Shown: positions 1-64,000 of the stretch, piece by piece
Numbering within the stretch: position 1 is the first letter of the stretch
How the letters are laid out: every line of letters starts with the position of its first letter
Assembly (NCBI RefSeq): GCF_027925145.1
Contig: NZ_AP027130.1
Coordinates: 1,364,001 to 1,428,000, forward strand
Source of the DNA: Thermodesulfomicrobium sp. WS
Lineage (GTDB): Bacteria > Desulfobacterota > Desulfovibrionia > Desulfovibrionales > Desulfomicrobiaceae
Length of the DNA: 64,000 nucleotides
Direction of reading: 5' to 3'
The notes under the pieces: model-generated
The model's database searches: none
What the model was told of the DNA's origin: nothing
The model's input: the letters and a program-made list of their open reading frames with translations, nothing else
Position numbers and translations under genes: made by a program

Positions 1-504
1 CCCCCATTGATGGTAGGCGAGGATGCCGGTGAGGAACGGGGCGGCCACAAGCCCCAACAGGGCAAAGTCGGTCCAGTCGGTGACAAAGGCCACTTCTGGG
101 CGCACTACCCGGCGCACTCCAAAAAATATGCAGGCGCCGAGGACCGCGAAGGCGAGCACGTCGGCAACGAGGCCGGGGAGAGTGGCCCAGCCGATGCCAA
201 CTCCTTCTTCCAGCAGGATCACATGGGCGGAAAGGAAGGCAAGGATGAGGAAAAAGCCGATGTGGAACAGAAAGGCCACCCCGACGAAGATGGGATGCAA
301 ACGCATGTTCGTGGTGTTCCATGGAATGCTCCAGTTGATGATGGAGCGAATCGCATATTTCAGTGAAATATACGAAAAGAGGACCTGTTCTTTTTCTTTA
401 GCGAGTTTGATGAGATGCCAGATGCGGTAGATGGATCCAACAACGAACACCGTCCAGGCGATCCAGGCAAGTGGTCCAGAGACGAAGACGTAGATTCGTT
501 CCAT
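1..504 (-). CDS. tmcC: TmcC/HmcE-like membrane cytochrome b subunit (3' end outside the window)
   Basis: The frame opens with ATG at 504 behind a strong AGGAGGGAGT ribosome site and stays open to the window edge, giving at least 168 residues. The product has several hydrophobic helices and resembles the NarI-like cytochrome b subunits of Hmc and Tmc complexes; it shares its overall pattern with hmcE in this same window (start in a membrane helix, a middle segment like VGIGWATLPG in both). Such subunits bind haem b and pass electrons across the inner membrane. It begins 8 bases after the tmcD-like gene, so the two are co-transcribed. The choice of TmcC over another Hmc-family b subunit rests on the tmcD neighbour. 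Confidence 0.7.
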   Translation of the reverse strand, partial: MERIYVFVSGPLAWIAWTVFVVGSIYRIWHLIKLAKEKEQVLFSYISLKYAIRSIINWSIPWNTTNMRLHPIFVGVAFLFHIGFFLILAFLSAHVILLEEGVGIGWATLPGLVADVLAFAVLGACIFFGVRRVVRPEVAFVTDWTDFALLGLVAAPFLTGILAYHQWG

Positions 505-512
505 ACTCCCTC

Positions 513-1775
513 CTAGCCGCATATTGTGGAAACGCGTTCCACGATACGGACGTATGTATTATTGATGATTCCACGAATCAGAACAAGACTTCCATCGTCA
601 CTGAATATTGGGTCCCAACACTCCGAAAATTCTTTGGAGTATGGCTTTCCATCCACGACGATGGTGTATTTTTTGGAACGTTCTACTTTTGCCGCAACGT
701 GCGCGCCTTCGGGAGAAAATACCGGCTTCCAGCACATGTCGTACATTTCTGGCCACGCTTGGTCATCGACCATGACGGTCCAGCGTTCGTTTTCTTTGCC
801 CAGCGCGGCGATTCTGCGTCCATCGTGGCTTACGGTGAGATCGAAAACCATGTCTCCAAAAGTGGTGCGCCATGCCTGTCCGTCCATAGCCACGGTCCAG
901 CGGCCGTATTCGGGACATACCAAGGCGATCAGATGATCTCCTTTGGGGGTGTAGCGTTGGTGCCAAACCTGGAAGAATTGTGGCTTCCAGATCACCTGGC
1001 CATCCACGGCCATGCCCCATTTTCCTCCCAAGCGCACCGGCGCAGCGATGGCGTTGGTCTTCGGGTGAAAGCAGGGTTCCCACACTTGGGAAAAGGTTTC
1101 GTTCCATGTGGAGCCGTTGCAGGCAATGGTGTAGTCGAAAAGATTGAGTCGTACTTGGGCGGCGACGTGGGTGCCACTGGGGCTGATAACCGGCGTCCAG
1201 ACGTTAACGAAATTGCGCTCCCAGGCTTCTCCATCCACGGCGACGGAAAAGACCCCTTGCTTGAATTTGAAGATCTCCGCCTGTCCGAGGGGTTCGGTCT
1301 GGACTGCAGCCGCCGTGTGCGCTCCGTCCGCGCTGAGCACGAAGTTATTGGCATTGGCAAAGAGGTTGGGCCAGATCTCTCCGTCTTTGATCATTCCATA
1401 CTGCATGGAGTCACTGACACAGCATGCGATGACGGATCCATCTTCCGAAAAGAGGGTGTTCCACACAAAGCCATAGCCTTCTTCCCACGCCTCTCCATCT
1501 ACGGCAAGTTTCCAATCACCGTCGTTGACCAGGGCGGTAAGCCGCCCGTCCGGACTATAGCGGAGGTACCATACGCGGTCGAACTGGTTTTCCCAGAGCG
1601 CATCATTCACTTGCACCGTGTACGTCTCGTCCGCTGTTCGCACCACGGCGGCCACCTGTTCTCCATCTGGGCTTGCGTGGCTCTCTTCACGCCATGCGAT
1701 CTCGTCATTGTTCGTGCCGAGATCCACAACGGTTTTCGAACCAACACTCCAATCCCACTGTGTTTTTGGTGCCAT
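513..1775 (-). CDS. tmcD: TmcD-like tryptophan-rich repeat protein
   Basis: The 420-residue protein is built from about eight repeats of roughly 45 residues, each with a pattern like VDG.AW...F..VW.P.FSPDG..VAA.V, and contains 22 tryptophans. This is a beta-propeller-like repeat. It has no signal peptide or membrane helix, so it is probably cytoplasmic. It matches the Trp-rich TmcD subunit described for the Tmc transmembrane redox complex of Desulfovibrio, whose function is not established. The start is fixed by AAGGAGAGGGGT just upstream. In D. vulgaris tmcD is the last gene of tmcABCD; here it comes first, directly before the cytochrome b gene. Confidence 0.75.
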   Translation of the reverse strand: MAPKTQWDWSVGSKTVVDLGTNNDEIAWREESHASPDGEQVAAVVRTADETYTVQVNDALWENQFDRVWYLRYSPDGRLTALVNDGDWKLAVDGEAWEEGYGFVWNTLFSEDGSVIACCVSDSMQYGMIKDGEIWPNLFANANNFVLSADGAHTAAAVQTEPLGQAEIFKFKQGVFSVAVDGEAWERNFVNVWTPVISPSGTHVAAQVRLNLFDYTIACNGSTWNETFSQVWEPCFHPKTNAIAAPVRLGGKWGMAVDGQVIWKPQFFQVWHQRYTPKGDHLIALVCPEYGRWTVAMDGQAWRTTFGDMVFDLTVSHDGRRIAALGKENERWTVMVDDQAWPEMYDMCWKPVFSPEGAHVAAKVERSKKYTIVVDGKPYSKEFSECWDPIFSDDGSLVLIRGIINNTYVRIVERVSTICG

Positions 1776-2319
1776 ACCCCTCTCCTTGTGTTAAAAAACA
1801 CATCGTTGTGTGAAGCCGTGTTCCGATTTTCATCACGTTTAAGTCGGAAAATCGGAATGTTTTGAAGTGCGGATAGCGTACAATTTTGACCATGTAAATA
1901 TCTTTTCAGAATCAGACTGCTTTACTCGATAAAAAAGAGTAGTGTTCTAGTCGTCTTTTAAAGAGTTTTATTCAGATTGTTTGTGTCGGTTTTTTTGTGC
2001 TTTTTGTGTCATGCAGAGTGCGTCGGTGGCGGGAAAGTGGGGGCAGGTATTGAGAGTGAGGCGGGATGTAAAAATATTTTTTAAGAAAATTCGATGGTTG
2101 TTTCTCTGGGGTCGTTTTGCTTGTGAAGGAATGGATTTGCCCTTGACGGTTTCGGGTGGATTCTATACCTCCGGGGTCGGAAAAAATCATACCTGCAGGA
2201 TCTAAATACGTATCTGTTGGGTATGTTTTTGTTTTTTGAGGCACGAGGCGGGCCTTGGGGAGTCAGGGCCAAGGTTGCCGGAATGTTCCGGGGAGGATTT
2301 TCAACAAAGGATTGTGCAC
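1776..2319. promoter_or_regulatory. AT-rich divergent promoter region between tmcD and hmcA
   Basis: This 544-base stretch has no credible gene and is much richer in A and T than its surroundings. It must hold the promoters of both redox operons. Visible elements are a 10-base inverted repeat (1821-1857), an AAAAATATTTTT palindrome (2070-2081), a GTCGGAAAAAATC element (2176-2188) like the right half of the inverted repeat, and a weak promoter-like pair before hmcA (TTGACG at 2143, TATACC at 2164, spacing only 15). The exact promoters cannot be settled by eye. Confidence 0.6.
1821..1857. promoter_or_regulatory. Perfect 10-base inverted repeat upstream of tmcD, possible operator
   Basis: TTCCGATTTT at 1821-1830 is repeated inverted as AAAATCGGAA at 1848-1857, with 17 bases between the arms. 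It lies 46 bases upstream of the tmcD start. No run of T follows it in the tmcD direction, so an operator is more likely than a terminator. A similar half-site (GTCGGAAAA plus ATC) recurs at 2176 on the hmcA side, which would fit one regulator acting on both operons. The regulator is unknown; Rrf1 and Rrf2 are candidates by position only. Confidence 0.4.
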
Positions 2320-3861
2320 ATGGAGAAGGGAAGACCAATGCGATGGGTCGGCATCCTGTGCCTGAGTCTGGGGGTTGCAGGATTTGGACTGAACGCCCTG
2401 GGGGGCAAGCAGGAGGGCAAACCCGAGCCGGGAGGGGCAGGGCTTATTCTCATTGATACCCTGGCCGCGTCCGGCAAGCTTTCGTACCCAGTGGTCCGTT
2501 TCGACCACGACAAACACACCAAGGCGGTGGAGAACAAGTGCGATTCTTGTCACACCGTGGCAGAGGGCAACAAGGTCACTCCGTTGTTCAAGCGGCAGGC
2601 AAGCGAGGACCCGGGCCGCATCAAAGCGATCTATCATGATAACTGCATTGGGTGTCATCAGCGGACTGCCCAGGCGGACAAGAAGAGCGGTCCTCAAAGC
2701 GGGGAGTGTCGTTCGTGTCATGCCGGTCCGCGGGATTCGGTGCGAGAGGTGATCCCTTTCGACAAGTCGCTGCACTACCGCCATGCTTCCTCCAAGATGG
2801 TGCAGCCGGCTCCCGGCCAGAAGGAAAACTGCTCCAAGTGCCACACCCAGGACACGCCGGAAAAGCGCAATCTCATTTTTGCCAAGAACAAAGAAGAAGC
2901 GCACACCAAGTGTGTTTCGTGCCACCTGGAGATTGCCTCGACCAAGCAGCCCACCGGTCCGGTGGAGTGCGCCGGCTGTCATGATGCCGCCAAGCGTTCC
3001 ACGTACAAAGTGATTGCAGACGTGCCGCGTCTGGAAGCCGGGCAGACGGATGCCATGCTGCTGGTGCCCCCGGCTCCCAAGTCGGCGGCCAAGGATGCCC
3101 CTCGGTCGGTGGTGCCGTTTGACCACAAGGCCCATGAAGCCAAAGTGAACCGTTGCTCGGCCTGCCATCACGATGCCCGCTCCAAGGGGGTACCTGCCTG
3201 CTCGCAATGCCATACGCCTGGCGGGAAGGAAGAGGGCGCCTTCATTACGATCGAGCAAGCCATGCATCGGCCCATGGCCATGGAGAGTTGCATCGGCTGT
3301 CACAATGCCAAAAAGGCCGATCCACAATGTGCGGGATGTCATGAATTTTTGGGCCGTACCACCAAGAGCCAGGAAGGGGCGTGTGCCAAGTGTCATGTGC
3401 AGATGCCGCTGCCTGAGGGCGTGGAGCAGAACAAGGCGCTTCGCAATTCTCTGGCGCAGACCATTCTGGAAGGGAAACCCAAGAAAGATGCCGCGCTGCG
3501 TCTGGATGAGATTCCTGAGGTGGTGGAGATCGGCGTCCTGTCCAAAGAGTACCAGCCGAGCAAGTTCCCCCACCGCAAGGTGGTGAAGAAGATTGCTGCA
3601 GGCATGGAAAACAGCACACTCGCTGCCTACTTCCACAGCTCGCCCAATGCCATGTGTGCGGGTTGCCACCATAACGCTCCGGCTTCGGCCAACCCTCCGG
3701 CGTGTGCCACCTGCCATAGCAAGGAGTTCCAGGAGGTCGATGGTCGTAAGCCTTCGCTCAAGACCGCCTACCATCAGCAGTGCATGGGATGCCACAAGCA
3801 CATGGGCATCCAGAAGCCAGCGGATACGGCCTGCGTGGAATGTCATGCCAAGAAAGAGTAA
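2320..3861 (+). CDS. hmcA: HmcA, high-molecular-weight multihaem cytochrome c
   Basis: Periplasmic multihaem cytochrome that receives electrons from hydrogenase/cytochrome c3 and feeds the Hmc membrane complex. The N-terminus has a signal-peptide-like hydrophobic segment after MRWVG. I count 15 CXXCH haem motifs, many followed by extra His ligands of c3 type. The D. vulgaris protein has 16; the one missing here lies between the motifs CSKCH and CVSCH, in the fourth-to-sixth haem region. Conserved segments such as FDKSLHYRH and [12 protein letters not shown] confirm HmcA. The start is ATG 2320; ATG 2338, behind GGAGAAGGG, is equally possible and gives a tighter signal peptide. First gene of the hmc operon. 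Confidence 0.93.
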
Positions 3862-3890
3862 CCCCTAAGGGCGATAGGAGCTGTATCACC

Positions 3891-4946
3891 ATGAAACGGA
3901 GAACATTCATCGGTATTCTGGCGGGCGCCGGGGCCTCTTTGGCCACGGGAACTGCTGGAGCCGCTGGAAACCATCATTTTACGGGGTATCCCGATAGTTA
4001 TGGCGTTCTTTTCGACAGCACCAAATGTATCGGATGCCGCAAGTGCGAGGCTGCGTGCAACGCCGTCAATGAGCTTCCGAAACCGGAGTTGCCTTTTGAT
4101 GACTTGTCGGTTCTGGAGAAGCGTCGGCGCACGCATCATGATACCTTCACCGTTGTCAATAAATATGAATACAACGGAAAGCCTGTGTTTCGAAAGATCC
4201 AGTGCAACCATTGTCAAGAACCGGCGTGTGCATCTGCATGCTTTGTCGGAGCATTCAAGAAGGAGCCTACAGGGGCGGTAAGCTACGATGCTTCGCGCTG
4301 CGTGGGCTGCCGCTATTGCATGATCGCCTGTCCTTTTGAAATTCCCACGTACGAGTACCATGACCCCATAACCCCGCGGGTGCGCAAATGCACCATGTGT
4401 CAGCCGCGGATTTTGGAAGGGAAGCTTCCGGGGTGTGTGGAAGCCTGCCCCAAGGGCGCGTTGGTGTTTGGTCACCGCGATGAACTCTTGCAGATCGCCC
4501 GGGAACGCATCCGCAAACATCCCGAACTCTATGTGAATCATATCTATGGTGAGCAGGAGATGGGCGGCACCAATTGGCTGTACATCTCCGGGGTGCCTTT
4601 CGAGATCCTTGGCATGCGTGAGGACCTGGGCATCACCCCTGCGCCGCAGCTGACCACCGGTGCTTTGTCGGTGGTACCGGCGGTGGTGGGCTTGTGGCCC
4701 ATGTTCCTCACCGGCGCCTACGCCATCACCAAACGCAAGGAAAAGATTGCGGCCGAGGAGCGGGCCCATGCCGTGCAGAAGGCCGTGGCCGAGGCTGAGG
4801 CCGAGGCGGCCAAGAAATTGGCCGCCGCCCTGGAGAAGGCCGAGCGGGAAAAACAGGCGGCCATTGACCGTGAAGTAAAGAAAGCACTCAAAGAGGCGGA
4901 AGAAGCCCGAAAGAAGGCGGAAGCTGCTTCTGAAGGTGAGGAGTAA
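3891..4946 (+). CDS. hmcB: HmcB, four-cluster iron-sulfur subunit of the Hmc complex
   Basis: A 351-residue protein that carries electrons from HmcA into the membrane. Four [4Fe-4S] cysteine groups are visible: [11 protein letters not shown] near residue 46, [13 protein letters not shown] near 106, [11 protein letters not shown] near 138, and CTMC with the later CVEAC near 168-188. The N-terminus (KRRTFIG then a hydrophobic stretch) resembles a twin-arginine export signal, consistent with a periplasmic position. A hydrophobic anchor follows near residue 260, and the last 65 residues are a charged Ala/Glu/Lys coiled coil. The start at 3891 is preceded by GGGCGATAGGAG. It lies 29 bases after hmcA. 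Confidence 0.92.
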
Positions 4947-4956
4947 GGAGGGCCAT

Positions 4957-6126
4957 ATGGCGCATGTTGCAACACCAAGCAAAAAATTTTGGACCCCGGC
5001 CAATATCATTACGGCGATCATTCTGGTCATTGGCCTTGTGCTCACGGTGAAACGGTTCTCCATGGGCATTGGCGCGGTGTCCAACCTGTCGGATGACAAC
5101 CCGTGGGGGATTTGGATCGGCTTTGACCTCTTGTGCGGCGTGGCCTTGGCCGCTGGCGGCTATACCACCACGGCAGCGGTGTATCTCTTTGGCATGAAGA
5201 AATATCATTCCGCCGTGCGGCCAGCCATCACCACCGCGTTCTTGGGCTATGCCTTTGTGGTTTTCGCCTTGCTCTACGATCTGGGCCGCTACTACCGGCT
5301 CCCCTATCCTTTGACCATTTATCCTGGGCCCACCTCCTTTCTCTTTGAAGTGGGCTTGTGTGTGGCCTTGTATTTGACGGTACTGGCCATCGAATTCTCT
5401 CCCTTCCTGTGGGAAGTGCTGGGCTGGGCCAAGATCCGCCATCTGGTGCACAAGCTGACCTTGGCGCTCACCATCTTCGGTGTCATTCTCTCCACGTTGC
5501 ACCAGTCTTCCTTGGGCGGCTTGTATCTCATTGCCCCGTCCAAGCTGCACCCACTGTGGTATTCCATCTATCTGCCGCTGTTCTTCTTCCTTTCCAGTAT
5601 CCCGGCCGGACTTTCTATGGTGATTTTGGAAGGAACGCTTTCCCACAAATATCTCAACCACAAGATGGACGAAGAGCATCACCATGGATTTTCTCCGGTG
5701 GTTTTGGGCTTCTCCAAGGCGGCATCTGTGGTACTCTTCGCCTACTTCTGCATGAAGTGGATTGGCGTGGCCATGGACAATAATTGGAGCCATCTCGGCA
5801 CAGGATGGGGGCTGTGGTTCCTGGTGGAAGTTTTGGGGTTTGTCCTGCTTCCCTGCATCCTCTACGCTGTGGCGGCCCGGGAGAAGAATGAACGCGTCGC
5901 GTTCTATGCCTCCATCATGACCGTTGCTGGCATTATTTTGAACCGCCTCAATGTCTCCATCATTGCCTTCAATTGGCGACTGCCTGCAGAGGCGCGGTAT
6001 TTTCCTTCTCTTGAAGAGTTCCTTATTACCGTGTTCATTGTGACCCTGGAGATCACGGTGCTGCGTATCTGCCTCAACAAGCTTCCCATCTTGCATCAGC
6101 ATCCCCAGTTCCGGGATGCCCACTAG
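4957..6126 (+). CDS. hmcC: HmcC, NrfD-like integral membrane subunit
   Basis: A 389-residue polytopic membrane protein of the NrfD/PsrC family, with roughly ten helices spread along the whole length. In Hmc-type complexes this subunit docks HmcB and probably interacts with menaquinone. Family features include the DDNPWGIWIGFD segment after the first helix and the later TLHQSSLGGLYLIAP segment. The start is ATG 4957 behind AAGGAGGG; the longer reading from 4936 would overlap hmcB and lacks a ribosome site. It follows hmcB by 10 bases and precedes hmcD by 10 bases. Confidence 0.93.
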   Translation: MAHVATPSKKFWTPANIITAIILVIGLVLTVKRFSMGIGAVSNLSDDNPWGIWIGFDLLCGVALAAGGYTTTAAVYLFGMKKYHSAVRPAITTAFLGYAFVVFALLYDLGRYYRLPYPLTIYPGPTSFLFEVGLCVALYLTVLAIEFSPFLWEVLGWAKIRHLVHKLTLALTIFGVILSTLHQSSLGGLYLIAPSKLHPLWYSIYLPLFFFLSSIPAGLSMVILEGTLSHKYLNHKMDEEHHHGFSPVVLGFSKAASVVLFAYFCMKWIGVAMDNNWSHLGTGWGLWFLVEVLGFVLLPCILYAVAAREKNERVAFYASIMTVAGIILNRLNVSIIAFNWRLPAEARYFPSLEEFLITVFIVTLEITVLRICLNKLPILHQHPQFRDAH

Positions 6127-6136
6127 GAGGTTCGCG

Positions 6137-6286
6137 ATGGAGTTCATGACTTATCACGACTTCATGTTCTGGACCAAAGGGATGGCCTATGTGGGCATGG
6201 GACTTGCCTTGGTCGGGTTCATCGTGTTCTGGAATTTTCTGACCAGCCGCGAGGATGACCGCTTCGCGGACAAGGAAGAAGAATAG
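6137..6286 (+). CDS. hmcD: HmcD, small single-helix membrane subunit
   Basis: A 49-residue protein starting MEFMTYHDFMFW, with one hydrophobic helix (about residues 15-37) and a charged tail DDRFADKEEE. Its size, membrane helix and place between hmcC and hmcE match HmcD of D. vulgaris, a tiny subunit of unknown role. The ribosome site is AGGAGG six bases before the ATG. It is too short to be found by ordinary length cut-offs. Confidence 0.88.
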   Translation: MEFMTYHDFMFWTKGMAYVGMGLALVGFIVFWNFLTSREDDRFADKEEE

Positions 6287-6312
6287 CTGGCGTCGGTCCA
6301 AGGAGGATCCGT

Positions 6313-6987
6313 ATGTATGCGTTGTTGACCGGACCACTGTTGTGGTTTTCCTTCGCGGTGTTTTTTATCGGACTGGGGGTGCGGGTGGTCCTGTATTTCC
6401 GTGGTCTGGACTGGCGTCTGGACCGGGTGGCCTATACCACGCAGCTGCCCTACGGACTCAAAGGGGCGTGGCGCTCGGTGTATAAATGGCTCATCCCCTT
6501 TGGCACCCATAGCTGGCGGGAAAAACCCGTATTCACCCTTGCGTTCTTTGTGTTCCATATCGGCTTGGTGGTGGTGCCGCTCTTCTTGGAGGGGCACGTG
6601 GTGATGATCCGAAACGGCATCGGTCTGTCCTGGCCCACCCTGCCGCAGGGGCTGGCCGACTTTCTTGCCATCGCCGCCTTTTTGGCCGGCGTGGGGATTG
6701 GTATTCGCCGTTTTGCCTTGCCTGAGGTGCGTATTCTCACGGATTTCAAAGACGTGGCCTTGCTCGTGCTCACGCTGACCCTGCTGGCTTCGGGCATCAT
6801 GGCCGCCCGGCACACGGAGAGCTACATGACGTGGCTTACCCTGCACGTCCTTTGCGGTCATGTGGTGTTGCTTGCGGCACCTTTTACCAAGCTGGCGCAT
6901 ATTGCCTTGTTCTTCTGCACGCGCATCCAGCTGGGGATGGATTTTGGGATCAAACGCGGTGGAATGAAGACCAATTTTGACTGGTAA
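6313..6987 (+). CDS. hmcE: HmcE, NarI-like cytochrome b subunit
   Basis: A 224-residue membrane protein with about five helices and conserved His residues in the helices near HIGLVVVP and [10 protein letters not shown], which are likely haem b ligands as in the respiratory nitrate reductase gamma subunit. It probably takes part in quinone or haem-based electron transfer between HmcC and the cytoplasmic HmcF. The ribosome site is AAGGAGG. It is a paralogue of the cytochrome b gene at 1-504 in this window. Confidence 0.9.
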
Positions 6988-7001
6988 GCGAGGAATGGAC
7001 C

Positions 7002-8384
7002 ATGCCCGAAGGAAAACTTTGTAATAAGAAGCCCGTATCCACCCGCGAAGAGCTCGATGCCTTGCTGGCGGATTCCAACGGGCGGCAATACTATGCGGAA
7101 ATGGAGCAGTTGGATGTGGACTCCGATGCCTTGTGGGCCACGATCCAAAAGACCATGAAGTCCCGCCTCAAGACTTGGCTAGAAATTTGCGCCCATTGTG
7201 GTTTGTGCGCGGACAGTTGCTTTTTGTATACGGTCAATGAAAAGGATCCCACCCAGGTTCCGTCGTATAAGATCCAGTCCACCCTGGGAGAAATCGTCCG
7301 GCGCAAGGGCAAGGTGTCCAACGAGTTTATGCGCATGTGCATGGACACGGCGTGGTCCAAGTGTACCTGCTGCAACCGTTGTGGCACCTACTGCCCTTAC
7401 GGCATCGATATGGGCGTCATGTTCAGCTACTTGCGTGGGCTTTTGCACTCTCAGGGTTTTGTGCCCTGGGAGCTCAAGATCGGCTCGGGCATGCATCGCC
7501 TCTTCCGCGCCCAGATGGACGTGACCGTGGAAGACTTTGTGGATACGTGCCAGTGGATGGTGGAAGAGGCCCAGGAGGAATGGCCGTGCCTGGAGATCCC
7601 CATCGATAAAGAAGACGCGGACATCGTCTATATGATCAATGCCCGCGAGGCCAAGCACTATCCGGAAGACATCGTGGAGGCTGCCATTCTCTTCCATATC
7701 GCTGGTGAGAACTGGACCATGCCCAGCGTGGGCTGGGAGATGACCAGCCTGGCCATGTTTGCGGGGGACTGGGAAGCCTGCAAGATGCAGGTGGAGACCA
7801 TCTACAGCGCCATGGAGCGGCTGCGTCCCAAACGCATGGTGGCCACTGAATGTGGGCATGCCTATCGCGCCACGGTTATTGAAGGCCCGTATTGGGCAGG
7901 CCGTCCGGATGGCAAGCCACCGGTGGAATGTATTCATTACGTAGAGTGGGTGGCCGAGGCCTTGGAAACCGGAAAGCTCAAGATCGATCCTACGAAGAAG
8001 ATCAAAGAGCCGGTCACGGTCCAGGATTCGTGCAACTATGTGCGTAATGCGGGGCTTCGTGAGTGTACGCGCATCATTATGAAGCACATCGCCGAAGACT
8101 TCCGTGAGATGGCTCCGTGTAAGGAGCACAACTATTGCTGTGGCGGCGGTGGTGGCTTCAATGGTATCGGTCGGTACCGCAAGCAACGCAATATCGCCCT
8201 CAAGATGAAGCGGGAACAGATCTTGGCTACAGGCGCAAAACTTGTTGTGGCCCCATGCCACAACTGTTGGGACGCCATCCGGGATCTGGAGGAAGAGTAC
8301 CAGATTGGCATCAAGTGGTCCTTCCTCAAGCCCTTGCTCATCAAGATGGTGGAAGTGCCCCCGCACTTGCGGCCCGAGGAGTAA
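7002..8384 (+). CDS. hmcF: HmcF, HdrD-like iron-sulfur protein of the Hmc complex
   Basis: A 460-residue cytoplasmic subunit related to HdrD-type heterodisulfide reductase proteins. Two [4Fe-4S] motifs, [11 protein letters not shown] near residue 61 and [11 protein letters not shown] near 115, are followed by Cys-rich CCG-type regions ([28 protein letters not shown], and CHNCWD near the end) that could hold a noncubane cluster. It is thought to deliver electrons to, or accept them from, cytoplasmic partners. The start at 7002 has GCGAGGAATGG upstream. It is the last structural gene of hmc; 48 bases separate it from the usp gene. Confidence 0.92.
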
Positions 8385-8432
8385 GAGCCACGGCGCGCGG
8401 TACGGCGCGCCGCAACCCAACGGAGTTGACCG

Positions 8433-9350
8433 ATGTTCAAGAAGATTTTGTTCGCCACATCTGGATCTCCCTGCTGTGACGCTGCGGCTCGGGTCGCCTT
8501 CGATATGGCGGTGCGCTACGACGCAGAGCTTTTCGTGTTCCACGTACTGGGCGTCCCCAGCCGCGGGTTCAGCCACATCGTTGTGGACGTGCGTACCGGG
8601 GAAAAAGTAGAGCTGGACGCCGATTATATCGCTTGGGTTCAGGATGAGCTCAAGAATACCTATGACCGGCAGCTGCGCTCCGGGGCCCGGTGTTCCATCG
8701 AGGCCGTGGTGGGGATCCCGCACCGGGAGATCCTGCGCAAGGCTCGCCAGGAAGACGTGGATATCATTGTCATGGGTGCGAGTACCACCGGGTGCGAGGG
8801 GGATTCTGACGCCTATCCCAAGCACTTCGCCGGCTCCACCCTGCAGCGGGTGGCCAAGGCCTCCAAGGCGCCGGTCTTGGTGGTGAACCGCCCCGCCGCG
8901 TCGTTCTGGGGCGGGTTCACCAATATCGTCTTTGGGGCGGATTTCTCGCGCGCTTCGGAGTACGCCTTCCAGTTTGCGCTGAAGACAGCTCGGGAACTGG
9001 GCGCTAAGCTGCACGTGTTTCATGCCGTCGATATCGAATCCCAGCATGGGCTTATGTCGCAGCAGGAGATCGATGACCGTATGCTGGAGGCCCGGGATCG
9101 CATCCGTCGGAAATACTTGCTCCAAGCCAAGGGATATCCCCATATCAACGCGGATGTGTGGGAAGGTATTCCCTATGTGGAAATCGTGAAGTATGCGCGA
9201 GAGCGCCAGGCGGATCTCATCGTCATGGCGCACCATTCTCGGGAGACGTCCGACGCTTCGTTGGGCCGCACCCTTGAGCAGGTGCTGTTGCGGGCATCGT
9301 GTCCGGTGGTTTCGGTCAACCGTCCGGACAAAGTGGTGGACAACGAATAA
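8433..9350 (+). CDS. Tandem universal stress protein (two UspA domains)
   Basis: A 305-residue cytoplasmic protein with two UspA repeats of about 150 residues. The first runs from KKILFATSG to PVLVVNRP and contains the nucleotide-loop-like segment IIVMGAST; the second runs from NIVFGADFS to CPVVSVNRP with LIVMAHHSRE. Usp proteins bind ATP or act as stress and energy sensors; no catalytic role can be read here. It sits between hmcF and rrf1, only 12 bases before rrf1, so it belongs to the hmc operon, unlike the D. vulgaris arrangement. Confidence 0.88.
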   Translation: MFKKILFATSGSPCCDAAARVAFDMAVRYDAELFVFHVLGVPSRGFSHIVVDVRTGEKVELDADYIAWVQDELKNTYDRQLRSGARCSIEAVVGIPHREILRKARQEDVDIIVMGASTTGCEGDSDAYPKHFAGSTLQRVAKASKAPVLVVNRPAASFWGGFTNIVFGADFSRASEYAFQFALKTARELGAKLHVFHAVDIESQHGLMSQQEIDDRMLEARDRIRRKYLLQAKGYPHINADVWEGIPYVEIVKYARERQADLIVMAHHSRETSDASLGRTLEQVLLRASCPVVSVNRPDKVVDNE

Positions 9351-9362
9351 AGGGGGAACACC

Positions 9363-9719
9363 ATGGCCAAGAAGATCTTGATCATCGACGACGATCCTAA
9401 CATCGTCACCTATCTGGAAGACATCTTCCAGGACAATGGCTACGCCACCTGCAAGGCCACGGACGGGGCCGACGCCATGGATGTGGTGCGCTCGGAGCGT
9501 CCGGATCTCATTACCTTGGACCTGGAAATGCCCAAGGAGTGGGGGCCACGGTTTTATCGGCAGCTGAGCCAGGACGAAGAGTTCGGTGGTATCCCGGTCA
9601 TTGTGATCAGTGGGCTTGCCGGCAACAAGTATGCCATCCCCAAGGCAGTTGCCTCGTTTACCAAGCCCTTTGACCGTGAGGAACTCCTCAAGGTGGTCAA
9701 GGAAACATTGGGCGAGTGA
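9363..9719 (+). CDS. rrf1: Rrf1-like single-domain response regulator
   Basis: A 119-residue CheY-like receiver with no output domain. The acidic pair (IIDDD near residue 9), the phospho-acceptor Asp in ITLDLEMP (near 53), the Ser of VIVISG and the Lys in SFTKPF are all present, so it should be phosphorylatable. In D. vulgaris rrf1 follows hmcF and, with rrf2, controls hmc expression. Here a kinase gene comes directly after it and is a likely partner. The ribosome site is AAGGGGG. Confidence 0.82.
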   Translation: MAKKILIIDDDPNIVTYLEDIFQDNGYATCKATDGADAMDVVRSERPDLITLDLEMPKEWGPRFYRQLSQDEEFGGIPVIVISGLAGNKYAIPKAVASFTKPFDREELLKVVKETLGE

Positions 9720-9730
9720 TGGACTTCCAG

Positions 9731-9763
9731 GCCCCCGCCGTTTGGGGCGGGGGCTTCCTTTTT
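9731..9763 (+). terminator. Rho-independent terminator after rrf1
   Basis: GCCCCCGCC (9731-9739) pairs with GGCGGGGGC (9746-9754) around a short loop, followed by TTCCTTTTT. It separates hmcA-rrf1 from the kinase and rrf2, so those genes are expressed by read-through or from their own promoter. Confidence 0.85.
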
Positions 9764-9774
9764 GGGGCGTGGTT

Positions 9775-11250
9775 ATGATTGTTGCGACTGAACCCATTGT
9801 CGTGGCCACCGCAGACGTGGAGCATGGGCAGGTGCTCGCTCGGGTGTTGGCGGAGCATGGCTTCCGGCCGGTCTTGTGCCGGTGTGCGGAAGTCGCCCGT
9901 ACCTTGCATGAGGTACGGCCTCGGTTGTTGATCCTCGGCCATTGCCAGAACGATGGCGAGGCCTTGGTGCGCGATATTGTGCAGCAATTTCCTCGCATAC
10001 GGGTCATTGCCCTGCTGGAGTCCGGAGAAAGCGATCGTGGGCTGGATCTTTTGGAGGCCGGCGCTTCCGATATCTTATTCAAGCCAGTGGGCGAGCGGGC
10101 CCTGTCCATTGCGGTGAAGCGGGCTCTGGATATCTTAGATCTGCAGGAACAATGCGACATCGTGCGGGAGAAGAATAAGATCTTGCGCATGAGTCAGCAG
10201 ATGTGCCGCCAACTTTTTGATGAAGTACCGTGCTATATTTCGGTGCAGAACAAAGATTGGCGCATTGTTCGTGCCAACCGGCATTTCAAAGAGGACTTTG
10301 GCGATTGCTTGGGCGAGCATTGCTACGAAATTTACAAACACCGCACGCATCCCTGCCCCAATTGTCCAGTGGAAGCAACCTTTGCCGATGGGATGATGCA
10401 CCAAACGGAGGAGGTGGTGACGACCCGCAGCGGCCAGCAGCGCATCGTGCTCACCATGACCGCGCCCATTCGCGATGAAAATGGGAATATCGTGGAAGTC
10501 ATGGAGCTTTCCACGGACATTTCCCAGATTCGGGAGCTGCAAAGCCGGCTGACCTCTTTGGGCCTTTTCATCGGCTCTATTTCCCATGGCGTGCGCGGCA
10601 TGCTCACGGCCCTTGATGGCGGGATGTACCGCTTGGAAAAAGGGATCGAGACCGGGGATATGGACCGCATCCGCAGCGGCGTGGAGCTCGTCAAACTCAT
10701 GGTGGCGCGCATTCGCAATTCCGTCTTGGAAATGCTCTATTATTCCAAAGAGCGGGAACTGAACATCCAAAACATCGATGTTCGCTCCTTTGCCGAAAGT
10801 GTCGCGAATTTTGTGGAGCCCAAAGCGGAAAAACACGGTGTCGCCTTTCAGAGGGATTTTTCCCAGGATTTGGGACAGGTATCTTTGGATCCAGAAGTCA
10901 TCTCCTCTGGCCTCGTCAACATCCTCGAAAACGCCGTGGATGCCTGCATCGAGGACGAAGCCAAACCCCACCATGAGGTCGTGTTCGCCGTGTCGGCCAC
11001 GGCGCACGAAGTCTGCTTTGTTGTGCGGGACAATGGGATAGGCATGGACCGCCAGACACAAGAGAAGATGTTTTCCTTGTTTTTTTCTTCCAAGGGGAGC
11101 CGGGGTACCGGTCTTGGGCTGTATATCGCCAATGACGTTGTCCACCAGCATGGCGGCCGCATTGAAGTGCAGTCCACCCTGGGTGAAGGAACGGAGTTTC
11201 GGGTATTTCTCCCTCGGCAGCCCCGCTCGCAGTCGGCACCGGCATCATGA
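9775..11250 (+). CDS. Histidine kinase with degenerate receiver and PAS domain
   Basis: A 491-residue cytoplasmic kinase without membrane helices. The first 120 residues resemble a receiver, but the phospho-acceptor position reads LLILGHCQNDG with no Asp, so it is a pseudo-receiver. A PAS domain (about 130-260) follows with a Cys motif HPCPNCP. The kinase core has the phospho-acceptor His in SISHGVRG, the N box NILENAVDAC, DNGIGM and GTGLGL. It is placed between rrf1 and rrf2 and probably acts on Rrf1. The start is ATG 9775, just after the terminator; the ribosome site is weak (GGGGCGTGG). The upstream extension to 9610 would overlap rrf1 and has no kinase-like sequence. Confidence 0.85.
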   Translation: MIVATEPIVVATADVEHGQVLARVLAEHGFRPVLCRCAEVARTLHEVRPRLLILGHCQNDGEALVRDIVQQFPRIRVIALLESGESDRGLDLLEAGASDILFKPVGERALSIAVKRALDILDLQEQCDIVREKNKILRMSQQMCRQLFDEVPCYISVQNKDWRIVRANRHFKEDFGDCLGEHCYEIYKHRTHPCPNCPVEATFADGMMHQTEEVVTTRSGQQRIVLTMTAPIRDENGNIVEVMELSTDISQIRELQSRLTSLGLFIGSISHGVRGMLTALDGGMYRLEKGIETGDMDRIRSGVELVKLMVARIRNSVLEMLYYSKERELNIQNIDVRSFAESVANFVEPKAEKHGVAFQRDFSQDLGQVSLDPEVISSGLVNILENAVDACIEDEAKPHHEVVFAVSATAHEVCFVVRDNGIGMDRQTQEKMFSLFFSSKGSRGTGLGLYIANDVVHQHGGRIEVQSTLGEGTEFRVFLPRQPRSQSAPAS

Positions 11251-11264
11251 ATGGAGATGGACGC

Positions 11265-11681
11265 ATGCGTTTGACCACTCGGAGTCGCTACGGCACCCGG
11301 CTGCTTCTCGACATCGCCTTACATCAGGATGCAGGGTGGGTGAGCACGTCCGACATTGCCGCGCGGCAAAATATTTCTCAGAAATATTTGGAAAAACTCG
11401 TGACTGGTCTGCGGCAGAGTGGGATTATTCAAAGTAAGCGTGGGCCGTTTGGAGGACATAAGCTGGCCAAATCCGCCGACGAAATCACCGTGGGGGATGT
11501 GGTGCGCGCCCTGGAAGAGCGGCTCCTGATCTCCAATTGCTCCGATGGCGAGCGTCTGTGCGGCGAGTGTACCTTGGCCGGGGAATGCGTCACCCAGTTT
11601 GTGTGGATCGAGGCGTCCAACGTTTTGATGCAAACCCTTGATTCCTATCGGTTGAGCGATCTCATCCGCCGCAAAGGCTAG
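11265..11681 (+). CDS. rrf2: Rrf2 family transcriptional regulator
   Basis: A 138-residue winged-helix regulator of the Rrf2/IscR family. It begins MRLTTRSRYG, has the DNA-binding region with ISQKYLEKLV and GPFGGHKLA, and near residue 92 has four Cys (NC, LC, EC, EC within 17 residues), which suggests an iron-sulfur cluster as in IscR. In D. vulgaris rrf2 is the founding member and represses hmc. The start at 11265 has GGAGATGG upstream; an ATG at 11247 overlapping the kinase stop (ATGA) is an alternative that adds six residues. Its stop codon shares a CTAG with the stop of the convergent GTPase gene. Confidence 0.87.
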   Translation: MRLTTRSRYGTRLLLDIALHQDAGWVSTSDIAARQNISQKYLEKLVTGLRQSGIIQSKRGPFGGHKLAKSADEITVGDVVRALEERLLISNCSDGERLCGECTLAGECVTQFVWIEASNVLMQTLDSYRLSDLIRRKG

Positions 11682-12505
11682 GCCGGCGGTTTTTGCAAAC
11701 TGATTCGTCCAAGTTTTCCGCTGCGAAGGTCGCCTAAGAGCACTTGGGCGGCCTTTTCTGCATCCACCACACCCCCGGCGCGCAGGCAGCCCCGTCGTTT
11801 CCCGACGTTCCAGAGAAATTCCTCCGGTGGTCCATCGCCGGCAATCCCGTAGCGGGCCCTGAGGCGTTCCGGGTAGTATTGGTGCAGAAGCGCCGCTGCG
11901 CCGACAGCCACGGTCCATAAGTCGAGAGCGGTTTCGCGGATGGCGCCCGAGGCGGCCAAAAGCAGGGCATCGTGCTGGTCTTCCAATTTGGGCCAAAGCA
12001 CCCCGGGGGTGTCGTAGAGGGTGGTTTCCTCGTCCAAGTGAATACGCTTGGGGGCGCGGGTGATGGCGGCCTTGTCCGCGGCCAAAGAGACCTTGCGGCC
12101 GGCCAGGGAGTTGAGAAGCGTCGATTTGCCCACATTGGGGATGCCAGCGATGAGGAGCACGAGGGGGCGCAGGCGGAAATTGCGCGGCGGCACAAGGGCG
12201 CGAGCCGCCTGCAGCACCCGGCGGCTGACTTTCGCGTCTGTGGCCACGAGGGGAAGGACCTCCAGGTCGTGCGCCTTCCAATGGGTCACCCATGCCTGGG
12301 TCACTTCTGGATCCGCCAAATCGCTTTTATTGAGCACGACCACGCAGGGCTTGGGGCCGCGAAGCTGGTGGAGCAGAGGGTTGCGGCTTGCTTGAGGCAG
12401 GCGGGCATCGAGGACTTCGATGACGGCATCCGCCTTGGGGAGCAGTTCCGCCAGCTGCCGGCGGGTGCGGTGCATGTGTCCTGGGAACCATTGAATGGAC
12501 TGCAT
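11678..12505 (-). CDS. ylqF: YlqF/RbgA-type circularly permuted GTPase
   Basis: A 275-residue GTPase with the permuted motif order: NKSD (G4) near residue 59, GIPNVGKST (G1) near 119 and DTPG (G3) near 164. It starts with the family signature IQWFPGHMHRTRR. YlqF/RbgA proteins help assemble the large ribosomal subunit. It is transcribed toward rrf2 and the two stop codons overlap in CTAG. A terminator lies between it and the gene upstream, so it probably has its own promoter at about 12506-12570. Confidence 0.9.
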   Translation of the reverse strand: MQSIQWFPGHMHRTRRQLAELLPKADAVIEVLDARLPQASRNPLLHQLRGPKPCVVVLNKSDLADPEVTQAWVTHWKAHDLEVLPLVATDAKVSRRVLQAARALVPPRNFRLRPLVLLIAGIPNVGKSTLLNSLAGRKVSLAADKAAITRAPKRIHLDEETTLYDTPGVLWPKLEDQHDALLLAASGAIRETALDLWTVAVGAAALLHQYYPERLRARYGIAGDGPPEEFLWNVGKRRGCLRAGGVVDAEKAAQVLLGDLRSGKLGRISLQKPPA

Positions 12506-12512
12506 AGAACCT

Positions 12513-12544
12513 CAAAAACAGCGTGCGCCCCAAAGAGGCGCACG
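12513..12544 (-). terminator. Rho-independent terminator of the 12572-13186 gene
   Basis: On the minus strand CGTGCGCC (12544-12537) pairs with GGCGCACG (12529-12522) around a 7-base loop, followed after two bases by GTTTTTG. It ends transcription from the gene upstream of ylqF. Confidence 0.75.
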
Positions 12545-12571
12545 TCAGGAGCATTTGGGGAAAAAAACCGG

Positions 12572-13186
12572 TTAGTGCGCGGCACCTAGGTCCGTTTGCA
12601 CCTGCTGCACGAGCTCTTTGGCCCGCAGCAATTTTTCCTGCTGATCCGGGGTGAACATCTGCTCGGACATGTACTGGGTTTTCTGCGCCATTTCCTGAAG
12701 GATGGAAGAGAGCAAGGCCGCCCGGGTCTTGGTGGGCAGGGTTTCCAGATCCGCCACTTTGGTTTCGAGGATGCCCATCTTGGTGTCCAGGCGGGTTACG
12801 TGTCCTTTGATGGCGGCCAGGTCGTGGAGCTCGTCCGTGAGGCGTTGGACGCCGGCATGGAGGTGGAAGTAGGCAGCGGCCAAGAGCACAATGAAGGTCA
12901 GGGACGCCAAGAGCGCTGCCTTGCTCCAGGGAAATCCTGTCTCGGGCTGCGGGGCTGGGCCGACCTCGGGCGAAGGCGCTTCCTCTTGGGACACGCGTTC
13001 CCTCTGCGGGGCAGATGCGGCCAAGATGGCGTCCACTTCGGGGTCGGAAAGCCGCTTTGGTGATAGGTGCTGCGCGAGCCTGGCGAAGTCTTCTTCCTGC
13101 GGGGCATCCGGCCGCGCCACCGCGAGGATCACCCGCCGGGGGCGTTCTTCCCCATCGTCCAGTTGGAGTTTTTCCGCAAGGTTCAT
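12572..13186 (-). CDS. Predicted single-pass membrane protein with coiled coil
   Basis: I do not recognise a family for this 204-residue protein. Residues 1-85 are charged and Pro-rich, residues about 88-107 (KAALLASLTFIVLLAAAYF) form one membrane helix, and the remainder is helical with heptad-like spacing (TRLDTKMGILETKVADLE). The Ser/Pro/Glu linker suggests a cytoplasmic N-terminus and periplasmic coiled coil. A GAGGGTGAG site precedes the start. It is a separate transcription unit from ylqF because of the terminator at 12513; trpS lies 69 bases upstream. Confidence 0.65.
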   Translation of the reverse strand: MNLAEKLQLDDGEERPRRVILAVARPDAPQEEDFARLAQHLSPKRLSDPEVDAILAASAPQRERVSQEEAPSPEVGPAPQPETGFPWSKAALLASLTFIVLLAAAYFHLHAGVQRLTDELHDLAAIKGHVTRLDTKMGILETKVADLETLPTKTRAALLSSILQEMAQKTQYMSEQMFTPDQQEKLLRAKELVQQVQTDLGAAH

Positions 13187-13255
13187 TGACTCACCCTCCT
13201 TGATATGGCCCGCGTGTAGCAGCTTTTTGCGCGAAAGGCCAGTTTGCGCCTTCGG

Positions 13256-14257
13256 CTATCCCAAGGCAGAGATGCCTACGGCGCGCTTGATGCGCATAAG
13301 AAACGGGGCGCTGATTTCCCGCGCCTTGGCGGCGCCTTTTTGAAGAATTGCTTCAATGTGCTCAGGATGCCGCATCAATTCCTCGTAGCGTTGGCGCGGC
13401 TCCCGAAGTTCTGCATCAATGAGCTCAAAGAGTTCCTGTTTGACGGTTCCCCAGGCGATACCTTCGTGGAACCGGCGACGCATGTCTTCGGTCTGTTCTG
13501 GGGTGGCAAATGCCCGGTACATTTCAAAGATGGGACAATTGGGATCTTTGGGCTCGTCCGGTCCCTGGGAATTGGTCACCATGCGCATGATCATCTTGCG
13601 CAGGGTCTTTTGCGGGACAAAAAGAGGAATGTAATTGTTGTAGCTTTTGCTCATTTTGCGGCCATCGAGGCCCACCAGCACCGCTACCGATTCATCCACG
13701 CGCGCTTCCGGAAGTACGAAGTGCTCACCATAGTGGTGGTTGAAGCGCTGGGCGATATCCCGTGTCATTTCCAAATGTTGTACCTGATCCTTGCCCACAG
13801 GGACGACATGCGCGTTGAACATCAGGATATCTGCAGCCATGAGGATGGGATAGCAGTAGAGCCCCATGGTGATGCCGGCGTCGGGATCGGCGCTGCGCTC
13901 TTCCTCATTGGCCTGGACTGCGGCCTTGTAGGCGTGGGCCCGGTTCATGAGCCCTTTGGCGGTCATGCAGGTGAGGATCCAGGTGAGTTGCGGAATCTCC
14001 GGGATGTCGGATTGGCGGTAGAAGGTGGTCACTTCCGGGTCGAGGCCCAGGGCGAGCCAGCTGGCCGCAACCTCGAGGGTGGACTGGTGGATCTGCTTGG
14101 GATCATGGCATTTGATGAGGGCGTGCAGGTCCGCCAGGAAGAGAAACGAGCGGGTGTTGGGGTCGCGGCTTTCCGCGATGGCAGGGCGGATGGCGCCCAC
14201 GTAGTTCCCCAAATGGGGCGTGCCTGTGGTGGTGATGCCGGTGAGTACGGTTTTCAT
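13256..14257 (-). CDS. trpS: Tryptophanyl-tRNA synthetase
   Basis: A 333-residue class I synthetase that charges tRNA-Trp. The HIGH-type signature is TPHLGNYVG near residue 12, and the KMSKS loop is [10 protein letters not shown] near 197. The central region [12 protein letters not shown] with VGKDQVQH is typical for TrpS. Length is normal for a bacterial enzyme. It follows the M50 protease gene by 12 bases, so it lies in the ubiX-M50-trpS operon. Confidence 0.95.
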
Positions 14258-14269
14258 GGAGTGTTTTCC

Positions 14270-14911
14270 TTATGCCAACAAGAGTGCCTGCGCCAGGCGC
14301 AGGGCAGGACGGATGACGAACGAGAGGGCTCCAGTCATGGCGAGGATGAGGATGGCGATGAAGCCGAAGCGCTCCCAACGGAGGTACTGGCTTGCCAGGT
14401 GGGGAGGCAACAGCCAGGCGACGATCTTGCTGCCGTCCAGCGGTGGAATGGGCAGGAGGTTGAAGACCGCCAGGGCGACGTTGATGGAGACCCCGGCCAT
14501 GGCAATGTTGGCAAGGGGCCGGCCCCAAAAGGCGGCCTGTGGGCTGCTCCAATCGACAGGCAGGCTCCCAAGCCCCCAAAAGAAGAGCGCACAAGCAAAC
14601 GCCACCACGAGGTTGGCCGCAGGACCAGCCAGGGCCACGAGCACCATATCGCGGCGCGGGGAGGCGTAGTGGCGCGGGTCCACGGGCACGGGCTTGGCCC
14701 AGCCGATGGTCTGGGTGAGCATAAGGGCGAGCGTGCCCATGGGATCGAGGTGGCGCAGGGGGTTGGCCGTCAGGCGGCCGGCAAGCTTGGGTGTTGGATC
14801 GCCTAACAGGTATGAGACCCAGCCATGGGCCACTTCATGGCAGGTGATGCCCACGAGAAACGGCACGGCCATGATGGCCAAGTGCTGGATGTGTGGAGCG
14901 ATTGTTTCCAT
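14270..14911 (-). CDS. Site-2-protease-type M50 zinc metalloprotease
   Basis: A 213-residue membrane protease. The zinc motif HEVAHG is near residue 25, and the second conserved motif, LPIPPLDGSK, is near residue 163 and supplies the Asp ligand. Four or five membrane helices surround them. This short form without a PDZ domain is common in bacteria; its substrate is unknown. It lies between ubiX (11 bases) and trpS (12 bases). Confidence 0.88.
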   Translation of the reverse strand: METIAPHIQHLAIMAVPFLVGITCHEVAHGWVSYLLGDPTPKLAGRLTANPLRHLDPMGTLALMLTQTIGWAKPVPVDPRHYASPRRDMVLVALAGPAANLVVAFACALFFWGLGSLPVDWSSPQAAFWGRPLANIAMAGVSINVALAVFNLLPIPPLDGSKIVAWLLPPHLASQYLRWERFGFIAILILAMTGALSFVIRPALRLAQALLLA

Positions 14912-14922
14912 GGGGAGGCGGG

Positions 14923-15528
14923 CTAGCAGGAAGCCTTCGGCGGGGCAAGCTTGGGCTCACCCCAGCGGGGCGCGAGGTCGTGGACCAGGCCCAGTTGATC
15001 CAACACCCGCCCCGCAAAGGTGCGGGTGAGATCCTCGATGCTGCGGGGATGGTGGTAGAATCCTGGGCATGGGGGCATGATCACCACTCCCATACGACTC
15101 AGCCGCAGGAGGTTGCGCAGATGGATCTCGGTCAGTGGAGTCTCCCGGGGGACGAGGATGAGCAGCCGGCGTTCCTTGAGGGTGACGTCCGCGGCCCGGT
15201 GCACCAAGTTGTGGCCCGCGCCGGAGGCAATGGCGCCGAGCGTGGCCATGGAGCAGGGGCAGATGATCATGCCGTGATGCACCCAGGAGCCGCTTGACGG
15301 TGGGGCGGCGAGGTCGTGCGGCTCGTGCATGGCGGCAAAGTGCCGGGTGATCGCTTCCTGGGGCGGGCCTTCGTGCTGGAGCACCACCTGCGCCCCAGGG
15401 GAGATGATGCCATGGAGCTCCACGTGGGGGTGGGTGCCGAGGGCTTCTGCCAGTGCCTGGGCATACGGCATGGCGCTGGCCCCGGTGATCGCCAGCAGGA
15501 TGCGTTGGGGCAGGAATGGGCTTGACAA
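14923..15528 (-). CDS. ubiX: UbiX-type flavin prenyltransferase
   Basis: A 201-residue enzyme that makes prenylated FMN, the cofactor of UbiD-type decarboxylases. Family marks are the N-terminal LAITGASAMPYA, the flavin-binding segment IICPCSMATLGAIASG near residue 88, and LLILVPRETPL near 122. The start is a TTG at 15528, preceded at good distance by AAGGAG; no in-frame ATG fits. The upstream region overlaps the tRNA-Arg promoter. No ubiD is visible in the window. Confidence 0.88.
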   Translation of the reverse strand: MSSPFLPQRILLAITGASAMPYAQALAEALGTHPHVELHGIISPGAQVVLQHEGPPQEAITRHFAAMHEPHDLAAPPSSGSWVHHGMIICPCSMATLGAIASGAGHNLVHRAADVTLKERRLLILVPRETPLTEIHLRNLLRLSRMGVVIMPPCPGFYHHPRSIEDLTRTFAGRVLDQLGLVHDLAPRWGEPKLAPPKASC

Positions 15529-15551
15529 GAGTGGAGTCTCCTTCTTAGAGA
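15522..15551 (+). promoter_or_regulatory. Probable promoter of tRNA-Arg
   Basis: TTGACA at 15522 and TAGAGA at 15546 are separated by 18 bases, and the tRNA begins 13 bases later. The -35 box overlaps the start codon of ubiX on the other strand. Confidence 0.5.
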
Positions 15552-15563
15552 GGCTTTCCTCAT

Positions 15564-15640
15564 GCGCAATTAGCTCAGTTGGATAGAGCGTTAGCCTCCG
15601 GAGCTAAAGGTCGCAGGTTCGATTCCTGCATTGCGCACCA
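15564..15640 (+). tRNA. tRNA-Arg (anticodon CCG)
   Basis: A 77-base cloverleaf. The acceptor stem GCGCAAT (15564-15570) pairs with ATTGCGC (15630-15636), followed by A and an encoded CCA. The anticodon stem TTAGC/GCTAA encloses CTCCGGA, giving anticodon CCG for the codon CGG. The T loop reads GGTTCGATTCC. Confidence 0.97.
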
Positions 15641-15649
15641 GATTTTTTC

Positions 15650-15685
15650 GCGGGTTGCGGCGTGGCCGTGACCCGCATTGTTTTT
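15650..15685 (+). terminator. Terminator downstream of tRNA-Arg
   Basis: GCGGGT (15650-15655) pairs with ACCCGC (15671-15676), with an internal GGC/GCC pairing, then ATTGTTTTT. Confidence 0.6.
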
Positions 15686-15823
15686 GGAGCGGTGGACGCC
15701 CTCGTCGCTTCCAAGTACGCCAAACGGGTGGTTCTGTAGCGGTGCGCGCACCGTACGTCAAAAGGCGGTGGGGGGCTTTTTTTCCGGGCGCTTTTGCGGC
15801 ATGACTCCTTCAGGGAGGCGCAT

Positions 15824-17767
15824 ATGGGACGGTGGCGGCGGGTGCTCATCGGTATGGGGGTGGTGGCTCTCGGGGTGCTGCTTGCCGTGTGGCGGCCGCA
15901 GTCCGTGGAGAGCCTCGACGAATGGCTGGGCGACTATCGCTTGCGCTGGCGCGGACCGATCCCCGCCCCACCGTCGGTAGTCATCGTGGCCATTGACGAA
16001 AAGAGCATCCAGCGTCTGGGCCGCTGGCCGTGGTCCAGGTCCACCATGGCCCGGGTGGTGGACGCCCTGACCCACGCCGGCGCCGAGCTTGTGGTGTACG
16101 ATATCATCTGGAGCGAAGCGGCCCAAGGAGACGACGAACTCGCCGCGGCCTTGGGGCGCGCCGGCAATGCCATCCTCGCGGTGACCTTCGATTTCGAGAC
16201 CGCGCATCCCGACCAAGACACTTCGCTGGTGGCGCAGATGAGCCCTCTTCGGGTCAGCAACCTGGAGCATCTGCGCCAGTATCCTCCCCTTCAGGCCCGG
16301 GGTGTTTTGGCGCCGCGTCCGGAGCTCGTGGATCAGGCCATGGCCGTTGGTCATATCAATATGCTGCCTGACGCCGACGGCGTGCTGCGCCGTGAGCTGG
16401 CTGTCATGGCCCATGAGGGTCATTTTCAGCCGTCGGTGGCGGTGCGGGCTGCGGCTGTGTATTGGGGCCTTCCCGAGGAGAGGATCCAGTATGTCGCCGG
16501 CCAAGGCTTGGTTTTGGGGGATCGCTTTGTCCCGCTGGATGCGTGGGGTCGTATGCGCATTCCCTATTACGGGCCGGAGGGGACGTTTCGCCAGGTCAGT
16601 GTGGTGGACGTGCTCGACGGCAAGGTGGACCTTTCCGGGGCCATTGCCTTGGTAGGGGCTACGGCGGTGGGGGTGTACGACCTGCGGGTGACCCCGACCT
16701 CGCCGGCCATGCCGGGGATCGAAAAACATGCCTCGGTCCTTGCCGCCTTGCTCGAAGGGCGACTCTGGCGCGATGCTCCCGCGTGGGTGGAGCCCCTGGT
16801 CACGGCGGTGATGGGGCTGATGTCCGTGCTGGTTCTGGTGTGGCTTCCGGCCTCGGTGTTCGCCGTGGTGGTTTTGCTTGGGGCGGTGGGCCTCGTTGGT
16901 GGAGGCTATGTGGCCTTGGTGCGTTGGGGCTGGTGGCTGCCTGCGGCTCTGCCTGTGGCCACGACCCTGGCCACTGCGGGCGTGACCACGGCCTATGCCT
17001 ACGCGGTGGAAGAACGCCAGGCCCGGCAGATTCGGCGCATGTTCGCTTCGTACGTCACGGAAAAGTTGGTGAAGGAGTTGGTGCGCAATCCGGACGCCGC
17101 CCGCCTCGGCGGCTCCCGTCGCGAGATCACGGTGCTCTTTTCCGACGTCAAAGGTTTTACGAGCTTTTCGGAGCAGCATCCTCCGGAAGAGGTGGTCGCC
17201 ATCCTCAATGAATACCTTGGCGCCATGACCGAGGTGGTGTTCCAGCATGATGGCACGTTGGACAAGTTCATCGGCGATGCCATCCTCGCCTTCTGGGGGG
17301 CGCCGGTGGACCAGCCGGACCACGCCCTGCGCGCCGTTGCCTGCGGTCTGGGCATGCTCGACCGTCTGGCCGAACTTTCCGTCGCCTGGCAGGCCGCGGG
17401 AAAGCCGGTGCTCACGTGCGGCATTGGCATCAATTCCGGGGCAGTGGTCGTGGGCAATATCGGCGCGGAAGGCAAGAAAATGGACTACACCGTCATCGGT
17501 GACGAGGTGAATCTCGGCTCCCGGGTGGAGGGCCTTACCCGGATCTATGATGTCCCCCTGCTCATCACGGACAACACCCTGGCGCGCATCCGCGATGCCC
17601 TTTTGGCTGAAGTCCTGGGGCCGGTGCGGGTGCGAGGGCTGGAGCGGGTGGCGGTCAAAGGCAAGGAACGGCCGGTGGGCATTTACGCCGTGGAGCGCCT
17701 CCCCCAGGGGCCCAGTGTGATCGAGGAAATTGTCGCAACCGAGGTGCGTAAGCTCACCAAGAAGTAG
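15824..17767 (+). CDS. CHASE2-domain adenylate cyclase
   Basis: A 647-residue membrane-bound class III nucleotide cyclase. After an N-terminal helix, a periplasmic CHASE2 sensor domain runs to about residue 310 ([19 protein letters not shown] is typical), then three membrane helices (about 320-395) and the cyclase domain. The metal Asp residues are in [10 protein letters not shown] and [12 protein letters not shown], and the substrate Lys in [11 protein letters not shown]. The signal sensed is unknown. The start at 15824 follows AGGGAGGC. No partner gene is adjacent; tamB converges from the other side. Confidence 0.9.
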
Positions 17768-17785
17768 TCCCGGCCCCAGACGGGG

Positions 17786-20700
17786 CTAGTAGTCCATACT
17801 CCATTGCACTCCCGCCCCTTGGCGCGAGTCGCCGCCTATTTCCGTGCGCACCCCAAGATTGGGGGTGATTTGCACCTCGACGCGGGTCGTGTCGCCCCCG
17901 CCCAGGCTGCGCTCTGCCCGGATGTGGTAGTCGCCGATCTCGCGATCGATGCCGATGGTGGGATTGTCCTGGGCGTCGGTGCCCACATCGATCCCTGTAC
18001 TGCGGATTTTGGCCTCGAGCTCCTCGAGACCCTTGAGCGCCCCTGCCGCCCCGCGGGGATTGCCCAAGCTTGCTGCTGCTTGGGCCAGGCGCAAGGCCTG
18101 GAAGGCGGAGATCTGTCGCAGGGAGCGGCCAAAAAGCGTGCGCGCCAGGATCTCTTCCGTGGGCAGCGTCGGGGTGGAAGAAAGGTCCAGGTGTAAGGCG
18201 TCCGTGGGCCCCATCAGGCGGGCGGTGGTCTCGATGCCTGGGGCGGTGGCGCGGGCCGTGAGATCCACGAAAGGCCGCCCAGGCTCGGGAAAGTGGATGC
18301 GGCCTTGGGTAAGGTTGAAGCGGCGCCCCAGGAATTGCCAATCCCCTTGGTGCAGGAGCAGTTCTCCGTCGATTGTCGGCTGCGCGAGATTGCCGACGAG
18401 ATGCAGCTGCGCATTCCAGGAACTGGTGAGCCCATGACCTTGGACCGTGGCTGGGGCGGTGGTGCGCAGCCGGAGGTCCACACTCAGGGGCGGAGCGGTC
18501 TTGGCGGTGGGTTGCGTCCCCGCGGCCGGGGGCTCTTCTTCCACCTCCAGCCGCGGGATGGTCGTCAGGTTGCGCGGCAGGCGGATATGGGCCTTGGGGA
18601 TCTCCAGATCGGCGGTGATGCGGCCCGCCTGCTGCCACAGAAGCTCGATGGCGCCTGAGGCCGCCACTTGGGCGGCATCGGTGTCCATGAGGGTAAAGGC
18701 CGCGAGCTGCCCCTGGATGCGGGCGGTATCTTTGAGATCCCACCTGCCGGTGAAGAGGGCCGTGCCGTTGTGGGCGTCTTGACCGTGGAGTGCCAGGACC
18801 ATGCCGTCCGCGGTGGTTTCCACGCGGCCGCGGCCATGCTGGAAGAGGAGGCCCCATTGGAGGTGTTCGTAGCGCACCGCTTCGGCCACCGCCTGCACAT
18901 GCACGCGGGGATCGCTGGATGGCCCGGACACCGTGGCCGTGGCGTTGACCTCTCCGGCAAGGCGTTGGTTCACGAGACCGGCAAGGCCGGGGATGGGGGC
19001 GAGGCTTCCGTGGATGCCCACGCGCGCCTCCAGCGTCTGCCCCACACGGCCTTGGGCGGTGAATCGGGTGGAGCCCAGTTGGAGCTGCCAGGGAGTCCAG
19101 GAGATTTCCTCTTTTCCCAGTGTGAGGCGCAGCGCGGTTGTCTGGGAGAGGGCAAGCCCGAGAATCCGGCCGGAAAGCGCGCTGACCTCGATCCTTTTGG
19201 GGGGAAAGCCCTGATGCGTGCGCACGGTGGCGTGCACCGTGTTGGCCTTGGCCTGGGCGCGGAGTTCTGCCGTCAGCTCGTCCATGGGGCCGACGAGGGT
19301 GAGGAGCGTGGTGTCCAGGGATATGGTTCCGATCTGCGGGCCCTTGAGGGCAAGCCGGGCCTCGAGACGGGAGTCTTGGAGCTCGCCGGAAAATTCCATG
19401 GCGCCGGTTGTCCAGCCTGCGCCGTCCACCTGGCCGTGGCCGTGCGCAGTGATCCGGCGCGTATCTTTTTGGGTGCGTACTGTGGTTTCTGCGCTGAGGC
19501 TCCCCTGCAGACTGGTCCCGAGCCAACGGCTTATGGGGCCAAGGTCCGGGGCGTGGAGCTGGGCTTGGCCCGTAAGACGCATGGCATGGGGATCCCAGGT
19601 CCCGGAGCAGGTCAACTGGTTGGGGCCGGCTTCCAGGCGTCCGGTATCGATACGCAATGCCGTGGATGTATACGCCCCCTGCAGGGCGGCTCTAAGCGGC
19701 ATCCCTTGCGCCGTAGCCGTGGCCTCCAGGGTGATTTGGGGCTGCTGCCAGTGCACCCGGCCGCGAAGGTCGCCAAGCCCCGGTGATTTATCCGTCGGGG
19801 CAAGGTCGACGCGCGGCAGGTGGAAGGTGGCGGTGATGTCGTGGGGCCAGGTGCCTTCCAGGCTTGCCTGTCCTCCGTGCGGGGCCAGGTCGAGCACCCG
19901 GGGCGCAAGGCGCATATCCCCATGCGTGGTGATGCCCTGGGCCGTTACCTGCATGTCCCCCTGGGCGCTGAGCGGCGCCTCCAGGTGCAGCCCGCGCAGA
20001 TGGAGTCTGCCTGCGGTCACAGCCCACTGCGCGGACACCGAAGGGGCCGTGCCCAAGAGGCGGGAGAGTACGAGGGGAAGGGGCGGATGCTCCACGAGGA
20101 GCAAGCGCACCGTCCCTTGGGGGGCAAGGGCCGGGCCGGCGAGTTCCAACTGCCCGCGCCACGGCCCGGGGGATGCCAGGGTGGCGCTCACGTCCCAGCG
20201 GGTCTCCCACGGCCCGTCCCAGGCCACATGGATATCGCCGCTCGCTTCGGCGAAGACGGGATCGCGTCCTTGCGTCCACTGTGCGTGCACCTGCCCAGCG
20301 CACGAGACGCCCTGGGCGTCGTGGTGCAGGCTGCCGCTCCAGGCGGCCGTGAATTCGCCTTGCGTTGCGTTCACGGTGGCGTTCCACGCGCCGCGGCTGC
20401 CGTCCATCCGTCCTTGGGCGGTGACGGTGACCACCGGGTGCACGAGGGCGAGGTGCGGGACCTCGATCCCGTGCGCATCCCAGGTGAGGGTGGCTTCTGC
20501 GTGCAGCGGCTCTCGGGCCCAGGCAGGCAGCGCTTCCCCGGCATGCATTTGCGCATGGACGTGCAGTCGGCGGTCGCCTTCCATCTCCAAGTCGGCGTTG
20601 GCTGCGGCGAGGTCGGCGAGGTGGAGCGTGATCTGGCCGCGCCAGGCGTGCAGGGGACCGCTTGCGGCAAGCTGCATCGTTATGGGGCCGGTAGCGCTGG

Positions 20701-21322
20701 TGAGCAGGCGGTGGAGTGCGCCGCGCTCTTCGTGCACGCGTGCCTGAAGGGAAACTTCCTGCCCGTCTGACTGGCCGTGAAGGCTCAAGGTGCCGTCGCC
20801 CTCGAGATCCTCGAGCGCAAGATCCACCTGCCATTGGGGGGCGTTCCACTGGATGCGGGCCTGGAGGGCGGCCCGAAGGGGGCTTCCCAGTACCGGCGCC
20901 TCCAGCGCCAACTCCTCGAAGGTCGCGGTGTCCACCATCATGAGAGGGATTGAGAACGCTGACGGCGCCGTCGTGCTTGAAGAAGCCTGTGGCAGGCGCA
21001 GCAGCTGCACGCGTGCTGCGTGCATCGTCTCCAGTGCTAGGGCCCCGGAAAGTACCTGACGCCAATGGGGCGTGATGCTGACACGCTGGACGCAGATCCA
21101 GGCTCCGCGGGCGTCTTCCACCTGGATTTGCTCAGCGAAGATGGTCCCTCGGCGGTCGATGTCGAGCCCCACGAGGCTCACGCGCTGCTCGGGGGAGCTC
21201 ACTAGCCACGAGATGCCGCGGGCAAGGAGGTCGCGGCCTGGCTGCGTAGTCAGGCTGAAGGCCGCAACGGTAAGGACGGCCAGAAGGATGCTGCTCGTGA
21301 TGGCGAGGTATCGGCGGGTCAT
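17786..21322 (-). CDS. tamB: TamB-like translocation and assembly module protein
   Basis: A 1178-residue protein with an N-terminal membrane anchor (RYLAITSSILLAVLTVAAF) and a long beta-rich repetitive body, ending in the conserved TamB (DUF490) region with LGGGDTTRVEVQITPNLGVRTEIGG and final WSMDY. TamB spans the periplasm and works with TamA in outer-membrane protein insertion and possibly lipid transport. The start ATG overlaps the tamA stop by one base (TGATG), so the pair is translationally coupled. The reading that starts further upstream would lie inside tamA. Confidence 0.9.
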   Translation of the reverse strand: MTRRYLAITSSILLAVLTVAAFSLTTQPGRDLLARGISWLVSSPEQRVSLVGLDIDRRGTIFAEQIQVEDARGAWICVQRVSITPHWRQVLSGALALETMHAARVQLLRLPQASSSTTAPSAFSIPLMMVDTATFEELALEAPVLGSPLRAALQARIQWNAPQWQVDLALEDLEGDGTLSLHGQSDGQEVSLQARVHEERGALHRLLTSATGPITMQLAASGPLHAWRGQITLHLADLAAANADLEMEGDRRLHVHAQMHAGEALPAWAREPLHAEATLTWDAHGIEVPHLALVHPVVTVTAQGRMDGSRGAWNATVNATQGEFTAAWSGSLHHDAQGVSCAGQVHAQWTQGRDPVFAEASGDIHVAWDGPWETRWDVSATLASPGPWRGQLELAGPALAPQGTVRLLLVEHPPLPLVLSRLLGTAPSVSAQWAVTAGRLHLRGLHLEAPLSAQGDMQVTAQGITTHGDMRLAPRVLDLAPHGGQASLEGTWPHDITATFHLPRVDLAPTDKSPGLGDLRGRVHWQQPQITLEATATAQGMPLRAALQGAYTSTALRIDTGRLEAGPNQLTCSGTWDPHAMRLTGQAQLHAPDLGPISRWLGTSLQGSLSAETTVRTQKDTRRITAHGHGQVDGAGWTTGAMEFSGELQDSRLEARLALKGPQIGTISLDTTLLTLVGPMDELTAELRAQAKANTVHATVRTHQGFPPKRIEVSALSGRILGLALSQTTALRLTLGKEEISWTPWQLQLGSTRFTAQGRVGQTLEARVGIHGSLAPIPGLAGLVNQRLAGEVNATATVSGPSSDPRVHVQAVAEAVRYEHLQWGLLFQHGRGRVETTADGMVLALHGQDAHNGTALFTGRWDLKDTARIQGQLAAFTLMDTDAAQVAASGAIELLWQQAGRITADLEIPKAHIRLPRNLTTIPRLEVEEEPPAAGTQPTAKTAPPLSVDLRLRTTAPATVQGHGLTSSWNAQLHLVGNLAQPTIDGELLLHQGDWQFLGRRFNLTQGRIHFPEPGRPFVDLTARATAPGIETTARLMGPTDALHLDLSSTPTLPTEEILARTLFGRSLRQISAFQALRLAQAAASLGNPRGAAGALKGLEELEAKIRSTGIDVGTDAQDNPTIGIDREIGDYHIRAERSLGGGDTTRVEVQITPNLGVRTEIGGDSRQGAGVQWSMDY

Positions 21323-23049
21323 CAAAAGGCCTGTCCGAAGTTGATATAGATTTGGAATGGGGCGTCGCTGTCGCGTCTTCCTACCACCGGCACGGCGATA
21401 TCCAAAAGCAGCGGGCCGATGGGGGTTGCGTAGCGCAGACCAAGCCCTGCCCCCCAAAAGAGGTCGCCCAGGCGATCGGGGGTGTGCTGGGCAAAGGCGC
21501 CGCCGCCGTCCACAAAGGCGGCGAGCCCCCAGGTGTCGGTGAGGCGCCAGCGCAGTTCCGCAGACCCGTCTACCGCCGCGAGCCCGCCTTCAGGGGTGTC
21601 GTCGGCGTCCAAGGGCCCGGCGCTCTGGGAGGCAAACCCCCGAATGGACTGCGGCCCGCCGGCGTAGAGGCGGACATCTTGGGGCACGCGGCTTCTGCCC
21701 ACACCGGTGATGGCGGCGCTGCGACCGCGCAGGGCCAGGGTCAAGCGCGGGCCCAAGGGAAGGTACATGCGTCCGGATATCGAGGTCAGGAGGAAAGAGC
21801 GGCTTGCGTCCTCAAGGGAGGTGAACGGCTCCACTTGGAAGGTGAGGCGCACGCCCTGGCGGGGATCCAGGAGGTCCACGACGCTCGAGAAGGTCACCTG
21901 CATGGGCGTGGAGAGGAGATTGTGCGTCTCGCGGGTGGTGCCGTCCACGCGGCTCAAGCGATAGCGCAGCCCGCCTTCCACGTTCAGGCGGTTGTCCAGG
22001 TCCATGTTGAGCAGGCTCCCCACGGTGATGCTTCGGGTGCGGTAGGCTTTGGTGGTTTCGTCCAGGGCCTTGCCGGAGAGCACCAAACGTCGGTCCACGC
22101 CGGCTGCGTCCGGAAAGACGAGCTGGGTTTCCCATTGGGAGCGGTCTTGGGACAGGGTGAGGTCTGTGGTGAAACGCTCGCCTGCGCCCAAAAAATTGCG
22201 GTGCTCCCACCCGCCTTCCACCCCGGGGCCGCCGTCGGTGAAGTACCAGAGTCCGGCGCGGACGGTGCGCGGCGCGGCCAGTTGGCCGCGAATGCGCATG
22301 GGCAGCGCCTCTCCTGGAGCGGTATCGTCTTCTTCCACCTGGAGCGCGGAAAAGAGTCCAGTGCGCAGCAGCCGGATGCGGGTGGCGTCCACCGTACGCA
22401 CGTCATAGGGTTCGCCGGGCCGCCACCTGAGGCGGCGTTCGACGTAGGCAGGGTCAAGGGCTGGAGGCGTGTCAATGGTGGTGTTTCCAAAGACGCGGGG
22501 GGCGCCGGGAGCAAGCTGCCAGGTCACGGTGACGGTGCGTGATGCGTGGTGGGCGACCACGCGGCGTTCGGCTAAGGGGCGTGGGTGGCCGTTTTGGCGA
22601 AGGATCGCGAGCAGAGCGGCCTCGGTATCGAGAACGGTGCCAGCGAAATAGGGATGGGGCGCAGATACGGGGGCGAGGCGCTCGGTCAATTGGGCGCGAA
22701 GCTCTCCAGGAAGTTCCGGGGCCTCAAGGGAAGGTTGGGCAAAGGTGAAACGGGGACCGGGGGTGACCGTGAAGGTGACGTCGGTGGCGTTGAGTCCGCT
22801 TGCTACCTCTGCTTGGAAGTATCCGAAGCTTTGAAGGATTTCTTGAAGAGTGGAGGCGTCGCGCCGGAGGCGGAGCTCCTGCTGCAGGGCAGGGACATCC
22901 TGGGGGAGGTCTGGATCGAGAAATTGACTCTCCTGGCGGAAGGCAGTCTCTACCTCGGCAGGGGCGCCGTTGAGGTGGATGGTAAGCGCCCAGGCCAGCG
23001 CAGGCAGGAGAAAGAAGAGGAGGAAGAAGAGGCAAAGAAGGCCACGCAT
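21322..23049 (-). CDS. tamA: TamA-like outer-membrane protein of the Omp85 family
   Basis: A 575-residue protein with a signal peptide (ending near LAWA), POTRA-like repeats to about residue 270 and a C-terminal beta barrel. The barrel has the family motif IRGF in GGPQSIRGFASQ and ends with a Phe (NFGQAF), as expected for an outer-membrane signal. It is partner to tamB, with which it overlaps by one base. The start follows a likely tRNA-Pro unit upstream on the same strand, 145 bases away. Confidence 0.9.
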   Translation of the reverse strand: MRGLLCLFFLLFFLLPALAWALTIHLNGAPAEVETAFRQESQFLDPDLPQDVPALQQELRLRRDASTLQEILQSFGYFQAEVASGLNATDVTFTVTPGPRFTFAQPSLEAPELPGELRAQLTERLAPVSAPHPYFAGTVLDTEAALLAILRQNGHPRPLAERRVVAHHASRTVTVTWQLAPGAPRVFGNTTIDTPPALDPAYVERRLRWRPGEPYDVRTVDATRIRLLRTGLFSALQVEEDDTAPGEALPMRIRGQLAAPRTVRAGLWYFTDGGPGVEGGWEHRNFLGAGERFTTDLTLSQDRSQWETQLVFPDAAGVDRRLVLSGKALDETTKAYRTRSITVGSLLNMDLDNRLNVEGGLRYRLSRVDGTTRETHNLLSTPMQVTFSSVVDLLDPRQGVRLTFQVEPFTSLEDASRSFLLTSISGRMYLPLGPRLTLALRGRSAAITGVGRSRVPQDVRLYAGGPQSIRGFASQSAGPLDADDTPEGGLAAVDGSAELRWRLTDTWGLAAFVDGGGAFAQHTPDRLGDLFWGAGLGLRYATPIGPLLLDIAVPVVGRRDSDAPFQIYINFGQAF

Positions 23050-23153
23050 GCCAAGGCTCTAGTGGGCGCCGTGGGTTGTGGCAAGGGGCCGCAGGGTTTT
23101 GTGCGTAGTATGGCGAGATGGGCTACGTCAAAGCCGCACGGAAGGTCTTGCAG

Positions 23154-23184
23154 CAAAAAAGGCCAGGATGTCGATCCATGGCCT
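23154..23184 (-). terminator. Rho-independent terminator of tRNA-Pro
   Basis: On the minus strand AGGCCA and GGAT (23184-23174, with one bulged base) pair with ATCC and TGGCCT around a CGAC loop, followed by TTTTTT. It begins 11 bases after the tRNA end. Confidence 0.85.
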
Positions 23185-23194
23185 GTTTTTGTCG

Positions 23195-23271
23195 TGGTCG
23201 GGGCGACTGGACTCGAACCAGCGGCCCTCGGTTCCCAAAACCGATGCGCTACCAAACTGCGCTACGCCCCG
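23195..23271 (-). tRNA. tRNA-Pro (anticodon TGG)
   Basis: A 77-base cloverleaf on the minus strand. The acceptor stem CGGGGCG pairs with CGCCCCG, followed by A and an encoded CCA. The anticodon stem TCGGT/ACCGA encloses TTTGGGA, giving anticodon TGG. The T arm reads CTGGTTCGAGTCCAG. Confidence 0.97.
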
Positions 23272-23283
23272 TTGAGGGGAACG

Positions 23284-23313
23284 CCCATAGCGACAAGCCT
23301 TTGGGGGTGTCAA
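23284..23313 (-). promoter_or_regulatory. Probable promoter of tRNA-Pro
   Basis: On the minus strand TTGACA (23313-23308) and TATGGG (23289-23284) are 18 bases apart; the tRNA starts 12 bases after the -10 box. Confidence 0.6.
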
Positions 23314-23413
23314 TCATCAGGGATGGCTTGGCGGCAAAAACACCCCACGCCGTGGTTGACCGAGAATCCTGGAGCAAGGCAAGCAAGGTCAGACACAACG
23401 TTATGGAGGATCT

Positions 23414-24235
23414 ATGGGACGCATGGAGGAGTGGGCAGAGGGGCTGCGGTATGAAAGCCTCCGTCAGGCAGCGGATACCTTTTTTGGGGCCCGCAAGGCG
23501 GTGGAGCGGGACCGTGCACTGCTTATGGACTGGGCGCAGAAGGTGCATCGCATTGCCCAAAAGCTCGAAACATGGACTGCGGCTCTAAGTTGCGTACTGG
23601 GAGGGGAAGCCAACACCCGTGCGTTGTTGGAGCGCTTGGGCGTTCGTCTGCCCGAAGCGCGTCTGTACGAGGTCCAGGCGTGCTTGGTGCAATTTCCCCG
23701 CCCCCATAGCTTCACCCGCCAGGGGCTCTACTGCAAAATCGTCTGGGCGGTGTACGAACGCTGGGCCGATACCCTTGAGGAATACCATCATGGTCGGCCG
23801 TACCCGGACCCAAGCCTCCCGGGCCGCACCCTGCACACCCCGGGATACCAGCAGGTGCTCTCCCTGTGCACCGAGCTCAACGCCCGGATCGAGCATACCA
23901 ACGCGGCCTACCGCCCCTCGGAGAGCTTGGAGTTTGCGCGGCGTTTGGACCCCGCTGCCCAGGACACGGCTTCCATTTTAGGCTGTGGGGCGGAGTTGTG
24001 CTCCCTGGACGCCTCCCTTGCCCTGCCACTGGTGGACCCGGTCTCTCTCGGGCTTGTGCCGTGGCCGGAGCCCCCTGCCGAGGAAGTGGCCCGAGGAGCG
24101 GTCAAAGAAATGTGCCAGCGCATTTACCGAGAGCAGCGCGAGGTTGCTGATTCGGTACTGGAATCGGCCTTTCGGGGGACGGACAAGCGTATATGCCACA
24201 TTGGAAAAACAGCGGGAGCGCCGCAGCACGATTGA
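23414..24235 (+). CDS. Protein of unknown function, 273 residues
   Basis: I do not recognise this soluble, mostly helical protein. It begins MGRMEEWAEGLRYESL and has no signal peptide or membrane helix. A middle segment has Cys and His residues (RQGLYCKIVWAVYERW, then EEYHHGRPYPDPSL, then SILGCGAELCSL), which could bind a metal, but no known motif is clear. TATGGAGGATCT precedes the start. It stands alone between tRNA-Pro and the convergent paaK, and its last codons lie within a hairpin terminator. Confidence 0.7.
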   Translation: MGRMEEWAEGLRYESLRQAADTFFGARKAVERDRALLMDWAQKVHRIAQKLETWTAALSCVLGGEANTRALLERLGVRLPEARLYEVQACLVQFPRPHSFTRQGLYCKIVWAVYERWADTLEEYHHGRPYPDPSLPGRTLHTPGYQQVLSLCTELNARIEHTNAAYRPSESLEFARRLDPAAQDTASILGCGAELCSLDASLALPLVDPVSLGLVPWPEPPAEEVARGAVKEMCQRIYREQREVADSVLESAFRGTDKRICHIGKTAGAPQHD

Positions 24236-24246
24236 AGCGCTCCCGC
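24203..24246 (-). terminator. Terminator of the paaK operon
   Basis: GCGGGAGCGC (24212-24221) and GCGCTCCCGC (24237-24246) are a perfect 10-base inverted repeat, followed on the minus strand by TGTTTTTCC. It overlaps the last codons of the convergent gene at 23414. Confidence 0.8.
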
Positions 24247-24270
24247 GTATTCGGTGGAGGATCGAAGAAG

Positions 24271-25572
24271 CTATTGCTTGGGTCGGAGATCCTGCACCCG
24301 TACCGCCTTGCCTTCGCTTTTGGGCAGAGAGTTGCTCTCCACCAGGTCCACCCGTGGGGTGATGAGGATCTCGTCTCGTAATTTGGCGGCGATGCGCTGC
24401 TGCAGGGCCTTGAGCGCCCGCATGTCTTCCACGAAGAACTCGTCCTTGACCTCCACCTTGACCCGCATCTGATCGAGGAATCCTTCGCGCTCAAGGACGA
24501 TGAGATAATTTTGCCCCACCTCAGGGATGTCCATGAGCACGCTTTCCACTTGCATGGGATAGATGTTGACCCCTTTGAGGATGATCATGTCGTCGGACCT
24601 GCCGCTGATGCGGTCGATGCGGCGATGGGTCCGGCCGCAGGGGCAATGGCCAGGCAGAAAACGGGTGAGGTCGCGGGTGCGGTAGCGGACAAGCGGCATC
24701 CCTTCGCGGGTGAGGGTGGTGAGCACGAGCTCGCCCATCTGGCCTTCCGGTACCGGATCTCCGGTGGTGGGGTCGATGATCTCCGCGATGTAAGCGTCTT
24801 CCCACAGGTGCATGCCGTTTTGCTCCGGGCACTCGAAGGCCACTCCCGGGCCATTCATTTCCGAAAGGCCGTAGGAGTTGTAGGCGCGCACCCCGAAAAA
24901 GGCTTCGATGCGGCGGCGCATGGCCTCGGTATGGGGTTCTGCGCCGATGAGGGCAATGCGCAGGGAAAGGCGTTTGGGATCAAAGTCCATTTCTTCCATG
25001 ACCGAGGCCAGGTGCAGGGCGTAGGAAGGAATGATATGGACTGCTGTAACCCGGAAATCTTCCAGGAGTTTGAGCTGACGTTTAGAGTTGCCCGCTCCGG
25101 CAGGGATAGTGAGGCAGCCCAGGCGTTCGGCGCCATAGTGGAATCCAAGCCCGCCGGTGAAGAGCCCGTAGCCCGCGATGTTCTGGAAGGTGTCGTCGGC
25201 GCGGATGCCGGTCATGTGCATGCAGCGGGCCACCAAGTCGGCCCATGCGGCAAGGTCGTTGTGGGTATAGTACACCACGGTGGCTGCGCCGGTGGTGCCG
25301 GAAGAGGCGTGCAGCCGGGCCATCTGGCGAACCGGGAGGGTGAGCATCTTATCCGGATAAGCGGCCCGGAGGTCATCTTTGGTGGTGCAGGGAAGGTTCC
25401 GGATGTCGTCGACGCTGCGGATGTCCTCAGGACGAATGCCGAGTTCGGCAAAACGCTGGCCATAGAAGGGAGAACGGGCAGCGGCCTCGATAATCGTTTG
25501 TAGGCGAGTGGATTGAACGGCGCGCAGCGTATCCTGGGACCAGAATTCTTCAGGGCAGAAGGCGTGGTGCAT
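24271..25572 (-). CDS. paaK: Phenylacetate-CoA ligase family enzyme
   Basis: A 433-residue ATP-dependent acyl-CoA ligase that forms an aryl-CoA through an adenylate. The P-loop-like signature LHASSGTTGAATVVYYT is near residue 88, the segment NSYGLSEMNGPG near 233, and VRYRTRDLTR and GRSDDMIILKGVNIYP near 300-333. In sulfate reducers such enzymes often act on indolyl- or phenyl-acetate, but substrate cannot be read here. It is the last gene of the rpsF-rpsR-rplI-dnaB unit, 21 bases after dnaB. Confidence 0.9.
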   Translation of the reverse strand: MHHAFCPEEFWSQDTLRAVQSTRLQTIIEAAARSPFYGQRFAELGIRPEDIRSVDDIRNLPCTTKDDLRAAYPDKMLTLPVRQMARLHASSGTTGAATVVYYTHNDLAAWADLVARCMHMTGIRADDTFQNIAGYGLFTGGLGFHYGAERLGCLTIPAGAGNSKRQLKLLEDFRVTAVHIIPSYALHLASVMEEMDFDPKRLSLRIALIGAEPHTEAMRRRIEAFFGVRAYNSYGLSEMNGPGVAFECPEQNGMHLWEDAYIAEIIDPTTGDPVPEGQMGELVLTTLTREGMPLVRYRTRDLTRFLPGHCPCGRTHRRIDRISGRSDDMIILKGVNIYPMQVESVLMDIPEVGQNYLIVLEREGFLDQMRVKVEVKDEFFVEDMRALKALQQRIAAKLRDEILITPRVDLVESNSLPKSEGKAVRVQDLRPKQ

Positions 25573-25593
25573 GGCGTCCTCGGCAGGTTGAGG

Positions 25594-27012
25594 TTAGAGG
25601 CCGTGCTCCGATGGGATCCCCGCATCGGTGAGATTTTCGAATGCCGTGTACTGACCGAAGTAGGCAAGCCGCAGGCTCCCCACAGGGCCGTTACGCTGCT
25701 TGCCAATGATGATTTCGGCGATGTTCTTGTTGGGGTTGTCTTCAGCCTTGTTGTAGGCTGCGTCGCGGTAGATGAAGACGATGACGTCGGCGTCCTGCTC
25801 GATGGCGCCGGATTCGCGCAGGTCCGAGAGCACGGGGCGTTTGTCGGAGCGTTCTTCCACTTTGCGGTTGAGCTGGGCCAGGGCCACCACCGGGATGTCC
25901 AGTTCCTTGGCCAGGGCCTTGAGGCTGCGGGAGATGTCGGAGATCTCCTGTTCGCGGGAGTCTTGGGAGCGGCTGGAGCGCATCAGTTGCAGGTAGTCCA
26001 CGATCACCAGACCGATATTTTTTTCCGCCTTGAGTCGGCGGCAGCGGGCGCGGATCTCCATGGTGGACAGCGCAGGGGTGTCATCGATGAACATGGGCGC
26101 ATGGGAGAGCTCGTCCGCTGCCTGATAGAGGCGGGCCCAGTCTTCGTCGTTGAGGAAACCGGTACGCAGACGCGAAAGGTCGACGCGGGCGTGGCAGCCA
26201 AGCATACGCATCATGAGCTGTTCCATGGACATCTCCAGAGAGAAGATGGCCACCGGCACCCCGTGGTGCACCGCAGCGCGCATGCCCATGTTGAGGGCGA
26301 GCGCCGTCTTGCCCATGGACGGCCGGGCAGCCACGATGATTAGGTCCGAGCGCTGGAGCCCTGCGGTCATGCGGTCGAAATCCAAGTACCCGGTAGGTAC
26401 TCCGGTGATGAGCTCCCCCTGGCCGGCGCGTTTTTCGAGCTGCTCGAAGACTCGGGTGACGAGGTCTTTACTGGAGATGAAGCCCGGCCGCGTTTTGGCT
26501 TCGGCCACGGCAAAGATGCGCTGCTCGGCGTCGTCGAGGAGGCGTTCGGTGTCTTCGGCGTTTTCGAAACAGGAAGTGAGCACTTCCGCTGCGGTTTGGA
26601 TGAGTCGTCGCCGTACCGCCTTGTCCCGGACGATGCCTGCATGAAAGACGGCATTGGCTCCGGAGGCCACAGCATTGGTGAGTGAGGCCAAATACACGGA
26701 CCCGCCCACGGCATCCAATTGGCCATGGGAGGCAAGGTGCTCGGCCACGGTCACCAGGTCCATGGGCTGCCCGCGGCGGTAGAGATCCTCGCAGGCGGCG
26801 TAGATGGTGCGATGGGCAGGAGAGTAGAAGTCGTCGGCACAGAGGATGTCGACGAGTTGGTGGAAGAGTTCGTTGTGGAGAAAAACCCCACCCAACACGG
26901 CCTGTTCGGCCTCCAGGTTGTGCGGGGGAACTTTGCGCAAAAGCTCCGAAGACGCCGCATGCACAGCGTCCTCGGAGCGACGGGAGCTACTCGATGGCTT
27001 CCGTGGGGGCAT
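25594..27012 (-). CDS. dnaB: Replicative DNA helicase DnaB
   Basis: A 472-residue hexameric helicase that unwinds DNA at the replication fork. The N-terminal domain starts at VPPHNLEAEQAVLGG, and the RecA-like domain has Walker A ARPSMGKTALALN near residue 228, Walker B VIVDYLQLM near 336 and the later IGKQRNGPVG. The start overlaps the end of rplI by 26 bases. The order rpsF-rpsR-rplI-dnaB is a widespread arrangement. Confidence 0.95.
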   Translation of the reverse strand: MPPRKPSSSSRRSEDAVHAASSELLRKVPPHNLEAEQAVLGGVFLHNELFHQLVDILCADDFYSPAHRTIYAACEDLYRRGQPMDLVTVAEHLASHGQLDAVGGSVYLASLTNAVASGANAVFHAGIVRDKAVRRRLIQTAAEVLTSCFENAEDTERLLDDAEQRIFAVAEAKTRPGFISSKDLVTRVFEQLEKRAGQGELITGVPTGYLDFDRMTAGLQRSDLIIVAARPSMGKTALALNMGMRAAVHHGVPVAIFSLEMSMEQLMMRMLGCHARVDLSRLRTGFLNDEDWARLYQAADELSHAPMFIDDTPALSTMEIRARCRRLKAEKNIGLVIVDYLQLMRSSRSQDSREQEISDISRSLKALAKELDIPVVALAQLNRKVEERSDKRPVLSDLRESGAIEQDADVIVFIYRDAAYNKAEDNPNKNIAEIIIGKQRNGPVGSLRLAYFGQYTAFENLTDAGIPSEHGL

Positions 27013-27487
27013 CGGCAGCGGGCTCTTGCGCGGCAGGCTGACCCGGCTTGGCGATTTCCACCTGCAGTGTGGCGACCACCTCAGGGTGGAGTTTCACTTC
27101 CACGGTGTACAGGCCCAGGGAGCGGATGGGCTCTGCCAGGAGGATCTTGCGGCGATCCACCTCGATCCCTTGGGCCGCCAGGGCTTCGGCGATCTGGGTG
27201 CTGGTCACAGAGCCATAGAGCTTGTCGTTCTCGCCCACACGCACTTCGATGCGCACCTGGGCGGCAGCCAGCTTGTCCGCCAGTTCCTGGGCCGCGGCAC
27301 GCAGGGCGTTGTTCTTGGCTTCCAGCTTTTTGCGTTCCTGTTCGAAGACCTTGAGGTTGGAAGGAGTGGCCAAAGACGCCAGTCCTTGGGGCAACAGATA
27401 GTTGCGGCCGTAGCCGGGCTTGACGGTGACGATGTCCCCCAGACGGCCCAGATTGTCCACATCGGCGCGCAGAATGACTTTCATCAT
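26987..27487 (-). CDS. rplI: 50S ribosomal protein L9
   Basis: A 166-residue ribosomal protein that binds 23S rRNA. The signature GDIVTVKPGYGRNYLLPQG is near residue 17, followed by the long connecting helix. The C-terminal tail (residues 149-166, Pro/Ala/Glu-rich) extends past the usual end and overlaps the dnaB start. The start may be either of two adjacent ATGs. Confidence 0.96.
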   Translation of the reverse strand: MMKVILRADVDNLGRLGDIVTVKPGYGRNYLLPQGLASLATPSNLKVFEQERKKLEAKNNALRAAAQELADKLAAAQVRIEVRVGENDKLYGSVTSTQIAEALAAQGIEVDRRKILLAEPIRSLGLYTVEVKLHPEVVATLQVEIAKPGQPAAQEPAADAPTEAIE

Positions 27488-27496
27488 GGCAGCCTC

Positions 27497-27763
27497 CTAG
27501 ATCTTGGACTTTTTGAGCACGTCGGTGCTGTGGGTGGCGGTGTAGTAGAGCAGGGCCATCTGGCGGGCCCGCTTGATCTCCCGCGTCAGGGCGCGCTGAT
27601 GCTTGGCGCAGGTCCCGGTGACGCGGCTGGCAATGATCTTGCCGCGCTCGGTGATGAAATCCGCAAGCACGTCCGGATTCTTGTAGCTCAAGGGGAGCTC
27701 GGGGTTATCGCAGAAGCGGCAGAACTTTTTGCGCGGGGCGAATTTCTTTTTGGGCTGGGACAT
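27497..27763 (-). CDS. rpsR: 30S ribosomal protein S18
   Basis: An 88-residue ribosomal protein. The core segment [24 protein letters not shown] is typical S18. The N-terminus carries the zinc-type CRFC motif near residue 15 with the later CAKH, so this is the cysteine-containing form. It is 3 bases downstream of rpsF. Confidence 0.96.
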
Positions 27764-27766
27764 GGG

Positions 27767-28072
27767 TTAGGCCTCCTGCTGGGCGGCGCCGGCCAGGCGC
27801 ACGGTGATGAACTTGAGGATCCCTTCGCTGATGCGCACATTGCGCTCCAATTCGGACACCGCCGCACCCGGCATGGCCATTTCCAGACGCACGTAATGAC
27901 CGCGGGTGAACTTGCGTACCGGATAGGCAGTATCCTTCATGCCCCAATCATCCACCGCCAGGACCTGTCCGCCTTCGCGCTCGATCACGGCGCCCAGGCG
28001 GTCCAGCACGGCCTGGCGCTCCTCGGAGCCCAATTCCGGGCTGAAAAGGAGCAGCTGCTCGTACCTTGTCAT
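27767..28072 (-). CDS. rpsF: 30S ribosomal protein S6
   Basis: A 101-residue ribosomal protein with the expected start (TRYEQLLLFSPEL) and the conserved DWGMKDTAYPVRKFTRGHYV segment. It pairs with S18 in the small subunit. The ribosome site CAAGGAGG may take part in a leader hairpin. First gene of the rpsF-rpsR-rplI-dnaB-paaK unit. Confidence 0.95.
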   Translation of the reverse strand: MTRYEQLLLFSPELGSEERQAVLDRLGAVIEREGGQVLAVDDWGMKDTAYPVRKFTRGHYVRLEMAMPGAAVSELERNVRISEGILKFITVRLAGAAQQEA

Positions 28073-28081
28073 GATTGTCCT

Positions 28082-28122
28082 CCTTGTGGGTTATAGCCCG
28101 CTCCCATGGGGGGCGAGCAAGG
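28082..28122 (-). promoter_or_regulatory. Possible rpsF leader RNA structure
   Basis: In the transcript just before rpsF, CCTTG (28122-28118) can pair with CAAGG (28086-28082), which is part of the ribosome site, and the interior can form GCTC/GAGC and GGG/CCC hairpins. Many bacteria have an S6:S18-binding RNA at this place that represses rpsF. The position fits, but I cannot verify the conserved S6:S18 bulge. Confidence 0.3.
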
Positions 28123-28138
28123 AAAAATGGCTTGTTAG

Positions 28139-29083
28139 TCAGGCCTGCGGGCGACTGTCAAGGTCGTCGTCCGCGGGCTGGTCCGAGGCAATGGCGCTCG
28201 CCATCATTGCCTTGAGCCGACAGACGCCACAAAGCTCCGTCGACGTTGGCGAGCCGCAGCGGATGCAGGGGGTAAGGTCGGGGGTGCTGCGCGAGGCGAA
28301 GTGCTTGCGGCCGTGTTTGAGGAAGCCTTCGTAGAATTGGAGCTTGCGGCCCGGCTGGCGGTCTTCCAGGTCCGCCAGGAGGTGTTTGTACACCGGAAAG
28401 GTGGCCTTGGCGCTGTAGGGGCACGGGGCCGAGGCGGTCTCGATGCCGAGAAGAAAACTCAAGTTGGCGGTTTCGAATTCCGTCAGCCGGTAGAGCGGCT
28501 TGATCTTGCGCACAAAGCCTTCCTGCGCCGCGAGGACTGGTCCTTGATCGGCCAGGAAATCGGCATCCCAGCGCAGGACATTGGCCAGGAGGCGCGAGGT
28601 CTCGTCATCGAGATTGTGCCCCGTGGCGAGTACGGAAAAACCGTTTTCCAGGGCAAAGCGGTTGAAGAAATAGCGCTTGGTTTGGCCGCACACCGAGCAG
28701 ATGGGACGTTTGACCCGTTGGCGTACCTGGGCCATGCCGAGGCCCATGGCTTCCATCTCGAGCACATGGAGTGCGATGCCCTGGCGGGCGCAGAAATCTT
28801 CCGTGATGCGACGGGCCACGGCAGAGGATCCCGGAATCCCCAGGTCGATGTGCAGGCCGGTCACCTGGTAGCCGAGCTCGCGCAGGATCCAGGCCAGGGA
28901 CAGGGAGTCTTTGCCGCCGGAAAGGGCCACGAGGATGCGGTCTTCCGGGGTGCACATGGCATGGTCGTGGATGGCCCGCTCCACCATGCGGCGGCAAAAG
29001 AGGAGAAAACATTCCGGGCAGAAGGCCGAGTGGTGACTCGGCAGGGCCACGGCAGCGAGTTCACGACAACGCGTACATTTCAT
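28139..29083 (-). CDS. ttuA: TtuA/TtcA-family tRNA 2-thiolation enzyme
   Basis: A 314-residue adenylating enzyme with a PP-loop (ALSGGKDSLSLAW near residue 55) that activates a tRNA uridine for sulfur insertion. It has Zn-finger Cys pairs at both ends (CTRC and CPEC near 3-25; CIRC and CGVC near 281-297) and catalytic-type Cys in ICSVCGQTKR and CPYS, which hold a [4Fe-4S] cluster in TtuA. The two zinc fingers distinguish it from TtcA. Six bases downstream of a TtuB-like carrier gene, which supports the TtuA assignment. Confidence 0.8.
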   Translation of the reverse strand: MKCTRCRELAAVALPSHHSAFCPECFLLFCRRMVERAIHDHAMCTPEDRILVALSGGKDSLSLAWILRELGYQVTGLHIDLGIPGSSAVARRITEDFCARQGIALHVLEMEAMGLGMAQVRQRVKRPICSVCGQTKRYFFNRFALENGFSVLATGHNLDDETSRLLANVLRWDADFLADQGPVLAAQEGFVRKIKPLYRLTEFETANLSFLLGIETASAPCPYSAKATFPVYKHLLADLEDRQPGRKLQFYEGFLKHGRKHFASRSTPDLTPCIRCGSPTSTELCGVCRLKAMMASAIASDQPADDDLDSRPQA

Positions 29084-29089
29084 TGGTTT

Positions 29090-29287
29090 TTACCCCCGGG
29101 ATCCCACGTCGCGCAGGATGATGGTGTCGCCGGCAGCCAGGCGCCGGTCTGCAGTGAGCAGTTCCCCTCCCCGAATGACGAGGGCTCGACCGGGCTTGCG
29201 TCCGGTTTTATGGAGCAGTTGCAGCACCGTGGTGATGCGCGGGAACGTGAGGGTACCGCCTTCGGGTTCGAGGTGGACGGTGATCAT
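29090..29287 (-). CDS. ttuB: TtuB-like ubiquitin-fold sulfur carrier ending in Arg-Gly
   Basis: A 65-residue beta-grasp protein of the ThiS/MoaD/TtuB group. The segment ALVIRGGELLTADRRLAAGDTI resembles TtuB of Thermus. Such carriers donate sulfur as a C-terminal thiocarboxylate and normally end in Gly-Gly; this one ends VGSRG, with CGG GGG as the last two codons. The start is ATG 29287 behind AAGGAG; the longer open frame to 30052 is noncoding overlap. It precedes ttuA by 6 bases. Confidence 0.75.
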   Translation of the reverse strand: MITVHLEPEGGTLTFPRITTVLQLLHKTGRKPGRALVIRGGELLTADRRLAAGDTIILRDVGSRG

Positions 29288-29374
29288 TGTCCGAGTCTCC
29301 TTGGTGCACAGGGTCGTTTTTCGCTTGGGTTCGGAAACGCTGTATGGTAAGACGGATGGCGCAGGAGGTGCCCC

Positions 29375-29746
29375 ATGCCCACCGTACTCGTGATCGATGA
29401 CGAACCCATCATCCGTATGCTCTATACGGCGGAGTTTCGCCGTCTGGGGCTGAGGGCCGAGGCCTTTGATGGCACGTCGGAAGACGTGGATGCCGTTGTA
29501 GAGCGCCTTGCGCCGGATCTCGTCGTCCTCGACATCCGTTTGGGAGAAGGGACGAGTGGTCTCGATCTTTTGCAGAGGATCCGCACCCGCTATCCCCACC
29601 TGCCGGTGGTCTTGTGTACCGCCTACGACTGCTTCCGGCACGACCTCAAATCCATCGCCGCAGATGCGTATGTGGTCAAGAGTTCGGATGTGGGCGAGCT
29701 GGTGCGGACGGTGCAAAGTCTCCTGGATCGTCCGCCATCGCGCTAG
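29375..29746 (+). CDS. Single-domain response regulator
   Basis: A 123-residue CheY-like receiver without output domain. It has VIDDEP near residue 6, the phospho-acceptor Asp in VVLDIRLGEG near 54, the Thr of LCTAYD and the Lys of VVKSSD. The partner kinase is not visible nearby. AGGAGG precedes the start. Its TAG stop overlaps the stop of the convergent lipoprotein gene in CTAG. Confidence 0.85.
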   Translation: MPTVLVIDDEPIIRMLYTAEFRRLGLRAEAFDGTSEDVDAVVERLAPDLVVLDIRLGEGTSGLDLLQRIRTRYPHLPVVLCTAYDCFRHDLKSIAADAYVVKSSDVGELVRTVQSLLDRPPSR

Positions 29747-30402
29747 CGGACAATGAATCCCAAGACGCGCAGGCCTTTGGCCCACGGTGCCCATGGGCCG
29801 CTGCGGAATGTCGCCGTCATGGTCCTGGGATCGAAGCGGACGAGGGCATTCTGGTCCAAGTGGCATTGCCGGTCGTAGTTGGTATGGCTGATGGTGAGTG
29901 TCCAGGTGCCGTCCGTTTCCCGGCAGACCTTTTCCACGTACACGGGATGGCCGGTAAACATCTTGCGCTTGGCATTGGCTGCCAGCACCATCACCGCGCC
30001 TGCCTGAGGGGTTGAGGTGGTGTTCCCCGCTTTTTGGGCGCAGGCGAACCATCCTTCCGGGCTGGTGTTGCCGAGCTTACAGGTCATAATACCCGAGCGG
30101 CAGCGGGCGTAGATGAGGCTTTGCGGTTGGCACATCCGACCAGGACGGATGGTCTTTCCTTTTTTGTTTTTTTGGGCCGGGGCGCCCGGGACGAGGTGAA
30201 AGCAGGCTGCGTTGCTGGCCGCCTCGTGCGCCTGGGCACAGGGCAGGCAAGGGGTATCGGGCGGCATGGCGGCTCCCGTGGGGCCGGCGGGCGTTGGGAC
30301 GGAGGAGGGCTCGTTCGGGAGCGCTGGTTGGCGGGGCTTTTCCGGCGTGAGCGTGGCGCAGGCCGTGCACAGCAGGAGGAATCCGAGAAAAAACGTGCGC
30401 AT
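29743..30402 (-). CDS. CHAP-like domain lipoprotein
   Basis: A 219-residue secreted protein with a lipoprotein signal (LGFLLLCTAC, lipobox Cys near residue 15). After a Pro-rich linker, the C-terminal half resembles a CHAP amidase/peptidase fold: CRSGIMTCKLGN supplies a possible catalytic Cys, PQAGAVMVL and the GHPVYVEKV segment follow, then SHTNYD. CHAP proteins usually cleave peptidoglycan or bind peptides; here the active Cys cannot be assigned with certainty. The ATG at 30402 has AAGGAG upstream; the longer frame to 31386 runs over znuB and is not credible. Confidence 0.65.
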   Translation of the reverse strand: MRTFFLGFLLLCTACATLTPEKPRQPALPNEPSSVPTPAGPTGAAMPPDTPCLPCAQAHEAASNAACFHLVPGAPAQKNKKGKTIRPGRMCQPQSLIYARCRSGIMTCKLGNTSPEGWFACAQKAGNTTSTPQAGAVMVLAANAKRKMFTGHPVYVEKVCRETDGTWTLTISHTNYDRQCHLDQNALVRFDPRTMTATFRSGPWAPWAKGLRVLGFIVR

Positions 30403-30413
30403 CACGATGCTCC

Positions 30414-31235
30414 TTATGCAAGGGGGAAGTTCCGTGGACGTCTCCGGGTGAGCACGGCGTTCAGCATACAAACCGCCACGGCCACGGCCACGATGGCGGC
30501 TCCCGACGTGAGGTTGGCGGCGACTGCCAGGGCCAGCCCGCTGAGAGTCACTCCCACGCAGATGAGGGTGGCGAGGATCATGGTCTGTCCCAAAGAGCGT
30601 GTATGGGTTTCGGCCACCATGGGCGGGATGGTGAAAAGCGCCATGACGAGCACGAGTCCCACCAATTGGATGAGCAGCACCACGGCCACGGCGATGAGGA
30701 CCTGGAGGAGGTCGTGCATGCGCTCCACCGGGACGCCGAGGGCGCGGGCGAACTCGGTATCGAAGGACATGGCCAAAAAGTCCTTGTACCAGAAGAAGAT
30801 TATGGCTGCCATCAAGAGGTCTGCGGCCGCCATGATGATCAGGTCTCGCAGGGACACCGCCAGGATGCTCCCAAAGAGGTAGCTCATCAGGTCCGCGTTG
30901 TAGCCTTCGGAAAAATCGACCAGTAAAATCCCTGCCGACATCCCGGCCGCCCAGAGTACGCCGATGAGGCTGTCGGCTCGGGCTGGGAGGCGGCGCACGA
31001 TCACGGCCATGAGGAGCGCGGCGGCGATAGTGAAGACGAGGGTCACTGGCAGCACGGGCATGCCGAGAAAGATGGCCAGTCCCACCCCGCCGTAGGCAGC
31101 GTGGGATACGGCGCCGGCCAGAAACGTGCGGCGATTGACGGTGATCAAGGTGCCCACCATGCCGCAGGCAATACTTGCCAGAAGGGCGGCTGCGAGGGCG
31201 TATTGGAAGAATTGGAGATGGAGCAGCGCCGTCAT
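30414..31235 (-). CDS. znuB: ZnuB-like metal ABC transporter permease
   Basis: A 273-residue membrane protein with about eight helices of the ABC-3 family that imports zinc or manganese. Family segments include RRTFLAGAVSHAAYGGVGLA near residue 33 and RSLGQTMILATLICVGV. The ATG at 31235 overlaps the znuC stop (ATGA), which fixes the start. The longer frame begins inside znuC. Confidence 0.88.
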   Translation of the reverse strand: MTALLHLQFFQYALAAALLASIACGMVGTLITVNRRTFLAGAVSHAAYGGVGLAIFLGMPVLPVTLVFTIAAALLMAVIVRRLPARADSLIGVLWAAGMSAGILLVDFSEGYNADLMSYLFGSILAVSLRDLIIMAAADLLMAAIIFFWYKDFLAMSFDTEFARALGVPVERMHDLLQVLIAVAVVLLIQLVGLVLVMALFTIPPMVAETHTRSLGQTMILATLICVGVTLSGLALAVAANLTSGAAIVAVAVAVCMLNAVLTRRRPRNFPLA

Positions 31236-31999
31236 GGTCGGGGAGGGTGGGATTGGTGCAAGCCCTGGAGATACTCGGAGATCGGGCAGCTGGCCCCGTG
31301 CTCTCCATACATGAGCGTGAGCATGGCCGCGTCGAGGCGACGACGCTGGATGATGCGGCGATTGACCACGGCAACGCTCGTGACACTGCTGGCCGTGGCC
31401 ACGAGATCGTGGCTCACCACGATCACCGTGTGCTGCGGCACAAGGCTGGCAAAGAGGTCGAAAAGACACACCTTGCCGTGCGGATCCACATTGGCCGTGG
31501 GTTCATCACAGAGCACCAGCTTGGGGGCGGCCACGAGGGCCCGGGCCACCAGGGTGCGCTGCTTTTGCCCCCCAGAGAGGGCGTCGAAGCGTTTGCGGGC
31601 CTCGTGTTCCATGCCCACCTGCTTGAGGGCCGTCATGGCCCGGTCCTTGTCTTCTGCCCGGTAACCGGGGGTGCGGCGGCCTTCACGGGGAAGGCCCATG
31701 AGCACGGTTTCCAGCACCGTGATGGGAAAATGGGGCTGAAAGGCAGCGTGCTGGGGGACGTAGCCGATGCTTGTCTGCCGCTTGCGGGGACTTTCTCCGC
31801 AGACGTGAATCGTGCCCTCCTGGGGGGAGAGCACCCCGAGGATGAGCTTGATCAACGTGGTTTTGCCCCCGCCATTGGGGCCCACCACCGCCACATAGTC
31901 GCCGGGCATGACGGTAAAGTCGATGTCTTCCAGTACGGGCTCGGCGTCGTAAGCAAAGGTGACATGCTGGAATGCGACGATGGGGGCGGCGGAAACCAT
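31232..31999 (-). CDS. znuC: ZnuC-like metal ABC transporter ATPase
   Basis: An ATPase of about 255 residues that powers metal import. Walker A is VVGPNGGGKTTL, the signature is LSGGQKQR, and Walker B is LVLCDEPTANVD. I chose ATG 31999; a TTG at 32053 overlapping the znuA stop (TTGA) would give 18 further residues but has no visible ribosome site. It lies between znuA and znuB in one operon. Confidence 0.88.
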   Translation of the reverse strand: MVSAAPIVAFQHVTFAYDAEPVLEDIDFTVMPGDYVAVVGPNGGGKTTLIKLILGVLSPQEGTIHVCGESPRKRQTSIGYVPQHAAFQPHFPITVLETVLMGLPREGRRTPGYRAEDKDRAMTALKQVGMEHEARKRFDALSGGQKQRTLVARALVAAPKLVLCDEPTANVDPHGKVCLFDLFASLVPQHTVIVVSHDLVATASSVTSVAVVNRRIIQRRRLDAAMLTLMYGEHGASCPISEYLQGLHQSHPPRP

Positions 32000-32049
32000 A
32001 GGCGCCCGCCTAGTGGTTTCCACCGCTTCTGGCAAGATACGTCCTTGCG

Positions 32050-32934
32050 TCAACGCAGGGCCTTGGCGATGGCGTGCGCGGCGCGTTCGAGATTGGCGCT
32101 GAGGTCCGGGGCGAGGGGATCGAGGGTGACCACGCTGCCCCCAATTTCCCGGGCCACAGTTTGAGCCGCCTTGGAGGAGATCTGCGGCTGGACGAAGATC
32201 ACTTGGGCGCCTGTGGCGCGGGCCATGCGCACCGTGGCTGCAAGCTGCCGGGGGCTCGGCTCTTTGCCGTGGACCTCGATGGGGATTTGCCGCAGTCCAT
32301 AGGCGCGGGCAAAATATCCCCAGGCGGGGTGAAACACGAGAAAGGCGCGGCGATCTTCCGGGATGGGGGCAAGGAGCGTGCGGATGGAGGCGTCCAACTG
32401 GGTGAGGCGTTCCTGGTAGGCTTTGTGGTTGGCGCCAAATTCCGCACCATGGTCCGGGTCCAGGGCGGTCAGGGCGTCGCGAATCTTTTCGCTCATGTGC
32501 GCCACGAGCATGGGGTCGAGCCAGATGTGCGGATCGGGCATGCCTTCCGGATGGGCTTCGGCGTGGTGGCCGTGATCTCCCTCGTGGTCATCGTGGTGGG
32601 CAGGCATGGGGATCCGCTCGATGCCGGACCAGAGTTCGAGCACGGTTATCTGCGGGTTGGCGCTGCGAAAACGCGGCACCCACACCGTGTCGAAGACGTC
32701 GCCGACGCTACAGTAGAGCCGAGCCTGGGCCACAGCGGCCATTTGCATGGGCTTGGGCTCGTAGGTATGCAGCGAAGCGCCAGGGGGCACGAGGACCGTG
32801 ACGGACACGTGACTGCCGCCCACTGCTTGGACGATCTCCGCCAGCGGCGCTATGGGAACCACCACAGAAAGGGCGGCGCTGGCGGAAAGAGGCATGAGGC
32901 ATACGAGAAGCGTCGCGAAATATCGCCAAACCAT
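32050..32934 (-). CDS. znuA: ZnuA-like periplasmic zinc-binding protein
   Basis: A 294-residue substrate-binding protein with a signal peptide (CLMPLSASA). It has a His-rich loop HHDDHEGDHGHHAEAH near residue 113, typical of zinc rather than manganese proteins. The metal ligands are in LHTYEPKP, DPHIWLDP, FHPAWGYF and TLDPLAPD. First gene of znuACB. No clear Zur operator is visible in the 79 bases before it. Confidence 0.9.
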   Translation of the reverse strand: MVWRYFATLLVCLMPLSASAALSVVVPIAPLAEIVQAVGGSHVSVTVLVPPGASLHTYEPKPMQMAAVAQARLYCSVGDVFDTVWVPRFRSANPQITVLELWSGIERIPMPAHHDDHEGDHGHHAEAHPEGMPDPHIWLDPMLVAHMSEKIRDALTALDPDHGAEFGANHKAYQERLTQLDASIRTLLAPIPEDRRAFLVFHPAWGYFARAYGLRQIPIEVHGKEPSPRQLAATVRMARATGAQVIFVQPQISSKAAQTVAREIGGSVVTLDPLAPDLSANLERAAHAIAKALR

Positions 32935-33013
32935 GATTCCTCCGAGGCCGAAACGTTAGATGCATCTTGGCTATGCAAAACAGGGCGTTCTGCCAAGGGA
33001 AGAGGAGAACCAG

Positions 33014-33853
33014 ATGCTGCAATGGCAGGTGGATGCCGACCGGTGTGTGGGGTGTGGAGAGTGCGTCACCGAGTGTCCCGTGGGGATCATCGAGCTGCGT
33101 GATGGCGTGGCCGGGATCTTGCCCCACCGGGAAAAGGCGTGCCTCCAATGTCAGCATTGTCTGGCGGTGTGTCCGGTAGGGGCGTTTTCCGTGGCAGGGG
33201 TGCAGCCGGACACCTGCCCGCCTTTGGGGGAGCTCCCCGCTCCGGAGGCCATGGAGCGGCTCCTTCGGCAGCGTCGCTCCTGCCGGCGTTTTGTCCAAAA
33301 ACCGGTGGAGCCGGCGCTTTTTCAGCGTCTCGTGGAGGCCCTGGCCTATGCACCGACCGGGAAAAACGTCCGCGCCACGCGCTTTACGGTGGTGGACGAT
33401 GCCGCGGTCATGGAGCGCTTGCGGCGCACGGTCATGGAGGGCGTTGCCCGGGCTGCGGCGGAAAATACCTTGCCGGAGGGCCTTGCATTTTTTGCCGCCT
33501 TGGCCCGGCGCTTTGCCGAGGGCCAGGACCTCGTGTTTCGTCAGGCGCCGCACATGATCATTGCCTCGAGCCCCAAGGGCGGACCCTCTCCTGAGGCGGA
33601 TGTGTATATCGCCCTCGCCCAGGTGGAGCTTTTGGCCCAAAGCTTGGGTCTTGGGACATTGTGGTGCGGCTTTGCCACCTGGGCCGTCCAGGCGGTGGTG
33701 CCCCAAGTGGCGCAAAGCCTGGGCATCCCCGAAGACCATGTCATGTATGCCATGCTGCTCGGCTATCCGGCGGTGCGCTTTCAGCGCGCCGTCAACCGCG
33801 AGATCCGCCACACCTTTCGGGTGACCTCGGATTTGCACAGCCAGCCGTGGTGA
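33014..33853 (+). CDS. Ferredoxin-fused nitroreductase-family protein
   Basis: A 279-residue protein with an N-terminal 2[4Fe-4S] ferredoxin domain (CVGCGECVTECP near residue 10 and CLQCQHCLAVCP near 43), then an FMN-dependent nitroreductase fold beginning at RRSCRRFVQKPVEP near 88. The first ends in a CP pair as in true ferredoxins. It probably uses ferredoxin-type electrons to reduce an unknown substrate. The ATG at 33014 has AGAGGAG upstream; the extension to 32960 has no ribosome site. It is divergent from znuA. Confidence 0.88.
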   Translation: MLQWQVDADRCVGCGECVTECPVGIIELRDGVAGILPHREKACLQCQHCLAVCPVGAFSVAGVQPDTCPPLGELPAPEAMERLLRQRRSCRRFVQKPVEPALFQRLVEALAYAPTGKNVRATRFTVVDDAAVMERLRRTVMEGVARAAAENTLPEGLAFFAALARRFAEGQDLVFRQAPHMIIASSPKGGPSPEADVYIALAQVELLAQSLGLGTLWCGFATWAVQAVVPQVAQSLGIPEDHVMYAMLLGYPAVRFQRAVNREIRHTFRVTSDLHSQPW

Positions 33854-33856
33854 ACG

Positions 33857-33888
33857 GGCGCCCCGGAAAGGGGCGCCTTCTGCTTCTT
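33857..33888 (+). terminator. Terminator of the nitroreductase gene
   Basis: GGCGCCCC (33857-33864) pairs with GGGGCGCC (33870-33877) around a GGAAA loop and is followed by TTCTGCTTCTT. The convergent mlaA ends within the T-rich tail. Confidence 0.7.
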
Positions 33889-34600
33889 ACTGTTGCACCA
33901 AGGCGTCCCGGTGCTGGGTGTAGATGTCCTTGAAGCTGATGTAGGGGTCAAAGGCGTCGGCCTTGGCCTGTTGGTATTCGTCGAAGTACTGGGACAGGGC
34001 ATTGGCGCGGTCGTGGATGCGCATGGGCACTGCGGCGTCCGCCAGAGGTTGGGCCCAGAAGAAGGGGTGGGCGAAATTGTCCGCCACCATCCCTACGGTG
34101 TCACGCACACTGGTGGGCCCGAGGAAGGGAAGGACCAGATAGGCGCCGTACCCCGCTCCTGCGTGCCCCAAGGTCTGCCCGAAGTCTTCCGGCGAGGGGT
34201 TGAGCCAGGCGATGTTGCGGGTCACGTCGAAGAGGCCCAAGGTTCCAAAGGTGGTGTTGAGGACAAAGCGCACCACTTCGGCAATGGCCTTGTCCACCTT
34301 GAGCTGGAGGATATCGTTGGCCACCCGCACTGGAGTTGCGAGGTTGCGGTAGAAGTTGCCGAAGCCGTTGCGCACGTCCTGCGGGAAGACGCCCACGTAC
34401 ACCGTGCGCACCGGGCCGAAGACATCGGTGATGAACCAGTCGTTGAAGCGGAACATGGCCCGGTTGAAGGGTTCCAGGGGGTCCGGGATGGGCTGCTCTT
34501 CTGGGAACGCCGTGTCCGGGGCAGGGGCGTGCTTGGCGGCACACGCCCCAAGCATCAAAGCCACGAGGAGCATCACGGTGAGCTTACTGAGTCGAGCCAT
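33887..34600 (-). CDS. mlaA: MlaA (VacJ) outer-membrane lipoprotein
   Basis: A 237-residue lipoprotein with lipobox LGAC near residue 17. It has the VacJ signatures DPLEPFNRAMFRFNDW near 40 and LGHAGAGYGAYLVLPFLGP near 143. MlaA removes misplaced phospholipid from the outer leaflet and hands it to MlaC. It is the last gene of the mlaEFDCA order and overlaps mlaC by 17 bases. Confidence 0.92.
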   Translation of the reverse strand: MARLSKLTVMLLVALMLGACAAKHAPAPDTAFPEEQPIPDPLEPFNRAMFRFNDWFITDVFGPVRTVYVGVFPQDVRNGFGNFYRNLATPVRVANDILQLKVDKAIAEVVRFVLNTTFGTLGLFDVTRNIAWLNPSPEDFGQTLGHAGAGYGAYLVLPFLGPTSVRDTVGMVADNFAHPFFWAQPLADAAVPMRIHDRANALSQYFDEYQQAKADAFDPYISFKDIYTQHRDALVQQ

Positions 34601-35186
34601 GGACTTTCTCCTTGAGGATGTGGATGAGATATTGGGGGGGATTCGACTGTAAGATGCTTTGGAACTGCGTGCGGAAGTTGCGCACCAGACTGATATTTTC
34701 CACCGTCACATCAAAGGCCCGCCAGCCGTTTGTATCCTGGATGAGGGCAATTTCTACCCGCAGCGGGCCTTTATCCGTGGCAACGGTCAGCGCGACTTCC
34801 GCTTGGGTGGGGGATTGGAGGATTTCCTGATCGTAGGTGATGCCGCTGTGGTTGTAGGCATCGAGCTTATCGAGATAGGTCTGCTTGATGAGCTCGAGAA
34901 AAAGCTGGGTGAACTCCTGCTGCTCAGCTTCTGAGAGCATGCGCCAACGTTGCCCGAGGGCGCGGCGGGCCAGTTCCGTGGCGTTGAAAAAGGCATCCGT
35001 AATGCGGGAGAGCTCAGCGTAGCGCTGGCTGCGCCGCGCCTCTCCCCGGAGATCCGGGTTTTCCAGCACGGCAACCACGCGTTCCACATTTTCCCGCACA
35101 AAGGCGAGGGGGGAGGTTTCGGCCCACACGCATGCAGGGATCAGCCACGTGGCGAGCACCACGAGTATAGCGGCGCGGTTTTTCAT
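34584..35186 (-). CDS. mlaC: MlaC periplasmic phospholipid-binding protein
   Basis: A 200-residue protein with a cleavable signal (LATWLIPACVWAE) and the Ttg2D/MlaC fold, including LGQRWRMLSEAEQQEF and VTVENISLVRNFRTQF. It shuttles phospholipids across the periplasm between MlaA and MlaFEDB. Its ATG overlaps the mlaD stop. Confidence 0.9.
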   Translation of the reverse strand: MKNRAAILVVLATWLIPACVWAETSPLAFVRENVERVVAVLENPDLRGEARRSQRYAELSRITDAFFNATELARRALGQRWRMLSEAEQQEFTQLFLELIKQTYLDKLDAYNHSGITYDQEILQSPTQAEVALTVATDKGPLRVEIALIQDTNGWRAFDVTVENISLVRNFRTQFQSILQSNPPQYLIHILKEKVHGSTQ

Positions 35187-35638
35187 TGTTTCACACTCCC
35201 AAACACATACTTGGAGACCATTTCTTCGATGTCCAGAGCGGATTTGGTGTCCAGGATGGATCCACCGTCCGAAAGATTCTTGTCATCCGCTCCCGGGATG
35301 ATCTGCACATACTTGTCGCCGATGAGTCCGCTGGTCTTGATGGCGGCGGAAGAATCCGTGGGGATACGGATGGCGTTGTGGATCTGCATGACGACGCGGG
35401 CCTGGTAGAACTGCTCTTGGTCGAGTTGGATGTCCGCGACTTTTCCCACCGGCACGCCGGAGATCTCCACGGTGCTGCCCACGCGCAGTCCGCTCACGGA
35501 GCCGAAATGCGCGAAGATGGTATACATACCCCGGGCGAAAAGGGTGGTGTTGCCCAAAGTGAGGGTGAGGTATCCGGCGGCGAGGAGCCCCAGCAGGACG
35601 AAGATTCCGACGACAGTATACAACGTGGATTTTTTCAT
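35183..35638 (-). CDS. mlaD: MlaD (MCE-domain) protein
   Basis: A 151-residue protein with an N-terminal membrane anchor (VVGIFVLLGLLAAGYLTL) and one MCE domain (FGSVSGLRVGSTVEISGVPVG near residue 46; GLIGDKYVQI near 111). MlaD forms the hexameric ring of the phospholipid transporter. The start is ATG 35638, overlapping the mlaF stop in ATGA. Confidence 0.93.
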   Translation of the reverse strand: MKKSTLYTVVGIFVLLGLLAAGYLTLTLGNTTLFARGMYTIFAHFGSVSGLRVGSTVEISGVPVGKVADIQLDQEQFYQARVVMQIHNAIRIPTDSSAAIKTSGLIGDKYVQIIPGADDKNLSDGGSILDTKSALDIEEMVSKYVFGSVKQ

Positions 35639-36822
35639 AACGAGAAGCCTCGGGCTGCGACCAGGGCGTTGTGGATTTGGTGGAGGGGATGGATATCGGT
35701 GCGCAGAGGGGCGGCTGCGACCACGAAGGTCAGCCGACGCCGGCCGGACAAGGTCCCCAAGGAGCAGGCCGTCGGACACGCACTTACCGTCATGGCCACC
35801 TGACGGACAAGCGCTTCTTCCGTGGCCTGTGGTGCGTGGACCAGACAGGCGAGGCTCTCGGGGCCGACTCGAAAGACGCCGCCCCCGCCCACGGGAGCCT
35901 GCTGCAGGGTGCGCGCGACCTCCTGCAAGCAGGCAAAGGCCGCTACGTGACCGCGGTAATCGCGTATCTCCCGCAAGCCTTGCAGGCGCACGCTCACGAG
36001 CCACAGGTCCGGCTGCCCCTGGACCGCCTGGGCCTGGGTCACGAAGGCGGCGCGGCTGCCTAAGCCCATCAACTCCTCGGTGAGGATGCCTTGGCCGTCG
36101 AGATAAGGACGCAAGGCAGGAGATGCGTGTCTTTCAAGCTCCAAAGGAGTCCCGGAGAAGATCACCTGACCGTCATCGAGGATGCGCACGGCCTGGGCCA
36201 CGAAAAAGATGTCCGGCACGTCGTGGGTGATGATGACCGCGGTAAAGCCCAAGCGGGCATGGTACTGGGCGATCATGGTGAGCACCGTGTTCTTGCGCAG
36301 CGGGTCCAGACCGGTAGTGGGTTCGTCGAAGAAGATGACTTCGGGCCGGGTGATCAGGGCCCGTGCTAGGGCCACGCGTTTTTGCATCCCTCCGGACAGG
36401 GCCTTGGGGTATTGATTGATGGCGGAAGCGATGTCGAGCTGCTCGCACACCTCGAGCACCCGGGCGGCGCGCTCCTTGGGTTTGCCCTCGCCGCGCTCGC
36501 GCAAGGGGAGTTCGATGTTCTCGAACACCGTCAGCGAGTCGAACAGGGCATTGTTTTGGAACATGTAGCTCAGTCGCCGTTTGACCTCCCCGAATTGGGC
36601 CCGGGACATGCGGTTGTAGGCTTGCCCTTGAAAGAAGATTTCCCCTGCGTCCGGGCGCAAGAGGCCGATGGCGTGTTTGACGAGCACGCTCTTGCCGGTG
36701 CCGCTTTTGCCGATGATGGCGGTGATGGCGTTTTGTGGGATATCGAGACTGATGCCGTCGAGAACGACTTTCTCGCCAAAGGCCTTGCGGACGTTTTCGA
36801 AGCGGATGAGGGGCTCTGCCAT
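35635..36822 (-). CDS. mlaF: MlaF ATPase with C-terminal degenerate GGDEF-like domain
   Basis: A 395-residue protein. Residues 1-250 are a normal MlaF ABC ATPase: Walker A GKSGTGKS (38-45), Q loop, LSGGM (142-146), Walker B VIFFDEPT (162-169). Family members stop near residue 260-270, but this one continues for 130 residues. Residues 270-395 look like a GGDEF domain (WLVSVRLQGLREIRDYRGH, then CLQEVARTL, then VFRVGPESLACLV, then LTFVVAAAPL) with GGDEF changed to GPESL at 320-324, so no cyclase activity is expected. The ATG at 36822 is near mlaE; the upstream extension is not credible. Confidence 0.9.
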   Translation of the reverse strand: MAEPLIRFENVRKAFGEKVVLDGISLDIPQNAITAIIGKSGTGKSVLVKHAIGLLRPDAGEIFFQGQAYNRMSRAQFGEVKRRLSYMFQNNALFDSLTVFENIELPLRERGEGKPKERAARVLEVCEQLDIASAINQYPKALSGGMQKRVALARALITRPEVIFFDEPTTGLDPLRKNTVLTMIAQYHARLGFTAVIITHDVPDIFFVAQAVRILDDGQVIFSGTPLELERHASPALRPYLDGQGILTEELMGLGSRAAFVTQAQAVQGQPDLWLVSVRLQGLREIRDYRGHVAAFACLQEVARTLQQAPVGGGGVFRVGPESLACLVHAPQATEEALVRQVAMTVSACPTACSLGTLSGRRRLTFVVAAAPLRTDIHPLHQIHNALVAARGFSL

Positions 36823-36830
36823 GGCGCACA

Positions 36831-37613
36831 CTACATGAGGAAAGAGGTAATGGCGTAGTCCGCCATGAGCACGTACACGCACGACTGCACCACCGCCGAG
36901 GTGGTGGAGGCGCTCACCCCCCGCGCCCCGGCGCTGTCCCGGCGCAGATGGGTGTGAAATCCGCAATAGCAGCAGACACTCATGACCAAAAAGCCAAAGA
37001 CTACCGCCTTGATGAACCCGCCGGAGATATCGGAGAGCACCAAGGTGGATTGGATCTTGCTGAAGTAGATGCCTGCCCGCGAAGAGAGCAGGTGCGCCGC
37101 CAGGTAGCCGCCGAAGATGCCTACCACGTCGAAGACCGCGGTGAGCAGAGGAAAGGCGGCAAGGGCCGCCACCAGGCGGGGGGTGACCAAATGGCGCACA
37201 GGATCGATATCCATGGTCTCCAGGGCGTCGATCTGTTCTGAGATGCGCATGATGCCCAGCTCCGCAGCCGTACTGGAGCCTGCCCGCGCCACCACCATGA
37301 TGGCGGTGAGCACCGGCCCAAGTTCACGCACCAAAGACAGCGCCACCACCGTGCCTAGGGCCCCTTCGGCGCTGAATTTGATGAGCGTGTAGTACCCTTG
37401 GAGCCCCAGGACCATACCGGTAAAAAGCGCCACCAGGGCGACGATCCCCAAGGACCCCGCGCCAATGAACGCCACTTGGGCGACGATCTTTCCCCACAGC
37501 CGCTGCGGTCGCAACGGTTGCAGGAGGGCGTGAAGGCAGAACAGGGCGTAGCGGCCCAGATGCTCCACGAGAAATACAGTCCCCGCGCCGAGGCGGGAGA
37601 GGAAATTCGGCAT
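36831..37613 (-). CDS. mlaE: MlaE phospholipid transporter permease
   Basis: A 260-residue membrane protein with five or six helices. The MlaE signature RELGPVLTAIMVVARAGSSTAAELG is near residue 100 and RHLVTPRLVAALAAFPLLT near 140. First gene of the mla operon; it precedes mlaF by 8 bases. The ATG at 37613 gives the usual N-terminus; the longer frame has no ribosome site. Confidence 0.93.
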   Translation of the reverse strand: MPNFLSRLGAGTVFLVEHLGRYALFCLHALLQPLRPQRLWGKIVAQVAFIGAGSLGIVALVALFTGMVLGLQGYYTLIKFSAEGALGTVVALSLVRELGPVLTAIMVVARAGSSTAAELGIMRISEQIDALETMDIDPVRHLVTPRLVAALAAFPLLTAVFDVVGIFGGYLAAHLLSSRAGIYFSKIQSTLVLSDISGGFIKAVVFGFLVMSVCCYCGFHTHLRRDSAGARGVSASTTSAVVQSCVYVLMADYAITSFLM

Positions 37614-37706
37614 GATAGTTGTTCTCAAGGCTCGTATGGCGTTCCGATGGCAAGCGCGGTGCGTATCGCTGTTTTTGGACGATGCCAAGCAGGCAGTAGA
37701 TGGGGT

Positions 37707-38591
37707 TCAGAGGAGCTGGTAACTGCTTATGCTTACTGGGGCGGCAAGACTGGGGAGCACGCGCTCAAGGAGCACCCCTTCACGTTCCGGCGCACCGTGC
37801 CCGAAAGTGGCGCGAATGGCTAGGGCCACGAAGTGCACGGCTCGGTCCAGGGCAATGGGGAGAGAATCACCCTGGAGCAGGGCGCCGGTGAGTACGCTCG
37901 CAAACATGTCTCCGGTGCCTGGATAACTGGCCGGCACATAGTCGCATTCCACCCTCCAGAATTTGTCCGTGCGGCGGTCGTACGCCACGGTTTGGGTGCG
38001 ATCTGGGGCCGCGGCGGGAAGTCCCGTGAGCACCACCCAGCAGGGGCCCGTGACCGCCAGGCGCCTTGCCCAATCCTTGATGACCTGTGTGGGCAAGGCA
38101 GAAACCATGTCTAGGGGTTCGCCAAGGAGCAGCGCGGCCTCGGTGACGTTAGGAGTAATCACGTGGGCATGGGCAGCGAGTTTGCGCATGCCGGCCACCA
38201 TAGCCTCGTCCATGGTAGGATAGAGGGCGCCGTTGTCTCCGAGCACCGGATCCACCACGATGAGGGCGTCTTTCCCCACCGTGGCGCAGGCTTCCTGGAC
38301 GATGCGGATTTGCTCTGGGGATCCGAGAAATCCCGAGTAGATGGCGGCAAAGCGCAGTTCCAATCGCTGCCAATGGGCGAGGATGGCCGCCATGTCCTCG
38401 GTGAGGTCGCGAAAATGAAAGCCGGTGAAGCCCCCGGTATGGGTGGAGAGCAGCGCCGTGGGCAGGGCGCACACCTGGAAGCCCAGGGACGACAAAATGG
38501 GAATGGCGGCTGCCAGGGAGCCGCCGCCAAAGCCCGAGAGGTCATGAATGGCGGCTATTCGCCGCACTGCCGTGGGGACCGGAGGCTTCAT
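37707..38591 (-). CDS. pdxY: Pyridoxal/pyridoxamine kinase
   Basis: A 294-residue kinase of the PdxK/PdxY branch of the ribokinase family that phosphorylates vitamin B6 forms. Family segments are IHDLSGFGGGSLAAAIP near residue 15, YSGFLGSPEQI, VVDPVLGDNGALY near 112 and the catalytic YPGTGDMFASVLTGALL near 222. The start overlaps the stop of the HU/IHF gene in ATGA, so they form an operon. Confidence 0.88.
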   Translation of the reverse strand: MKPPVPTAVRRIAAIHDLSGFGGGSLAAAIPILSSLGFQVCALPTALLSTHTGGFTGFHFRDLTEDMAAILAHWQRLELRFAAIYSGFLGSPEQIRIVQEACATVGKDALIVVDPVLGDNGALYPTMDEAMVAGMRKLAAHAHVITPNVTEAALLLGEPLDMVSALPTQVIKDWARRLAVTGPCWVVLTGLPAAAPDRTQTVAYDRRTDKFWRVECDYVPASYPGTGDMFASVLTGALLQGDSLPIALDRAVHFVALAIRATFGHGAPEREGVLLERVLPSLAAPVSISSYQLL

Positions 38592-38866
38592 CGGTCGTTG
38601 ACTGCATCCACGAGCCCTTTGCCTGCCTTGAAGAAGGGCAGTCGCTTGGGTCGTACTTCCACGGTCTCGCCGGTTTTGGGATTGCGGCCCGTGTAACCGT
38701 CGTAGTGCTTGATCTTGAAGCTGCCAAACCCCCGGAGCTCTACACGGTCGCCGCGGAGCATAGCCTCGCGCACAGCCTCAAAAAAGGTTTCCACAGTCAT
38801 GGTGGCCTCGTCATGGGTAATACCCGCGCGCTCCGCCAGGGCTTGGATGAGATCGCTCTTGTTCAT
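38588..38866 (-). CDS. HU/IHF-family DNA-binding protein
   Basis: A 92-residue DNA-bending protein. It starts MNKSDLIQALAERAG and has the beta-arm segment GFGSFKIKHYDGYTGRNPKTGETVEVRPK; the GRNPKTGE tip is shared by HU and IHF. The extended arm and FFKAGKGL resemble the IHF-beta type, but HU cannot be excluded. It is co-transcribed with pdxY. Confidence 0.9.
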   Translation of the reverse strand: MNKSDLIQALAERAGITHDEATMTVETFFEAVREAMLRGDRVELRGFGSFKIKHYDGYTGRNPKTGETVEVRPKRLPFFKAGKGLVDAVNDR

Positions 38867-38903
38867 GACAACTCCTTACAACTCCTTGGAACACGGGTTG
38901 AGA

Positions 38904-41219
38904 TTATGCATTGAGGGATGCCACGAGTTCGCGCAATGCCCCCACCTGCTGCGCAAGGTCGCTCACGGCCTGCGCGGATTGGGTCATGGCCTGGGCTGCT
39001 TCGCTGGCGATGGTGGAAATCTCCGCCACCGAGCGGTTGACCTCTTCCGAGGTGGCGGATTGTTCCTCCGCAGCCGTGGCGATGGAAGTGATCTGGCTCA
39101 TGGATACTTCCGCAATGCGGGCAATGGCCATCAGCGCTTCCCCCGCCTTGGTCAGCAATTGATGGGTGTTCTCCACCGCTTGAGATACTTGAGCCATGCT
39201 GTGGACGTTATGACTCACTCCCGAGGTGATGGCCTCGATGGATTGGGTGACCTGACCGGTGGCCGCCATAGTGCGCTCGGCGAGCTTGCGGACTTCGTCC
39301 GCCACCACGGCGAACCCCCGGCCCGCGTCTCCGGCTCGGGCCGCCTCGATGGCGGCGTTGAGGGCCAACAGGTTGGTCTGATCGGCAATATCGGCGATGA
39401 CGTCCACAATGGAGCGAATGTCTGCAGCCTTGGATCCGAGGGCGTTGATCTCTTGGGCGAGCGCTGCAGATCGCTCGCGCACTGCCGCCATGGCCTCGAT
39501 GACCCGCTCCACGGCCTGGTTGCCCTCGTGGCTTTTCTCCTGCACCTCTTGCGAGCCGCGCACGGCTTCGGCTGCGTGTTTGGCCACTTCGAGCACCGTG
39601 GCGTTCATCTCTTCCATGGCCGTGGCTGCTGCCGCAGTGCGGTCGCGCTGCACCTCGGTACCGCGAGACACCTGCTCCACCTGGGCGGCCAGCTCGTCGG
39701 TGGCGGTGGCGATGTGCTGGGTCAGGGAATCCACTTGTCCTGCCACGGCCAGCAGCCGCTTTTGGCTCGCCTCGATGGCCTCCTTGGCCCCAACGATGTC
39801 CGTGAGGTCCATCCAGATGGAGGAGGAGCCCAAAAAATTGCCGTCGAGATCGAACAGGGGAGTGCAGTCGATGCGCACGTGGATGGTTTTTCCGGTGCGA
39901 GTGGTCAACGTCCGCTCCACACCCAAGCGCGCTTGGCGATCCTTGGCCACCTGCGCGGCAACGCTCTCTCCGGGCGCATCGCCGAAGATGAGACGATTGA
40001 CGTCTTTGCCCTCCCAGTCTTCAGGGGCGCCGGGGATTTCTAAAACGTCGAGCATGGCTTGGTTGCAGCGTACGACCTTGGCATTGGGGCCGCAGATGAC
40101 GTTCGGTACTTTGATGGATTCGATCACCCCTTGGGTAAAGCCCATGCGCTCTTTGATGGTCGCGGCCATGCGGTGGATGGCGTCGGCAGTGGCGCCGATG
40201 GCGTCCCGAGCGCCGTAGTCGATGTGCACATCGTACTGTCCACTGGCGATATCTTCAGCAGCTGCAGCCATGCGTCGGATGGGGGCAAGGAGCAGGGGGA
40301 CGAGTAGCAGCAAGGTGCCAAAGGCAAGGAGGGCTGCTGCAGCCATGCCCATACCCGCAGATTGGAGGATTTCTCGGTCAAGGCCGTGCAAGGTCTCAGC
40401 CGCAGTCATGGTGAAGAAAATATCCCAGCCAACGGCTGACACGGAGCGTTTGCCCGCGATCTTCGCTTCCCCATCCCAACGATATTCGACGATGCCATCA
40501 CTGGCTGCTGCAAGCTGGGCTGCCGCAGGGATGGACTCCGCCGCTGGGCGGCCCATCAGTTCCTTGCGCGGATGGTAGACGAGGATCCCCTGGGCATCGA
40601 TGATGAATGGGTAGCCTTTGCCCTGGATAGAGGTGCGATCCAACACCTGGAGGAGCTCTGGAGTGAGTACGCGCTTGCCCGTGAGTAGCGCGCCGACCAC
40701 CCGGCCTTCCCAAAATATGGGGCGGTATTCCACCAAACGGAACACTCCGTCGATAACCTCTTCGCCCTCCACAGGGCGCCCTTCCGCCAAAGACTTGGCG
40801 GCATAGGTATTGGTGAGGGGCTCGCCTACAGGCCGTCTTCCCTGCACCTCGCGGTTGGTGGATACCATAACGAACCCGCTGGGGGTGCGGGCGTAGATGC
40901 TCGCCAGGGTATCGTATTGGAGACGGATGCGGTCTGTCACCAAGAACGCGGCGTCGTAATTGGGGCCTACGGCGCCCGGATCGATCAGGGTCTGGGCAGC
41001 ATCGGAAGTGGCCTTGAGCCGGGCGCGGGTGCTCTCCACATACAGACGGACGGAGCCAGCTAGTTGGTCCACCATGTTTTGGGACATGGCCTCGCCGAGG
41101 CGTACGGCGCCATCGCGCACGTGCACGAAGATGATGGTGGACGACAGGGCCACGGCGGCCAGCATGAGCGCACCCACCACGCTTTGGAGTTTGAGTTGGA
41201 AAGGGAATCTACGGGACAT
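38904..41219 (-). CDS. Methyl-accepting chemotaxis protein with Cache and PAS domains
   Basis: A 771-residue chemoreceptor. An N-terminal helix is followed by a periplasmic Cache-like sensor (about 40-290), a second membrane helix (about 300-325), HAMP, a PAS domain (about 380-500, with [17 protein letters not shown] and [13 protein letters not shown]) and a signalling coiled coil. The conserved hairpin tip [18 protein letters not shown] with [14 protein letters not shown] is intact, so it should couple to CheA/CheW. The ligand is unknown. ATG 41219 follows GGAGGG. Confidence 0.93.
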
Positions 41220-41309
41220 CAATCCCTCCGGATACGCAGTGATTCCGTGCTTCGTTGCCGTAATCTGGTGAAAAAAACAAGTCTTTTGTGGATTCCGATG
41301 GGAAAAGCG

Positions 41310-41495
41310 CTATTTTTTGCGGTTCCGCAAAAGCAGAATACGAGTCCCTGCGGCGAGAAGTCCGCAGATGACGGCGAGAAAAAAGGCCTTGGCTGGCTCG
41401 TAGCCGAACCAGCGGGCGATCATCCCGAGGGCGCCGCCCACGAGGATGCCGCGCAACAGGATTTGCCGGGGGGCGTCACGGTGTTCGTCGTGCAT
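41310..41495 (-). CDS. Small two-helix membrane protein of unknown function
   Basis: A 61-residue protein (start MHDEHRDAPRQILLRG) with two hydrophobic helices separated by GYEPAKA and a basic end RNRKK. The ATG at 41495 follows TTGGAGAACTACC. I do not recognise a family. It lies 34 bases after the PEP-synthase-like gene and could be the last gene of that cluster. Confidence 0.55.
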   Translation of the reverse strand: MHDEHRDAPRQILLRGILVGGALGMIARWFGYEPAKAFFLAVICGLLAAGTRILLLRNRKK

Positions 41496-41529
41496 GGTAG
41501 TTCTCCAAGTGCGATGGACTGCCCCCACG

Positions 41530-44181
41530 CTAGGTGTTGGAAGCAGGGGTTGGCAAGGGCTGCTCGTAGAGCCAGCGCATTTGCGAAAGAAGCCGCTCGC
41601 GGTAGGCCGCGACCAAATCTTCTTGGGCCATGACCATGTCCAACTGCCGGGTGTGCATGATGAGGTGCCCGAGCAGTTCCAAATGCTTTTCGATGAACGC
41701 CGCCTCGCAGTCGTCCATGCGCGCCGCGAGATTGTCGCCGCGCACCTGGGTTTGGAAGTGGAAGGCGTCAAGGAGTTCTGCCACCAGCCGGGCGCGGCGG
41801 GCACGGCGGGTTTCGTCGGCAGCCCCGCCTTTGAATTGGAAGCGGATGTAGTTTTCCCGCGGCCGGGGGCCGGCCATGGTCTCCACGGACGTGAAGTGGT
41901 AGCCGAATCGGCATTGCATGGAGCAAAAATGCCGGGCGATGACAAAATAGTTTTTGGTGGCGTATTGGGAGGCGCCCCCGGGTTCCAGATTGGGGTTCGT
42001 AGCGCTTTGAAAAAGCACGGACATGAACCCACGGCCATCGAGGGTCGGCGGCCCTTCCCAGGGAAAGGCCACGATTCCCCGCCATAGGGCAAGCATGGGG
42101 ATGCTGGCGATGGAGGCCAAATCCACATAACGTCCTGTGACCTCACGGGTAAAGCCGTCATCGAGGTTGAGTACCCACCACTGCATGGGGACCACGGTTT
42201 TGAGCTGTTTGCTTGCCCGCGGCGAAAAGGGATGATCCCGGCCAAAGGCGAACATCTCGGTCACCGCCTTTTCGTGGCAAAAACGGGTGATGTCGTGGAG
42301 CGTGGTGCAATTTTTCGCCCGGAATCGGGGGCTGTCCGGGTCGGTGAGGGTGAGGGGCAAAATGACCTCGGCCAGTCGCTCCAGGGTTTGGTACACGGGA
42401 GAGCCTGCCAGAGGCGGCCGCGCGGGTTTTTGGACAAGTAGGACTTCCACACGGCCTGGGTAGATGCAGGTGTTGGAGGCATCAACCGTCACCATTTCCC
42501 CTGGGGCGAGTATGGCCGTAGCTCCCGGGACGCCAAAGAGTGCCGGGATGCGGAATTCCCGCGCCACGGTACCCAGGTGCCCGGCGGTGCTGCCGCGCTC
42601 GCTCACCACGGCGCTGGCCTGGGGGAGTACGGCCGCCCATTTGGGCAGAGCGTCCGCACATACCAGTACGGCGCCCTGGGGAACGGTGAGCATGTTCACG
42701 TTGTTGCGGAGTATGTGTACCGGACCACATCCCGCTCCGGGACTGACGGTCTGGCCGCCGCAGATGCGCGCAGAAGTCGTGATGGCTGCTGGCGCCAGGG
42801 TGTCGGGTTGCGGGGACTCGGCCCGGATTTCCAAGGGACGGGCCTGGAGGACGACAAGCGTATTTGCCGGAGTGAGCGCCCATTCCACATCTTGGGCCGT
42901 GCCGTAATGGTCCTCCAGAAAAAGCACCATGCGGGCGAGCTCTATGGCTTGAGAGTCGGTAAGGCAGGGGCGGGTGCGGGCACTTTCCTCCACCGTCTCC
43001 CTGCGCACGCCTTCGGTGGCTGCTTGGACGATGCGCCAGGATTTTTCCGCGATGTCCCTGACCGCAAGACGAGGCGGGTCTTCCCGCGTCACCTGGTACT
43101 GGTCCGTGGGCGCACTGCCGTCCACGACGCCCTTGGCGGCACCTAGGGCCGCGGTGATGTGCACGTGGGTGTTTTGGGGGTCCACAGGGCTGCGGGAATA
43201 GGCCACGCCGCCAGCAGCGGCGTCCACCATGACGAGACACCCCACAGCCATAAAGACCTCGTCTTCCCGGATCCCCTTGCGGTGCCGGTATACGGTGGCA
43301 TGGGGCGAATACTTGCTGGCGAGGATCTCCTTGTAGGCATCCACCAGACTTTCTTCGCTGAGGTTAAGGAGTGAGCGGTGCTGGCCTGCGAAGCTGGCCC
43401 CGGCGGCGTCTTCGCCCACAGCGCTGGAGCGCAGGGCCACGCGCGGGGCGTATCCCAACCGGGCCTTGAGGCGGGCGTATCCATCGAGGATGGCCTGCTG
43501 GACCTCTTCCGGAACCGGCGCGTCGAGGATTTTTGCCTGGATACGCGTGCAGATGTCCAAAATGGAGAATGACGGTGTCTCGCTAGTGGCTTCCACGTCA
43601 AAGAGGGCGCCACCCATGGCGTGGGACTGCACCATGCAGGCGATTTCTTCGCCCAGGCCGTTATGCCGGAAAAACGTCTGGCAGGCCGTAGCGGTAATGG
43701 CAAAGCCGTCGGGTACCGGGATGCGCAGACGCCGAAGTTCTCCCAAGTGGGCCATCTTGGCCCCCACGTCGTCGGCCATGGCGGCGGAAAGTTCGTGGAG
43801 ATCAAGGACTAAGGCCGAAGTGCCCACCACTTTTCGGGGCGCCAAGCGGGTGCGGATCTCTTCGGCAACGGCGTGGAAGGCGAGTGGGAGGTCGGGGTAG
43901 CGTTCTGGGGCCAGGGCGCGCAGGCGCTCCACCATGCTGTAGACCTTGGTGAGCAGGGTCGTCACCGTGGAGCGCAGAAAATACATCCCAAAATGACGCT
44001 CGCCGTGTAGGGCGGCCTCCAGGGCGGCCATGAGGTCGAGACTGGCGTTGTTGGCGGCAAGCAGGCGCTGGAAGTTTTCGTAGCGAGCCCGGAAGATGGC
44101 TTCCTGATCCTCGGCGTCCGCCGCAGACAAAGGCGGTGGGGTCCGGCCAAGAAGGCTTTGGATGGCGCGCATAATGCCCAT
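41530..44181 (-). CDS. PEP-synthase-like ATP-dependent phosphotransferase
   Basis: An 883-residue protein. After about 130 residues of unknown fold come an ATP-grasp pyruvate-dikinase domain (about 135-460, with RIPVPDGFAITATACQTFF and RSSAVGEDAAGASFAGQH) and the swivelling phosphohistidine domain with GSTAGHLGTVARE near 540. The final 250 residues lack the PEP/pyruvate barrel of true PpsA (no NDLTQ-type motif) and have instead a Trp-rich segment and Cys residues. It therefore phosphorylates an unknown acceptor. ATG 44181 follows AGGAG. It follows the 1013-residue gene by 8 bases. Confidence 0.75.
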   Translation of the reverse strand: MGIMRAIQSLLGRTPPPLSAADAEDQEAIFRARYENFQRLLAANNASLDLMAALEAALHGERHFGMYFLRSTVTTLLTKVYSMVERLRALAPERYPDLPLAFHAVAEEIRTRLAPRKVVGTSALVLDLHELSAAMADDVGAKMAHLGELRRLRIPVPDGFAITATACQTFFRHNGLGEEIACMVQSHAMGGALFDVEATSETPSFSILDICTRIQAKILDAPVPEEVQQAILDGYARLKARLGYAPRVALRSSAVGEDAAGASFAGQHRSLLNLSEESLVDAYKEILASKYSPHATVYRHRKGIREDEVFMAVGCLVMVDAAAGGVAYSRSPVDPQNTHVHITAALGAAKGVVDGSAPTDQYQVTREDPPRLAVRDIAEKSWRIVQAATEGVRRETVEESARTRPCLTDSQAIELARMVLFLEDHYGTAQDVEWALTPANTLVVLQARPLEIRAESPQPDTLAPAAITTSARICGGQTVSPGAGCGPVHILRNNVNMLTVPQGAVLVCADALPKWAAVLPQASAVVSERGSTAGHLGTVAREFRIPALFGVPGATAILAPGEMVTVDASNTCIYPGRVEVLLVQKPARPPLAGSPVYQTLERLAEVILPLTLTDPDSPRFRAKNCTTLHDITRFCHEKAVTEMFAFGRDHPFSPRASKQLKTVVPMQWWVLNLDDGFTREVTGRYVDLASIASIPMLALWRGIVAFPWEGPPTLDGRGFMSVLFQSATNPNLEPGGASQYATKNYFVIARHFCSMQCRFGYHFTSVETMAGPRPRENYIRFQFKGGAADETRRARRARLVAELLDAFHFQTQVRGDNLAARMDDCEAAFIEKHLELLGHLIMHTRQLDMVMAQEDLVAAYRERLLSQMRWLYEQPLPTPASNT

Positions 44182-44189
44182 GGCAGCTC

Positions 44190-47100
44190 CTATGCGGTGT
44201 CCTGGAGTGGAGCATGGAGGCGGCGCCATGCGCCAAGCCGCTCCATGTCCCGCAGGTAGGATTCATAATGGTCCAGGTAAAAGGCCAGGGCTTTGGTGAA
44301 ATTCTTCCCCACCAGGCCGTCCACGAGCATGCGGCTGGTCTCCCGGAAGCGTTTGAGCACCAGCTGGGAGCGGAAAAAGATCAACCATTCTTCCTGGGTC
44401 ATGGTGCGGACGATCTGGCGCAGGGCGCTTCTCGCCCGCGGCTGGTAGTACCAGAAGTACATGAGGTCCAAGGCGTTGACGATGAGCATCTGCTCCAATT
44501 CCTGCGCTTCGAGATTGAGGGTGTCGAGGAATGCCTTGGGCGTTTGCAGCATCTCGAGCACGTCTTCTTCGGGAAAGATGGTGTCGAGCCGGGCGAAGGT
44601 ATTGAAGAGCATGGTGAGCTTGGTGCGGTAGTCCCGCAGACGTATGGCGATGTTGGCGTTGCGGTCGGCCAGTCCTTCGATTCCGCCGGCAACGGTGTCG
44701 GAGGCGAGTTTGGAGAGGATGGCGGCTGCAGCTTGGAGGGTGGCGCCGGGGTCAGCGGTCCCAAAGGCAAGGAGGATCCCCTCCGCGATATCATTGTAAA
44801 GGAGCGCCACAGGGATGGAGATGATGGAGCGGAAGAGGTTGCCGATGGCCGCAGCTCGGGGCAGCCCCCGCCATAGATTGTGGGAAAAGATGTACAATCC
44901 GTTGGCAGCCGCCATGATGGCATAGAGGAGCACCGGGTGGCTCGCCACGGTGATGCCCAAACCATGGTGGAGCAGCAGGGTTTTGACGCAGTAGTCGAGG
45001 AGCGGCACGGAAAAACCGGTAAAGAGCAGGGAGTCCGCAATGCGGTTGGCGCTGATGAGCGATCGCCAGGGCAGTTCGCTTGGGCGTTTGAGCCCGCCGC
45101 CACCGAGTACGGTCTGCAGCACGTTGCGAACCCCGGTGATGGCAAACCAGATGAAGGCTCCACCATAGGCGAGCACCCACCAGTCCTTGGTGAGGGCAAA
45201 GGTGAGAAAAGCGGGGATAAAGCCGATACATACCTTGAGGATGTTTTTCAGGTGGGAATTCAAGGTGCCCCAGCGTCCTTGTATGGAGGCTTGGGGCGAC
45301 CGGCTTCCTCCCAACCCTCCCAAGGTCACCACGTTGCCCGGACCATCGCTCCACGCCAAGTGTTGTACTTCCCACGACAGGGAAGGCGGCGGCAGGAGTC
45401 CCAAAAGGCGGGCAGCCCAAGAGAGTTGGCCGTGTTCCACGCTTTGGCGCAGGTGGCGCACCAGATGGGCCCGCAAGGGCAAGCGGAGGCGCTGGGGGTT
45501 TTGGGGATCATGGATGGCGGCTTGGGCGCGTTGAGGTAAGGTTTCGGCCACTGCCAGTCCCATGCCGTAGAACCGCCGCGATTGTCCGGTGGAACTGCTG
45601 CCGGCGCGCACGCCCATGGGGCGGCCGGCGTATGCTTGATGGAGAGCGGGGAGATGCTCCAAAATCGCAAGCAAGTCCTCACAGCGCGTGGTCATGGCCG
45701 CGAGCTCGGCCTCGAGCGTTTTGCGCTCGGCGTCGGTATTTGCCTGGGAAACGCGGCGGGAAGCAGCCTCACGCTCCTGATGGTAGTCCCAGACGATGCT
45801 GCGCACCACCCGCTTGAGGGCGATGATGTGTTCATCGCCCAAGGCTTGCTGGAGTTCCGCGAGGCGCTGGGAGACGCGCTGCGGATTGGTGATCTCTACG
45901 GCTTCGGCGCAAGAAGCCTCTACCGGTCGGCCACCGATGAGCGTCTTGAGGTTGTAGATTTCCAGGTCTGTGACCAGGCCATTGCATTGGGCGACGATCT
46001 CCAGCACATCGGCCACCGTCAGGTTGCTTGGGTTGAGCACAAAGCGCGAGGCAGGCTGGAGTTCGGCGAGGTGCTGCAGGAGCTCTTTGGGAGAGCGGCG
46101 CAAGAGTGCCGGCACGTGCACATCGTCGGACGGTTGCGTGGGATCATGGAGGTGCGGATTGCGGCAGGGCTGGAGGTAGTGGTGGATGAGGTATTCGGAA
46201 TCCACCTCCTCCAACGGGACACGGGCACGGTGGTGGGCAGAAGGGTGCTCGGCCGCGGCGTTATGGATGCTCGTCTCGATGTGGCGCGCGAGGTGTAGGA
46301 GTGACGGCTGCCCTTCGCCGACGAATTGCAGGAACTGCTCCTGGGATATGGGCGGAGGCAGGAAGCCGAGCAACTCGCCAAGGCTACGGCGGTGGGTGGT
46401 GTTGTAGGCATCGAGGGCGCCAAACACGTAGCGCTGGTGGTAGCGGGAGACCTGACGGCCGGCTTCCATGAAGGACTGCACGGCGGGCGCAGCGAGAAAG
46501 CGGCGGAAGGATTCGGGATCCGGTAAGGAAAAGGGCTCCCAGGTGAAGCGAGCATAGAGGTCTCGGAAGCGGGCACGGACCTCGATGCCGATACGCACGC
46601 GCATGTCGAGAATGGCGGCGGCCTGCAGGAGTTCTTCGGCCACCTCTGGGGTGACGAAGTTGTAGTACACCACCGTGAGGTGGCGGATCCCCTTGATCCA
46701 CGCATCCATGACCAGGTGCGTCGGGGTTTTGCGGCCTTTGGTGTTGGCATCGTGCACGTGGTCGTCAAAGGCCACCTGATTCCACTCTTCGGGCATTTCC
46801 AGGAGATGGTAGTGGGCAAGGGCCCGGCGCACCTCCCGGGGGCGGCCGGTGGACACGGCCCGAAAGGCGTGGGCCAGGCGCAGTTGGGATGCGGTATCGC
46901 CCTGGTGGCGGATGAGGTCCTTCATGATCTGCATGAGTACTCGGGCGGTGTTGCGGGGCAGGCGCACGTCCGCGGTGAGGAGTACTTCGTCGCGCAGCAT
47001 GGTGAGGGCGGCCAGACGCTCCGGCGCCTTGTCTGCGGCAAGGGAGCCCAGGAGACTGGCCACGGCATAGGCGATGCGCAGCCCTCGAGGAGCGGCCAGT

Positions 47101-47231
47101 TCCTTGATGCCGTGAGGATGCAGGGCCGGAGCCATGAGGGAGGCGAGGCTGCGCGGCCGCGTTGCCCGAGAGAGGACATCCGCTACCAGCTCGAGAAGGG
47201 CATGGTCTTGAAGGTCGAAAAAGAGGTTCAT
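44190..47231 (-). CDS. 1013-residue protein with PHP-like N-terminus and membrane helices
   Basis: No known family as a whole. Residues 155-220 resemble a PHP phosphoesterase or hydrolase: FDDHVHD at 155-161 gives an HxH metal motif, TPTHLVMDAWIKGIRHLTVVY follows, and the GIEV motif is at 215-218; the usual TDH is replaced by VYYN. A helical, Glu/Arg-rich region lies near 490-570. Several membrane helices (about 690-860, for example FIPAFLTFAL and SHPVLLYAIMAAANGLYIF) follow, then a 150-residue soluble end. The ATG at 47231 overlaps the response-regulator stop; the open frame beyond is noncoding. Confidence 0.65.
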   Translation of the reverse strand: MNLFFDLQDHALLELVADVLSRATRPRSLASLMAPALHPHGIKELAAPRGLRIAYAVASLLGSLAADKAPERLAALTMLRDEVLLTADVRLPRNTARVLMQIMKDLIRHQGDTASQLRLAHAFRAVSTGRPREVRRALAHYHLLEMPEEWNQVAFDDHVHDANTKGRKTPTHLVMDAWIKGIRHLTVVYYNFVTPEVAEELLQAAAILDMRVRIGIEVRARFRDLYARFTWEPFSLPDPESFRRFLAAPAVQSFMEAGRQVSRYHQRYVFGALDAYNTTHRRSLGELLGFLPPPISQEQFLQFVGEGQPSLLHLARHIETSIHNAAAEHPSAHHRARVPLEEVDSEYLIHHYLQPCRNPHLHDPTQPSDDVHVPALLRRSPKELLQHLAELQPASRFVLNPSNLTVADVLEIVAQCNGLVTDLEIYNLKTLIGGRPVEASCAEAVEITNPQRVSQRLAELQQALGDEHIIALKRVVRSIVWDYHQEREAASRRVSQANTDAERKTLEAELAAMTTRCEDLLAILEHLPALHQAYAGRPMGVRAGSSSTGQSRRFYGMGLAVAETLPQRAQAAIHDPQNPQRLRLPLRAHLVRHLRQSVEHGQLSWAARLLGLLPPPSLSWEVQHLAWSDGPGNVVTLGGLGGSRSPQASIQGRWGTLNSHLKNILKVCIGFIPAFLTFALTKDWWVLAYGGAFIWFAITGVRNVLQTVLGGGGLKRPSELPWRSLISANRIADSLLFTGFSVPLLDYCVKTLLLHHGLGITVASHPVLLYAIMAAANGLYIFSHNLWRGLPRAAAIGNLFRSIISIPVALLYNDIAEGILLAFGTADPGATLQAAAAILSKLASDTVAGGIEGLADRNANIAIRLRDYRTKLTMLFNTFARLDTIFPEEDVLEMLQTPKAFLDTLNLEAQELEQMLIVNALDLMYFWYYQPRARSALRQIVRTMTQEEWLIFFRSQLVLKRFRETSRMLVDGLVGKNFTKALAFYLDHYESYLRDMERLGAWRRLHAPLQDTA

Positions 47232-47617
47232 GGTCGGCAGGTGCGCAAACGCTTTTTTCGTACCGCGTCTTCGAGCTTGTAGATGAGGTCTTCCAGGTCT
47301 GCGGGTTTCATGAGATAGTCCATGGCGCCGCACGACATGCCTTCCATGGCGGTTTCGATGCTGGCATGCCCGGTGAGCATGATGACTTCCGTATCCGGCC
47401 AGGCAGCTTTGATGCGGCGAAGGACGTTCAGCCCATCCATGCCCGGCATCTTCACATCCAAGACCACCACGTCCCGGGGCTCTTGGGCAAGCATGGCGAG
47501 GGCTTCTTCGCCGCTGGTGGCGCTCGTAGCCTGGATGCCCCGCTTGGTGAGGCGTTTGATGATGGTGCGCAAAAAGTCCGGCTCGTCGTCCACCAAGAGT
47601 ACGGAGTAGGAATCCAT
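47228..47617 (-). CDS. Single-domain response regulator of the PHP/PEP-synthase-like cluster
   Basis: A 129-residue receiver with VDDEPD near residue 9, phospho-acceptor Asp in VVVLDVKMPGMDG near 54, Thr in IMLTGHAS and Lys in YLMKPAD. It has no output domain. It is the first gene of a four-gene unit and overlaps the 1013-residue gene by four bases (ATGA). The ATG at 47617 is preceded by CAAGGAGG. Confidence 0.87.
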   Translation of the reverse strand: MDSYSVLLVDDEPDFLRTIIKRLTKRGIQATSATSGEEALAMLAQEPRDVVVLDVKMPGMDGLNVLRRIKAAWPDTEVIMLTGHASIETAMEGMSCGAMDYLMKPADLEDLIYKLEDAVRKKRLRTCRP

Positions 47618-50264
47618 GAGACCTCCTTGGGGCAAAGATAGGCCAACTCCTAACCGAGCAGCGGGCGGGAGGCAATGGACGGCACAGTGGAACAAGCCGG
47701 ATTTTGCTTCCTTTTTGCTCCCGCTTCTCCCCTGGCAATGGGTGGTGCTCGCCGGGGTGGTGGGGGTTTTTGTCCCGCACGCGGCGGCGCCGAGTCTGGC
47801 CTGCGCTGCAGTCCTCTTCGTGCTCACCCCCCTGCGCACCCATGTGGCGGCGGGGCTTTTTCTGGGTGTTCTCCTTTCCCTGAGGACGCTTCCCATTGCG
47901 CCCGCCTGCGTGGATGCCCATGACCCCTCGTGGCCGCGTACGCTGTCGGTGCGAGGGACCGTCCTTTCCGTGCAAAGCTATCCGGGGGAGCGCATGCTGC
48001 TGGTGGTGGGCGACGTGGAGATCCTGGATGCAGACGGAACCCCTCGGCCTCTGGGGGCGGATCTGGTCTGGAGTTGGGATACGCCGCCGCATTTGGTGGC
48101 CCCTGGGTCGGTGTTTGCCGCCCGTTTGCGTCTGCGACCGCTTCGGGGCACGGCCAACTTCGGTCTCCCCTGGGCAGAGCAGCGATGGTTGCGGCGCGGG
48201 GTGGGGTTTCGGGCCTCGAGTGCGGGAGAGGTGCCGGTGCAGTGGCTGCGAGGCCCGAAAAGCCTGCGTCTTCGGATCCTGGAGCGATTTGCCGCCCTCT
48301 GCCCCGACAAGGCCCGAGGCATGCTCCTTGCCGTGGTCGGCGGGGAGCGGCTGTTTTTGCCACCGGCACTCGTGGACCGGGTGCGCCGGGCTGGTTTGGC
48401 CCATAGCCTTGCCCTCTCGGGGCTGCATGTGGGCGTGGTCTTGGGCATGGGGTTGGGGCTTGCAAACCTTGCCATCCGCTTGTGGCCAGGGCTGGCGCTG
48501 CGTTTGCCTCGGCCGCAGTTGGCCGTGGCCTTGGGGCTTCCGTGGAGTGCGGCCTATCTGTGGCTGGGCGGTGCAGGTCCGTCCTTGGTGCGGGCGTGGA
48601 TCATGGCGTGCGTGGCAGGCGGCATGCTGTGGCGCTACCGCCGCTTCTGGCCCCAAGACGCCGTATTCGCCGCTGCAGCCGCCATGGTGCTCCTTTTTCC
48701 CGCGTGGGCCTTGGAGCCGAGCACCCAGCTTTCCTTTGCCGCGGTCAGCGCCATTGTGATGCTGGCGCCGCTGGGAAAATATTTCCATCAATACTTGAAG
48801 AAATGGCGGATTCCCCGCGTGTTGTGCTGGCTCTTGGGGCTGGCGGGGGTAAGCCTTGCTGCGACCATAGGGACCGTGCCGCTCCAGCTCTTTTGGTTTG
48901 GGGTCGTCAGCTTTGGGGTGGTGTGGAATCTCCTGTGGCTGCCGGTGCTTTCCTTGTGGGTGATGCCCTGGGCGATGGTGGGGCTGGGGGCCTCGCTGTT
49001 GCCCGGGGCAGATGGCGTGGCGCGGATGGCCTTGGATCTTGCCGGTTGGGCAGTCTTGGGCCTGGATCGGGCCCTGGCGTGGGCGGAGGCTTCCGGATGG
49101 CTGCAGGAGCTGGCACTGCCGCGACCTTCGTGGATGGGCTGGACGGCCTTGGGGATCGCGCTCCTTCTGCCATGGACGCGAGGGGTGCGTCGTCTGGCCA
49201 TGGTGCTGATGGCCCTGAGTTTGGGCTTGGCGGAGGTGCGTGGTTTTGCCTCCCCGGGGATGTCGCTTACGGTGCTCGATACCGGCTCCAGTCAGGCGGT
49301 GCTGCTGGAAACCCCCTCGGGAAAGCGGGTGCTCGTGGACGCAGGCGGGGCCTTTGCCTCGGACTACGACGTGGGGCGGCTGGTGGTGGTGCCGGCGCTT
49401 ACCGTACAGCGGCCGCCGGTGCTGTGGGGGGCACTCATTTCCCATGCGGATATGGACCATATCGGCGGCATGCCCGCGGTACTTTCCCTGATGCGGGTGG
49501 GCTTGTGGGGGCAGGCCGGGCCATTGCGCGACGACGCAACGGGCAGACAACTGCGCTTTGCCCTTGACGGCTGGGGTGGCCCCAGGCACAGGCTCGCCGC
49601 GGGCCAGCGGTTGGAGGTGGAGCCCGGTGTGGTGCTGGAAGTGCTCCATCCGCCAGACGGCGTCTTCGGCCCATGGGGCAATGCCCAGAGCCTCGTCGTG
49701 CGCCTGACGTGGGAGGGGCGGGGTCTGGCCATCCTTCCGGGGGATATTCCGGCAGCCGTTTGGCAGCAGGTGGCAGACCATGGCCACCCATTGGCCGCCC
49801 AAGTGCTCATACTCCCCCACCACGGTTCTCGGGACGCCTTGAACCCTGAGGTGTGGAGGCAGGTACGCCCCATGCATGCCGTGGCCGCCTGCGGGCCGTG
49901 GAACCGTTTTGGTCATCCCCACCAGGAAGTTCGCCATTGGCTCGCCAGCCACAATGTGGCATTGTGGACCACAGCCCAGCATGGGGCGGTCCGTTTTACC
50001 TGGAAAACTTCGGGGAGCCGCCCATCCGTAGACTGGGCGCGGCGTCCCCACGCTTTGGGAGAGGATATCATGAGCACCATCATGCCCACAGATCAAAACA
50101 TCCGCCAGGCCGTGGCCTGGATCGAAGAAGCGCGCAAAGACGGAAAAGACCTGGCCGCATTGCTGGCCGAGGCAGGGATGCGCTTCAATCTTTCCCCCAT
50201 GGAAGAGCAGAAGCTCGCTGATATTTATCAAGACCAGATCGCTCCCAGGCGGGAAGTGCAGTAG
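47616..50264 (+). CDS. comEC: ComEC/Rec2-type DNA uptake protein, in frame with a small downstream gene
   Basis: A ComEC family membrane protein of about 810 residues with competence helices (RAGLAHSLALSGLHVGVVLGMGLG near residue 260) and a C-terminal metallo-hydrolase domain: TVLDTGSSQAVLLE, SHADMDHIGGMPAV and LPHHGSRDALN. It moves single-stranded DNA into the cell. The reading frame does not stop at the usual end but runs through a 64-residue small gene (50070-50264) to 50264. The start is uncertain: the ATG at 47616 overlaps the opposing regulator and lacks a ribosome site; a start near 47700 is possible. Confidence 0.85.
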   Translation: MRPPWGKDRPTPNRAAGGRQWTAQWNKPDFASFLLPLLPWQWVVLAGVVGVFVPHAAAPSLACAAVLFVLTPLRTHVAAGLFLGVLLSLRTLPIAPACVDAHDPSWPRTLSVRGTVLSVQSYPGERMLLVVGDVEILDADGTPRPLGADLVWSWDTPPHLVAPGSVFAARLRLRPLRGTANFGLPWAEQRWLRRGVGFRASSAGEVPVQWLRGPKSLRLRILERFAALCPDKARGMLLAVVGGERLFLPPALVDRVRRAGLAHSLALSGLHVGVVLGMGLGLANLAIRLWPGLALRLPRPQLAVALGLPWSAAYLWLGGAGPSLVRAWIMACVAGGMLWRYRRFWPQDAVFAAAAAMVLLFPAWALEPSTQLSFAAVSAIVMLAPLGKYFHQYLKKWRIPRVLCWLLGLAGVSLAATIGTVPLQLFWFGVVSFGVVWNLLWLPVLSLWVMPWAMVGLGASLLPGADGVARMALDLAGWAVLGLDRALAWAEASGWLQELALPRPSWMGWTALGIALLLPWTRGVRRLAMVLMALSLGLAEVRGFASPGMSLTVLDTGSSQAVLLETPSGKRVLVDAGGAFASDYDVGRLVVVPALTVQRPPVLWGALISHADMDHIGGMPAVLSLMRVGLWGQAGPLRDDATGRQLRFALDGWGGPRHRLAAGQRLEVEPGVVLEVLHPPDGVFGPWGNAQSLVVRLTWEGRGLAILPGDIPAAVWQQVADHGHPLAAQVLILPHHGSRDALNPEVWRQVRPMHAVAACGPWNRFGHPHQEVRHWLASHNVALWTTAQHGAVRFTWKTSGSRPSVDWARRPHALGEDIMSTIMPTDQNIRQAVAWIEEARKDGKDLAALLAEAGMRFNLSPMEEQKLADIYQDQIAPRREVQ
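50070..50264 (+). CDS. Small protein encoded in frame at the end of comEC
   Basis: The 64 residues from MSTIMPTDQNIR form a short helical, Glu/Lys-rich protein with no resemblance to ComEC. Its ATG at 50070 has its own strong ribosome site (GGGAGAGG at -13 to -6). There is no stop between the comEC coding region and this ATG. Either ComEC carries it as a fused domain or it is made separately by internal initiation. Its stop TAG shares one base with the GTG of lptF. Confidence 0.6.
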   Translation: MSTIMPTDQNIRQAVAWIEEARKDGKDLAALLAEAGMRFNLSPMEEQKLADIYQDQIAPRREVQ

Positions 50265-51403
50265 TGCGGATCCTCACCCGGGTCATGATTCAGGAGATGC
50301 TCGTGGCGGCAGGTTTGACCGCCGCAGCGCTCCTGGGCCTCATTACTCTTGGCCGCATGCTCCAATTGCGGGAGCTCTTTTTGGTGCAAGGCGTGGGCGT
50401 CATGCACCTTTTGCGCCTTTTTGTGTACTTGACGCCGTTTTTCCTCACGGTGCTCGTCCCTGCTTCCGCCATGCTGGCGGTATATTTGACCGTGACCCGC
50501 ATGGGCACAGATCGGGAGATCGTGGCGTTGCGCGCGGCCGGGATTGGCATCGCCCCGCTCGTGACCCCAAGTCTTGTGCTCTGCCTCGCAGCGGCAGCCA
50601 TCACCGTGTGGGCGGGGTTTTGGGGCGTGGCCTGGGGCATGGAGCGGTTTCGAGACACCATCATGGAGCTGGCGCGGCAGCAGACCATGGTCCGCGTCCA
50701 GCCCGGAGTCTTCACCCAAGTGGCGCCGAACATTACCATTTATGCCCGAGAGGTGAGCCCCTCCGGAGGACAGTTGACCGATGTCTTCGTGCACGACGCC
50801 TCTCGGGCCGATGCGCTCACCATCACCGCCCCGCAAGGGCAGCTTGCAGTGGATCCGACCGCTGGTCGTCTGGTGGTGGCCTTGGAAAATGGAACCATGG
50901 TGCGCGAGGGGGCGGTAGGCATTTCGCAGGTACGCTTTGCCCACTATCTGGTATCGTTGGATCTTTCGGGGGTGTTCTCCGGCATGCGGCTCGGGGAAGT
51001 GTCTCCCAAGGAGATGGAATGGAAGGCGTTGTGGCAAATGTTCCGGCAGCGCCGAAGCCTGGAAGACACCAATTTGGCGCGTCGGGTGGCCATCGAGGTG
51101 CACAAGCGTCCTGCCTTGGCCGTGGCGTGCCCCCTTTTGGGGCTCACCATGCTCGCCGTGGCCCTGGTCTTTTCCGGCATCAGCCGTCAGTGGGGCTTGG
51201 TGGTGGGCATGGGCGTCTTTTTTCTCTACTATGTCCTACTTTCCGCGGGCATGTCTTTGGCCGAAGGCGGGGTGGTGTCTCCGGCCTTTGGGGTGTGGGC
51301 CCCCAGCGTCTTTTTTGCCGCAGGCGCGACGGTGCTGCTTCGGGCTGCGGCCACGGAGCGCTGGGTTACCGTGCGCTGGCCTTGCGGGAGGAGGGCGGCA
51401 TGA
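50264..51403 (+). CDS. lptF: LptF-type lipopolysaccharide export permease
   Basis: A 379-residue inner-membrane protein with six helices and a periplasmic jelly-roll between the third and fourth. Family segments are PFFLTVLVPASAMLAVYLTVTRMGTDREIVALRAAGIG near residue 44 and EVHKRPALAVACPLLGL near 280. With LptG and LptB it extracts LPS from the inner membrane. The GTG start at 50264 overlaps the previous stop by one base. The DxxE-type loop and the Pro/Leu repeats match LptF/YjgP. Confidence 0.9.
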   Translation: MRILTRVMIQEMLVAAGLTAAALLGLITLGRMLQLRELFLVQGVGVMHLLRLFVYLTPFFLTVLVPASAMLAVYLTVTRMGTDREIVALRAAGIGIAPLVTPSLVLCLAAAAITVWAGFWGVAWGMERFRDTIMELARQQTMVRVQPGVFTQVAPNITIYAREVSPSGGQLTDVFVHDASRADALTITAPQGQLAVDPTAGRLVVALENGTMVREGAVGISQVRFAHYLVSLDLSGVFSGMRLGEVSPKEMEWKALWQMFRQRRSLEDTNLARRVAIEVHKRPALAVACPLLGLTMLAVALVFSGISRQWGLVVGMGVFFLYYVLLSAGMSLAEGGVVSPAFGVWAPSVFFAAGATVLLRAAATERWVTVRWPCGRRAA

Positions 51404-52488
51404 CCGTGCTGGCACGGCTTCTCGTGCGCCGCAACCTCTTCTTGTTGGCATTGGTGCTTGGCATCGGCCTGGGGGTCTATCTCTTTGTGGAAGTCTTCGA
51501 TCGCCTGGACAATTTCTTGGAGGCCGGGGTTTCCCTGCGGCTTTTGGGGTTGTATGTGCTATACCGTTGCCCGTTTGTCCTGGCGCAGATCTTTCCGGGC
51601 GCTTTTGTGGTGGCCGTGGGCGTGCAGATGGCCCTCATGGGCCGGGCGCGGGAACTCATTGCCTTGCGCGCTGCAGCGGTCGCTCCCTGGAGTTGGCAGC
51701 GGATTTTTCTCGTGTACGCTACGGTGGTGGCCATCGGGCATTTCCTGCTTTCCCAAGGGCTTGGCGTGGTGGGGCATGGCCTGGCGGAGCGCATCTGGAA
51801 CGAGGAGGTGCGGGGGAGAAATCTCGTGGCGCGCTCCCTGTCGGATGTCTGGTTTCGGGAAAAGCAGGCCGTGGTGTGGGTGCAGCGGCTGTTTCCGGTC
51901 ACGCGCAAGGGGGAAGGCGTGCGCGTCTACGTGATGGATGCGGCAGGTCAACCCCAGCGCATCCTGGATGCCGAGGCAGTGGACGCGCAGCCAGGGGAGT
52001 GGCGGCTTACTCGGGTGCGGGAGGTGGACGTCTCCCGCTTGAGCGAAAGTCACTCTGACACGGTGACCTTTCCTCTTGCCATGGACCCCAAGAGCTTTTT
52101 GACCATGGACCCCAAGACCAGTTTGGAGTCCGTGTCCTTGTGGCGTTTGGGGGAAGAGATCGACCGCCTTCGCCAAAGCGGGGCCGGGGTGGAGCGCCTC
52201 ACCACCGCCTGGCATATGAAGCTTGCCCAATCCGCGGCCATCCCGGTCATGGCCTTGGCGGCCTTGGTGGTGGCCAGCGTGGTGCGCTCCCCCTACGCGG
52301 TGGTGGCTTTGGGGCTGGTGGCCTCCTTTGGGTATTACGCCCTGTTCGTGGTGTTTTCTTCAGCCGGCCAGCAGGGGTTGGTGCCGCCTGCGGTGGGGGC
52401 ATGGGCAGCCAATGTCTTGGTTGCGGCAATGGTGCTGGCGGCAGTGGCCATGCGGCGTCTGTGGAGGGGAGCGTGGTTTGGTGGTTGA
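51400..52488 (+). CDS. lptG: LptG-type lipopolysaccharide export permease
   Basis: A 362-residue homologue of LptF with the same helix layout. It has the periplasmic beta-sandwich (YVMDAAGQPQRILDAEAV) and end helices containing AAIPVMALAALVVASVVRSP. ATG 51400 overlaps the lptF stop (ATGA), the usual coupling for this pair. The long frame from 50608 is not credible upstream of this ATG. Confidence 0.9.
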   Translation: MTVLARLLVRRNLFLLALVLGIGLGVYLFVEVFDRLDNFLEAGVSLRLLGLYVLYRCPFVLAQIFPGAFVVAVGVQMALMGRARELIALRAAAVAPWSWQRIFLVYATVVAIGHFLLSQGLGVVGHGLAERIWNEEVRGRNLVARSLSDVWFREKQAVVWVQRLFPVTRKGEGVRVYVMDAAGQPQRILDAEAVDAQPGEWRLTRVREVDVSRLSESHSDTVTFPLAMDPKSFLTMDPKTSLESVSLWRLGEEIDRLRQSGAGVERLTTAWHMKLAQSAAIPVMALAALVVASVVRSPYAVVALGLVASFGYYALFVVFSSAGQQGLVPPAVGAWAANVLVAAMVLAAVAMRRLWRGAWFGG

Positions 52489-52571
52489 CCCTTGCGGGTT
52501 TTGCCCTGGGGTGCGTGATTGCTTATCTCGTCGCCCCGTCGTCCTCCGATGAGGACGACGCGGAAAAGTAG
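52473..52571 (+). CDS. Possible 32-residue membrane peptide overlapping lptG and tetR
   Basis: A GTG at 52473, behind GGAGGGGAGC, opens a 32-residue frame overlapping the end of lptG. One hydrophobic helix (WWLTLAGFALGCVIAYLV) precedes an acidic tail (SSDEDDAEK). It also overlaps the end of the convergent tetR gene by 49 bases and contains a 10-base hairpin. The good ribosome site favours it; the overlaps argue caution. Confidence 0.35.
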   Translation: MVWWLTLAGFALGCVIAYLVAPSSSDEDDAEK

Positions 52572-53149
52572 CGCTCAAGGATGCTGAGGATCTCGGCGTA
52601 GAAGCCGTCTTTGGGCTCGATGCCGAGGACGCCGTGGGCAGGGGTGAGCAGCCGGGCGCGGATCGCCCCGAATACCGTGGCAAAAAACACACTGGCCGCC
52701 AGTGTGGGCTCGAGGGTGCTGCGGATACTGCCATCTTTTTGGCCGCGGACGATGGCGGTCAGCACGCGCTGGATCATGGTTTGGCAGCCGGCAAGGAGCC
52801 GTGCATCCGGACTTTGGTGCTCGAGGGAAAAAAGCGGCGAGCAGCGCAAGAGCGCGCGACAGCCGCTTTGCGGGTCTTGCGAGGCGCGCAAGAGGGCCTT
52901 GGCCTGATTGAGGAGCATGGAAAGACCGTGGTGGGCGTAAAATTCGCCTTCGGCCATGCGCTCGGTGAGGTCTTGAAGGATACGGACCTGCACCTCCACA
53001 AAGAGATTGTCTTTGCTGCCAAAGTGGTGGGCGATGAGCCCCTCGGCGATACCGAGGTGCTGCGCGATGCGTTTGTACGTGGTGTTCGCAAAGCCGAAGG
53101 AGCCAAAAAGGTCTCGGGCGGCGAGGAGAATGCGTTCTTTGGTGTCCAT
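52523..53149 (-). CDS. TetR family transcriptional regulator
   Basis: A 208-residue repressor-type regulator. The N-terminal helix-turn-helix domain reads ERILLAARDLFGSFGFANTTYKRIAQHLGIAEGLIAHHFGSKDNLF (in short stretches as in other TetR proteins). The C-terminal ligand domain has no family assignment. It is divergent from fadL, and a 16-base inverted repeat stands just downstream of the fadL promoter, so it may control fadL. ATG 53149 is the start with the helix-turn-helix at the usual place; the longer frame adds 27 residues. Confidence 0.87.
   Translation of the reverse strand: MDTKERILLAARDLFGSFGFANTTYKRIAQHLGIAEGLIAHHFGSKDNLFVEVQVRILQDLTERMAEGEFYAHHGLSMLLNQAKALLRASQDPQSGCRALLRCSPLFSLEHQSPDARLLAGCQTMIQRVLTAIVRGQKDGSIRSTLEPTLAASVFFATVFGAIRARLLTPAHGVLGIEPKDGFYAEILSILERYFSASSSSEDDGATR
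52537..52560. other. 10-base perfect hairpin in the overlapping ends of lptG-side peptide and tetR
   Basis: CGTCGTCCTC (52537-52546) and GAGGACGACG (52551-52560) surround CGAT. No T run follows on either strand. It lies within the last codons of tetR (SSSSEDD) and could act as a weak terminator between the convergent units. Confidence 0.4.
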
Positions 53150-53263
53150 GGAAAGAAGAATAGCGGTTTTCGGCAAAAGCGTCGAGGCCTTCCGTTGTGC
53201 GTGGACGCAAAATTTTTGGCGGAGTGCCAACGATTTTTTCTATGGATTTTTGAGGTGTTCTCA

Positions 53264-53290
53264 TTGACAATAGAGGCCTTCATCTATACG
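53264..53290 (+). promoter_or_regulatory. Possible fadL promoter
   Basis: TTGACA at 53264 and TATACG at 53285 are present with a short 15-base spacer. Transcription would start close to the inverted repeat at 53304. Confidence 0.35.
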
Positions 53291-53303
53291 CCCGCGCTAC
53301 TTT

Positions 53304-53319
53304 TTGAGTGAAAGCTCAA
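53304..53319. promoter_or_regulatory. Possible TetR-family operator upstream of fadL
   Basis: TTGAG (53304-53308) and CTCAA (53315-53319) form an inverted repeat with a six-base centre, just after the possible fadL promoter and 23 bases before its start codon. Confidence 0.35.
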
Positions 53320-53341
53320 TATCTTTGTGGAGGAGGACAGT

Positions 53342-54622
53342 ATGCAGCGATTGCGGGCGATGCTCATGGCGTGTGCCTTGGTGCTGCTGGCCGCGCAAAG
53401 CGGTGCGGCGGCGGGGTTTGGGATCTATGAATGGAGTGCCCGGGGCAACGCCTTGGGCGGGGCCACTGTGGGTCGGGCCGATGATCCTTCGGCCATTGCC
53501 AGCAATCCTGCGGGCATCACCCAACTGGACGGCATCCGGGTGCTGGGCGGTGTCACCTTCATCCATCCTGTGGTGGATGTGCGCACCAATACCCAATGGA
53601 CCACCTCGGACGAGAACGCCTTGTGGATTCCGCCGCATTTCTACGCCACGGCCAAGCTCAACGATCGGCTGAGCCTCGGCGTGGGGGCCTTTTCCCGCTT
53701 TGGCCTGGGCTCGGTGTTTGATGAAGATTGGCCCGGCCGCTACAACTCCTACGAGGCCATCATCAAGTCGGTGTCCGCGACCCCGGTTCTGGCCTATCAG
53801 ATTTCGGAAAAATGGTCTGCGGCTTTTGGTCTGGACGCCACCTATCTCGCATTCACCAAGCAGCAGAAGATCGCCAATGGGGCCATCTCTGCCTTGATTC
53901 CGGCAGGAGACAACAACTTGAAGCTCGATGCCGACGGCATGGGATACGGCTTCAATGCCGGCATCCATTATCGGCCTTGTCCCTACGCCCGCCTGGGACT
54001 CACCTACCGCAGCCCGGTGACCATGAAGGTGCGCGGCGATGCGGATTTTACCCGTTCCGCCGGGTATGCCGCGGCGGCGAGCGCAAGTCCCCTGCTCGAT
54101 GCCTGGCTTCGGGATTCACGCGCCTGGGGAACCGTTACCTTGCCCGATTCCCTGGCTTTTGGCCTTGCCATCTACCCGTGGGAAAAGCTCAGTATCGAAG
54201 CCGGTTTCGTGTACACGTGGTGGAGCAAGTACGACGCCTTGACCATAAACTATGCGGACGCGGTCATTCCTGGCGGCAAGACGCAAACGTCGTCCATCAA
54301 GGACTGGAACGACGTATGGCGCTTCAATGTGGGGCTCGAGTACGCCCTGCTTCCCTGGATGGATGTGCGTTTGGGCTACGTGTATGACGAGTCTCCGGTG
54401 CCAGACGATACCATCGACTACATGGTCCCGGCCAATGACCGCCATCTCCTCAATGGTGGCTTGGGGTTCCACTGGGACAACTGGACCGTGGACCTCAATT
54501 ACACGTACTTGATCATCACGGATCGCGACATCGACGCCCGCCCCAAGGAGGGCGTGCTGGAAGGGGAGGTCAACGATGGGCGCGCCCACATGCTGGGCGT
54601 CTCCGTGGGCTATACCTTCTAG
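53342..54622 (+). CDS. fadL: FadL/OmpP1 outer-membrane transport protein
   Basis: A 426-residue outer-membrane beta-barrel with signal peptide (LLAAQSGAAA). It has the family motif NALGGATVGRADDPSAIASNPAGI near residue 40 and the periplasmic hatch region typical of FadL, ending in a terminal Phe (VGYTF). FadL-type porins let hydrophobic molecules such as long-chain fatty acids into the cell. The ATG at 53342 follows GGAGGAGGA; an earlier one at 53327 is less suited. Confidence 0.9.
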   Translation: MQRLRAMLMACALVLLAAQSGAAAGFGIYEWSARGNALGGATVGRADDPSAIASNPAGITQLDGIRVLGGVTFIHPVVDVRTNTQWTTSDENALWIPPHFYATAKLNDRLSLGVGAFSRFGLGSVFDEDWPGRYNSYEAIIKSVSATPVLAYQISEKWSAAFGLDATYLAFTKQQKIANGAISALIPAGDNNLKLDADGMGYGFNAGIHYRPCPYARLGLTYRSPVTMKVRGDADFTRSAGYAAAASASPLLDAWLRDSRAWGTVTLPDSLAFGLAIYPWEKLSIEAGFVYTWWSKYDALTINYADAVIPGGKTQTSSIKDWNDVWRFNVGLEYALLPWMDVRLGYVYDESPVPDDTIDYMVPANDRHLLNGGLGFHWDNWTVDLNYTYLIITDRDIDARPKEGVLEGEVNDGRAHMLGVSVGYTF

Positions 54623-54650
54623 TGCAAAACCCGGCTCCCACCAACCACCT

Positions 54651-54682
54651 CCTGGCCCCGCTTCGGCGGGGTCAGGGCGTTT
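54651..54682 (+). terminator. Terminator of fadL with UUCG loop
   Basis: CCTGGCCCCGC (54651-54661) pairs over 11 bases with GCGGGGTCAGG (54666-54676) around TTCG, then GCGTTTCT. The convergent selenoprotein gene ends inside this hairpin. Confidence 0.75.
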
Positions 54683-54926
54683 CTATGGCGGCCATGCGAG
54701 CGAGGATGGCCTGAGCGCTGGGGAAACGCCGCTCGGAGCGCAGGCGCCACACGCACTGCCCGCGGAACCAGACTTCCATATCTCCGCGCAGTTGCGGTGC
54801 AGGCACCAGCGTTACCGCTTGCGGACCAAGGATGGCGCCGATCTCGGAGGCGAGCTTCCCGGCCCGCTCCAAAAGGCCGCGTCAGAGGCTGCAGACGCGG
54901 ATGAGGAGCGTCTCACTGGGGCACAT
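54672..54926 (-). CDS. SelW/Rdx-like selenoprotein with in-frame UGA (CxxU)
   Basis: An 84-residue protein if TGA at 54884-54882 is read as selenocysteine. The reading begins at ATG 54926, and the Rdx redox motif C-S-L-U lies at residues 12-15 (LIRVCSLUR). Downstream residues (GAILGPQAVTLVPAP, then DMEVWFRGQCVWRLR, then FPSAQAIL) match the SelW/Rdx thioredoxin-like fold, which normally has CxxC or CxxU there. A bSECIS-like hairpin follows the UGA. Without decoding, only a 66-residue piece without the motif would be made, from a TTG. Its ATG overlaps the upstream DUF2845-type gene by 14 bases; the ribosome site is weak. Confidence 0.7.
54846..54870 (-). promoter_or_regulatory. Candidate bacterial SECIS element
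   Basis: On the minus strand, 11 bases after the UGA, GGAGCGGGC pairs with GCTCGCCTCC (one bulged base) around the loop CGGGAA. The loop has G at its second position and lies 20 bases from the UGA, within the published bSECIS limits for these two features. Confidence 0.5.
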
Positions 54927-55212
54927 ATTCGCTTTTTTTGAGGATCCCGCCTTCGAAGGTCAGGACGTAAAACCCGCCGGGCACGGCATAGGTGAGTTCG
55001 GTTACGGTAAATTTGCGCAGTTCGCGGCGGCGTTCATTGAGGTAGGAGACCTCCCCCACGTCGCGTTCGGTCAGGGGCGGGCCGCATTTGGCCACCACCT
55101 TGGCCATGATGGTGCCTGGGGTCATGAGATCCCCTTGGCAGCGCAAATCAATGGCTCCCAGCAGGGAAGGGAAAAGTCCGGTGATGGCCAGGGCAAAAAG
55201 GAGAGCACGCAT
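54913..55212 (-). CDS. DUF2845-like exported protein
   Basis: A 99-residue exported protein with a signal peptide (LLFALAITGLFPSLLGA). It has Cys residues in LRCQGDLM and VVAKCGPP and the tail GGILKKSEYVPQ, typical of small DUF2845 proteins of unknown function. The ATG at 55212 gives the signal peptide; the frame upstream is unrelated. It precedes and overlaps the selenoprotein gene. Confidence 0.65.
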   Translation of the reverse strand: MRALLFALAITGLFPSLLGAIDLRCQGDLMTPGTIMAKVVAKCGPPLTERDVGEVSYLNERRRELRKFTVTELTYAVPGGFYVLTFEGGILKKSEYVPQ

Positions 55213-55315
55213 CGCTTGACGTCCTTTGGGGTTGCTCGCTAACGGTGGAAAACCGCGTCTTGCGGCCAATGGGCTTCGCCAGGAGCCCTTTTTTATGCCT
55301 GAAGGAGATGTATTC

Positions 55316-57139
55316 ATGCAACGAAACGAGGCGCTGCGCAATATCGCCATCATCGCCCACGTGGATCACGGCAAAACCACCTTGGTGGACGCACTCTTCC
55401 GACAATCCGGGGTGTTCCGGGAAGGCCAGCAGGTGGACGAGCGTGTCCTGGACAGCATGGACCTGGAGCGGGAGCGCGGGATCACCATCGCGGCCAAGAA
55501 CTGCTCGGTGCGCTGGAAGGACGTGAAGATCAATATTGTGGATACTCCGGGCCATGCGGACTTTGGCGGCGAGGTGGAGCGCGCGCTCTCCATGGTGGAT
55601 GGCGCGGTGCTTCTGGTGGACGCCTCGGAAGGGCCGCTCCCCCAGACTCGCTTCGTCCTGGGCAAAGCCTTGGCCTTGGGACTGCCGCTTATCGTGGTGC
55701 TCAACAAAATTGACCGCCCGGATGCCCGTCCCCAGGAGGTCTTGAGCGAGGTCTACGATCTCTTCATCGATCTGGGGGCGGAGGAGGACCAGCTCGAATT
55801 CCCGGTGCTCTATGCCGTTGGTCGCGACGGTATCGCCTCGACGAGCCTGGAGGTTCCAGGCAAGGATCTGGCCCCGCTTTTAGACGCCATCCTCACCCAT
55901 ATCCCGGCGCCGGCTTATGTAGTGGACGCCCCGCTCACCCTTTTGGTGTCCGATTTGGGCTATAGCGACTACCTCGGGCGTCTGGCTATCGGCAAGCTCC
56001 ACGGCGGAATCTTGGAAGAAAAAACCGACCTCGTCTGTTTGGGAGAGACCGAGGAGCGTCTCTTCCGCCCCACCCGCATCCAGACCTACGAGGGCTTGCG
56101 CCTGGTGGATCAGCCGCGGGTGGAGCCCGGGGACATCACCGTGGTGGCCGGGCTGGAGCAGGTGGCCATTGGGGACACCATCTGCCATCGTCATACCCCG
56201 GTACGCTTGCCCCGGCTGCGGGTGGACGAGCCCACCGTGGCCATGCGTTTTGCCATCAATACCTCGCCCTTGGCCGGCCGGGAGGGCAAGATCGTGCAAT
56301 CGCGGCAGATCAAGGACCGCCTTTTGCGCGAAGCCCGCGCCAACGTGGCCATCCAGGTGGAGGAAACCGAAGACCGCGATGCCATGCTGGTCAAAGGCCG
56401 CGGGGAATTCCAGCTGGCCATCCTCATCGAGACCATGCGGCGTGAAGGCTTCGAACTGACGGTGAGTCGGCCGGAGGTCATCCTCAAGCACGAGGCCGGC
56501 GAGGTCTTGGAGCCCATGGAGCGGGTGCACGTGGATTGTGGCGAGGCCTTTTTGGGCGTGGTCACGGAAAAGCTCTCCCTGCGCCGGGGCAAATTGGAGC
56601 ACCTCGTCAATAACGGCACCGGCCGGGTGCGCATGGAATTTTCCGCACCGTCCCGGGCGCTTATCGGCTACCGGGACGAGTTTCTCACGGACACCAAGGG
56701 CACCGGCATCCTCCATTCCATGTTTGCGGGCTATGGACCGTATCGTGGCGAGTTCCCCTCACGTTTTACGGGCTCTTTGGTGGCGGACCGCCAGGGTCAG
56801 GCGGTGGCCTACGCCCTCTTCAACCTCGAGCCCCGGGGCAGGCTCTTCGTGGAGCCGGGAGATGCAGTGTACGAAGGCATGATCATCGGGGAGCACAATC
56901 GGGAGAGCGATCTTGATGTCAATCCGTGCAAGGAGAAAAAACTCACCAACCTGCGCGCTGCCGGCAAGGACGAGAACGTCATCTTGACGCCGATCCTCCC
57001 CATGACCCTGGAGCGGGCGCTGCACTGGATCCGGGAGGACGAAATGGTGGAAGTGACCCCGCTTTCCATCCGGCTGCGCAAGGCGGAGCTTTCCGCGCAA
57101 AAACGCCACACCATGCGGGTGCGGGCCAAGAAGGAGTGA
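55316..57139 (+). CDS. typA: TypA/BipA ribosome-associated GTPase
   Basis: A 607-residue translational GTPase. G1 is AHVDHGKTT near residue 15, G3 is DTPGHADF near 74 and G4 is NKID near 128. The C-terminal EF-G-like domains follow, with the TypA-specific end [11 protein letters not shown] and [13 protein letters not shown]-type segment. It helps ribosome assembly and stress response. ATG 55316 follows GAAGGAG; the longer frame has no other support. The FAD gene starts 2 bases after its stop. Confidence 0.94.
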
Positions 57140-57141
57140 CC

Positions 57142-58521
57142 ATGCATTTTGATGCCATCATCGTGGGTGGCGGCCCGGCTGGGCTCTTTGCTGCCCATTA
57201 TTTGGCCGAGGCCACCTCGCTGCGGGTTTTGCTCGTGGACAAAGGGCGTGCCTCCCTGGCTCGCCATTGCCCCATGAGCGGGAACCAAGAATGTGTGGGG
57301 TGCCGACCGTGTAATATTCTCTCAGGGTTAGGCGGCGCAGGGCTTTTTTCCGACGGCAAGCTCAACTTCATCCACAAGCTCGGCAAGACGGACCTCACCC
57401 AATTTCTTCCAACCTCCGAGGCCATGCGCCTCATTGACGAGACCGAGGCCATCTTCAACCGTTTCGGCATGGATGGGCAGGTGTACCCCACGGACATGGA
57501 GCGGGCGCTGACCATTCGCAAGGAGGCCCGCAAGGTGGGGGTGGACCTGCTGATCATCAAGCAGAAGCATCTCGGAAGCGACAATCTGCCCAGCCACATC
57601 GCCGGCATGGTGGCGGCCATCGAGGCGCGTGGGGTCACCATCCGCACCGGCGAAAGCGTGCAGGACGTCTTGGTTAAGGACGGCCGTGTGGTGGGGGTGC
57701 GTACCAATACGGGCGAGTACCATGCGCCGTACGTCGTTTTGGCCCCAGGCCGGGTCGGCGCGGAGTGGGTGGGCTCACTTGCCCAGCGCCACGGTCTGCG
57801 GGTGACCCAGCGGGGCATCGAAGTGGGAGTACGGGTCGAGGTGCATAACGACATCATGCAGGATCTTTGCTCCGTGATCTACGACCCCACATTCTTTATC
57901 CGCACCTCCAAGTACGACGATCAGACGCGCACCTTCTGTACCAACTATGGCGGCTATATCGCCCAGGAAAACTATCATGACTTCGTGTGCGTCAATGGCC
58001 ATGCGTACATGGAAAAAAAATCCGACAACACCAACTTTGCATTTCTTTCCAAGGTGGTGCTCAATGATCCGGTAACGGATAATCAAGCCTATGGAGAGTC
58101 CATTGGCCGATTGGCGACCCTTATCGGTGGGGGAAAGCCTATCTTGCAGCGCTTTGGCGATCTCAAGCGTGGCCGGCGCTCCACCTGGAACCGCATCAAA
58201 AATAGCTCCATCGAGCCCACCCTCACCAAGGTCACCTGCGGCGACATCGCCATGGCCTTGCCGGAGCGCATTCTCACCAACCTCGTGGAGGGCTTGGAGA
58301 AACTCAATTTCGTCGTGCCGGGCGTGGCCAACGACGAAACCCTGCTCTACGCGCCGGAGATCAAGTTCTTTGCCACCCAGGTGGAGTGCGGGCCGGATTT
58401 GCAGACCGCCATTTCCGGTCTGTACGTTGCCGGTGACGGGCCAGGCGTGGCGGGCAACATCGTCTCCGCAGCGGCTACCGGGCTTCTGGCCGCCAAAGGG
58501 ATCGCCGCAGCGGCCCGGTAG
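57142..58521 (+). CDS. FAD-dependent oxidoreductase with CxxCxxC motif
   Basis: A 459-residue flavoprotein with the Rossmann FAD motif VGGGPAGLFAAHYLAE near residue 9. A distinctive CVGCRPC motif near 51 is followed by GLGGAGLFSDGKLN. The final FAD motif GLYVAGDGPGVAGNIVSAAATG is near 427. It belongs to a poorly characterised family related to thiazole-synthesis-like and geranylgeranyl reductase-like dehydrogenases. AAGGAG precedes the start, and it forms an operon with typA. Substrate unknown. Confidence 0.88.
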   Translation: MHFDAIIVGGGPAGLFAAHYLAEATSLRVLLVDKGRASLARHCPMSGNQECVGCRPCNILSGLGGAGLFSDGKLNFIHKLGKTDLTQFLPTSEAMRLIDETEAIFNRFGMDGQVYPTDMERALTIRKEARKVGVDLLIIKQKHLGSDNLPSHIAGMVAAIEARGVTIRTGESVQDVLVKDGRVVGVRTNTGEYHAPYVVLAPGRVGAEWVGSLAQRHGLRVTQRGIEVGVRVEVHNDIMQDLCSVIYDPTFFIRTSKYDDQTRTFCTNYGGYIAQENYHDFVCVNGHAYMEKKSDNTNFAFLSKVVLNDPVTDNQAYGESIGRLATLIGGGKPILQRFGDLKRGRRSTWNRIKNSSIEPTLTKVTCGDIAMALPERILTNLVEGLEKLNFVVPGVANDETLLYAPEIKFFATQVECGPDLQTAISGLYVAGDGPGVAGNIVSAAATGLLAAKGIAAAAR

Positions 58522-58650
58522 ACGGCCGTGGGGGGGGCTGCTTGCGCCCCGAGGAGGGCGCGGCCGCCTTTTGCCAGGTACCGGCCCTTGACCAGTGCCT
58601 GGCTTTGTTTTAGGAAGTTTCCATCTTGAGAGCGATAGATCAATGGATCG

Positions 58651-58688
58651 CTTTGTTCATACATCGGTGAACAAAGCATCTTTTTTTG
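58651..58688 (+). terminator. Terminator after the typA-FAD operon
   Basis: CTTTGTTCA (58651-58659) pairs with TGAACAAAG (58668-58676), followed by CATCTTTTTTT. Confidence 0.85.
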
Positions 58689-58721
58689 TTCCCTGCGCAC
58701 AACGAGGAGAGGATAGAGCTC

Positions 58722-59210
58722 ATGAGTCGCATTCCCATTTCCGTGGAAGGCTACAAGCGTTTGGAAAAAGAATTGGAAGCCCTGAAAAAAGAGCGGCCTG
58801 CGGTGATTCAGGCCATCAAAGAGGCCCGGGAGGAAGGCGATCTGCGGGAAAATGCGGGCTATGATGCCGCCCGGGAGCGCCAGGGGCTTTTGGAGGCCAA
58901 GATTGCCCAATTGGAATCGCGCATGGTGCGCTTTGAGGTCATCGACATCAATCAGCTGCGCAGTGACCGGGTGATCTTTGGCGCCACGGTGGAGTTGGAA
59001 GACCTGGATACCGGCGAAATCAAGACCTACACCCTGCTTGGCCCCGATGAGGCGGACAGCAGCAAGGGCTCCATTTCCATCGAGTCTCCTGTCGGGCGCG
59101 CCCTCTTGGGCAAAAAGGAAGGCGACGAGGTTTCCATCCAGGTGCCCAAGGGCACGGTGAACTACGAGATCCGCTCCATTCGTTTCTTCGGCAGCGCTGC
59201 CTTGCGCTAA
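58722..59210 (+). CDS. greA: Transcription elongation factor GreA
   Basis: A 162-residue cleavage factor that rescues stalled RNA polymerase. It has the coiled-coil segment EEGDLRENAGYDAARERQG near residue 41 with the catalytic acidic pair, and the C-terminal domain starting VIFGATVELED. ATG 58722 follows GAGGATAGAG; an earlier ATG would add 12 residues. Its TAA stop overlaps the stop of the convergent feoA. Confidence 0.95.
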   Translation: MSRIPISVEGYKRLEKELEALKKERPAVIQAIKEAREEGDLRENAGYDAARERQGLLEAKIAQLESRMVRFEVIDINQLRSDRVIFGATVELEDLDTGEIKTYTLLGPDEADSSKGSISIESPVGRALLGKKEGDEVSIQVPKGTVNYEIRSIRFFGSAALR

Positions 59211-59548
59211 TCGCCGTCAGGCGGTCCCGGAAGACATCCACGGGGAGGCTTGTCCTCCCCGTTTTGCAGGGCTGTATCCTCAAGTTCCACGAGGACATGG
59301 CGCGCCTGGTGGCGGCAGAGGCAGACCCGGCAGGCGCCCAGGAGCACTACCATGGGGCCTTGGGCGTTCTGAACAACTTGGACGGGTTTGCCGGACACAA
59401 ACCCCATGGCCAACAGCCGACTCCGTTCCGCTCCGCATGCATCGACGCGGCGGATCACGCCGGTTTGCCCGGCCTGAAGGTGATGCAGCGGTACGAGCCC
59501 TGTGGCAGCAGCGCGGCAGCGGCAGGGATGAAGGCGGTCAAAGAGCAT
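59207..59548 (-). CDS. feoA: FeoA-domain protein (second of two)
   Basis: A 113-residue protein with an N-terminal extension of about 24 residues before a FeoA SH3-like domain (LQAGQTGVIRRVDACG; LLAMGFVSGKPVQVV; LGACRVCLCRHQ). FeoA helps FeoB iron transport. The start is taken as ATG 59548, overlapping the first feoA; ATGs at 59554 and 59566 are also possible. It is followed by greA on the other strand and not by feoB. Confidence 0.75.
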   Translation of the reverse strand: MLFDRLHPCRCRAAATGLVPLHHLQAGQTGVIRRVDACGAERSRLLAMGFVSGKPVQVVQNAQGPMVVLLGACRVCLCRHQARHVLVELEDTALQNGEDKPPRGCLPGPPDGD

Positions 59549-59789
59549 CTGCATCGTCCTCAACATCCACGCGGATGAAGTCTGCCTCGTTATTGCGCAG
59601 CGTGAGGGTGAATCCCCGCAGCCGCAAGGCCACCGGGTCTTCGAGGGGGGCTCGGCCCACGACGGTGAAGGGGGTGCCTGGAACGAGCCCCATGTCCCGG
59701 ATGCGCCGGCCCAGTTCCCCCTGGGCAGTGATATGCCGGATGATGCCGCGTTGGTTGACCTGCATATGGCGCAAGGCGATGGTCTTCAC
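59538..59789 (-). CDS. feoA: FeoA-domain protein (first of two)
   Basis: An 83-residue FeoA-type protein (RDMGLVPGTPFTVVG; DPVALRLRGFTLTLRN). It starts with GTG at 59789 behind AAGGAG. It follows the dtxR-type gene by 10 bases and overlaps the second feoA, so the three form one operon. Confidence 0.82.
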   Translation of the reverse strand: MKTIALRHMQVNQRGIIRHITAQGELGRRIRDMGLVPGTPFTVVGRAPLEDPVALRLRGFTLTLRNNEADFIRVDVEDDADAL

Positions 59790-59799
59790 CAAAGACTCC

Positions 59800-60330
59800 T
59801 TATTCCAGGGTTGCCTGTTGGCTGCTGTCCTCAGGACAGCGGCTTTTTTGCCGGGCCAGACAGGTTTCGATGCACGCCGTGCAGTCCGGGCATGAGCCTG
59901 GCTCGGCGCAACTCTTTTGGAAGGACGCGATCCAATCGGCTCCGGTACGGGGGCAGCGGGTGAGAAAACGTACAAACCGGATGAGGGCCTCCAAACTTTC
60001 ATCGTCGATGCCGTGCTCCAGGCGGCAGGCGGTCTCTTCCGCTAGTTCCTGGCGGATATTAAGGACTCGCTGTAAAAAATCGGAAAGCACCTTGTGGCGG
60101 TGGGCGATGCGTGTGGCCACGCGAAAGCCTTCGGGAGTCAGGGTGACCGAACTATAGGGCTCGTAATTGATGAGCCCTTGTTTGGCGAGCTTTTGCAGGG
60201 CGTTGGTTACCGAAGCCCGCTGTACCCCCATTTGGTCGGCGATATCCTTGGCTCGGGCCGCGGAGTGCGCAGCCTCCAAGGTGAAAATGGTCTCCAAATA
60301 GTCTTCGAGATTAGAGGAGATGTCGTGCAT
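59800..60330 (-). CDS. DtxR/MntR-type metalloregulator with Cys-rich tail
   Basis: A 176-residue iron- or manganese-dependent repressor. The winged-helix domain starts NLEDYLETIFTLE and has IADQMGVQRASVTNALQKL; the metal- and dimer-domain has ETACRLEHGIDDESLEALI. The last 35 residues carry six Cys (CAEPGSCPDCTACIETC and more), which is unusual for DtxR. It probably controls the feoA genes after it. Confidence 0.87.
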   Translation of the reverse strand: MHDISSNLEDYLETIFTLEAAHSAARAKDIADQMGVQRASVTNALQKLAKQGLINYEPYSSVTLTPEGFRVATRIAHRHKVLSDFLQRVLNIRQELAEETACRLEHGIDDESLEALIRFVRFLTRCPRTGADWIASFQKSCAEPGSCPDCTACIETCLARQKSRCPEDSSQQATLE

Positions 60331-60449
60331 GCCTGCCTTCCCAGTTGCGGCGAAAGTTAGACTCTTCTACGCATGGAATGTGCGGAAGGCAAGATCCTCG
60401 GAATGTGTCAATGAAAATGAGACACCCCCGACCGGCAATGAAAGTCTCA

Positions 60450-61326
60450 AGTCATCGCTTTTCGGCCTGTTCATCCATGCAGCGGTTGGTACGGTTGGAG
60501 GCGCTGGCATCCTGCCTTTGCAACGAGCAGGGTTGGCTGCAAACGCGGCCTTGAGGACTTGCTGGCGGTGGGCCACCACCTGGCCCGCCACCCCGCAGTG
60601 AAGCTGCTGGGGCGTAACCAATCCGATGCCCGAGTGTCGGTGTTCCTGGTTGTAGCAGGTGAAAAAATCCCGGCAAAAGGACCGGGCATCTTCCATCGAA
60701 CCGAAACGTCCTGGAAATTGCGGACAGTACTTGAGGGTCTTGAACTGGGCCTCCGAATAGGGATTGTCGTTGCTCCCATGCGGCCGGCTATGGGTTTTGG
60801 CGACCCCCAGATCCGATAGCACGTGGGCGAGGCACTTCGAGGTCATGGACGAGCCCCGATCCGCGTGAAAAGTTGGCCCGCAACAATGCGCTGCTTTGCA
60901 CAGGTCTCCTCGATGAGTTTTTTTGCCAGGGCTCCGCTCCCGGTATCTGCGCCCCTTCGGACTTCGGTGGCGATGCGCGCATGCCACGCCCTGTTCCTTG
61001 AGTATCCTGCCAATACTTTTGGCGCTGAGCTCAAGACCGTACCTGGAAGCGAAAAATTCTTCCATATGCTGACAGCTCGCCCCTTCAAAGTCACTTCTCG
61101 CCTTCTCGGCAACGAACTCTCGGATTTCCTGGGCAATTCTCCGATTCGACACTTTGCCCCGTCCTTTGTGGACAAGGCCCACGGCTCCCTCCTCACGATA
61201 CCGATTTTTCCGTCGAATCACCTGCCGGCAGCGGGGGCCGAGGACTTCTCCCGCCTCTTGAACCGTGAACGCTCCGGCCACTGCCTGCAGGGTCACCAAC
61301 GCTCGCCGCGCTTCCTCTGCCTTCAT
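60450..61326 (-). pseudogene. Chimeric decayed transposase: ISNCY N-terminus joined to IS3 C-terminus
   Basis: The minus-strand frame begins at ATG 61326 with the helix-turn-helix of an ISNCY-type transposase (QEAGEVLGPRCRQVIRRKNRYREEGAVGLVHKG, then SCQHMEEFFASRYGLELSAKSIGRILKEQG). From about 60940 it changes to an IS3-type integrase core end (HADRGSSMTSK, then NDNPYSEAQFKTLKY, then YNQEHRHSGIGLVTPQQLH). A piece of the IS3 part (ALAKKLIEETC) lies in another frame, so there is also a frameshift. No terminal inverted repeats were found; the element is a relic. Confidence 0.75.
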
Positions 61327-61419
61327 GAATACGCCACCCCTGTCTTCATAGGATGACATTTCTATTGTCCCAGCCAGGGTGGCAATATCATTGTCCGGTA
61401 ACACAGTTGCACAATCGTC

Positions 61420-61447
61420 TTGACATCTAAACCTATGAATGTATAAA
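61420..61447 (+). promoter_or_regulatory. Probable promoter of the BREX operon
   Basis: TTGACA at 61420 and TATAAA at 61442 have a 16-base spacer and lie 24 bases before the first BREX start codon. Confidence 0.65.
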
Positions 61448-61470
61448 AAATTTGCTTATCATAGGAGAGT

Positions 61471-62010
61471 GTGCGAGGTAGAGCAGAAAAGCTGAACAAG
61501 AGCGCCAAGATGAAAAAACGTTGTTTGCAAACATTGCTACAAATGAGGTTGCTCGTCGGCTACCTCGGTGAGAAAGCGCAGTGCGCCTGGTGGCCAACGG
61601 CGTTCTATGAGGCATCGAGCAGGCTCTTCCTGGAGCCGGTTTTCTCGAAAACATCTCGCCTTGCTCAGTACCACGGTGTGATGGAAGCAGCCAGGCGATT
61701 GCACGACGAGCATCTGAGCGTAGGCAGCTTCCACCTGTTTCGGCTGCCTGAAGAAGCCGAGCAAGACCTGCATGCGATCGTGCATGGCAGCAGGGGAGAA
61801 GATCTCTCCAGCCAGGTGCCATCCAGCAAAGAGGCTGCGCTCGATGCGTTGAAGCGAATGGCCGCCCCAGTCAGCATATCTAGCGTCGGGCCAACGGCGG
61901 TTGGAAGCCTCAAGGACATCGATTCTCCCGACACCCTGAAGGCGATCGCGGCAGCCTATCTATCGGCGTTCACGCAGAACACCAAAATCTATCCGTATCT
62001 GGTGGGGTGA
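61471..62010 (+). CDS. brxE: BrxE-like BREX defence protein
   Basis: A 179-residue protein resembling BrxE (segment LRLLVGYLGE near residue 26, WWPTAFYEASSRLFLEP, and EAARRLHDEHLSVG then HLFRLPEEAEQDLH). Its role in BREX is not established. It is followed by brxA with overlapping stop/start (GTGA). The start may be GTG 61471 (AGGAG unusually close) or ATG 61510. BrxE at the front is known from the type 6 BREX order. Confidence 0.8.
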   Translation: MRGRAEKLNKSAKMKKRCLQTLLQMRLLVGYLGEKAQCAWWPTAFYEASSRLFLEPVFSKTSRLAQYHGVMEAARRLHDEHLSVGSFHLFRLPEEAEQDLHAIVHGSRGEDLSSQVPSSKEAALDALKRMAAPVSISSVGPTAVGSLKDIDSPDTLKAIAAAYLSAFTQNTKIYPYLVG

Positions 62011-62801
62011 TCATGGCCGACAACAAGCCCTACACGACACAGTTACAAGCAGGCCTTGGGCTCGTCAACGAGACCAAGACGCTGCTCGGCCTGTGGTCGC
62101 CAGACATGTCAGCGAAGCGGTTGTATCAAGTCGCGCTGGAGTCAGGCCGATTCCCCACCGTTACCGCGCGTCGACTGCGCAACATCATCGTCGAATGCTT
62201 TGCTCCGCGCTATCTGGTCCATGGCGGTACACCGGCTGCCCACCTTAAGCGCCTATTGGCATTAAGTTCCACTGCTGATTTGACGCAGCTCATGCTGGTC
62301 TTCACAAGTCGTGCCAATCCCATTCTGGGGGACTTTGTGCGCGACGTTTACTGGGCGCGATACGCCGGCGGCTACACACACATCACCAACGAAGACGCCC
62401 GTGCCTTTGTCGAGCGAAGCATCGCTGACGGCAAGACGATTAAACGCTGGTCTGAGACGACCGTGCGGCGTGTTGCCGCCTACCTGACTGGGTGCTGCGC
62501 CGACTACGGAATGCTTGAGCACGGGTTGCGTTCGAGCCGTCGTATCCTTCCCTTCCGCATTTCCCCCACGGTGGCTGCGTACCTCGCCTATGAACTGCAC
62601 TTTTCCGGCGTGGGTGATAACGCACTGCTGAACCACGAAGACTGGCAGTTGTTTGGCCTGGCACGGGAAGACGTGCTGGAAGAGCTCAAGCGTCTTTCGT
62701 TGAAAGGCTGGCTCATCGTCCAAGCGGCGGGTGACGTGATCCGCATCAGTTGGAAACAACAAGGCATGGAGGCGCTCTGCGATGTCCTCACTCAAAGCTG
62801 A
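62007..62801 (+). CDS. brxA: BrxA-like (DUF1819) BREX protein
   Basis: A 264-residue protein of the BrxA family, a small DNA-binding component of BREX. Segments such as GLGLVNETKTLLGLW near residue 16 and TVTARRLRNIIVECFAPRYL follow the family pattern. It overlaps brxE by four bases (GTG start at 62007; ATG 62013 is an alternative) and overlaps brxB by 20 bases. Confidence 0.85.
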   Translation: MIMADNKPYTTQLQAGLGLVNETKTLLGLWSPDMSAKRLYQVALESGRFPTVTARRLRNIIVECFAPRYLVHGGTPAAHLKRLLALSSTADLTQLMLVFTSRANPILGDFVRDVYWARYAGGYTHITNEDARAFVERSIADGKTIKRWSETTVRRVAAYLTGCCADYGMLEHGLRSSRRILPFRISPTVAAYLAYELHFSGVGDNALLNHEDWQLFGLAREDVLEELKRLSLKGWLIVQAAGDVIRISWKQQGMEALCDVLTQS

Positions 62802-63357
62802 TTTCGACGAATTGCGCGAGCGCATCCGCCACGGGCGCGAGCTTGGGGCTGCAAGCTTCGAGCCGATCTACTACCTGGTATTCCCGCCTGAACAGATTCT
62901 CGAGGTCAAGCGGCAGACGCCGGCCTGGATCGCGAAGTTGCACCAAGAGGGCTGGGACGTTCACATCTTCTCTCTTGCTGAACACATCTGGGCGCTGCTC
63001 AAAGACGACCCGTTTTGGTCTCTTTGCGTGATGGAGGACAAGTCCGCTCCGCTGGATTGGCCGCGCACCAACAAGTCGCTGGCGGACATTCTGACGGCGG
63101 ATAACGGCCTGTTGAAGCGACTTGAGGATGCCCTGCAGCCGCTCGAAGGCCAGCAGAACGCGCTGCTGCTCGTCACCGACCTGGAGGCATTGCATCCCTT
63201 CTTACGCATTGGCGCCATCGAGAGTCGGCTGCAGGGCAAGTTTCATGTGCCCACCATCTTTCTCTATCCCGGCGTGCGAACCGGCAAGACGCGCTTGAAG
63301 TTTCTCGGCTTCTACCCAGAAGACGGCAACTACCGCTCCGTCCACGTCGGCGGGTGA
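62782..63357 (+). CDS. brxB: BrxB-like (DUF1788) BREX protein
   Basis: A 191-residue protein of the DUF1788 family, with YLVFPPEQILEVKRQTPAW near residue 30, the ALLLVTDLEALHPFLRIGAIESRLQG segment and KFHVPTIFLYPG near 150. BrxB is a core BREX component of unsettled function. It overlaps brxA by 20 bases. Confidence 0.88.
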   Translation: MSSLKADFDELRERIRHGRELGAASFEPIYYLVFPPEQILEVKRQTPAWIAKLHQEGWDVHIFSLAEHIWALLKDDPFWSLCVMEDKSAPLDWPRTNKSLADILTADNGLLKRLEDALQPLEGQQNALLLVTDLEALHPFLRIGAIESRLQGKFHVPTIFLYPGVRTGKTRLKFLGFYPEDGNYRSVHVGG

Positions 63358-63383
63358 ACTAAAGAAAGAACCAGGACTGACAT

Positions 63384-64000
63384 ATGACCATCCGATCACT
63401 CTTCGATCCGAGTAAAGACATTTATCGCACCATCGAGAAGGTCATCACCTACGACGCCTCGACTGAATCTCGCCTCAAAGCGGAGATCTCTGAGTACGTG
63501 GTCACCGAGAGCATCGAGGAGCAGTTTCGCAAGCTCCTCGATCGCATGCAGCTGGCGATGGAGTCTGGCGGCGAAAACGAGATTGGCGTCTGGGTCTCGG
63601 GTTTTTACGGTTCCGGTAAGAGCTCGTTCACCAAGTACCTTGGCCTGGCGCTTGACGATCGGTGCACCATCGACGGCACGCCGTTCATCCATTATATGCA
63701 AGACCGCCTGCATAAGCCACAAACCAAGGCGCTCCTCAGCACTGTGGCGAAGCGTTTTCCGGCGGCTGTGGTCATGCTGGATCTGGCCAGTGAAATGCTC
63801 GCTGGCGCAACGATGGAGGATGTAACGACAGTTCTCTATTTCAAAGTTCTCAAGTGGGCTGGCTATTCCGACAATCTGGTGGTGGCTGATTTCGAGCGTC
63901 ACGTGGAGCGTGATGGTCGTATGGCCGAACTGGAAAAGCGTATATCCGACCAGTTTCCAGGAAAGAAATGGTCTGATGTTCATAACAGTCCGCTAAAGGT
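63384..64000 (+). CDS. brxC: BrxC/PglY-like BREX ATPase (3' end outside the window)
   Basis: The first 205 residues of a large AAA-type ATPase. The Walker A motif SGFYGSGKSSFTKYL is near residue 72 and fits BrxC, the ATPase common to BREX systems. A ribosome site is not obvious upstream (GAACCAGGACTGACAT). The remaining BREX genes (pglX, pglZ and others) must lie beyond the window. Confidence 0.88.
   Translation, partial: MTIRSLFDPSKDIYRTIEKVITYDASTESRLKAEISEYVVTESIEEQFRKLLDRMQLAMESGGENEIGVWVSGFYGSGKSSFTKYLGLALDDRCTIDGTPFIHYMQDRLHKPQTKALLSTVAKRFPAAVVMLDLASEMLAGATMEDVTTVLYFKVLKWAGYSDNLVVADFERHVERDGRMAELEKRISDQFPGKKWSDVHNSPLK

Follow-up and report, generated by a model that had tools for sequence, protein, structure and literature searches.

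The closest described relatives of the locus studied here are the hmc regions of two sulfate reducers. At the hmc locus of D. vulgaris Hildenborough a published figure legend names rrf1, rrf2 and DVU_0528, with the hmc-rrf1-rrf2 arrangement attributed to Keon 1997 (PMC10924467). As in our locus, a gene for a small receiver and one for an Rrf2 protein come after the hmc genes there, but the legend names neither a Usp nor a kinase. In Desulfococcus multivorans, Hmc genes are described beside Usp, response regulator and histidine kinase genes, so that this adjacency is already published; that account gives three response regulators, called DNA-binding, and four kinases (PMC5109826), whereas our locus has one of each and its regulator carries no output domain. 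The excerpts of PMC3333781, PMC8063818 and PMC4046663 contain nothing further on such a block.

We analysed the block downstream of hmcF in a window of 64,000 nucleotides from Thermodesulfomicrobium sp. WS. The block bears on how sulfate reducers set which way, and how strongly, electrons flow through Hmc and Tmc; we know of no kinase assigned to the receiver Rrf1. With its kinase the block supplies a concrete candidate partner for its response regulator, and with four cysteines a specific candidate site for sensing. Our favoured reading, to which we give slightly less than even chances, is that the block is a two-component module of redox type, of ancient origin, that belongs to the electron-transfer complexes Hmc and Tmc.

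Genes of the block and the regulator-kinase pair

All features lie on the forward strand. The last gene of the Hmc complex, hmcF (7002–8384; NCBIfam NF045711, 938 bits against a cut-off of 750), is followed by a Usp of 305 residues with two Usp domains in a single protein (8433–9350; PF00582 at 7.6e-48, two stretches), a single-domain response regulator (RR) of the DVU0259 family with 118 residues (9363–9719; PF00072 at 3.3e-22), a histidine-kinase-like protein of 491 residues (9775–11250; Pfam, an alignment of 52 sequences and an AlphaFold2 model) and an Rrf2 family repressor (11247–11681; PF02082 at 7e-39). Pfam thus bears out the gene readings of an earlier note on this DNA, which had listed a double Usp, a response regulator, a PAS kinase and an Rrf2 protein downstream of hmcF. 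The gene order is beyond chance, since it recurs across families. As tmcD lies divergently upstream of hmcA, the block borders both the Hmc and the Tmc complexes. A terminator-like hairpin with a trailing T run (9729–9756; 11 pairs, −26.7 kcal/mol) separates RR from the kinase; it is kept in all three genomes of the genus and counts against our best explanation.

The RR has intact phosphorylation residues in the alignment (D9, D10, D52 and K100), and no domain besides PF00072 was found in it. Lacking a DNA-binding domain, it would act by binding a partner, for which Rrf2, the Usp and the complex itself are candidates. The genome of the window holds a single RR of this family and a single close kinase. 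Of 61 genomes, 27 have both RR and kinase and the other 34 have neither, at thresholds (1e-25 for RR, 1e-70 for the kinase) that were both chosen after the lists had been seen. The earlier proposal that the kinase is the partner of the RR is therefore likely to be right, judging from adjacent genes and joint presence, yet loss of a linked block would explain the joint presence too. Mirror-tree analysis on 22 loci, as partial correlations given HmcF, gave 0.35 for RR-kinase, 0.44 for RR-HmcE and 0.69 for kinase-HmcE; the test was set aside as not specific for RR and kinase, both correlations with HmcE being higher.

Receiver, PAS cysteines and H-box of the kinase

The kinase is built from a pseudo-receiver, a four-cysteine PAS domain, a DHp domain with an HGVRG H-box, and an HATPase domain. 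Its AlphaFold2 model (mean pLDDT 81.9, pTM 0.40) retrieved ordinary sensor kinases in Foldseek, including HK853 and WalK. At the N-terminus (residues 1–120; 9775–10134) the model has the strand-helix order typical of a receiver, and the Pfam Response_reg match is sub-threshold (5.6e-5 over residues 58–114). Gly55 (codon 9937–9939) aligns with the phospho-acceptor Asp of the VLTDIKMP motif in homologues, and the acidic pair is lost as well; the missing Asp of the earlier note is thus real, and the domain corresponds to a pseudo-receiver, i.e. a receiver-like domain without phosphotransfer residues, as the term is used in PMC12632262. The Asp is kept in all 29 long homologues, which makes its loss in the window kinase derived (one kinase, L118, was dropped from the alignment as it is cut by a contig end). 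The domain would then be what is left of an input receiver that most of the homologues examined retain intact, and would no longer accept phosphate.

The PAS domain (residues 148–252; 10216–10530; PAS_4 at 1.1e-11) carries Cys153, Cys183, Cys194 and Cys197, all invariant in 52 of 52 kinases picked by similarity to the window kinase. The HPCPNCP motif from which the earlier note had proposed a cysteine-based redox input is present, although its CxxC (Cys194 and Cys197) is only half of the invariant set; the proposal comes out strengthened, and a redox input through these cysteines is plausible. A precedent is NreB, a cytoplasmic PAS kinase whose four PAS cysteines hold a [4Fe-4S] cluster (PMC4601167), whereas in the window kinase the cysteines may hold such a cluster. 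A PDB sequence search with the PAS domain alone gave a best E of 0.18. NreB and the window kinase presumably also differ in H-box family and in cysteine spacing. Our literature searches found no account of an HGVRG-type H-box or of a four-cysteine PAS kinase at hmc.

The kinase is hence a candidate redox sensor for the Hmc complex. In our favoured reading of a redox module, the four cysteines may hold an Fe-S cluster or a metal, or act as thiols, and would report the cytoplasmic redox state; this state would alter how much phosphate passes from the kinase to the RR, or back, and the RR would in turn work by partner binding. The IscR-like Rrf2 protein could be the part of the module that binds DNA, with hmc and possibly also the divergent tmc operon as its targets.

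The H-box (H271-G-V-R-G275; 10585–10599) lines up with that of T. maritima HK853. His271 is present in 52 of 52 aligned kinases, and Gly272 and Gly275 in 51 each, so that the H-E/D-x-x-T/N H-box of HisKA kinases is absent, HGVRG having neither the Glu/Asp nor the Thr/Asn. This oddity had escaped the earlier note. Pfam HisKA left the window kinase unmatched at E 0.1 and matched one of seven members, at 0.025. The HATPase domain matches HATPase_c (PF02518) at 8.4e-23, as expected for GHKL proteins, and its ATP-site residues N382, N386, D419, G421 and G423 are invariant in the 52 kinases. The HGVRG H-box makes phosphotransfer to the RR less certain, and raises the question whether a conserved kinase family is active without a residue that is essential in HisKA kinases. 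One answer, which we regard as possible though rather unlikely, would be a kinase of an undescribed DHp class: its conserved HG[VI][KR]G H-box would work without an adjacent acid, a PAS sensor with four cysteines (Fe-S or Zn) would be coupled to it, and its dedicated task would be to adjust, via an output-less receiver, how sulfate reducers balance electrons between Hmc and Tmc.

An equally doubtful alternative is that the protein serves as a scaffold for phosphotransfer or as a phosphate sink, and not as a normal kinase. Lacking Glu or Asp at H+1, it would not autophosphorylate efficiently; the His would take phosphate from the RR or pass it on, and ATP binding would serve as a conformational input. 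The near-invariant glycines at H+1 and H+4 and the scant HisKA matches are consistent with such a role, as is, presumably, the likeness of an HxxKG pattern to Hpt and CheA P1 domains. On the other hand, other DHp families autophosphorylate without an acid at H+1, and the conserved ATP-site residues would be superfluous in a pure phosphotransferase. For CrdS, a model HisKA kinase, replacement of this Glu by Gly (E372G) is reported to abolish kinase activity (PMC3510030), which again favours a scaffold.

Distribution of the block

Among the matches listed, the RR lies 985–2068 nt downstream of hmcF in 65 of the 104 genomes for which positions of both were listed. We found hmcF-Usp-RR-kinase in Desulfobacterales and in five families of the window's own order. 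The five-gene arrangement recurs in a family other than that of the window and, within Desulfobacterales, in MAGs of Desulfotignum and Desulfamplus. In the two nearest genera, Usp-RR-kinase is present in 16 of 19 genomes, 15 of them with hmcF or its end in front and one (G001) with a contig end within the Usp. On this distribution of sequences the block is ancient and widely conserved, and the survey of relatives does not uphold the terms 'inserted' and 'expanded' that the earlier note had used for a local change.

Related cassettes also stand at tmc. One of the 19 genomes (G008) has the cassette at a tmc-like locus, and its hmcF is followed by Rrf2 alone. Four tmc loci, G121, G170, Halodesulfovibrio L198 and Bilophila L199, carry Usp-RR-RR-kinase cassettes homologous in Usp, RR (58–61% identity) and kinase (48–52%); their kinase is long, with a receiver-PAS-PAS order and an intact receiver Asp, in contrast to the Asp-less window kinase.

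The module might instead control something besides hmc and tmc, such as a stationary-phase or starvation response, and merely travel along, a reading we consider improbable. In D. alaskensis G20, Dde_3711–3713, 3715 and 3717–3719 are reported in one fitness cluster of starved pooled mutants, which includes Usp, RR, kinase and Rrf2 genes and is likened here by gene type, not homology (PMC5193443). Two of the 19 genomes from the nearest genera, G011 and G013, have hmc with neither RR nor kinase at the thresholds used, so the block is not needed by hmc. The opposite case is G245 (99% complete): it carries an RR-kinase pair of the type seen in the window (L160), yet the 18 kb fetched contain no Usp, hmc or tmc gene, and a search for HmcF gave no match at 1e-150. 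Three loci with more distant pairs (L114, L132 and L133) gave no hmc or tmc hits either. Against this, most fetched cassette loci, from two bacterial orders, have RR and kinase adjoining Hmc or Tmc genes.

The earlier note's own version, a Usp and a kinase inserted into a D. vulgaris-like hmcF-rrf1-rrf2 locus, fits the rrf1 and rrf2 named without a kinase in the D. vulgaris legend (PMC10924467), but is very unlikely given the five families and Desulfobacterales with hmcF-Usp-RR-kinase against direct hmcF-rrf1-rrf2 in 8 loci of three genera (among 20 fetched since no listed RR was near hmcF), the direction being argued from distribution as the trees are unrooted.

The label 'Rrf1' for the window RR is doubtful as well. 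The window RR scores 200 bits on the DVU0259 family model NF045717 (curated cut-off 160), whereas rrf1 from D. vulgaris-like loci, used in place of the D. vulgaris gene itself, scores 130–140 bits, below the cut-off in all four tested, so the name would be positional only; moreover, the window RR does not directly follow hmcF, as D. vulgaris-type Rrf1 does, the Usp standing between. In unrooted RR trees, from which near-identical and long-branch rows had been removed, five rrf1 rows of hmcF-rrf1-rrf2 loci (g20, g24) fall outside the window RR clade (96/92), which speaks against insertion, but two (g23) fall inside; a narrower RR grouping was not rejected by the AU test (p 0.09). A genome scan with an Rrf1-type alignment listed many generic receiver matches; of the 80 loci kept from it, 17 were inspected for context and 9 put in the tree, and D. 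vulgaris was not among the matches listed. Our literature search on DVU0258/DVU0259 found no paper.

Lastly, the Rrf2 protein probably starts at Met7 (11265) and not at 11247, as all 55 aligned relatives have Met7, whereas Met1 is unaligned in 54. Its Cys98, Cys105, Cys108 and Cys114 are conserved in 52, 42, 40 and 55 of the 55, respectively. Half-site-like words for Rrf2 were seen in the tmcD-hmcA region.

The regulatory block downstream of hmcF

Downstream of hmcF (7002–8384) we found the four genes described in the earlier note, all on the forward strand: a 305-residue protein with two Usp domains (8433–9350), a 118-residue single-domain response regulator (RR, 9363–9719), a kinase-like protein of 491 residues (9775–11250) and an Rrf2 protein (11247–11681). 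The Rrf2 start probably lies at 11265, since all 55 aligned relatives have Met7, whereas in 54 of them no residue aligns with Met1. Among the Hmc proteins run, HmcA, HmcC, HmcE and HmcF of the window passed their NCBIfam cut-offs, and a 56-residue ORF between hmcC and hmcE (6116–6286, forward strand) is likely hmcD by its position.

The Usp and kinase genes had been regarded as inserted into the hmc locus, which is probably not the case, as the cassette order Usp-RR-kinase recurs across genera, in another family and in Desulfobacterales. We compared 19 genomes, three from the window's genus and 16 from the next one. The cassette is present in 16 of the 19, preceded by hmcF or its end in 15 (the contig of G001 ends inside Usp) and directly followed by Rrf2 in 15 (the contig of G014 stops in the kinase). 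In two of the 19 (G011 and G013) only hmc is present; in G008 Rrf2 follows hmcF while the cassette sits at a tmc-like locus. Of 297 genomes of the order, 172 have an HmcF and 128 an RR-family protein scoring above the respective cut-off, so that many hmc genomes are without the RR. A place for HmcF was listed in 136 genomes and for the RR also in 104; in 65 of these 104 the RR follows hmcF, on the same strand, at a distance of 985–2068 nt (median gap 1063 nt, room for one Usp-sized gene, and filled by Usp in those loci of this kind that were examined), and in 39 it lies elsewhere. The full order hmcF-Usp-RR-kinase-Rrf2 also occurs in a genome of another family (G206) and in Desulfotignum and Desulfamplus MAGs (Desulfobacterales). 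Twenty further loci were picked because their listed RR places included none near hmcF: eight are arranged like D. vulgaris (hmcF-rrf1-rrf2), and three carry Usp-RR-kinase after all. Usp, RRs and kinases beside hmc are already noted for Desulfococcus multivorans in a passage of PMC5109826, and a figure legend of PMC10924467 names Usp and RR beside hmc in S. carbinolicus.

Receiver, PAS domain and H-box of the kinase

In an alignment of 52 kinases chosen by similarity to that of the window, the proposed loss of the receiver Asp holds. All 29 long kinases (receiver-PAS-PAS) have both the Asp and the acidic pair. Of the 23 short ones, 15 (the window kinase and 14 relatives from its family) have Gly, three Asn and three Asp, and two lack a comparable site; the loss is therefore derived, within the single-PAS forms. 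The short hmc kinases form two supported groups in the tree (10 and 4 rows), and hence one or two events of Asp loss are indicated.

The Cys194-x2-Cys197 pair singled out in the earlier note is present in 52 of 52 kinases, but is half of the set, as Cys153 and Cys183 are each likewise kept in all 52. A cytoplasmic PAS with four such thiols may bind a metal or an Fe-S cluster; PMC4601167 provides a precedent for the latter in NreB, a cytoplasmic four-Cys PAS kinase. Two tandem four-Cys PAS domains of the same type occur in a Pirellulaceae protein (locus L208, 8518–9993), next to a response regulator.

His271 is invariant, and H+1 and H+4 are each Gly in 51 of 52 kinases, the window H-box aligning with H-E-L-R-T of HK853; the ATP-site residues are intact. 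For CrdS, PMC3510030 describes E372G as kinase-dead and Asn375 as required for phosphatase activity. The window protein would either employ a different base or act as a phosphotransfer scaffold. The invariant four-Cys PAS, the HGxKG box and the pseudo-receiver history seem to be new in the literature searched.

Identity of the RR and its pairing with the kinase

The name rrf1, given previously, fits the RR loosely by position; by family, however, it is of the DVU0259 type (200 bits, cut-off 160). Six RRs from hmc-Usp and tmc cassettes scored 190–206 bits against this family, and four rrf1 proteins directly linked to hmcF 130–140 bits. In an unrooted tree of 60 rows, built on a short alignment, the window RR falls inside a 32-row clade (support 96/92), with five rrf1 rows from g20 and g24 outside and two from g23 (all three being genera with D. 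vulgaris-like loci) inside, together with three Desulfobacterales-type tmc rows. With a short alignment, no root and p 0.09 in an AU test for a narrower grouping, the orthology of the window RR and Rrf1 is doubtful rather than rejected.

Consistent with the suggested partnership, kinase and RR were found in the identical 27 of 61 genomes, at thresholds (E <= 1e-70 and E <= 1e-25, respectively) fixed after the lists were seen; distance correlations, however, did not single out the pair, and joint loss of one linked block gives the same pattern. Between the two genes, at 9729–9756, a strong hairpin followed by a T run is kept, with a changed stem sequence, in three of three genomes of the window's genus; a stricter scan in the sister genus gave weak candidates only, in two loci. 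As this terminator-like hairpin separates RR from kinase, production of the kinase and Rrf2 may be lower than that of Usp and RR. Genome G245 likewise has a window-type RR-kinase pair, its kinase of the short form (locus L160, 7420–9390); there the surrounding 18 kb gave no Usp, hmc or tmc match and no HmcF was found at 1e-150; this pair counts against a strict link to hmc.

Position relative to tmc and hmc

Divergent from hmc, tmcD (513–1775, reverse strand; NF045725, 623.9 bits) is the first in a run of tmcC-, tmcB- and tmcA-like genes. In the three sister-genus loci examined, tmc has the same direction as hmc and runs into it. A single regulatory block may serve both. The region between tmcD and hmc (1776–2322) contains a stretch, TTGACGG...ATACC...GGGTCGGAAAAAATCAT, whose conservation extends over two species of the window's genus. 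In two loci of other genomes (L112 of genome G032, 2495–4507; L124 of G023, 658–4099) a second, divergent Usp/kinase/RR set is found upstream of hmcA, and the kinases of this set have the H-box HDIKN and a CPxCPV motif.

Follow-up and report, generated by a model that had tools for sequence, protein, structure and literature searches.

The 64,000-nucleotide stretch analyzed here (the window) carries four minus-strand genes in one run, encoding a lone receiver (RR), a predicted membrane protein with a degenerate PHP domain (PHPm), a PEP-synthase-like phosphotransferase (PPSL) and a 61-residue peptide with two predicted membrane helices (Table 1). RR, PHPm and PPSL are a genus-level, lineage-specific union of two modules. 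The first-pass annotation had treated them as one gene system; neighborhood surveys showed that the trio is not co-conserved, and that reading splits in two, giving a membrane family of pseudo-PHP proteins and a family of PEP-synthase-like proteins linked to receivers, the latter having a known, unexplained phenotype. The best reading, to which we assign a probability of roughly 0.45, is that a receiver-controlled phosphohistidine phosphotransferase has been joined, in one genus, to a receiver–pseudo-PHP pair.

Table 1. Genes and domains of the cluster, in window coordinates.
Feature	Position	Strand	Description
RR, lone receiver	47617-47228	-	129 aa; PF00072
PHPm	47231-44190	-	1013 aa; N-terminal helices, degenerate PHP domain, helical membrane module, C-terminal helices
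PHP-fold domain of PHPm	45357..46778	-	residues 152-625; VIA-align and Foldseek
Predicted membrane helices of PHPm	44766..45257	-	residues 659-822, about five; from model
PPSL, PEP-synthase-like phosphotransferase	44181-41530	-	883 aa; PPDK_N and PEP-utilizers
ATP-grasp domain of PPSL	42814..43818	-	residues 122-456; structure match and conservation
Swivel (phosphohistidine) domain of PPSL	42427..42786	-	residues 466-585
C-terminal domain of PPSL	41533..42399	-	residues 595-883; in place of PEP barrel
Small ORF	41495-41310	-	61 aa; two predicted membrane helices (hydropathy)

The genes are packed as tightly as initially described, with overlaps or gaps below about 35 bases. RR and PHPm share a 4-nt overlap (ATGA), PPSL follows after 8 nt with a GGAG ribosome-binding-like site ahead of it (a longer start at 44229 is possible), and the small ORF comes 34 nt later. 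PHPm is conserved in relatives at full-length identities of 90% (the nearest), 72% and 43-56%, and PPSL at 96%, 74% and 42-56%; the reading frames of the cluster are thus not products of chance. Operon spacing is kept in genome G002, where protein identity is 72-74%. A promoter and terminator scan of the cluster did no better than on shuffled sequence. In the 2.36 Mb genome of the host, a sulfate-reducing member of the Desulfomicrobiaceae, the run is bounded by a divergent comEC gene and a chemoreceptor (MCP) gene; the latter, which lies downstream, was rejected as a cluster member, not being found beside the small gene in G002. An anti-phage system was likewise rejected, PADLOC defense models giving no match to PHPm, PPSL or the 61-residue peptide and only weak receiver matches to RR. 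MlaD-, MlaF- and MlaE-like genes (lipid transport) lie downstream of the cluster on the same strand (35183-37688), and lptF- and lptG-like genes come after comEC on its other side.

RR is a CheY-like lone receiver, as the initial annotation had it: PF00072 covers residues 6-115 of 129 (E 2.5e-32), the phosphorylation residues D10, D11, D54, T82 and K104 are present, and there is no output domain. It stands directly upstream of PHPm in all 16 loci of genera g1 and g4, a pairing that g2 and g3, of the same family, do not show in their genomes. In a receiver tree the PHPm-paired receivers form one clade (support 96/99) placed among the receivers of PPSL islands, nearest to one that precedes a TauE permease, a DVU0250-like protein and PPSL, a placement of moderate support (84/86 and 92/95). 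Elsewhere in the host genome, at 0.79 Mb (L280:4761-6527), a lone receiver 53% identical to RR directly precedes a TauE permease, with no PPSL nearby.

PHPm belongs to no Pfam or NCBIfam family above cut-off; the Pfam PHP model, PF02811, does not recognize it, and it is absent from that model's matches in the genome. Its AlphaFold2 model, built from 62 sequences (pLDDT 86.7, pTM 0.84), contains a real PHP fold, with helices inserted at 237-360 and a long hairpin of helices at 450-533, so that the fold first proposed for the 1013-residue protein has been recovered by structure prediction. VIA-align matched the model to 3e0f, a putative metal-dependent phosphoesterase, at Z 20.8 over 255 residues, to RNase AM (9etk) at Z 19.6 and to 2yb1 at Z 19.2, the first unrelated chain reaching 8.9, and Foldseek matched it to the PHP fold at E 7e-6. 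Proof of the relation by sequence alone was dropped, since an hhalign comparison with the RNase AM-like family of the same genome scored weakly (probability 4%, P 0.003), although the N-terminal motifs line up; the structural match carries the claim. A resemblance of residues 466-533 to kinase dimerization helices (Z near 7) was set aside as a common helical hairpin. The added membrane helices of the earlier account also appear in the model, followed by a helical tail; because their hydropathy maxima are moderate, only 1.6-1.7, we place PHPm in the membrane by prediction. Searched within the full model, the membrane module gave no matches.

The PHP fold coordinates metal through nine ligands, with the consensus H, H, D/H, H, E, H, C/H, D/N, H (PMC3666897). 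Alignment with the RNase AM-like protein of the same genome maps these positions in PHPm to H158, H160, K165, Y190, E217, R228, N400, S546 and T548, the first five and last two on clear motifs and R228 and N400 on our reading of motif order. The motifs originally noted, DDHVHD (156-161) and GIEV (215-218), were correct to within one residue, and TDH is indeed lost. The window protein thus keeps only H158, H160 and E217. Of 111 sequences, all have H160, 98 have H158 and 100 have E217. An aspartate stands at position 546 in 47 of them and another residue in 64, and the other five positions are replaced almost throughout. One might suppose that PHPm is still an enzyme, holding one metal on H158, H160 and E217 (with D546 where present), and the retention of HxH and the glutamate, all PHP metal ligands, speaks for this. 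We consider it improbable, however, given the serine at position 546 here and its variability across the family, the replacement of the remaining ligands by K165, Y190, R228, N400 and T548, and the example of the PHP domain of E. coli DNA polymerase III, in which five of the nine ligands are gone and no metal is bound (PMC3666897).

Around the PHPm site D161, K165, R167, K168, H172, M175, D176, W178 and K180 are invariant or nearly so, suggesting a conserved, non-catalytic job. With six of nine ligands lost and a basic pocket gained, PHPm therefore most likely acts by binding a ligand or partner that bears phosphate, which it would leave unhydrolyzed, and from its model it is a probable pseudo-phosphoesterase on a membrane anchor. 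A relative in genome G237 (31% identical) has the GRK motif and the TDH loss in common with PHPm and seems to retain histidine where PHPm has R228 and N400; as it has more of the ligands left, the family probably descends from an active PHP enzyme by stepwise decay. RNase AM and CV1693-type PHP phosphoesterases share the fold and its helical insert (Z 19-21), but PHPm has lost six of their nine ligands and gained a membrane module. The polymerase III alpha PHP domain likewise kept its fold and lost ligands, with arginine among the replacements (PMC3666897); there, however, it is a domain of a polymerase, whereas PHPm is a stand-alone membrane protein with different conserved residues.

Of 101 genomes in the order, 82 have relatives of PHPm, as do 36 of 296 sampled across the phylum, and tblastn confirmed at least 497 stretches over the whole genome collection. 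A viral origin was considered and discarded, one IMG/VR scan having found no relatives. Several genomes of genus g12 carry two or three copies, one contig holds two PHPm genes tail to tail (L097:294-6523), and in G013 (C1:1626686-1629822) the gene is seemingly split into two overlapping frames near residue 711, by a frameshift or an assembly error. In several Syntrophales-type genomes and beside the distant relative in G237 (L074, L079, L081, L083, L194:4425-5195), a glycerophosphodiester phosphodiesterase-like gene lies within about 90 bases of PHPm, a possible hint of its ligand.

PPSL matches PPDK_N (E 3e-78) and PEP-utilizers (E 5e-17) and has a predicted model with a pLDDT of 84.5. It lacks the PEP/pyruvate barrel, as had been recognized at the outset; no Pfam match to the barrel was obtained in any of 34 family members. 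Its ATP-grasp domain keeps the catalytic residues K142, R251, E257, D258, E433, Q446 and R448, and residues 121-577 align with both rifampin phosphotransferase (5hv3, VIA Z 40.3) and PEP synthase (2ols, 38.2). The swivel domain resembles those of pyruvate kinase (2e28, VIA Z 15.3) and phosphorylated enzyme I (2hwg, 13.3), and carries a nearly invariant histidine, H535 (42577-42579). As the catalytic residues and H535 are conserved, PPSL is expected to phosphorylate H535 from ATP. The C-terminal domain has its own invariant residues (C625, H629, D630, R633, H636, E637, R758, H762, R796, D816, R845 and D848); it gave no Pfam match in the 34 members, no solved-structure match by sequence and no match in a structure search within the full model.

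NCBIfam PEP synthase models match PPSL at 280-298 bits against cut-offs of 598-740, the matches ending near residue 582, and the rifampin phosphotransferase equivalog NF041857 reaches 189 bits against a cut-off of 999. PPSL shares its ATP-grasp and phosphohistidine domains and their catalytic residues with PEP synthase (pyruvate, water dikinase), but lacks the barrel, carries additional helices at its N-terminus and differs in its C-terminal domain. Rifampin phosphotransferase (RPH) and the HpeHI, CreHI and PpsAB dikinases likewise combine ATP-grasp and a swivel histidine with a swapped acceptor domain (PMC12167813). The suggested likeness to RPH therefore stands for the shared domains and the swap, and fails on the placing of the extra domain: the acceptor domain of RPH lies between ATP-grasp and swivel, whereas in PPSL the swivel comes straight after ATP-grasp and the extra domain is C-terminal to it. 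The acceptor domains of RPH-type dikinases show no sequence match to the extra domain of PPSL.

The association of PPSL with receivers is real and widespread. In the order, a receiver lies within 3 kb of 17 of 20 PPSL loci (a lone one at 15; the other three loci had no receiver in that range), compared with 4 of 19 PHPm loci outside the family, where a lone receiver was found at one. A typical island runs from a kinase through two receivers, a TauE permease and a DVU0250-like protein to PPSL; among 29 further loci across the phylum, the last three genes recur together in 15 and a receiver lies within 1.5 kb in 12. No fusion of receiver and PPSL was seen. The host genome holds two more PPSL genes. 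One adjoins a receiver and has TauE and a pair of kinases no more than 12 kb away; the other, of 800 aa (L279:6825-10290, at 2.33 Mb), has only a distant receiver and no TauE, and is directly followed by a DSP-type phosphatase gene, as in the nitrate cluster of Desulfovibrio.

This nitrate cluster comprises Dde_0597-0605 and DVU0251-DVU0245, and D. vulgaris transposon mutants in DVU0247 (a lone receiver) or DVU0246 (PPDK-like) grow in 100 mM nitrate as they do without it, for which leaky thiosulfate transport has been suggested (PMC4001038). In Desulfovibrio sp. A2 the same gene order runs DUF169, TauE, a 196-aa protein, a phosphonate-type binding protein, a kinase, a 119-aa receiver, a PPSL-family protein and a DSP phosphatase, and the PPDK-like protein there matches the PPSL profile over 28-860 of 868 residues (E 1.6e-177). 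The nitrate cluster thus holds a PPSL-family gene, on the evidence of gene order, gene sizes and Pfam content rather than of D. vulgaris sequences. Because both mutants have the same nitrate phenotype, they are genetic evidence for one pathway containing a lone receiver and a PPSL-family protein, though that protein is a paralogue about 30% identical to the PPSL of the window. The nitrate cluster, like the window, sets a lone receiver with a PEP-synthase-like protein that has ATP-grasp and swivel domains and no barrel; there the two adjoin, and in the window they share one operon-like run with PHPm between them. The nitrate cluster has no PHPm but includes TauE, a DVU0250-type protein, a phosphonate-type binding protein, a histidine kinase and a DSP phosphatase, none of which is among the genes flanking the window cluster (comEC, lptF-like, MCP, HU and pdxK-like).

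The trio of RR, PHPm and PPSL is confined to genus g1, the only genus in which PHPm adjoins PPSL (three of three genomes). RR–PHPm pairs extend to g4 and no further; elsewhere PHPm is mostly solitary, and at 19 PHPm loci outside the family no lone receiver on the same strand lies 150 bases or less from the gene. In g4, RR–PHPm adjoins comEC without PPSL, while PPSL and its 61-residue partner (directly downstream of it in 3/3 g1 and 14/15 g4 loci) are located elsewhere, often beside a second PPSL. Across 101 genomes 71 have both PHPm and PPSL, 11 PHPm only, 10 PPSL only and 9 neither, a loose link (Fisher p 0.002, uncorrected for relatedness). Given this limited adjacency and loosely linked presence, we rejected a conserved three-gene system in favor of a genus-level union. 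In some g12 genomes (L163:5102-14604, L211) PHPm lies about 4-7 kb from PPSL with unrelated genes between, and the cluster in L163 reads PPSL-receiver-kinase-PPSL.

Coupling of the two modules may be incidental, since PHPm–PPSL adjacency is limited to one genus. The modules could even be separate systems that a rearrangement placed behind a common promoter, with no common pathway; the g4 arrangement, in which each stands apart, and the solitary PHPm genes elsewhere would fit. We think this less likely than not, however, as the 8-9 nt spacing of PHPm and PPSL is kept between genomes G000 and G002 despite 26-28% protein divergence, and RR is of the PPSL-island kind. Lone receivers 2-25 nt from PPSL in several genomes also raise the thought that PPSL itself is the receiver's phosphodonor, passing phosphate from ATP through H535 to D54 in place of a histidine kinase. 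A swivel-domain phosphohistidine could donate to aspartate, but the islands usually hold histidine kinases too, which makes an extra donor unnecessary; we know of no precedent for a PPSL-type enzyme in this role and regard it as very doubtful. A stronger contender, though still short of even odds, is that PPSL is a small-molecule dikinase comparable to rifampin phosphotransferase and HpeHI, its C-terminal domain binding a metabolite or anion-linked compound and the receiver only regulating it. Domain kinship, the use of small molecules by the known dikinase family (PMC12167813) and island partners such as TauE, sodium:sulfate-type permeases and a phosphonate-type binding protein all favor this. 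Catabolic genes were not recognized in the islands, however, and the lone receivers, kinases and two adjoining DSP-PTPase cases suggest signaling at the protein level.

Dikinase chemistry and receiver logic beyond the papers cited are general knowledge, and on that footing we sketch how the preferred receiver-controlled phosphotransferase might work. One module would be RR, a lone receiver open to phosphorylation, together with PHPm, whose translation is coupled to that of RR and whose invariant basic pocket would bind a phosphate-bearing ligand or partner from the membrane anchor. PPSL and its small membrane partner would form the other, PPSL transferring phosphate from ATP to H535 and on to an acceptor held by the C-terminal domain, either a small molecule, as in known dikinases (PMC12167813), or a protein. 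The operon contains no histidine kinase; one encoded elsewhere would phosphorylate the receiver, which would then govern how active PPSL is or where it is located, PHPm serving as the membrane-side partner. We suggest, more tentatively, that lone receivers control a phosphohistidine phosphotransferase of the PEP-synthase type, that this enzyme steers oxyanion transport by modifying a protein or metabolite, and that in the Desulfomicrobiaceae this arrangement has been plugged into a membrane pseudo-PHP sensor of a phosphorylated ligand. If true, this would be a new kind of two-component output.

PHPm represents a membrane family without a name, built on a degenerate PHP domain and found in most sampled genomes of the order and in several other families of the phylum. 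PPSL-type proteins, for their part, may be a widespread and almost unstudied output of bacterial two-component signaling. As mutants of the PPSL paralogue show a strong phenotype that can be selected for, in two strains amenable to genetics, the link between receiver and phosphotransferase is directly testable, and the nitrate phenotype bears on the control of souring by sulfate reducers.

Follow-up and report, generated by a model that had tools for sequence, protein, structure and literature searches.

In bacterial selenoproteins, decoding of an in-frame UGA by SelB and Sec-tRNA(Sec) is guided by a hairpin downstream of the codon; mammalian Selenoprotein W carries a CxxU motif, as does the protein described here. 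SelW-like selenoproteins of bacteria were listed in 2006 for Desulfotalea psychrophila and Geobacter sulfurreducens (PMC1794560), ranked in 2008 among the most widespread selenoproteins of marine samples (427 examples; PMC2398784) and were found in 2015 to include genes missed by annotation in Epsilonproteobacteria (PMC4607533). The gene we describe is a divergent new member of this long-known family, which is not itself new; a literature search for SelW-like proteins together with Desulfomicrobium found nothing. Like other bacterial SelW-like selenoproteins, it combines the CxxU motif and UGA codon of the family with a Deltaproteobacteria-type host that possesses SelABCD, but it reads C-S-L-U in place of the usual Y-C-x-x-U, has one extra residue after U and has a longer loop near residue 35; identity to Desulfomicrobiaceae relatives outside its own genus is 22-34%. 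Cysteine-containing Rdx proteins (2fa8 Atu0228, 2p0g, 2ojl, 2obk, 2oka and 3dex) share the thioredoxin-like fold and the place of the redox pair, differing in the use of CxxC instead of CxxU and in chains about 20 residues longer.

The window, by which we mean the whole 64,000-nucleotide stretch of the Thermodesulfomicrobium sp. WS contig that was analysed, contains the following features at this locus:

54913..55212, minus strand: DUF2845 gene (PF11006), directly upstream, overlapping the start of the selenoprotein gene by 14 nt
54672..54926, minus strand: SelW-like (Rdx family) predicted selenoprotein gene, 84 amino acids, Sec at residue 15, stop TGA 54674-54672
54882..54884, minus strand: UGA in frame, the putative Sec codon of the C-S-L-U motif; TGA at the same position in relatives
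54846..54870, minus strand: bSECIS-like hairpin with a 9-nt 5' arm, a 6-nt loop CGGGAA and a 3' arm with one bulge
54656..54671, minus strand: inverted repeat CCCCGCCGAAGCGGGG, just past the stop, between convergent genes

The minus-strand frame from ATG 54926 reads MCPSETLLIRVCSLURGLLERAGKLASEIGAILGPQAVTLVPAPQLRGDMEVWFRGQCVWRLRSERRFPSAQAILARMAAIETP, with C at residue 12 and the in-frame TGA (54884-54882) as residue 15. No other ATG, GTG or TTG occurs from the previous stop of this frame up to the UGA. The frame, the position of the TGA, C-S-L-U at residues 12-15 and the length of 84 residues thus all agree with a preliminary description of the locus, to the coordinate. Searching the 84-residue protein against profile collections places it in the family which that description had named: Pfam Rdx (PF10262) spans the UGA, matching residues 8-78 at 7.9e-8 (32.8 bits against a curated cut-off of 22.6), and its score falls when the part before the UGA is removed, leaving 3.3e-6 for the remainder alone. 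Two NCBI SelW models match nearly the full protein below their cut-offs (NF041051 SelTWH_Campy, 23.2 bits against 88; TIGR02174 CXXU_selWTH, 19.2 bits against 34.2), which would explain a missed annotation, and the gene has probably been left out. Gene finders tend to miss a SelW-like gene with an internal UGA, and a plain ORF caller returns here only a 66-residue ORF from TTG 54872; the gene was thus fairly called hidden as far as gene callers are concerned, the family being well known.

An AlphaFold model built from 18 sequences yields a confident SelW-like fold (pLDDT 90.9), in agreement with the earlier proposal that the sequence after the UGA adopts it. Strand 7-11 is followed by helix 16-33, with C12 and U15 between this first strand and first helix. 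The model has both membership features of Rdx/SelW proteins, a redox pair (CxxC or CxxU, here CxxU) that follows the first strand and a SelW-type thioredoxin-like fold. The best PDB matches are the SelW-related proteins 2ojl, 2fa8 and 2p0g (TM 0.74-0.78), in which a cysteine aligns with the UGA; mouse SelW (2npb) has a related fold at TM 0.6.

Homologues agree closely on the codon. Rdx matches occur in 19 of 348 genomes of the order, nearly all Desulfomicrobiaceae, and TGA occupies the fourth position of C-x-x-U in all 18 aligned Desulfomicrobiaceae sequences, the window's included. A search of genome contigs with the single protein matched only a sister metagenome-assembled genome (MAG) of the Desulfomicrobiaceae, the nearest named relative, and we therefore surveyed the phylum with the family alignment. 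This matched 56 of 395 genomes in a spread sample, with TGA inside the match in 52; among 29 phylum loci that we read, 28 have TGA at the Sec position and one has TGT (Cys), which is the cysteine-or-Sec occupancy that the preliminary description had looked to homologues for. Since TGC or TGT becomes TGA by one base change, one might suspect a cysteine codon altered by sequencing error, or a pseudogene undergoing decay, but the frame is otherwise intact with a confident predicted fold, and the same TGA in the sister species and in relatives across the phylum in effect refutes this through independent genomes; we regard it as extremely unlikely.

Comparison with the sister genome (L024) bears on where the product begins. 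Residues 1-14 differ at 5 of 42 nucleotides, with three amino-acid changes, whereas after the UGA (window 54672-54884) only 1 of 213 nucleotides differs; the adjoining DUF2845 gene differs by about 9%. With a single change after the UGA, dN/dS between the two is uninformative there. Behind the near-identity there could be gene conversion, an unusual degree of constraint or a chimeric end of the contig, and the N-terminal part could differ more because it is less constrained; the sister contig, which stops close by, is itself possibly a chimera. A region nearly identical in two species behind a variable N-terminal part, together with the existence of the 66-residue ORF from TTG 54872 and its match to Rdx by itself, speaks for a UGA that simply terminates translation and a gene whose true product is a truncated Rdx-like protein starting at that TTG. 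Such a product would nevertheless lack the first strand and the entire CxxC/U active site, in relatives the YCxxU leading up to and including the UGA is kept by selection at the protein level, and the position is TGA, once Cys, in the homologues read. Nor do the homologues start only after the UGA, as the preliminary description had allowed that they might: their starts precede it, and the codons before it are under protein-level selection. We consider a truncated product very improbable.

Selection was measured in 12 Desulfomicrobium-type genes, one set of genomes from the sister genus of the window's. There pN/pS is 0.26 before the UGA and 0.52 after it, against 1.01 in a control stretch that precedes the start, indicating that both sides are translated in one frame. 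Counting from the UGA, these genes have zero synonymous change in codons 7-12, and no other stretch of the gene varies as little as codons 6-12: same-residue codon pairs differ synonymously in 2.6% of cases there, against 47% in codons 13-61 after the UGA. The conserved stretch contains CCGCAAGTCTTGCGG, a predicted hairpin with its loop about 25 nt from the UGA. Judged from these alignments, the deficit of synonymous change is the signature expected of a SECIS element and the best such evidence in the family. At this place the window gene has GCC GGG AAG CTC GCC, a different sequence, and its own hairpin.

That hairpin begins 11 nt after the UGA with GGAGCGGGC (54870-54862), followed by the loop CGGGAA (54861-54856) and GCTCGCCTCC (54855-54846, one bulged C). 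Bacterial SECIS elements are described as having a loop of 3-9 nt located 16-37 nt from the UGA, an upper stem of 4-16 bp and G among the first two loop nucleotides (PMC13188914); the window hairpin conforms, with G at position 2 of a loop that begins 20 nt after the UGA and an upper stem that has 9 pairs and a single bulge. Its place is within the coding sequence, immediately past the UGA, whereas the eukaryotic SECIS is in the 3' UTR. In the sister species, the single difference after the UGA converts a G-U pair of the hairpin to A-U. The stem, loop and spacing of the preliminary description therefore stand, but too much weight had been placed on them: the folding energy is ordinary for GC-rich sequence (z = -0.16 against shuffled sequence), and a similar bSECIS-like minimum-free-energy (MFE) test is passed by 558 (38%) of the window's 1450 TGAs. 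We accordingly rejected the hairpin as independent proof. The Rdx protein match exceeds chance; the hairpin alone does not.

The host genome, one contig of 2,357,780 bases (2.36 Mb), holds the Sec genes that the preliminary description had proposed to look for, each over its curated cut-off: selA (5e-186), selB (4e-112), selD (4e-105) and tRNA-Sec (79 bits). The selD gene (G000:C1:151464-152387, L011) has its own in-frame TGA and is probably itself a selenoprotein gene, and of two adjoining formate dehydrogenase alpha genes (G000:C1:927665-935003; L044 and L045) one has an in-frame TGA and the other none. In the minimum-free-energy hairpins that follow the UGAs of selD and FdhA, the loops start with GG and lie 20 and 23 nt from the codon, a layout comparable to that of the SelW-like gene, which has CGGGAA at 20 nt. 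This complete machinery also bears on whether the UGA might be decoded by general suppression, as Trp or through a frameshift, routes for which we found nothing in favour; window genes end normally with UGA (DUF2845 and the SelW-like gene itself), and Trp would break a redox pair in which Cys or Sec is conserved. The chance of such a non-Sec route is minimal.

Drawing on the sequence comparisons, we conclude that this is almost certainly a bacterial SelW-like selenoprotein gene with its UGA read as selenocysteine. Translation would start at ATG 54926, probably in coupling with that of the DUF2845 gene upstream, and SelB:Sec-tRNA(Sec), presumably recruited by the hairpin at 54870-54846, would insert selenocysteine at UGA 54884-54882. 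The predicted product, 84 residues long and thioredoxin-like, carries its C-x-x-U redox pair behind the first beta strand and would most likely serve as a small thiol/selenol oxidoreductase.

The genus has a third genome, G021 (85% complete; L053, contig 21), which has the DUF2845 gene with no SelW gene after it, an ATPase-like reading frame beginning in its place, and a search of this 85% complete genome for SelB at 1e-80 gave no match; the joint lack of SelW and a SelB match in an incomplete genome fits dependence on Sec decoding. In three further genomes (G005, G015 and G019) SelB is present but Rdx finds no match, so that members able to decode Sec can do without SelW.

DUF2845 is the upstream neighbour of the SelW gene in 13 of 17 relatives, and the N terminus of its product is hydrophobic and signal-peptide-like. 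Translational coupling of the two overlapping genes is probable; a joint function is speculation. A DUF2845 profile search of the 29 phylum loci outside the family did not find it, and the link may therefore be simple synteny. Downstream, the CCCCGCCGAAGCGGGG repeat may possibly act as a bidirectional terminator, although it has no T run. One could combine these observations into a small, conserved Desulfomicrobiaceae gene pair whose members partly overlap, in which SelW and the DUF2845 protein, probably exported, would share a redox role, the SECIS hairpin of the window's genus having been replaced by one of another sequence without loss of the gene or its UGA; as a whole, we think this combination unlikely.

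The locus adds a divergent, probably unannotated selenoprotein to the Desulfomicrobiaceae, a branch that curated NCBI models miss. For a comparative view of bacterial SECIS elements, the family offers a natural variant set for probing how SelB reads the hairpin. If the SECIS replacement is true, SelB recognition would have either tolerated or tracked the change of hairpin.
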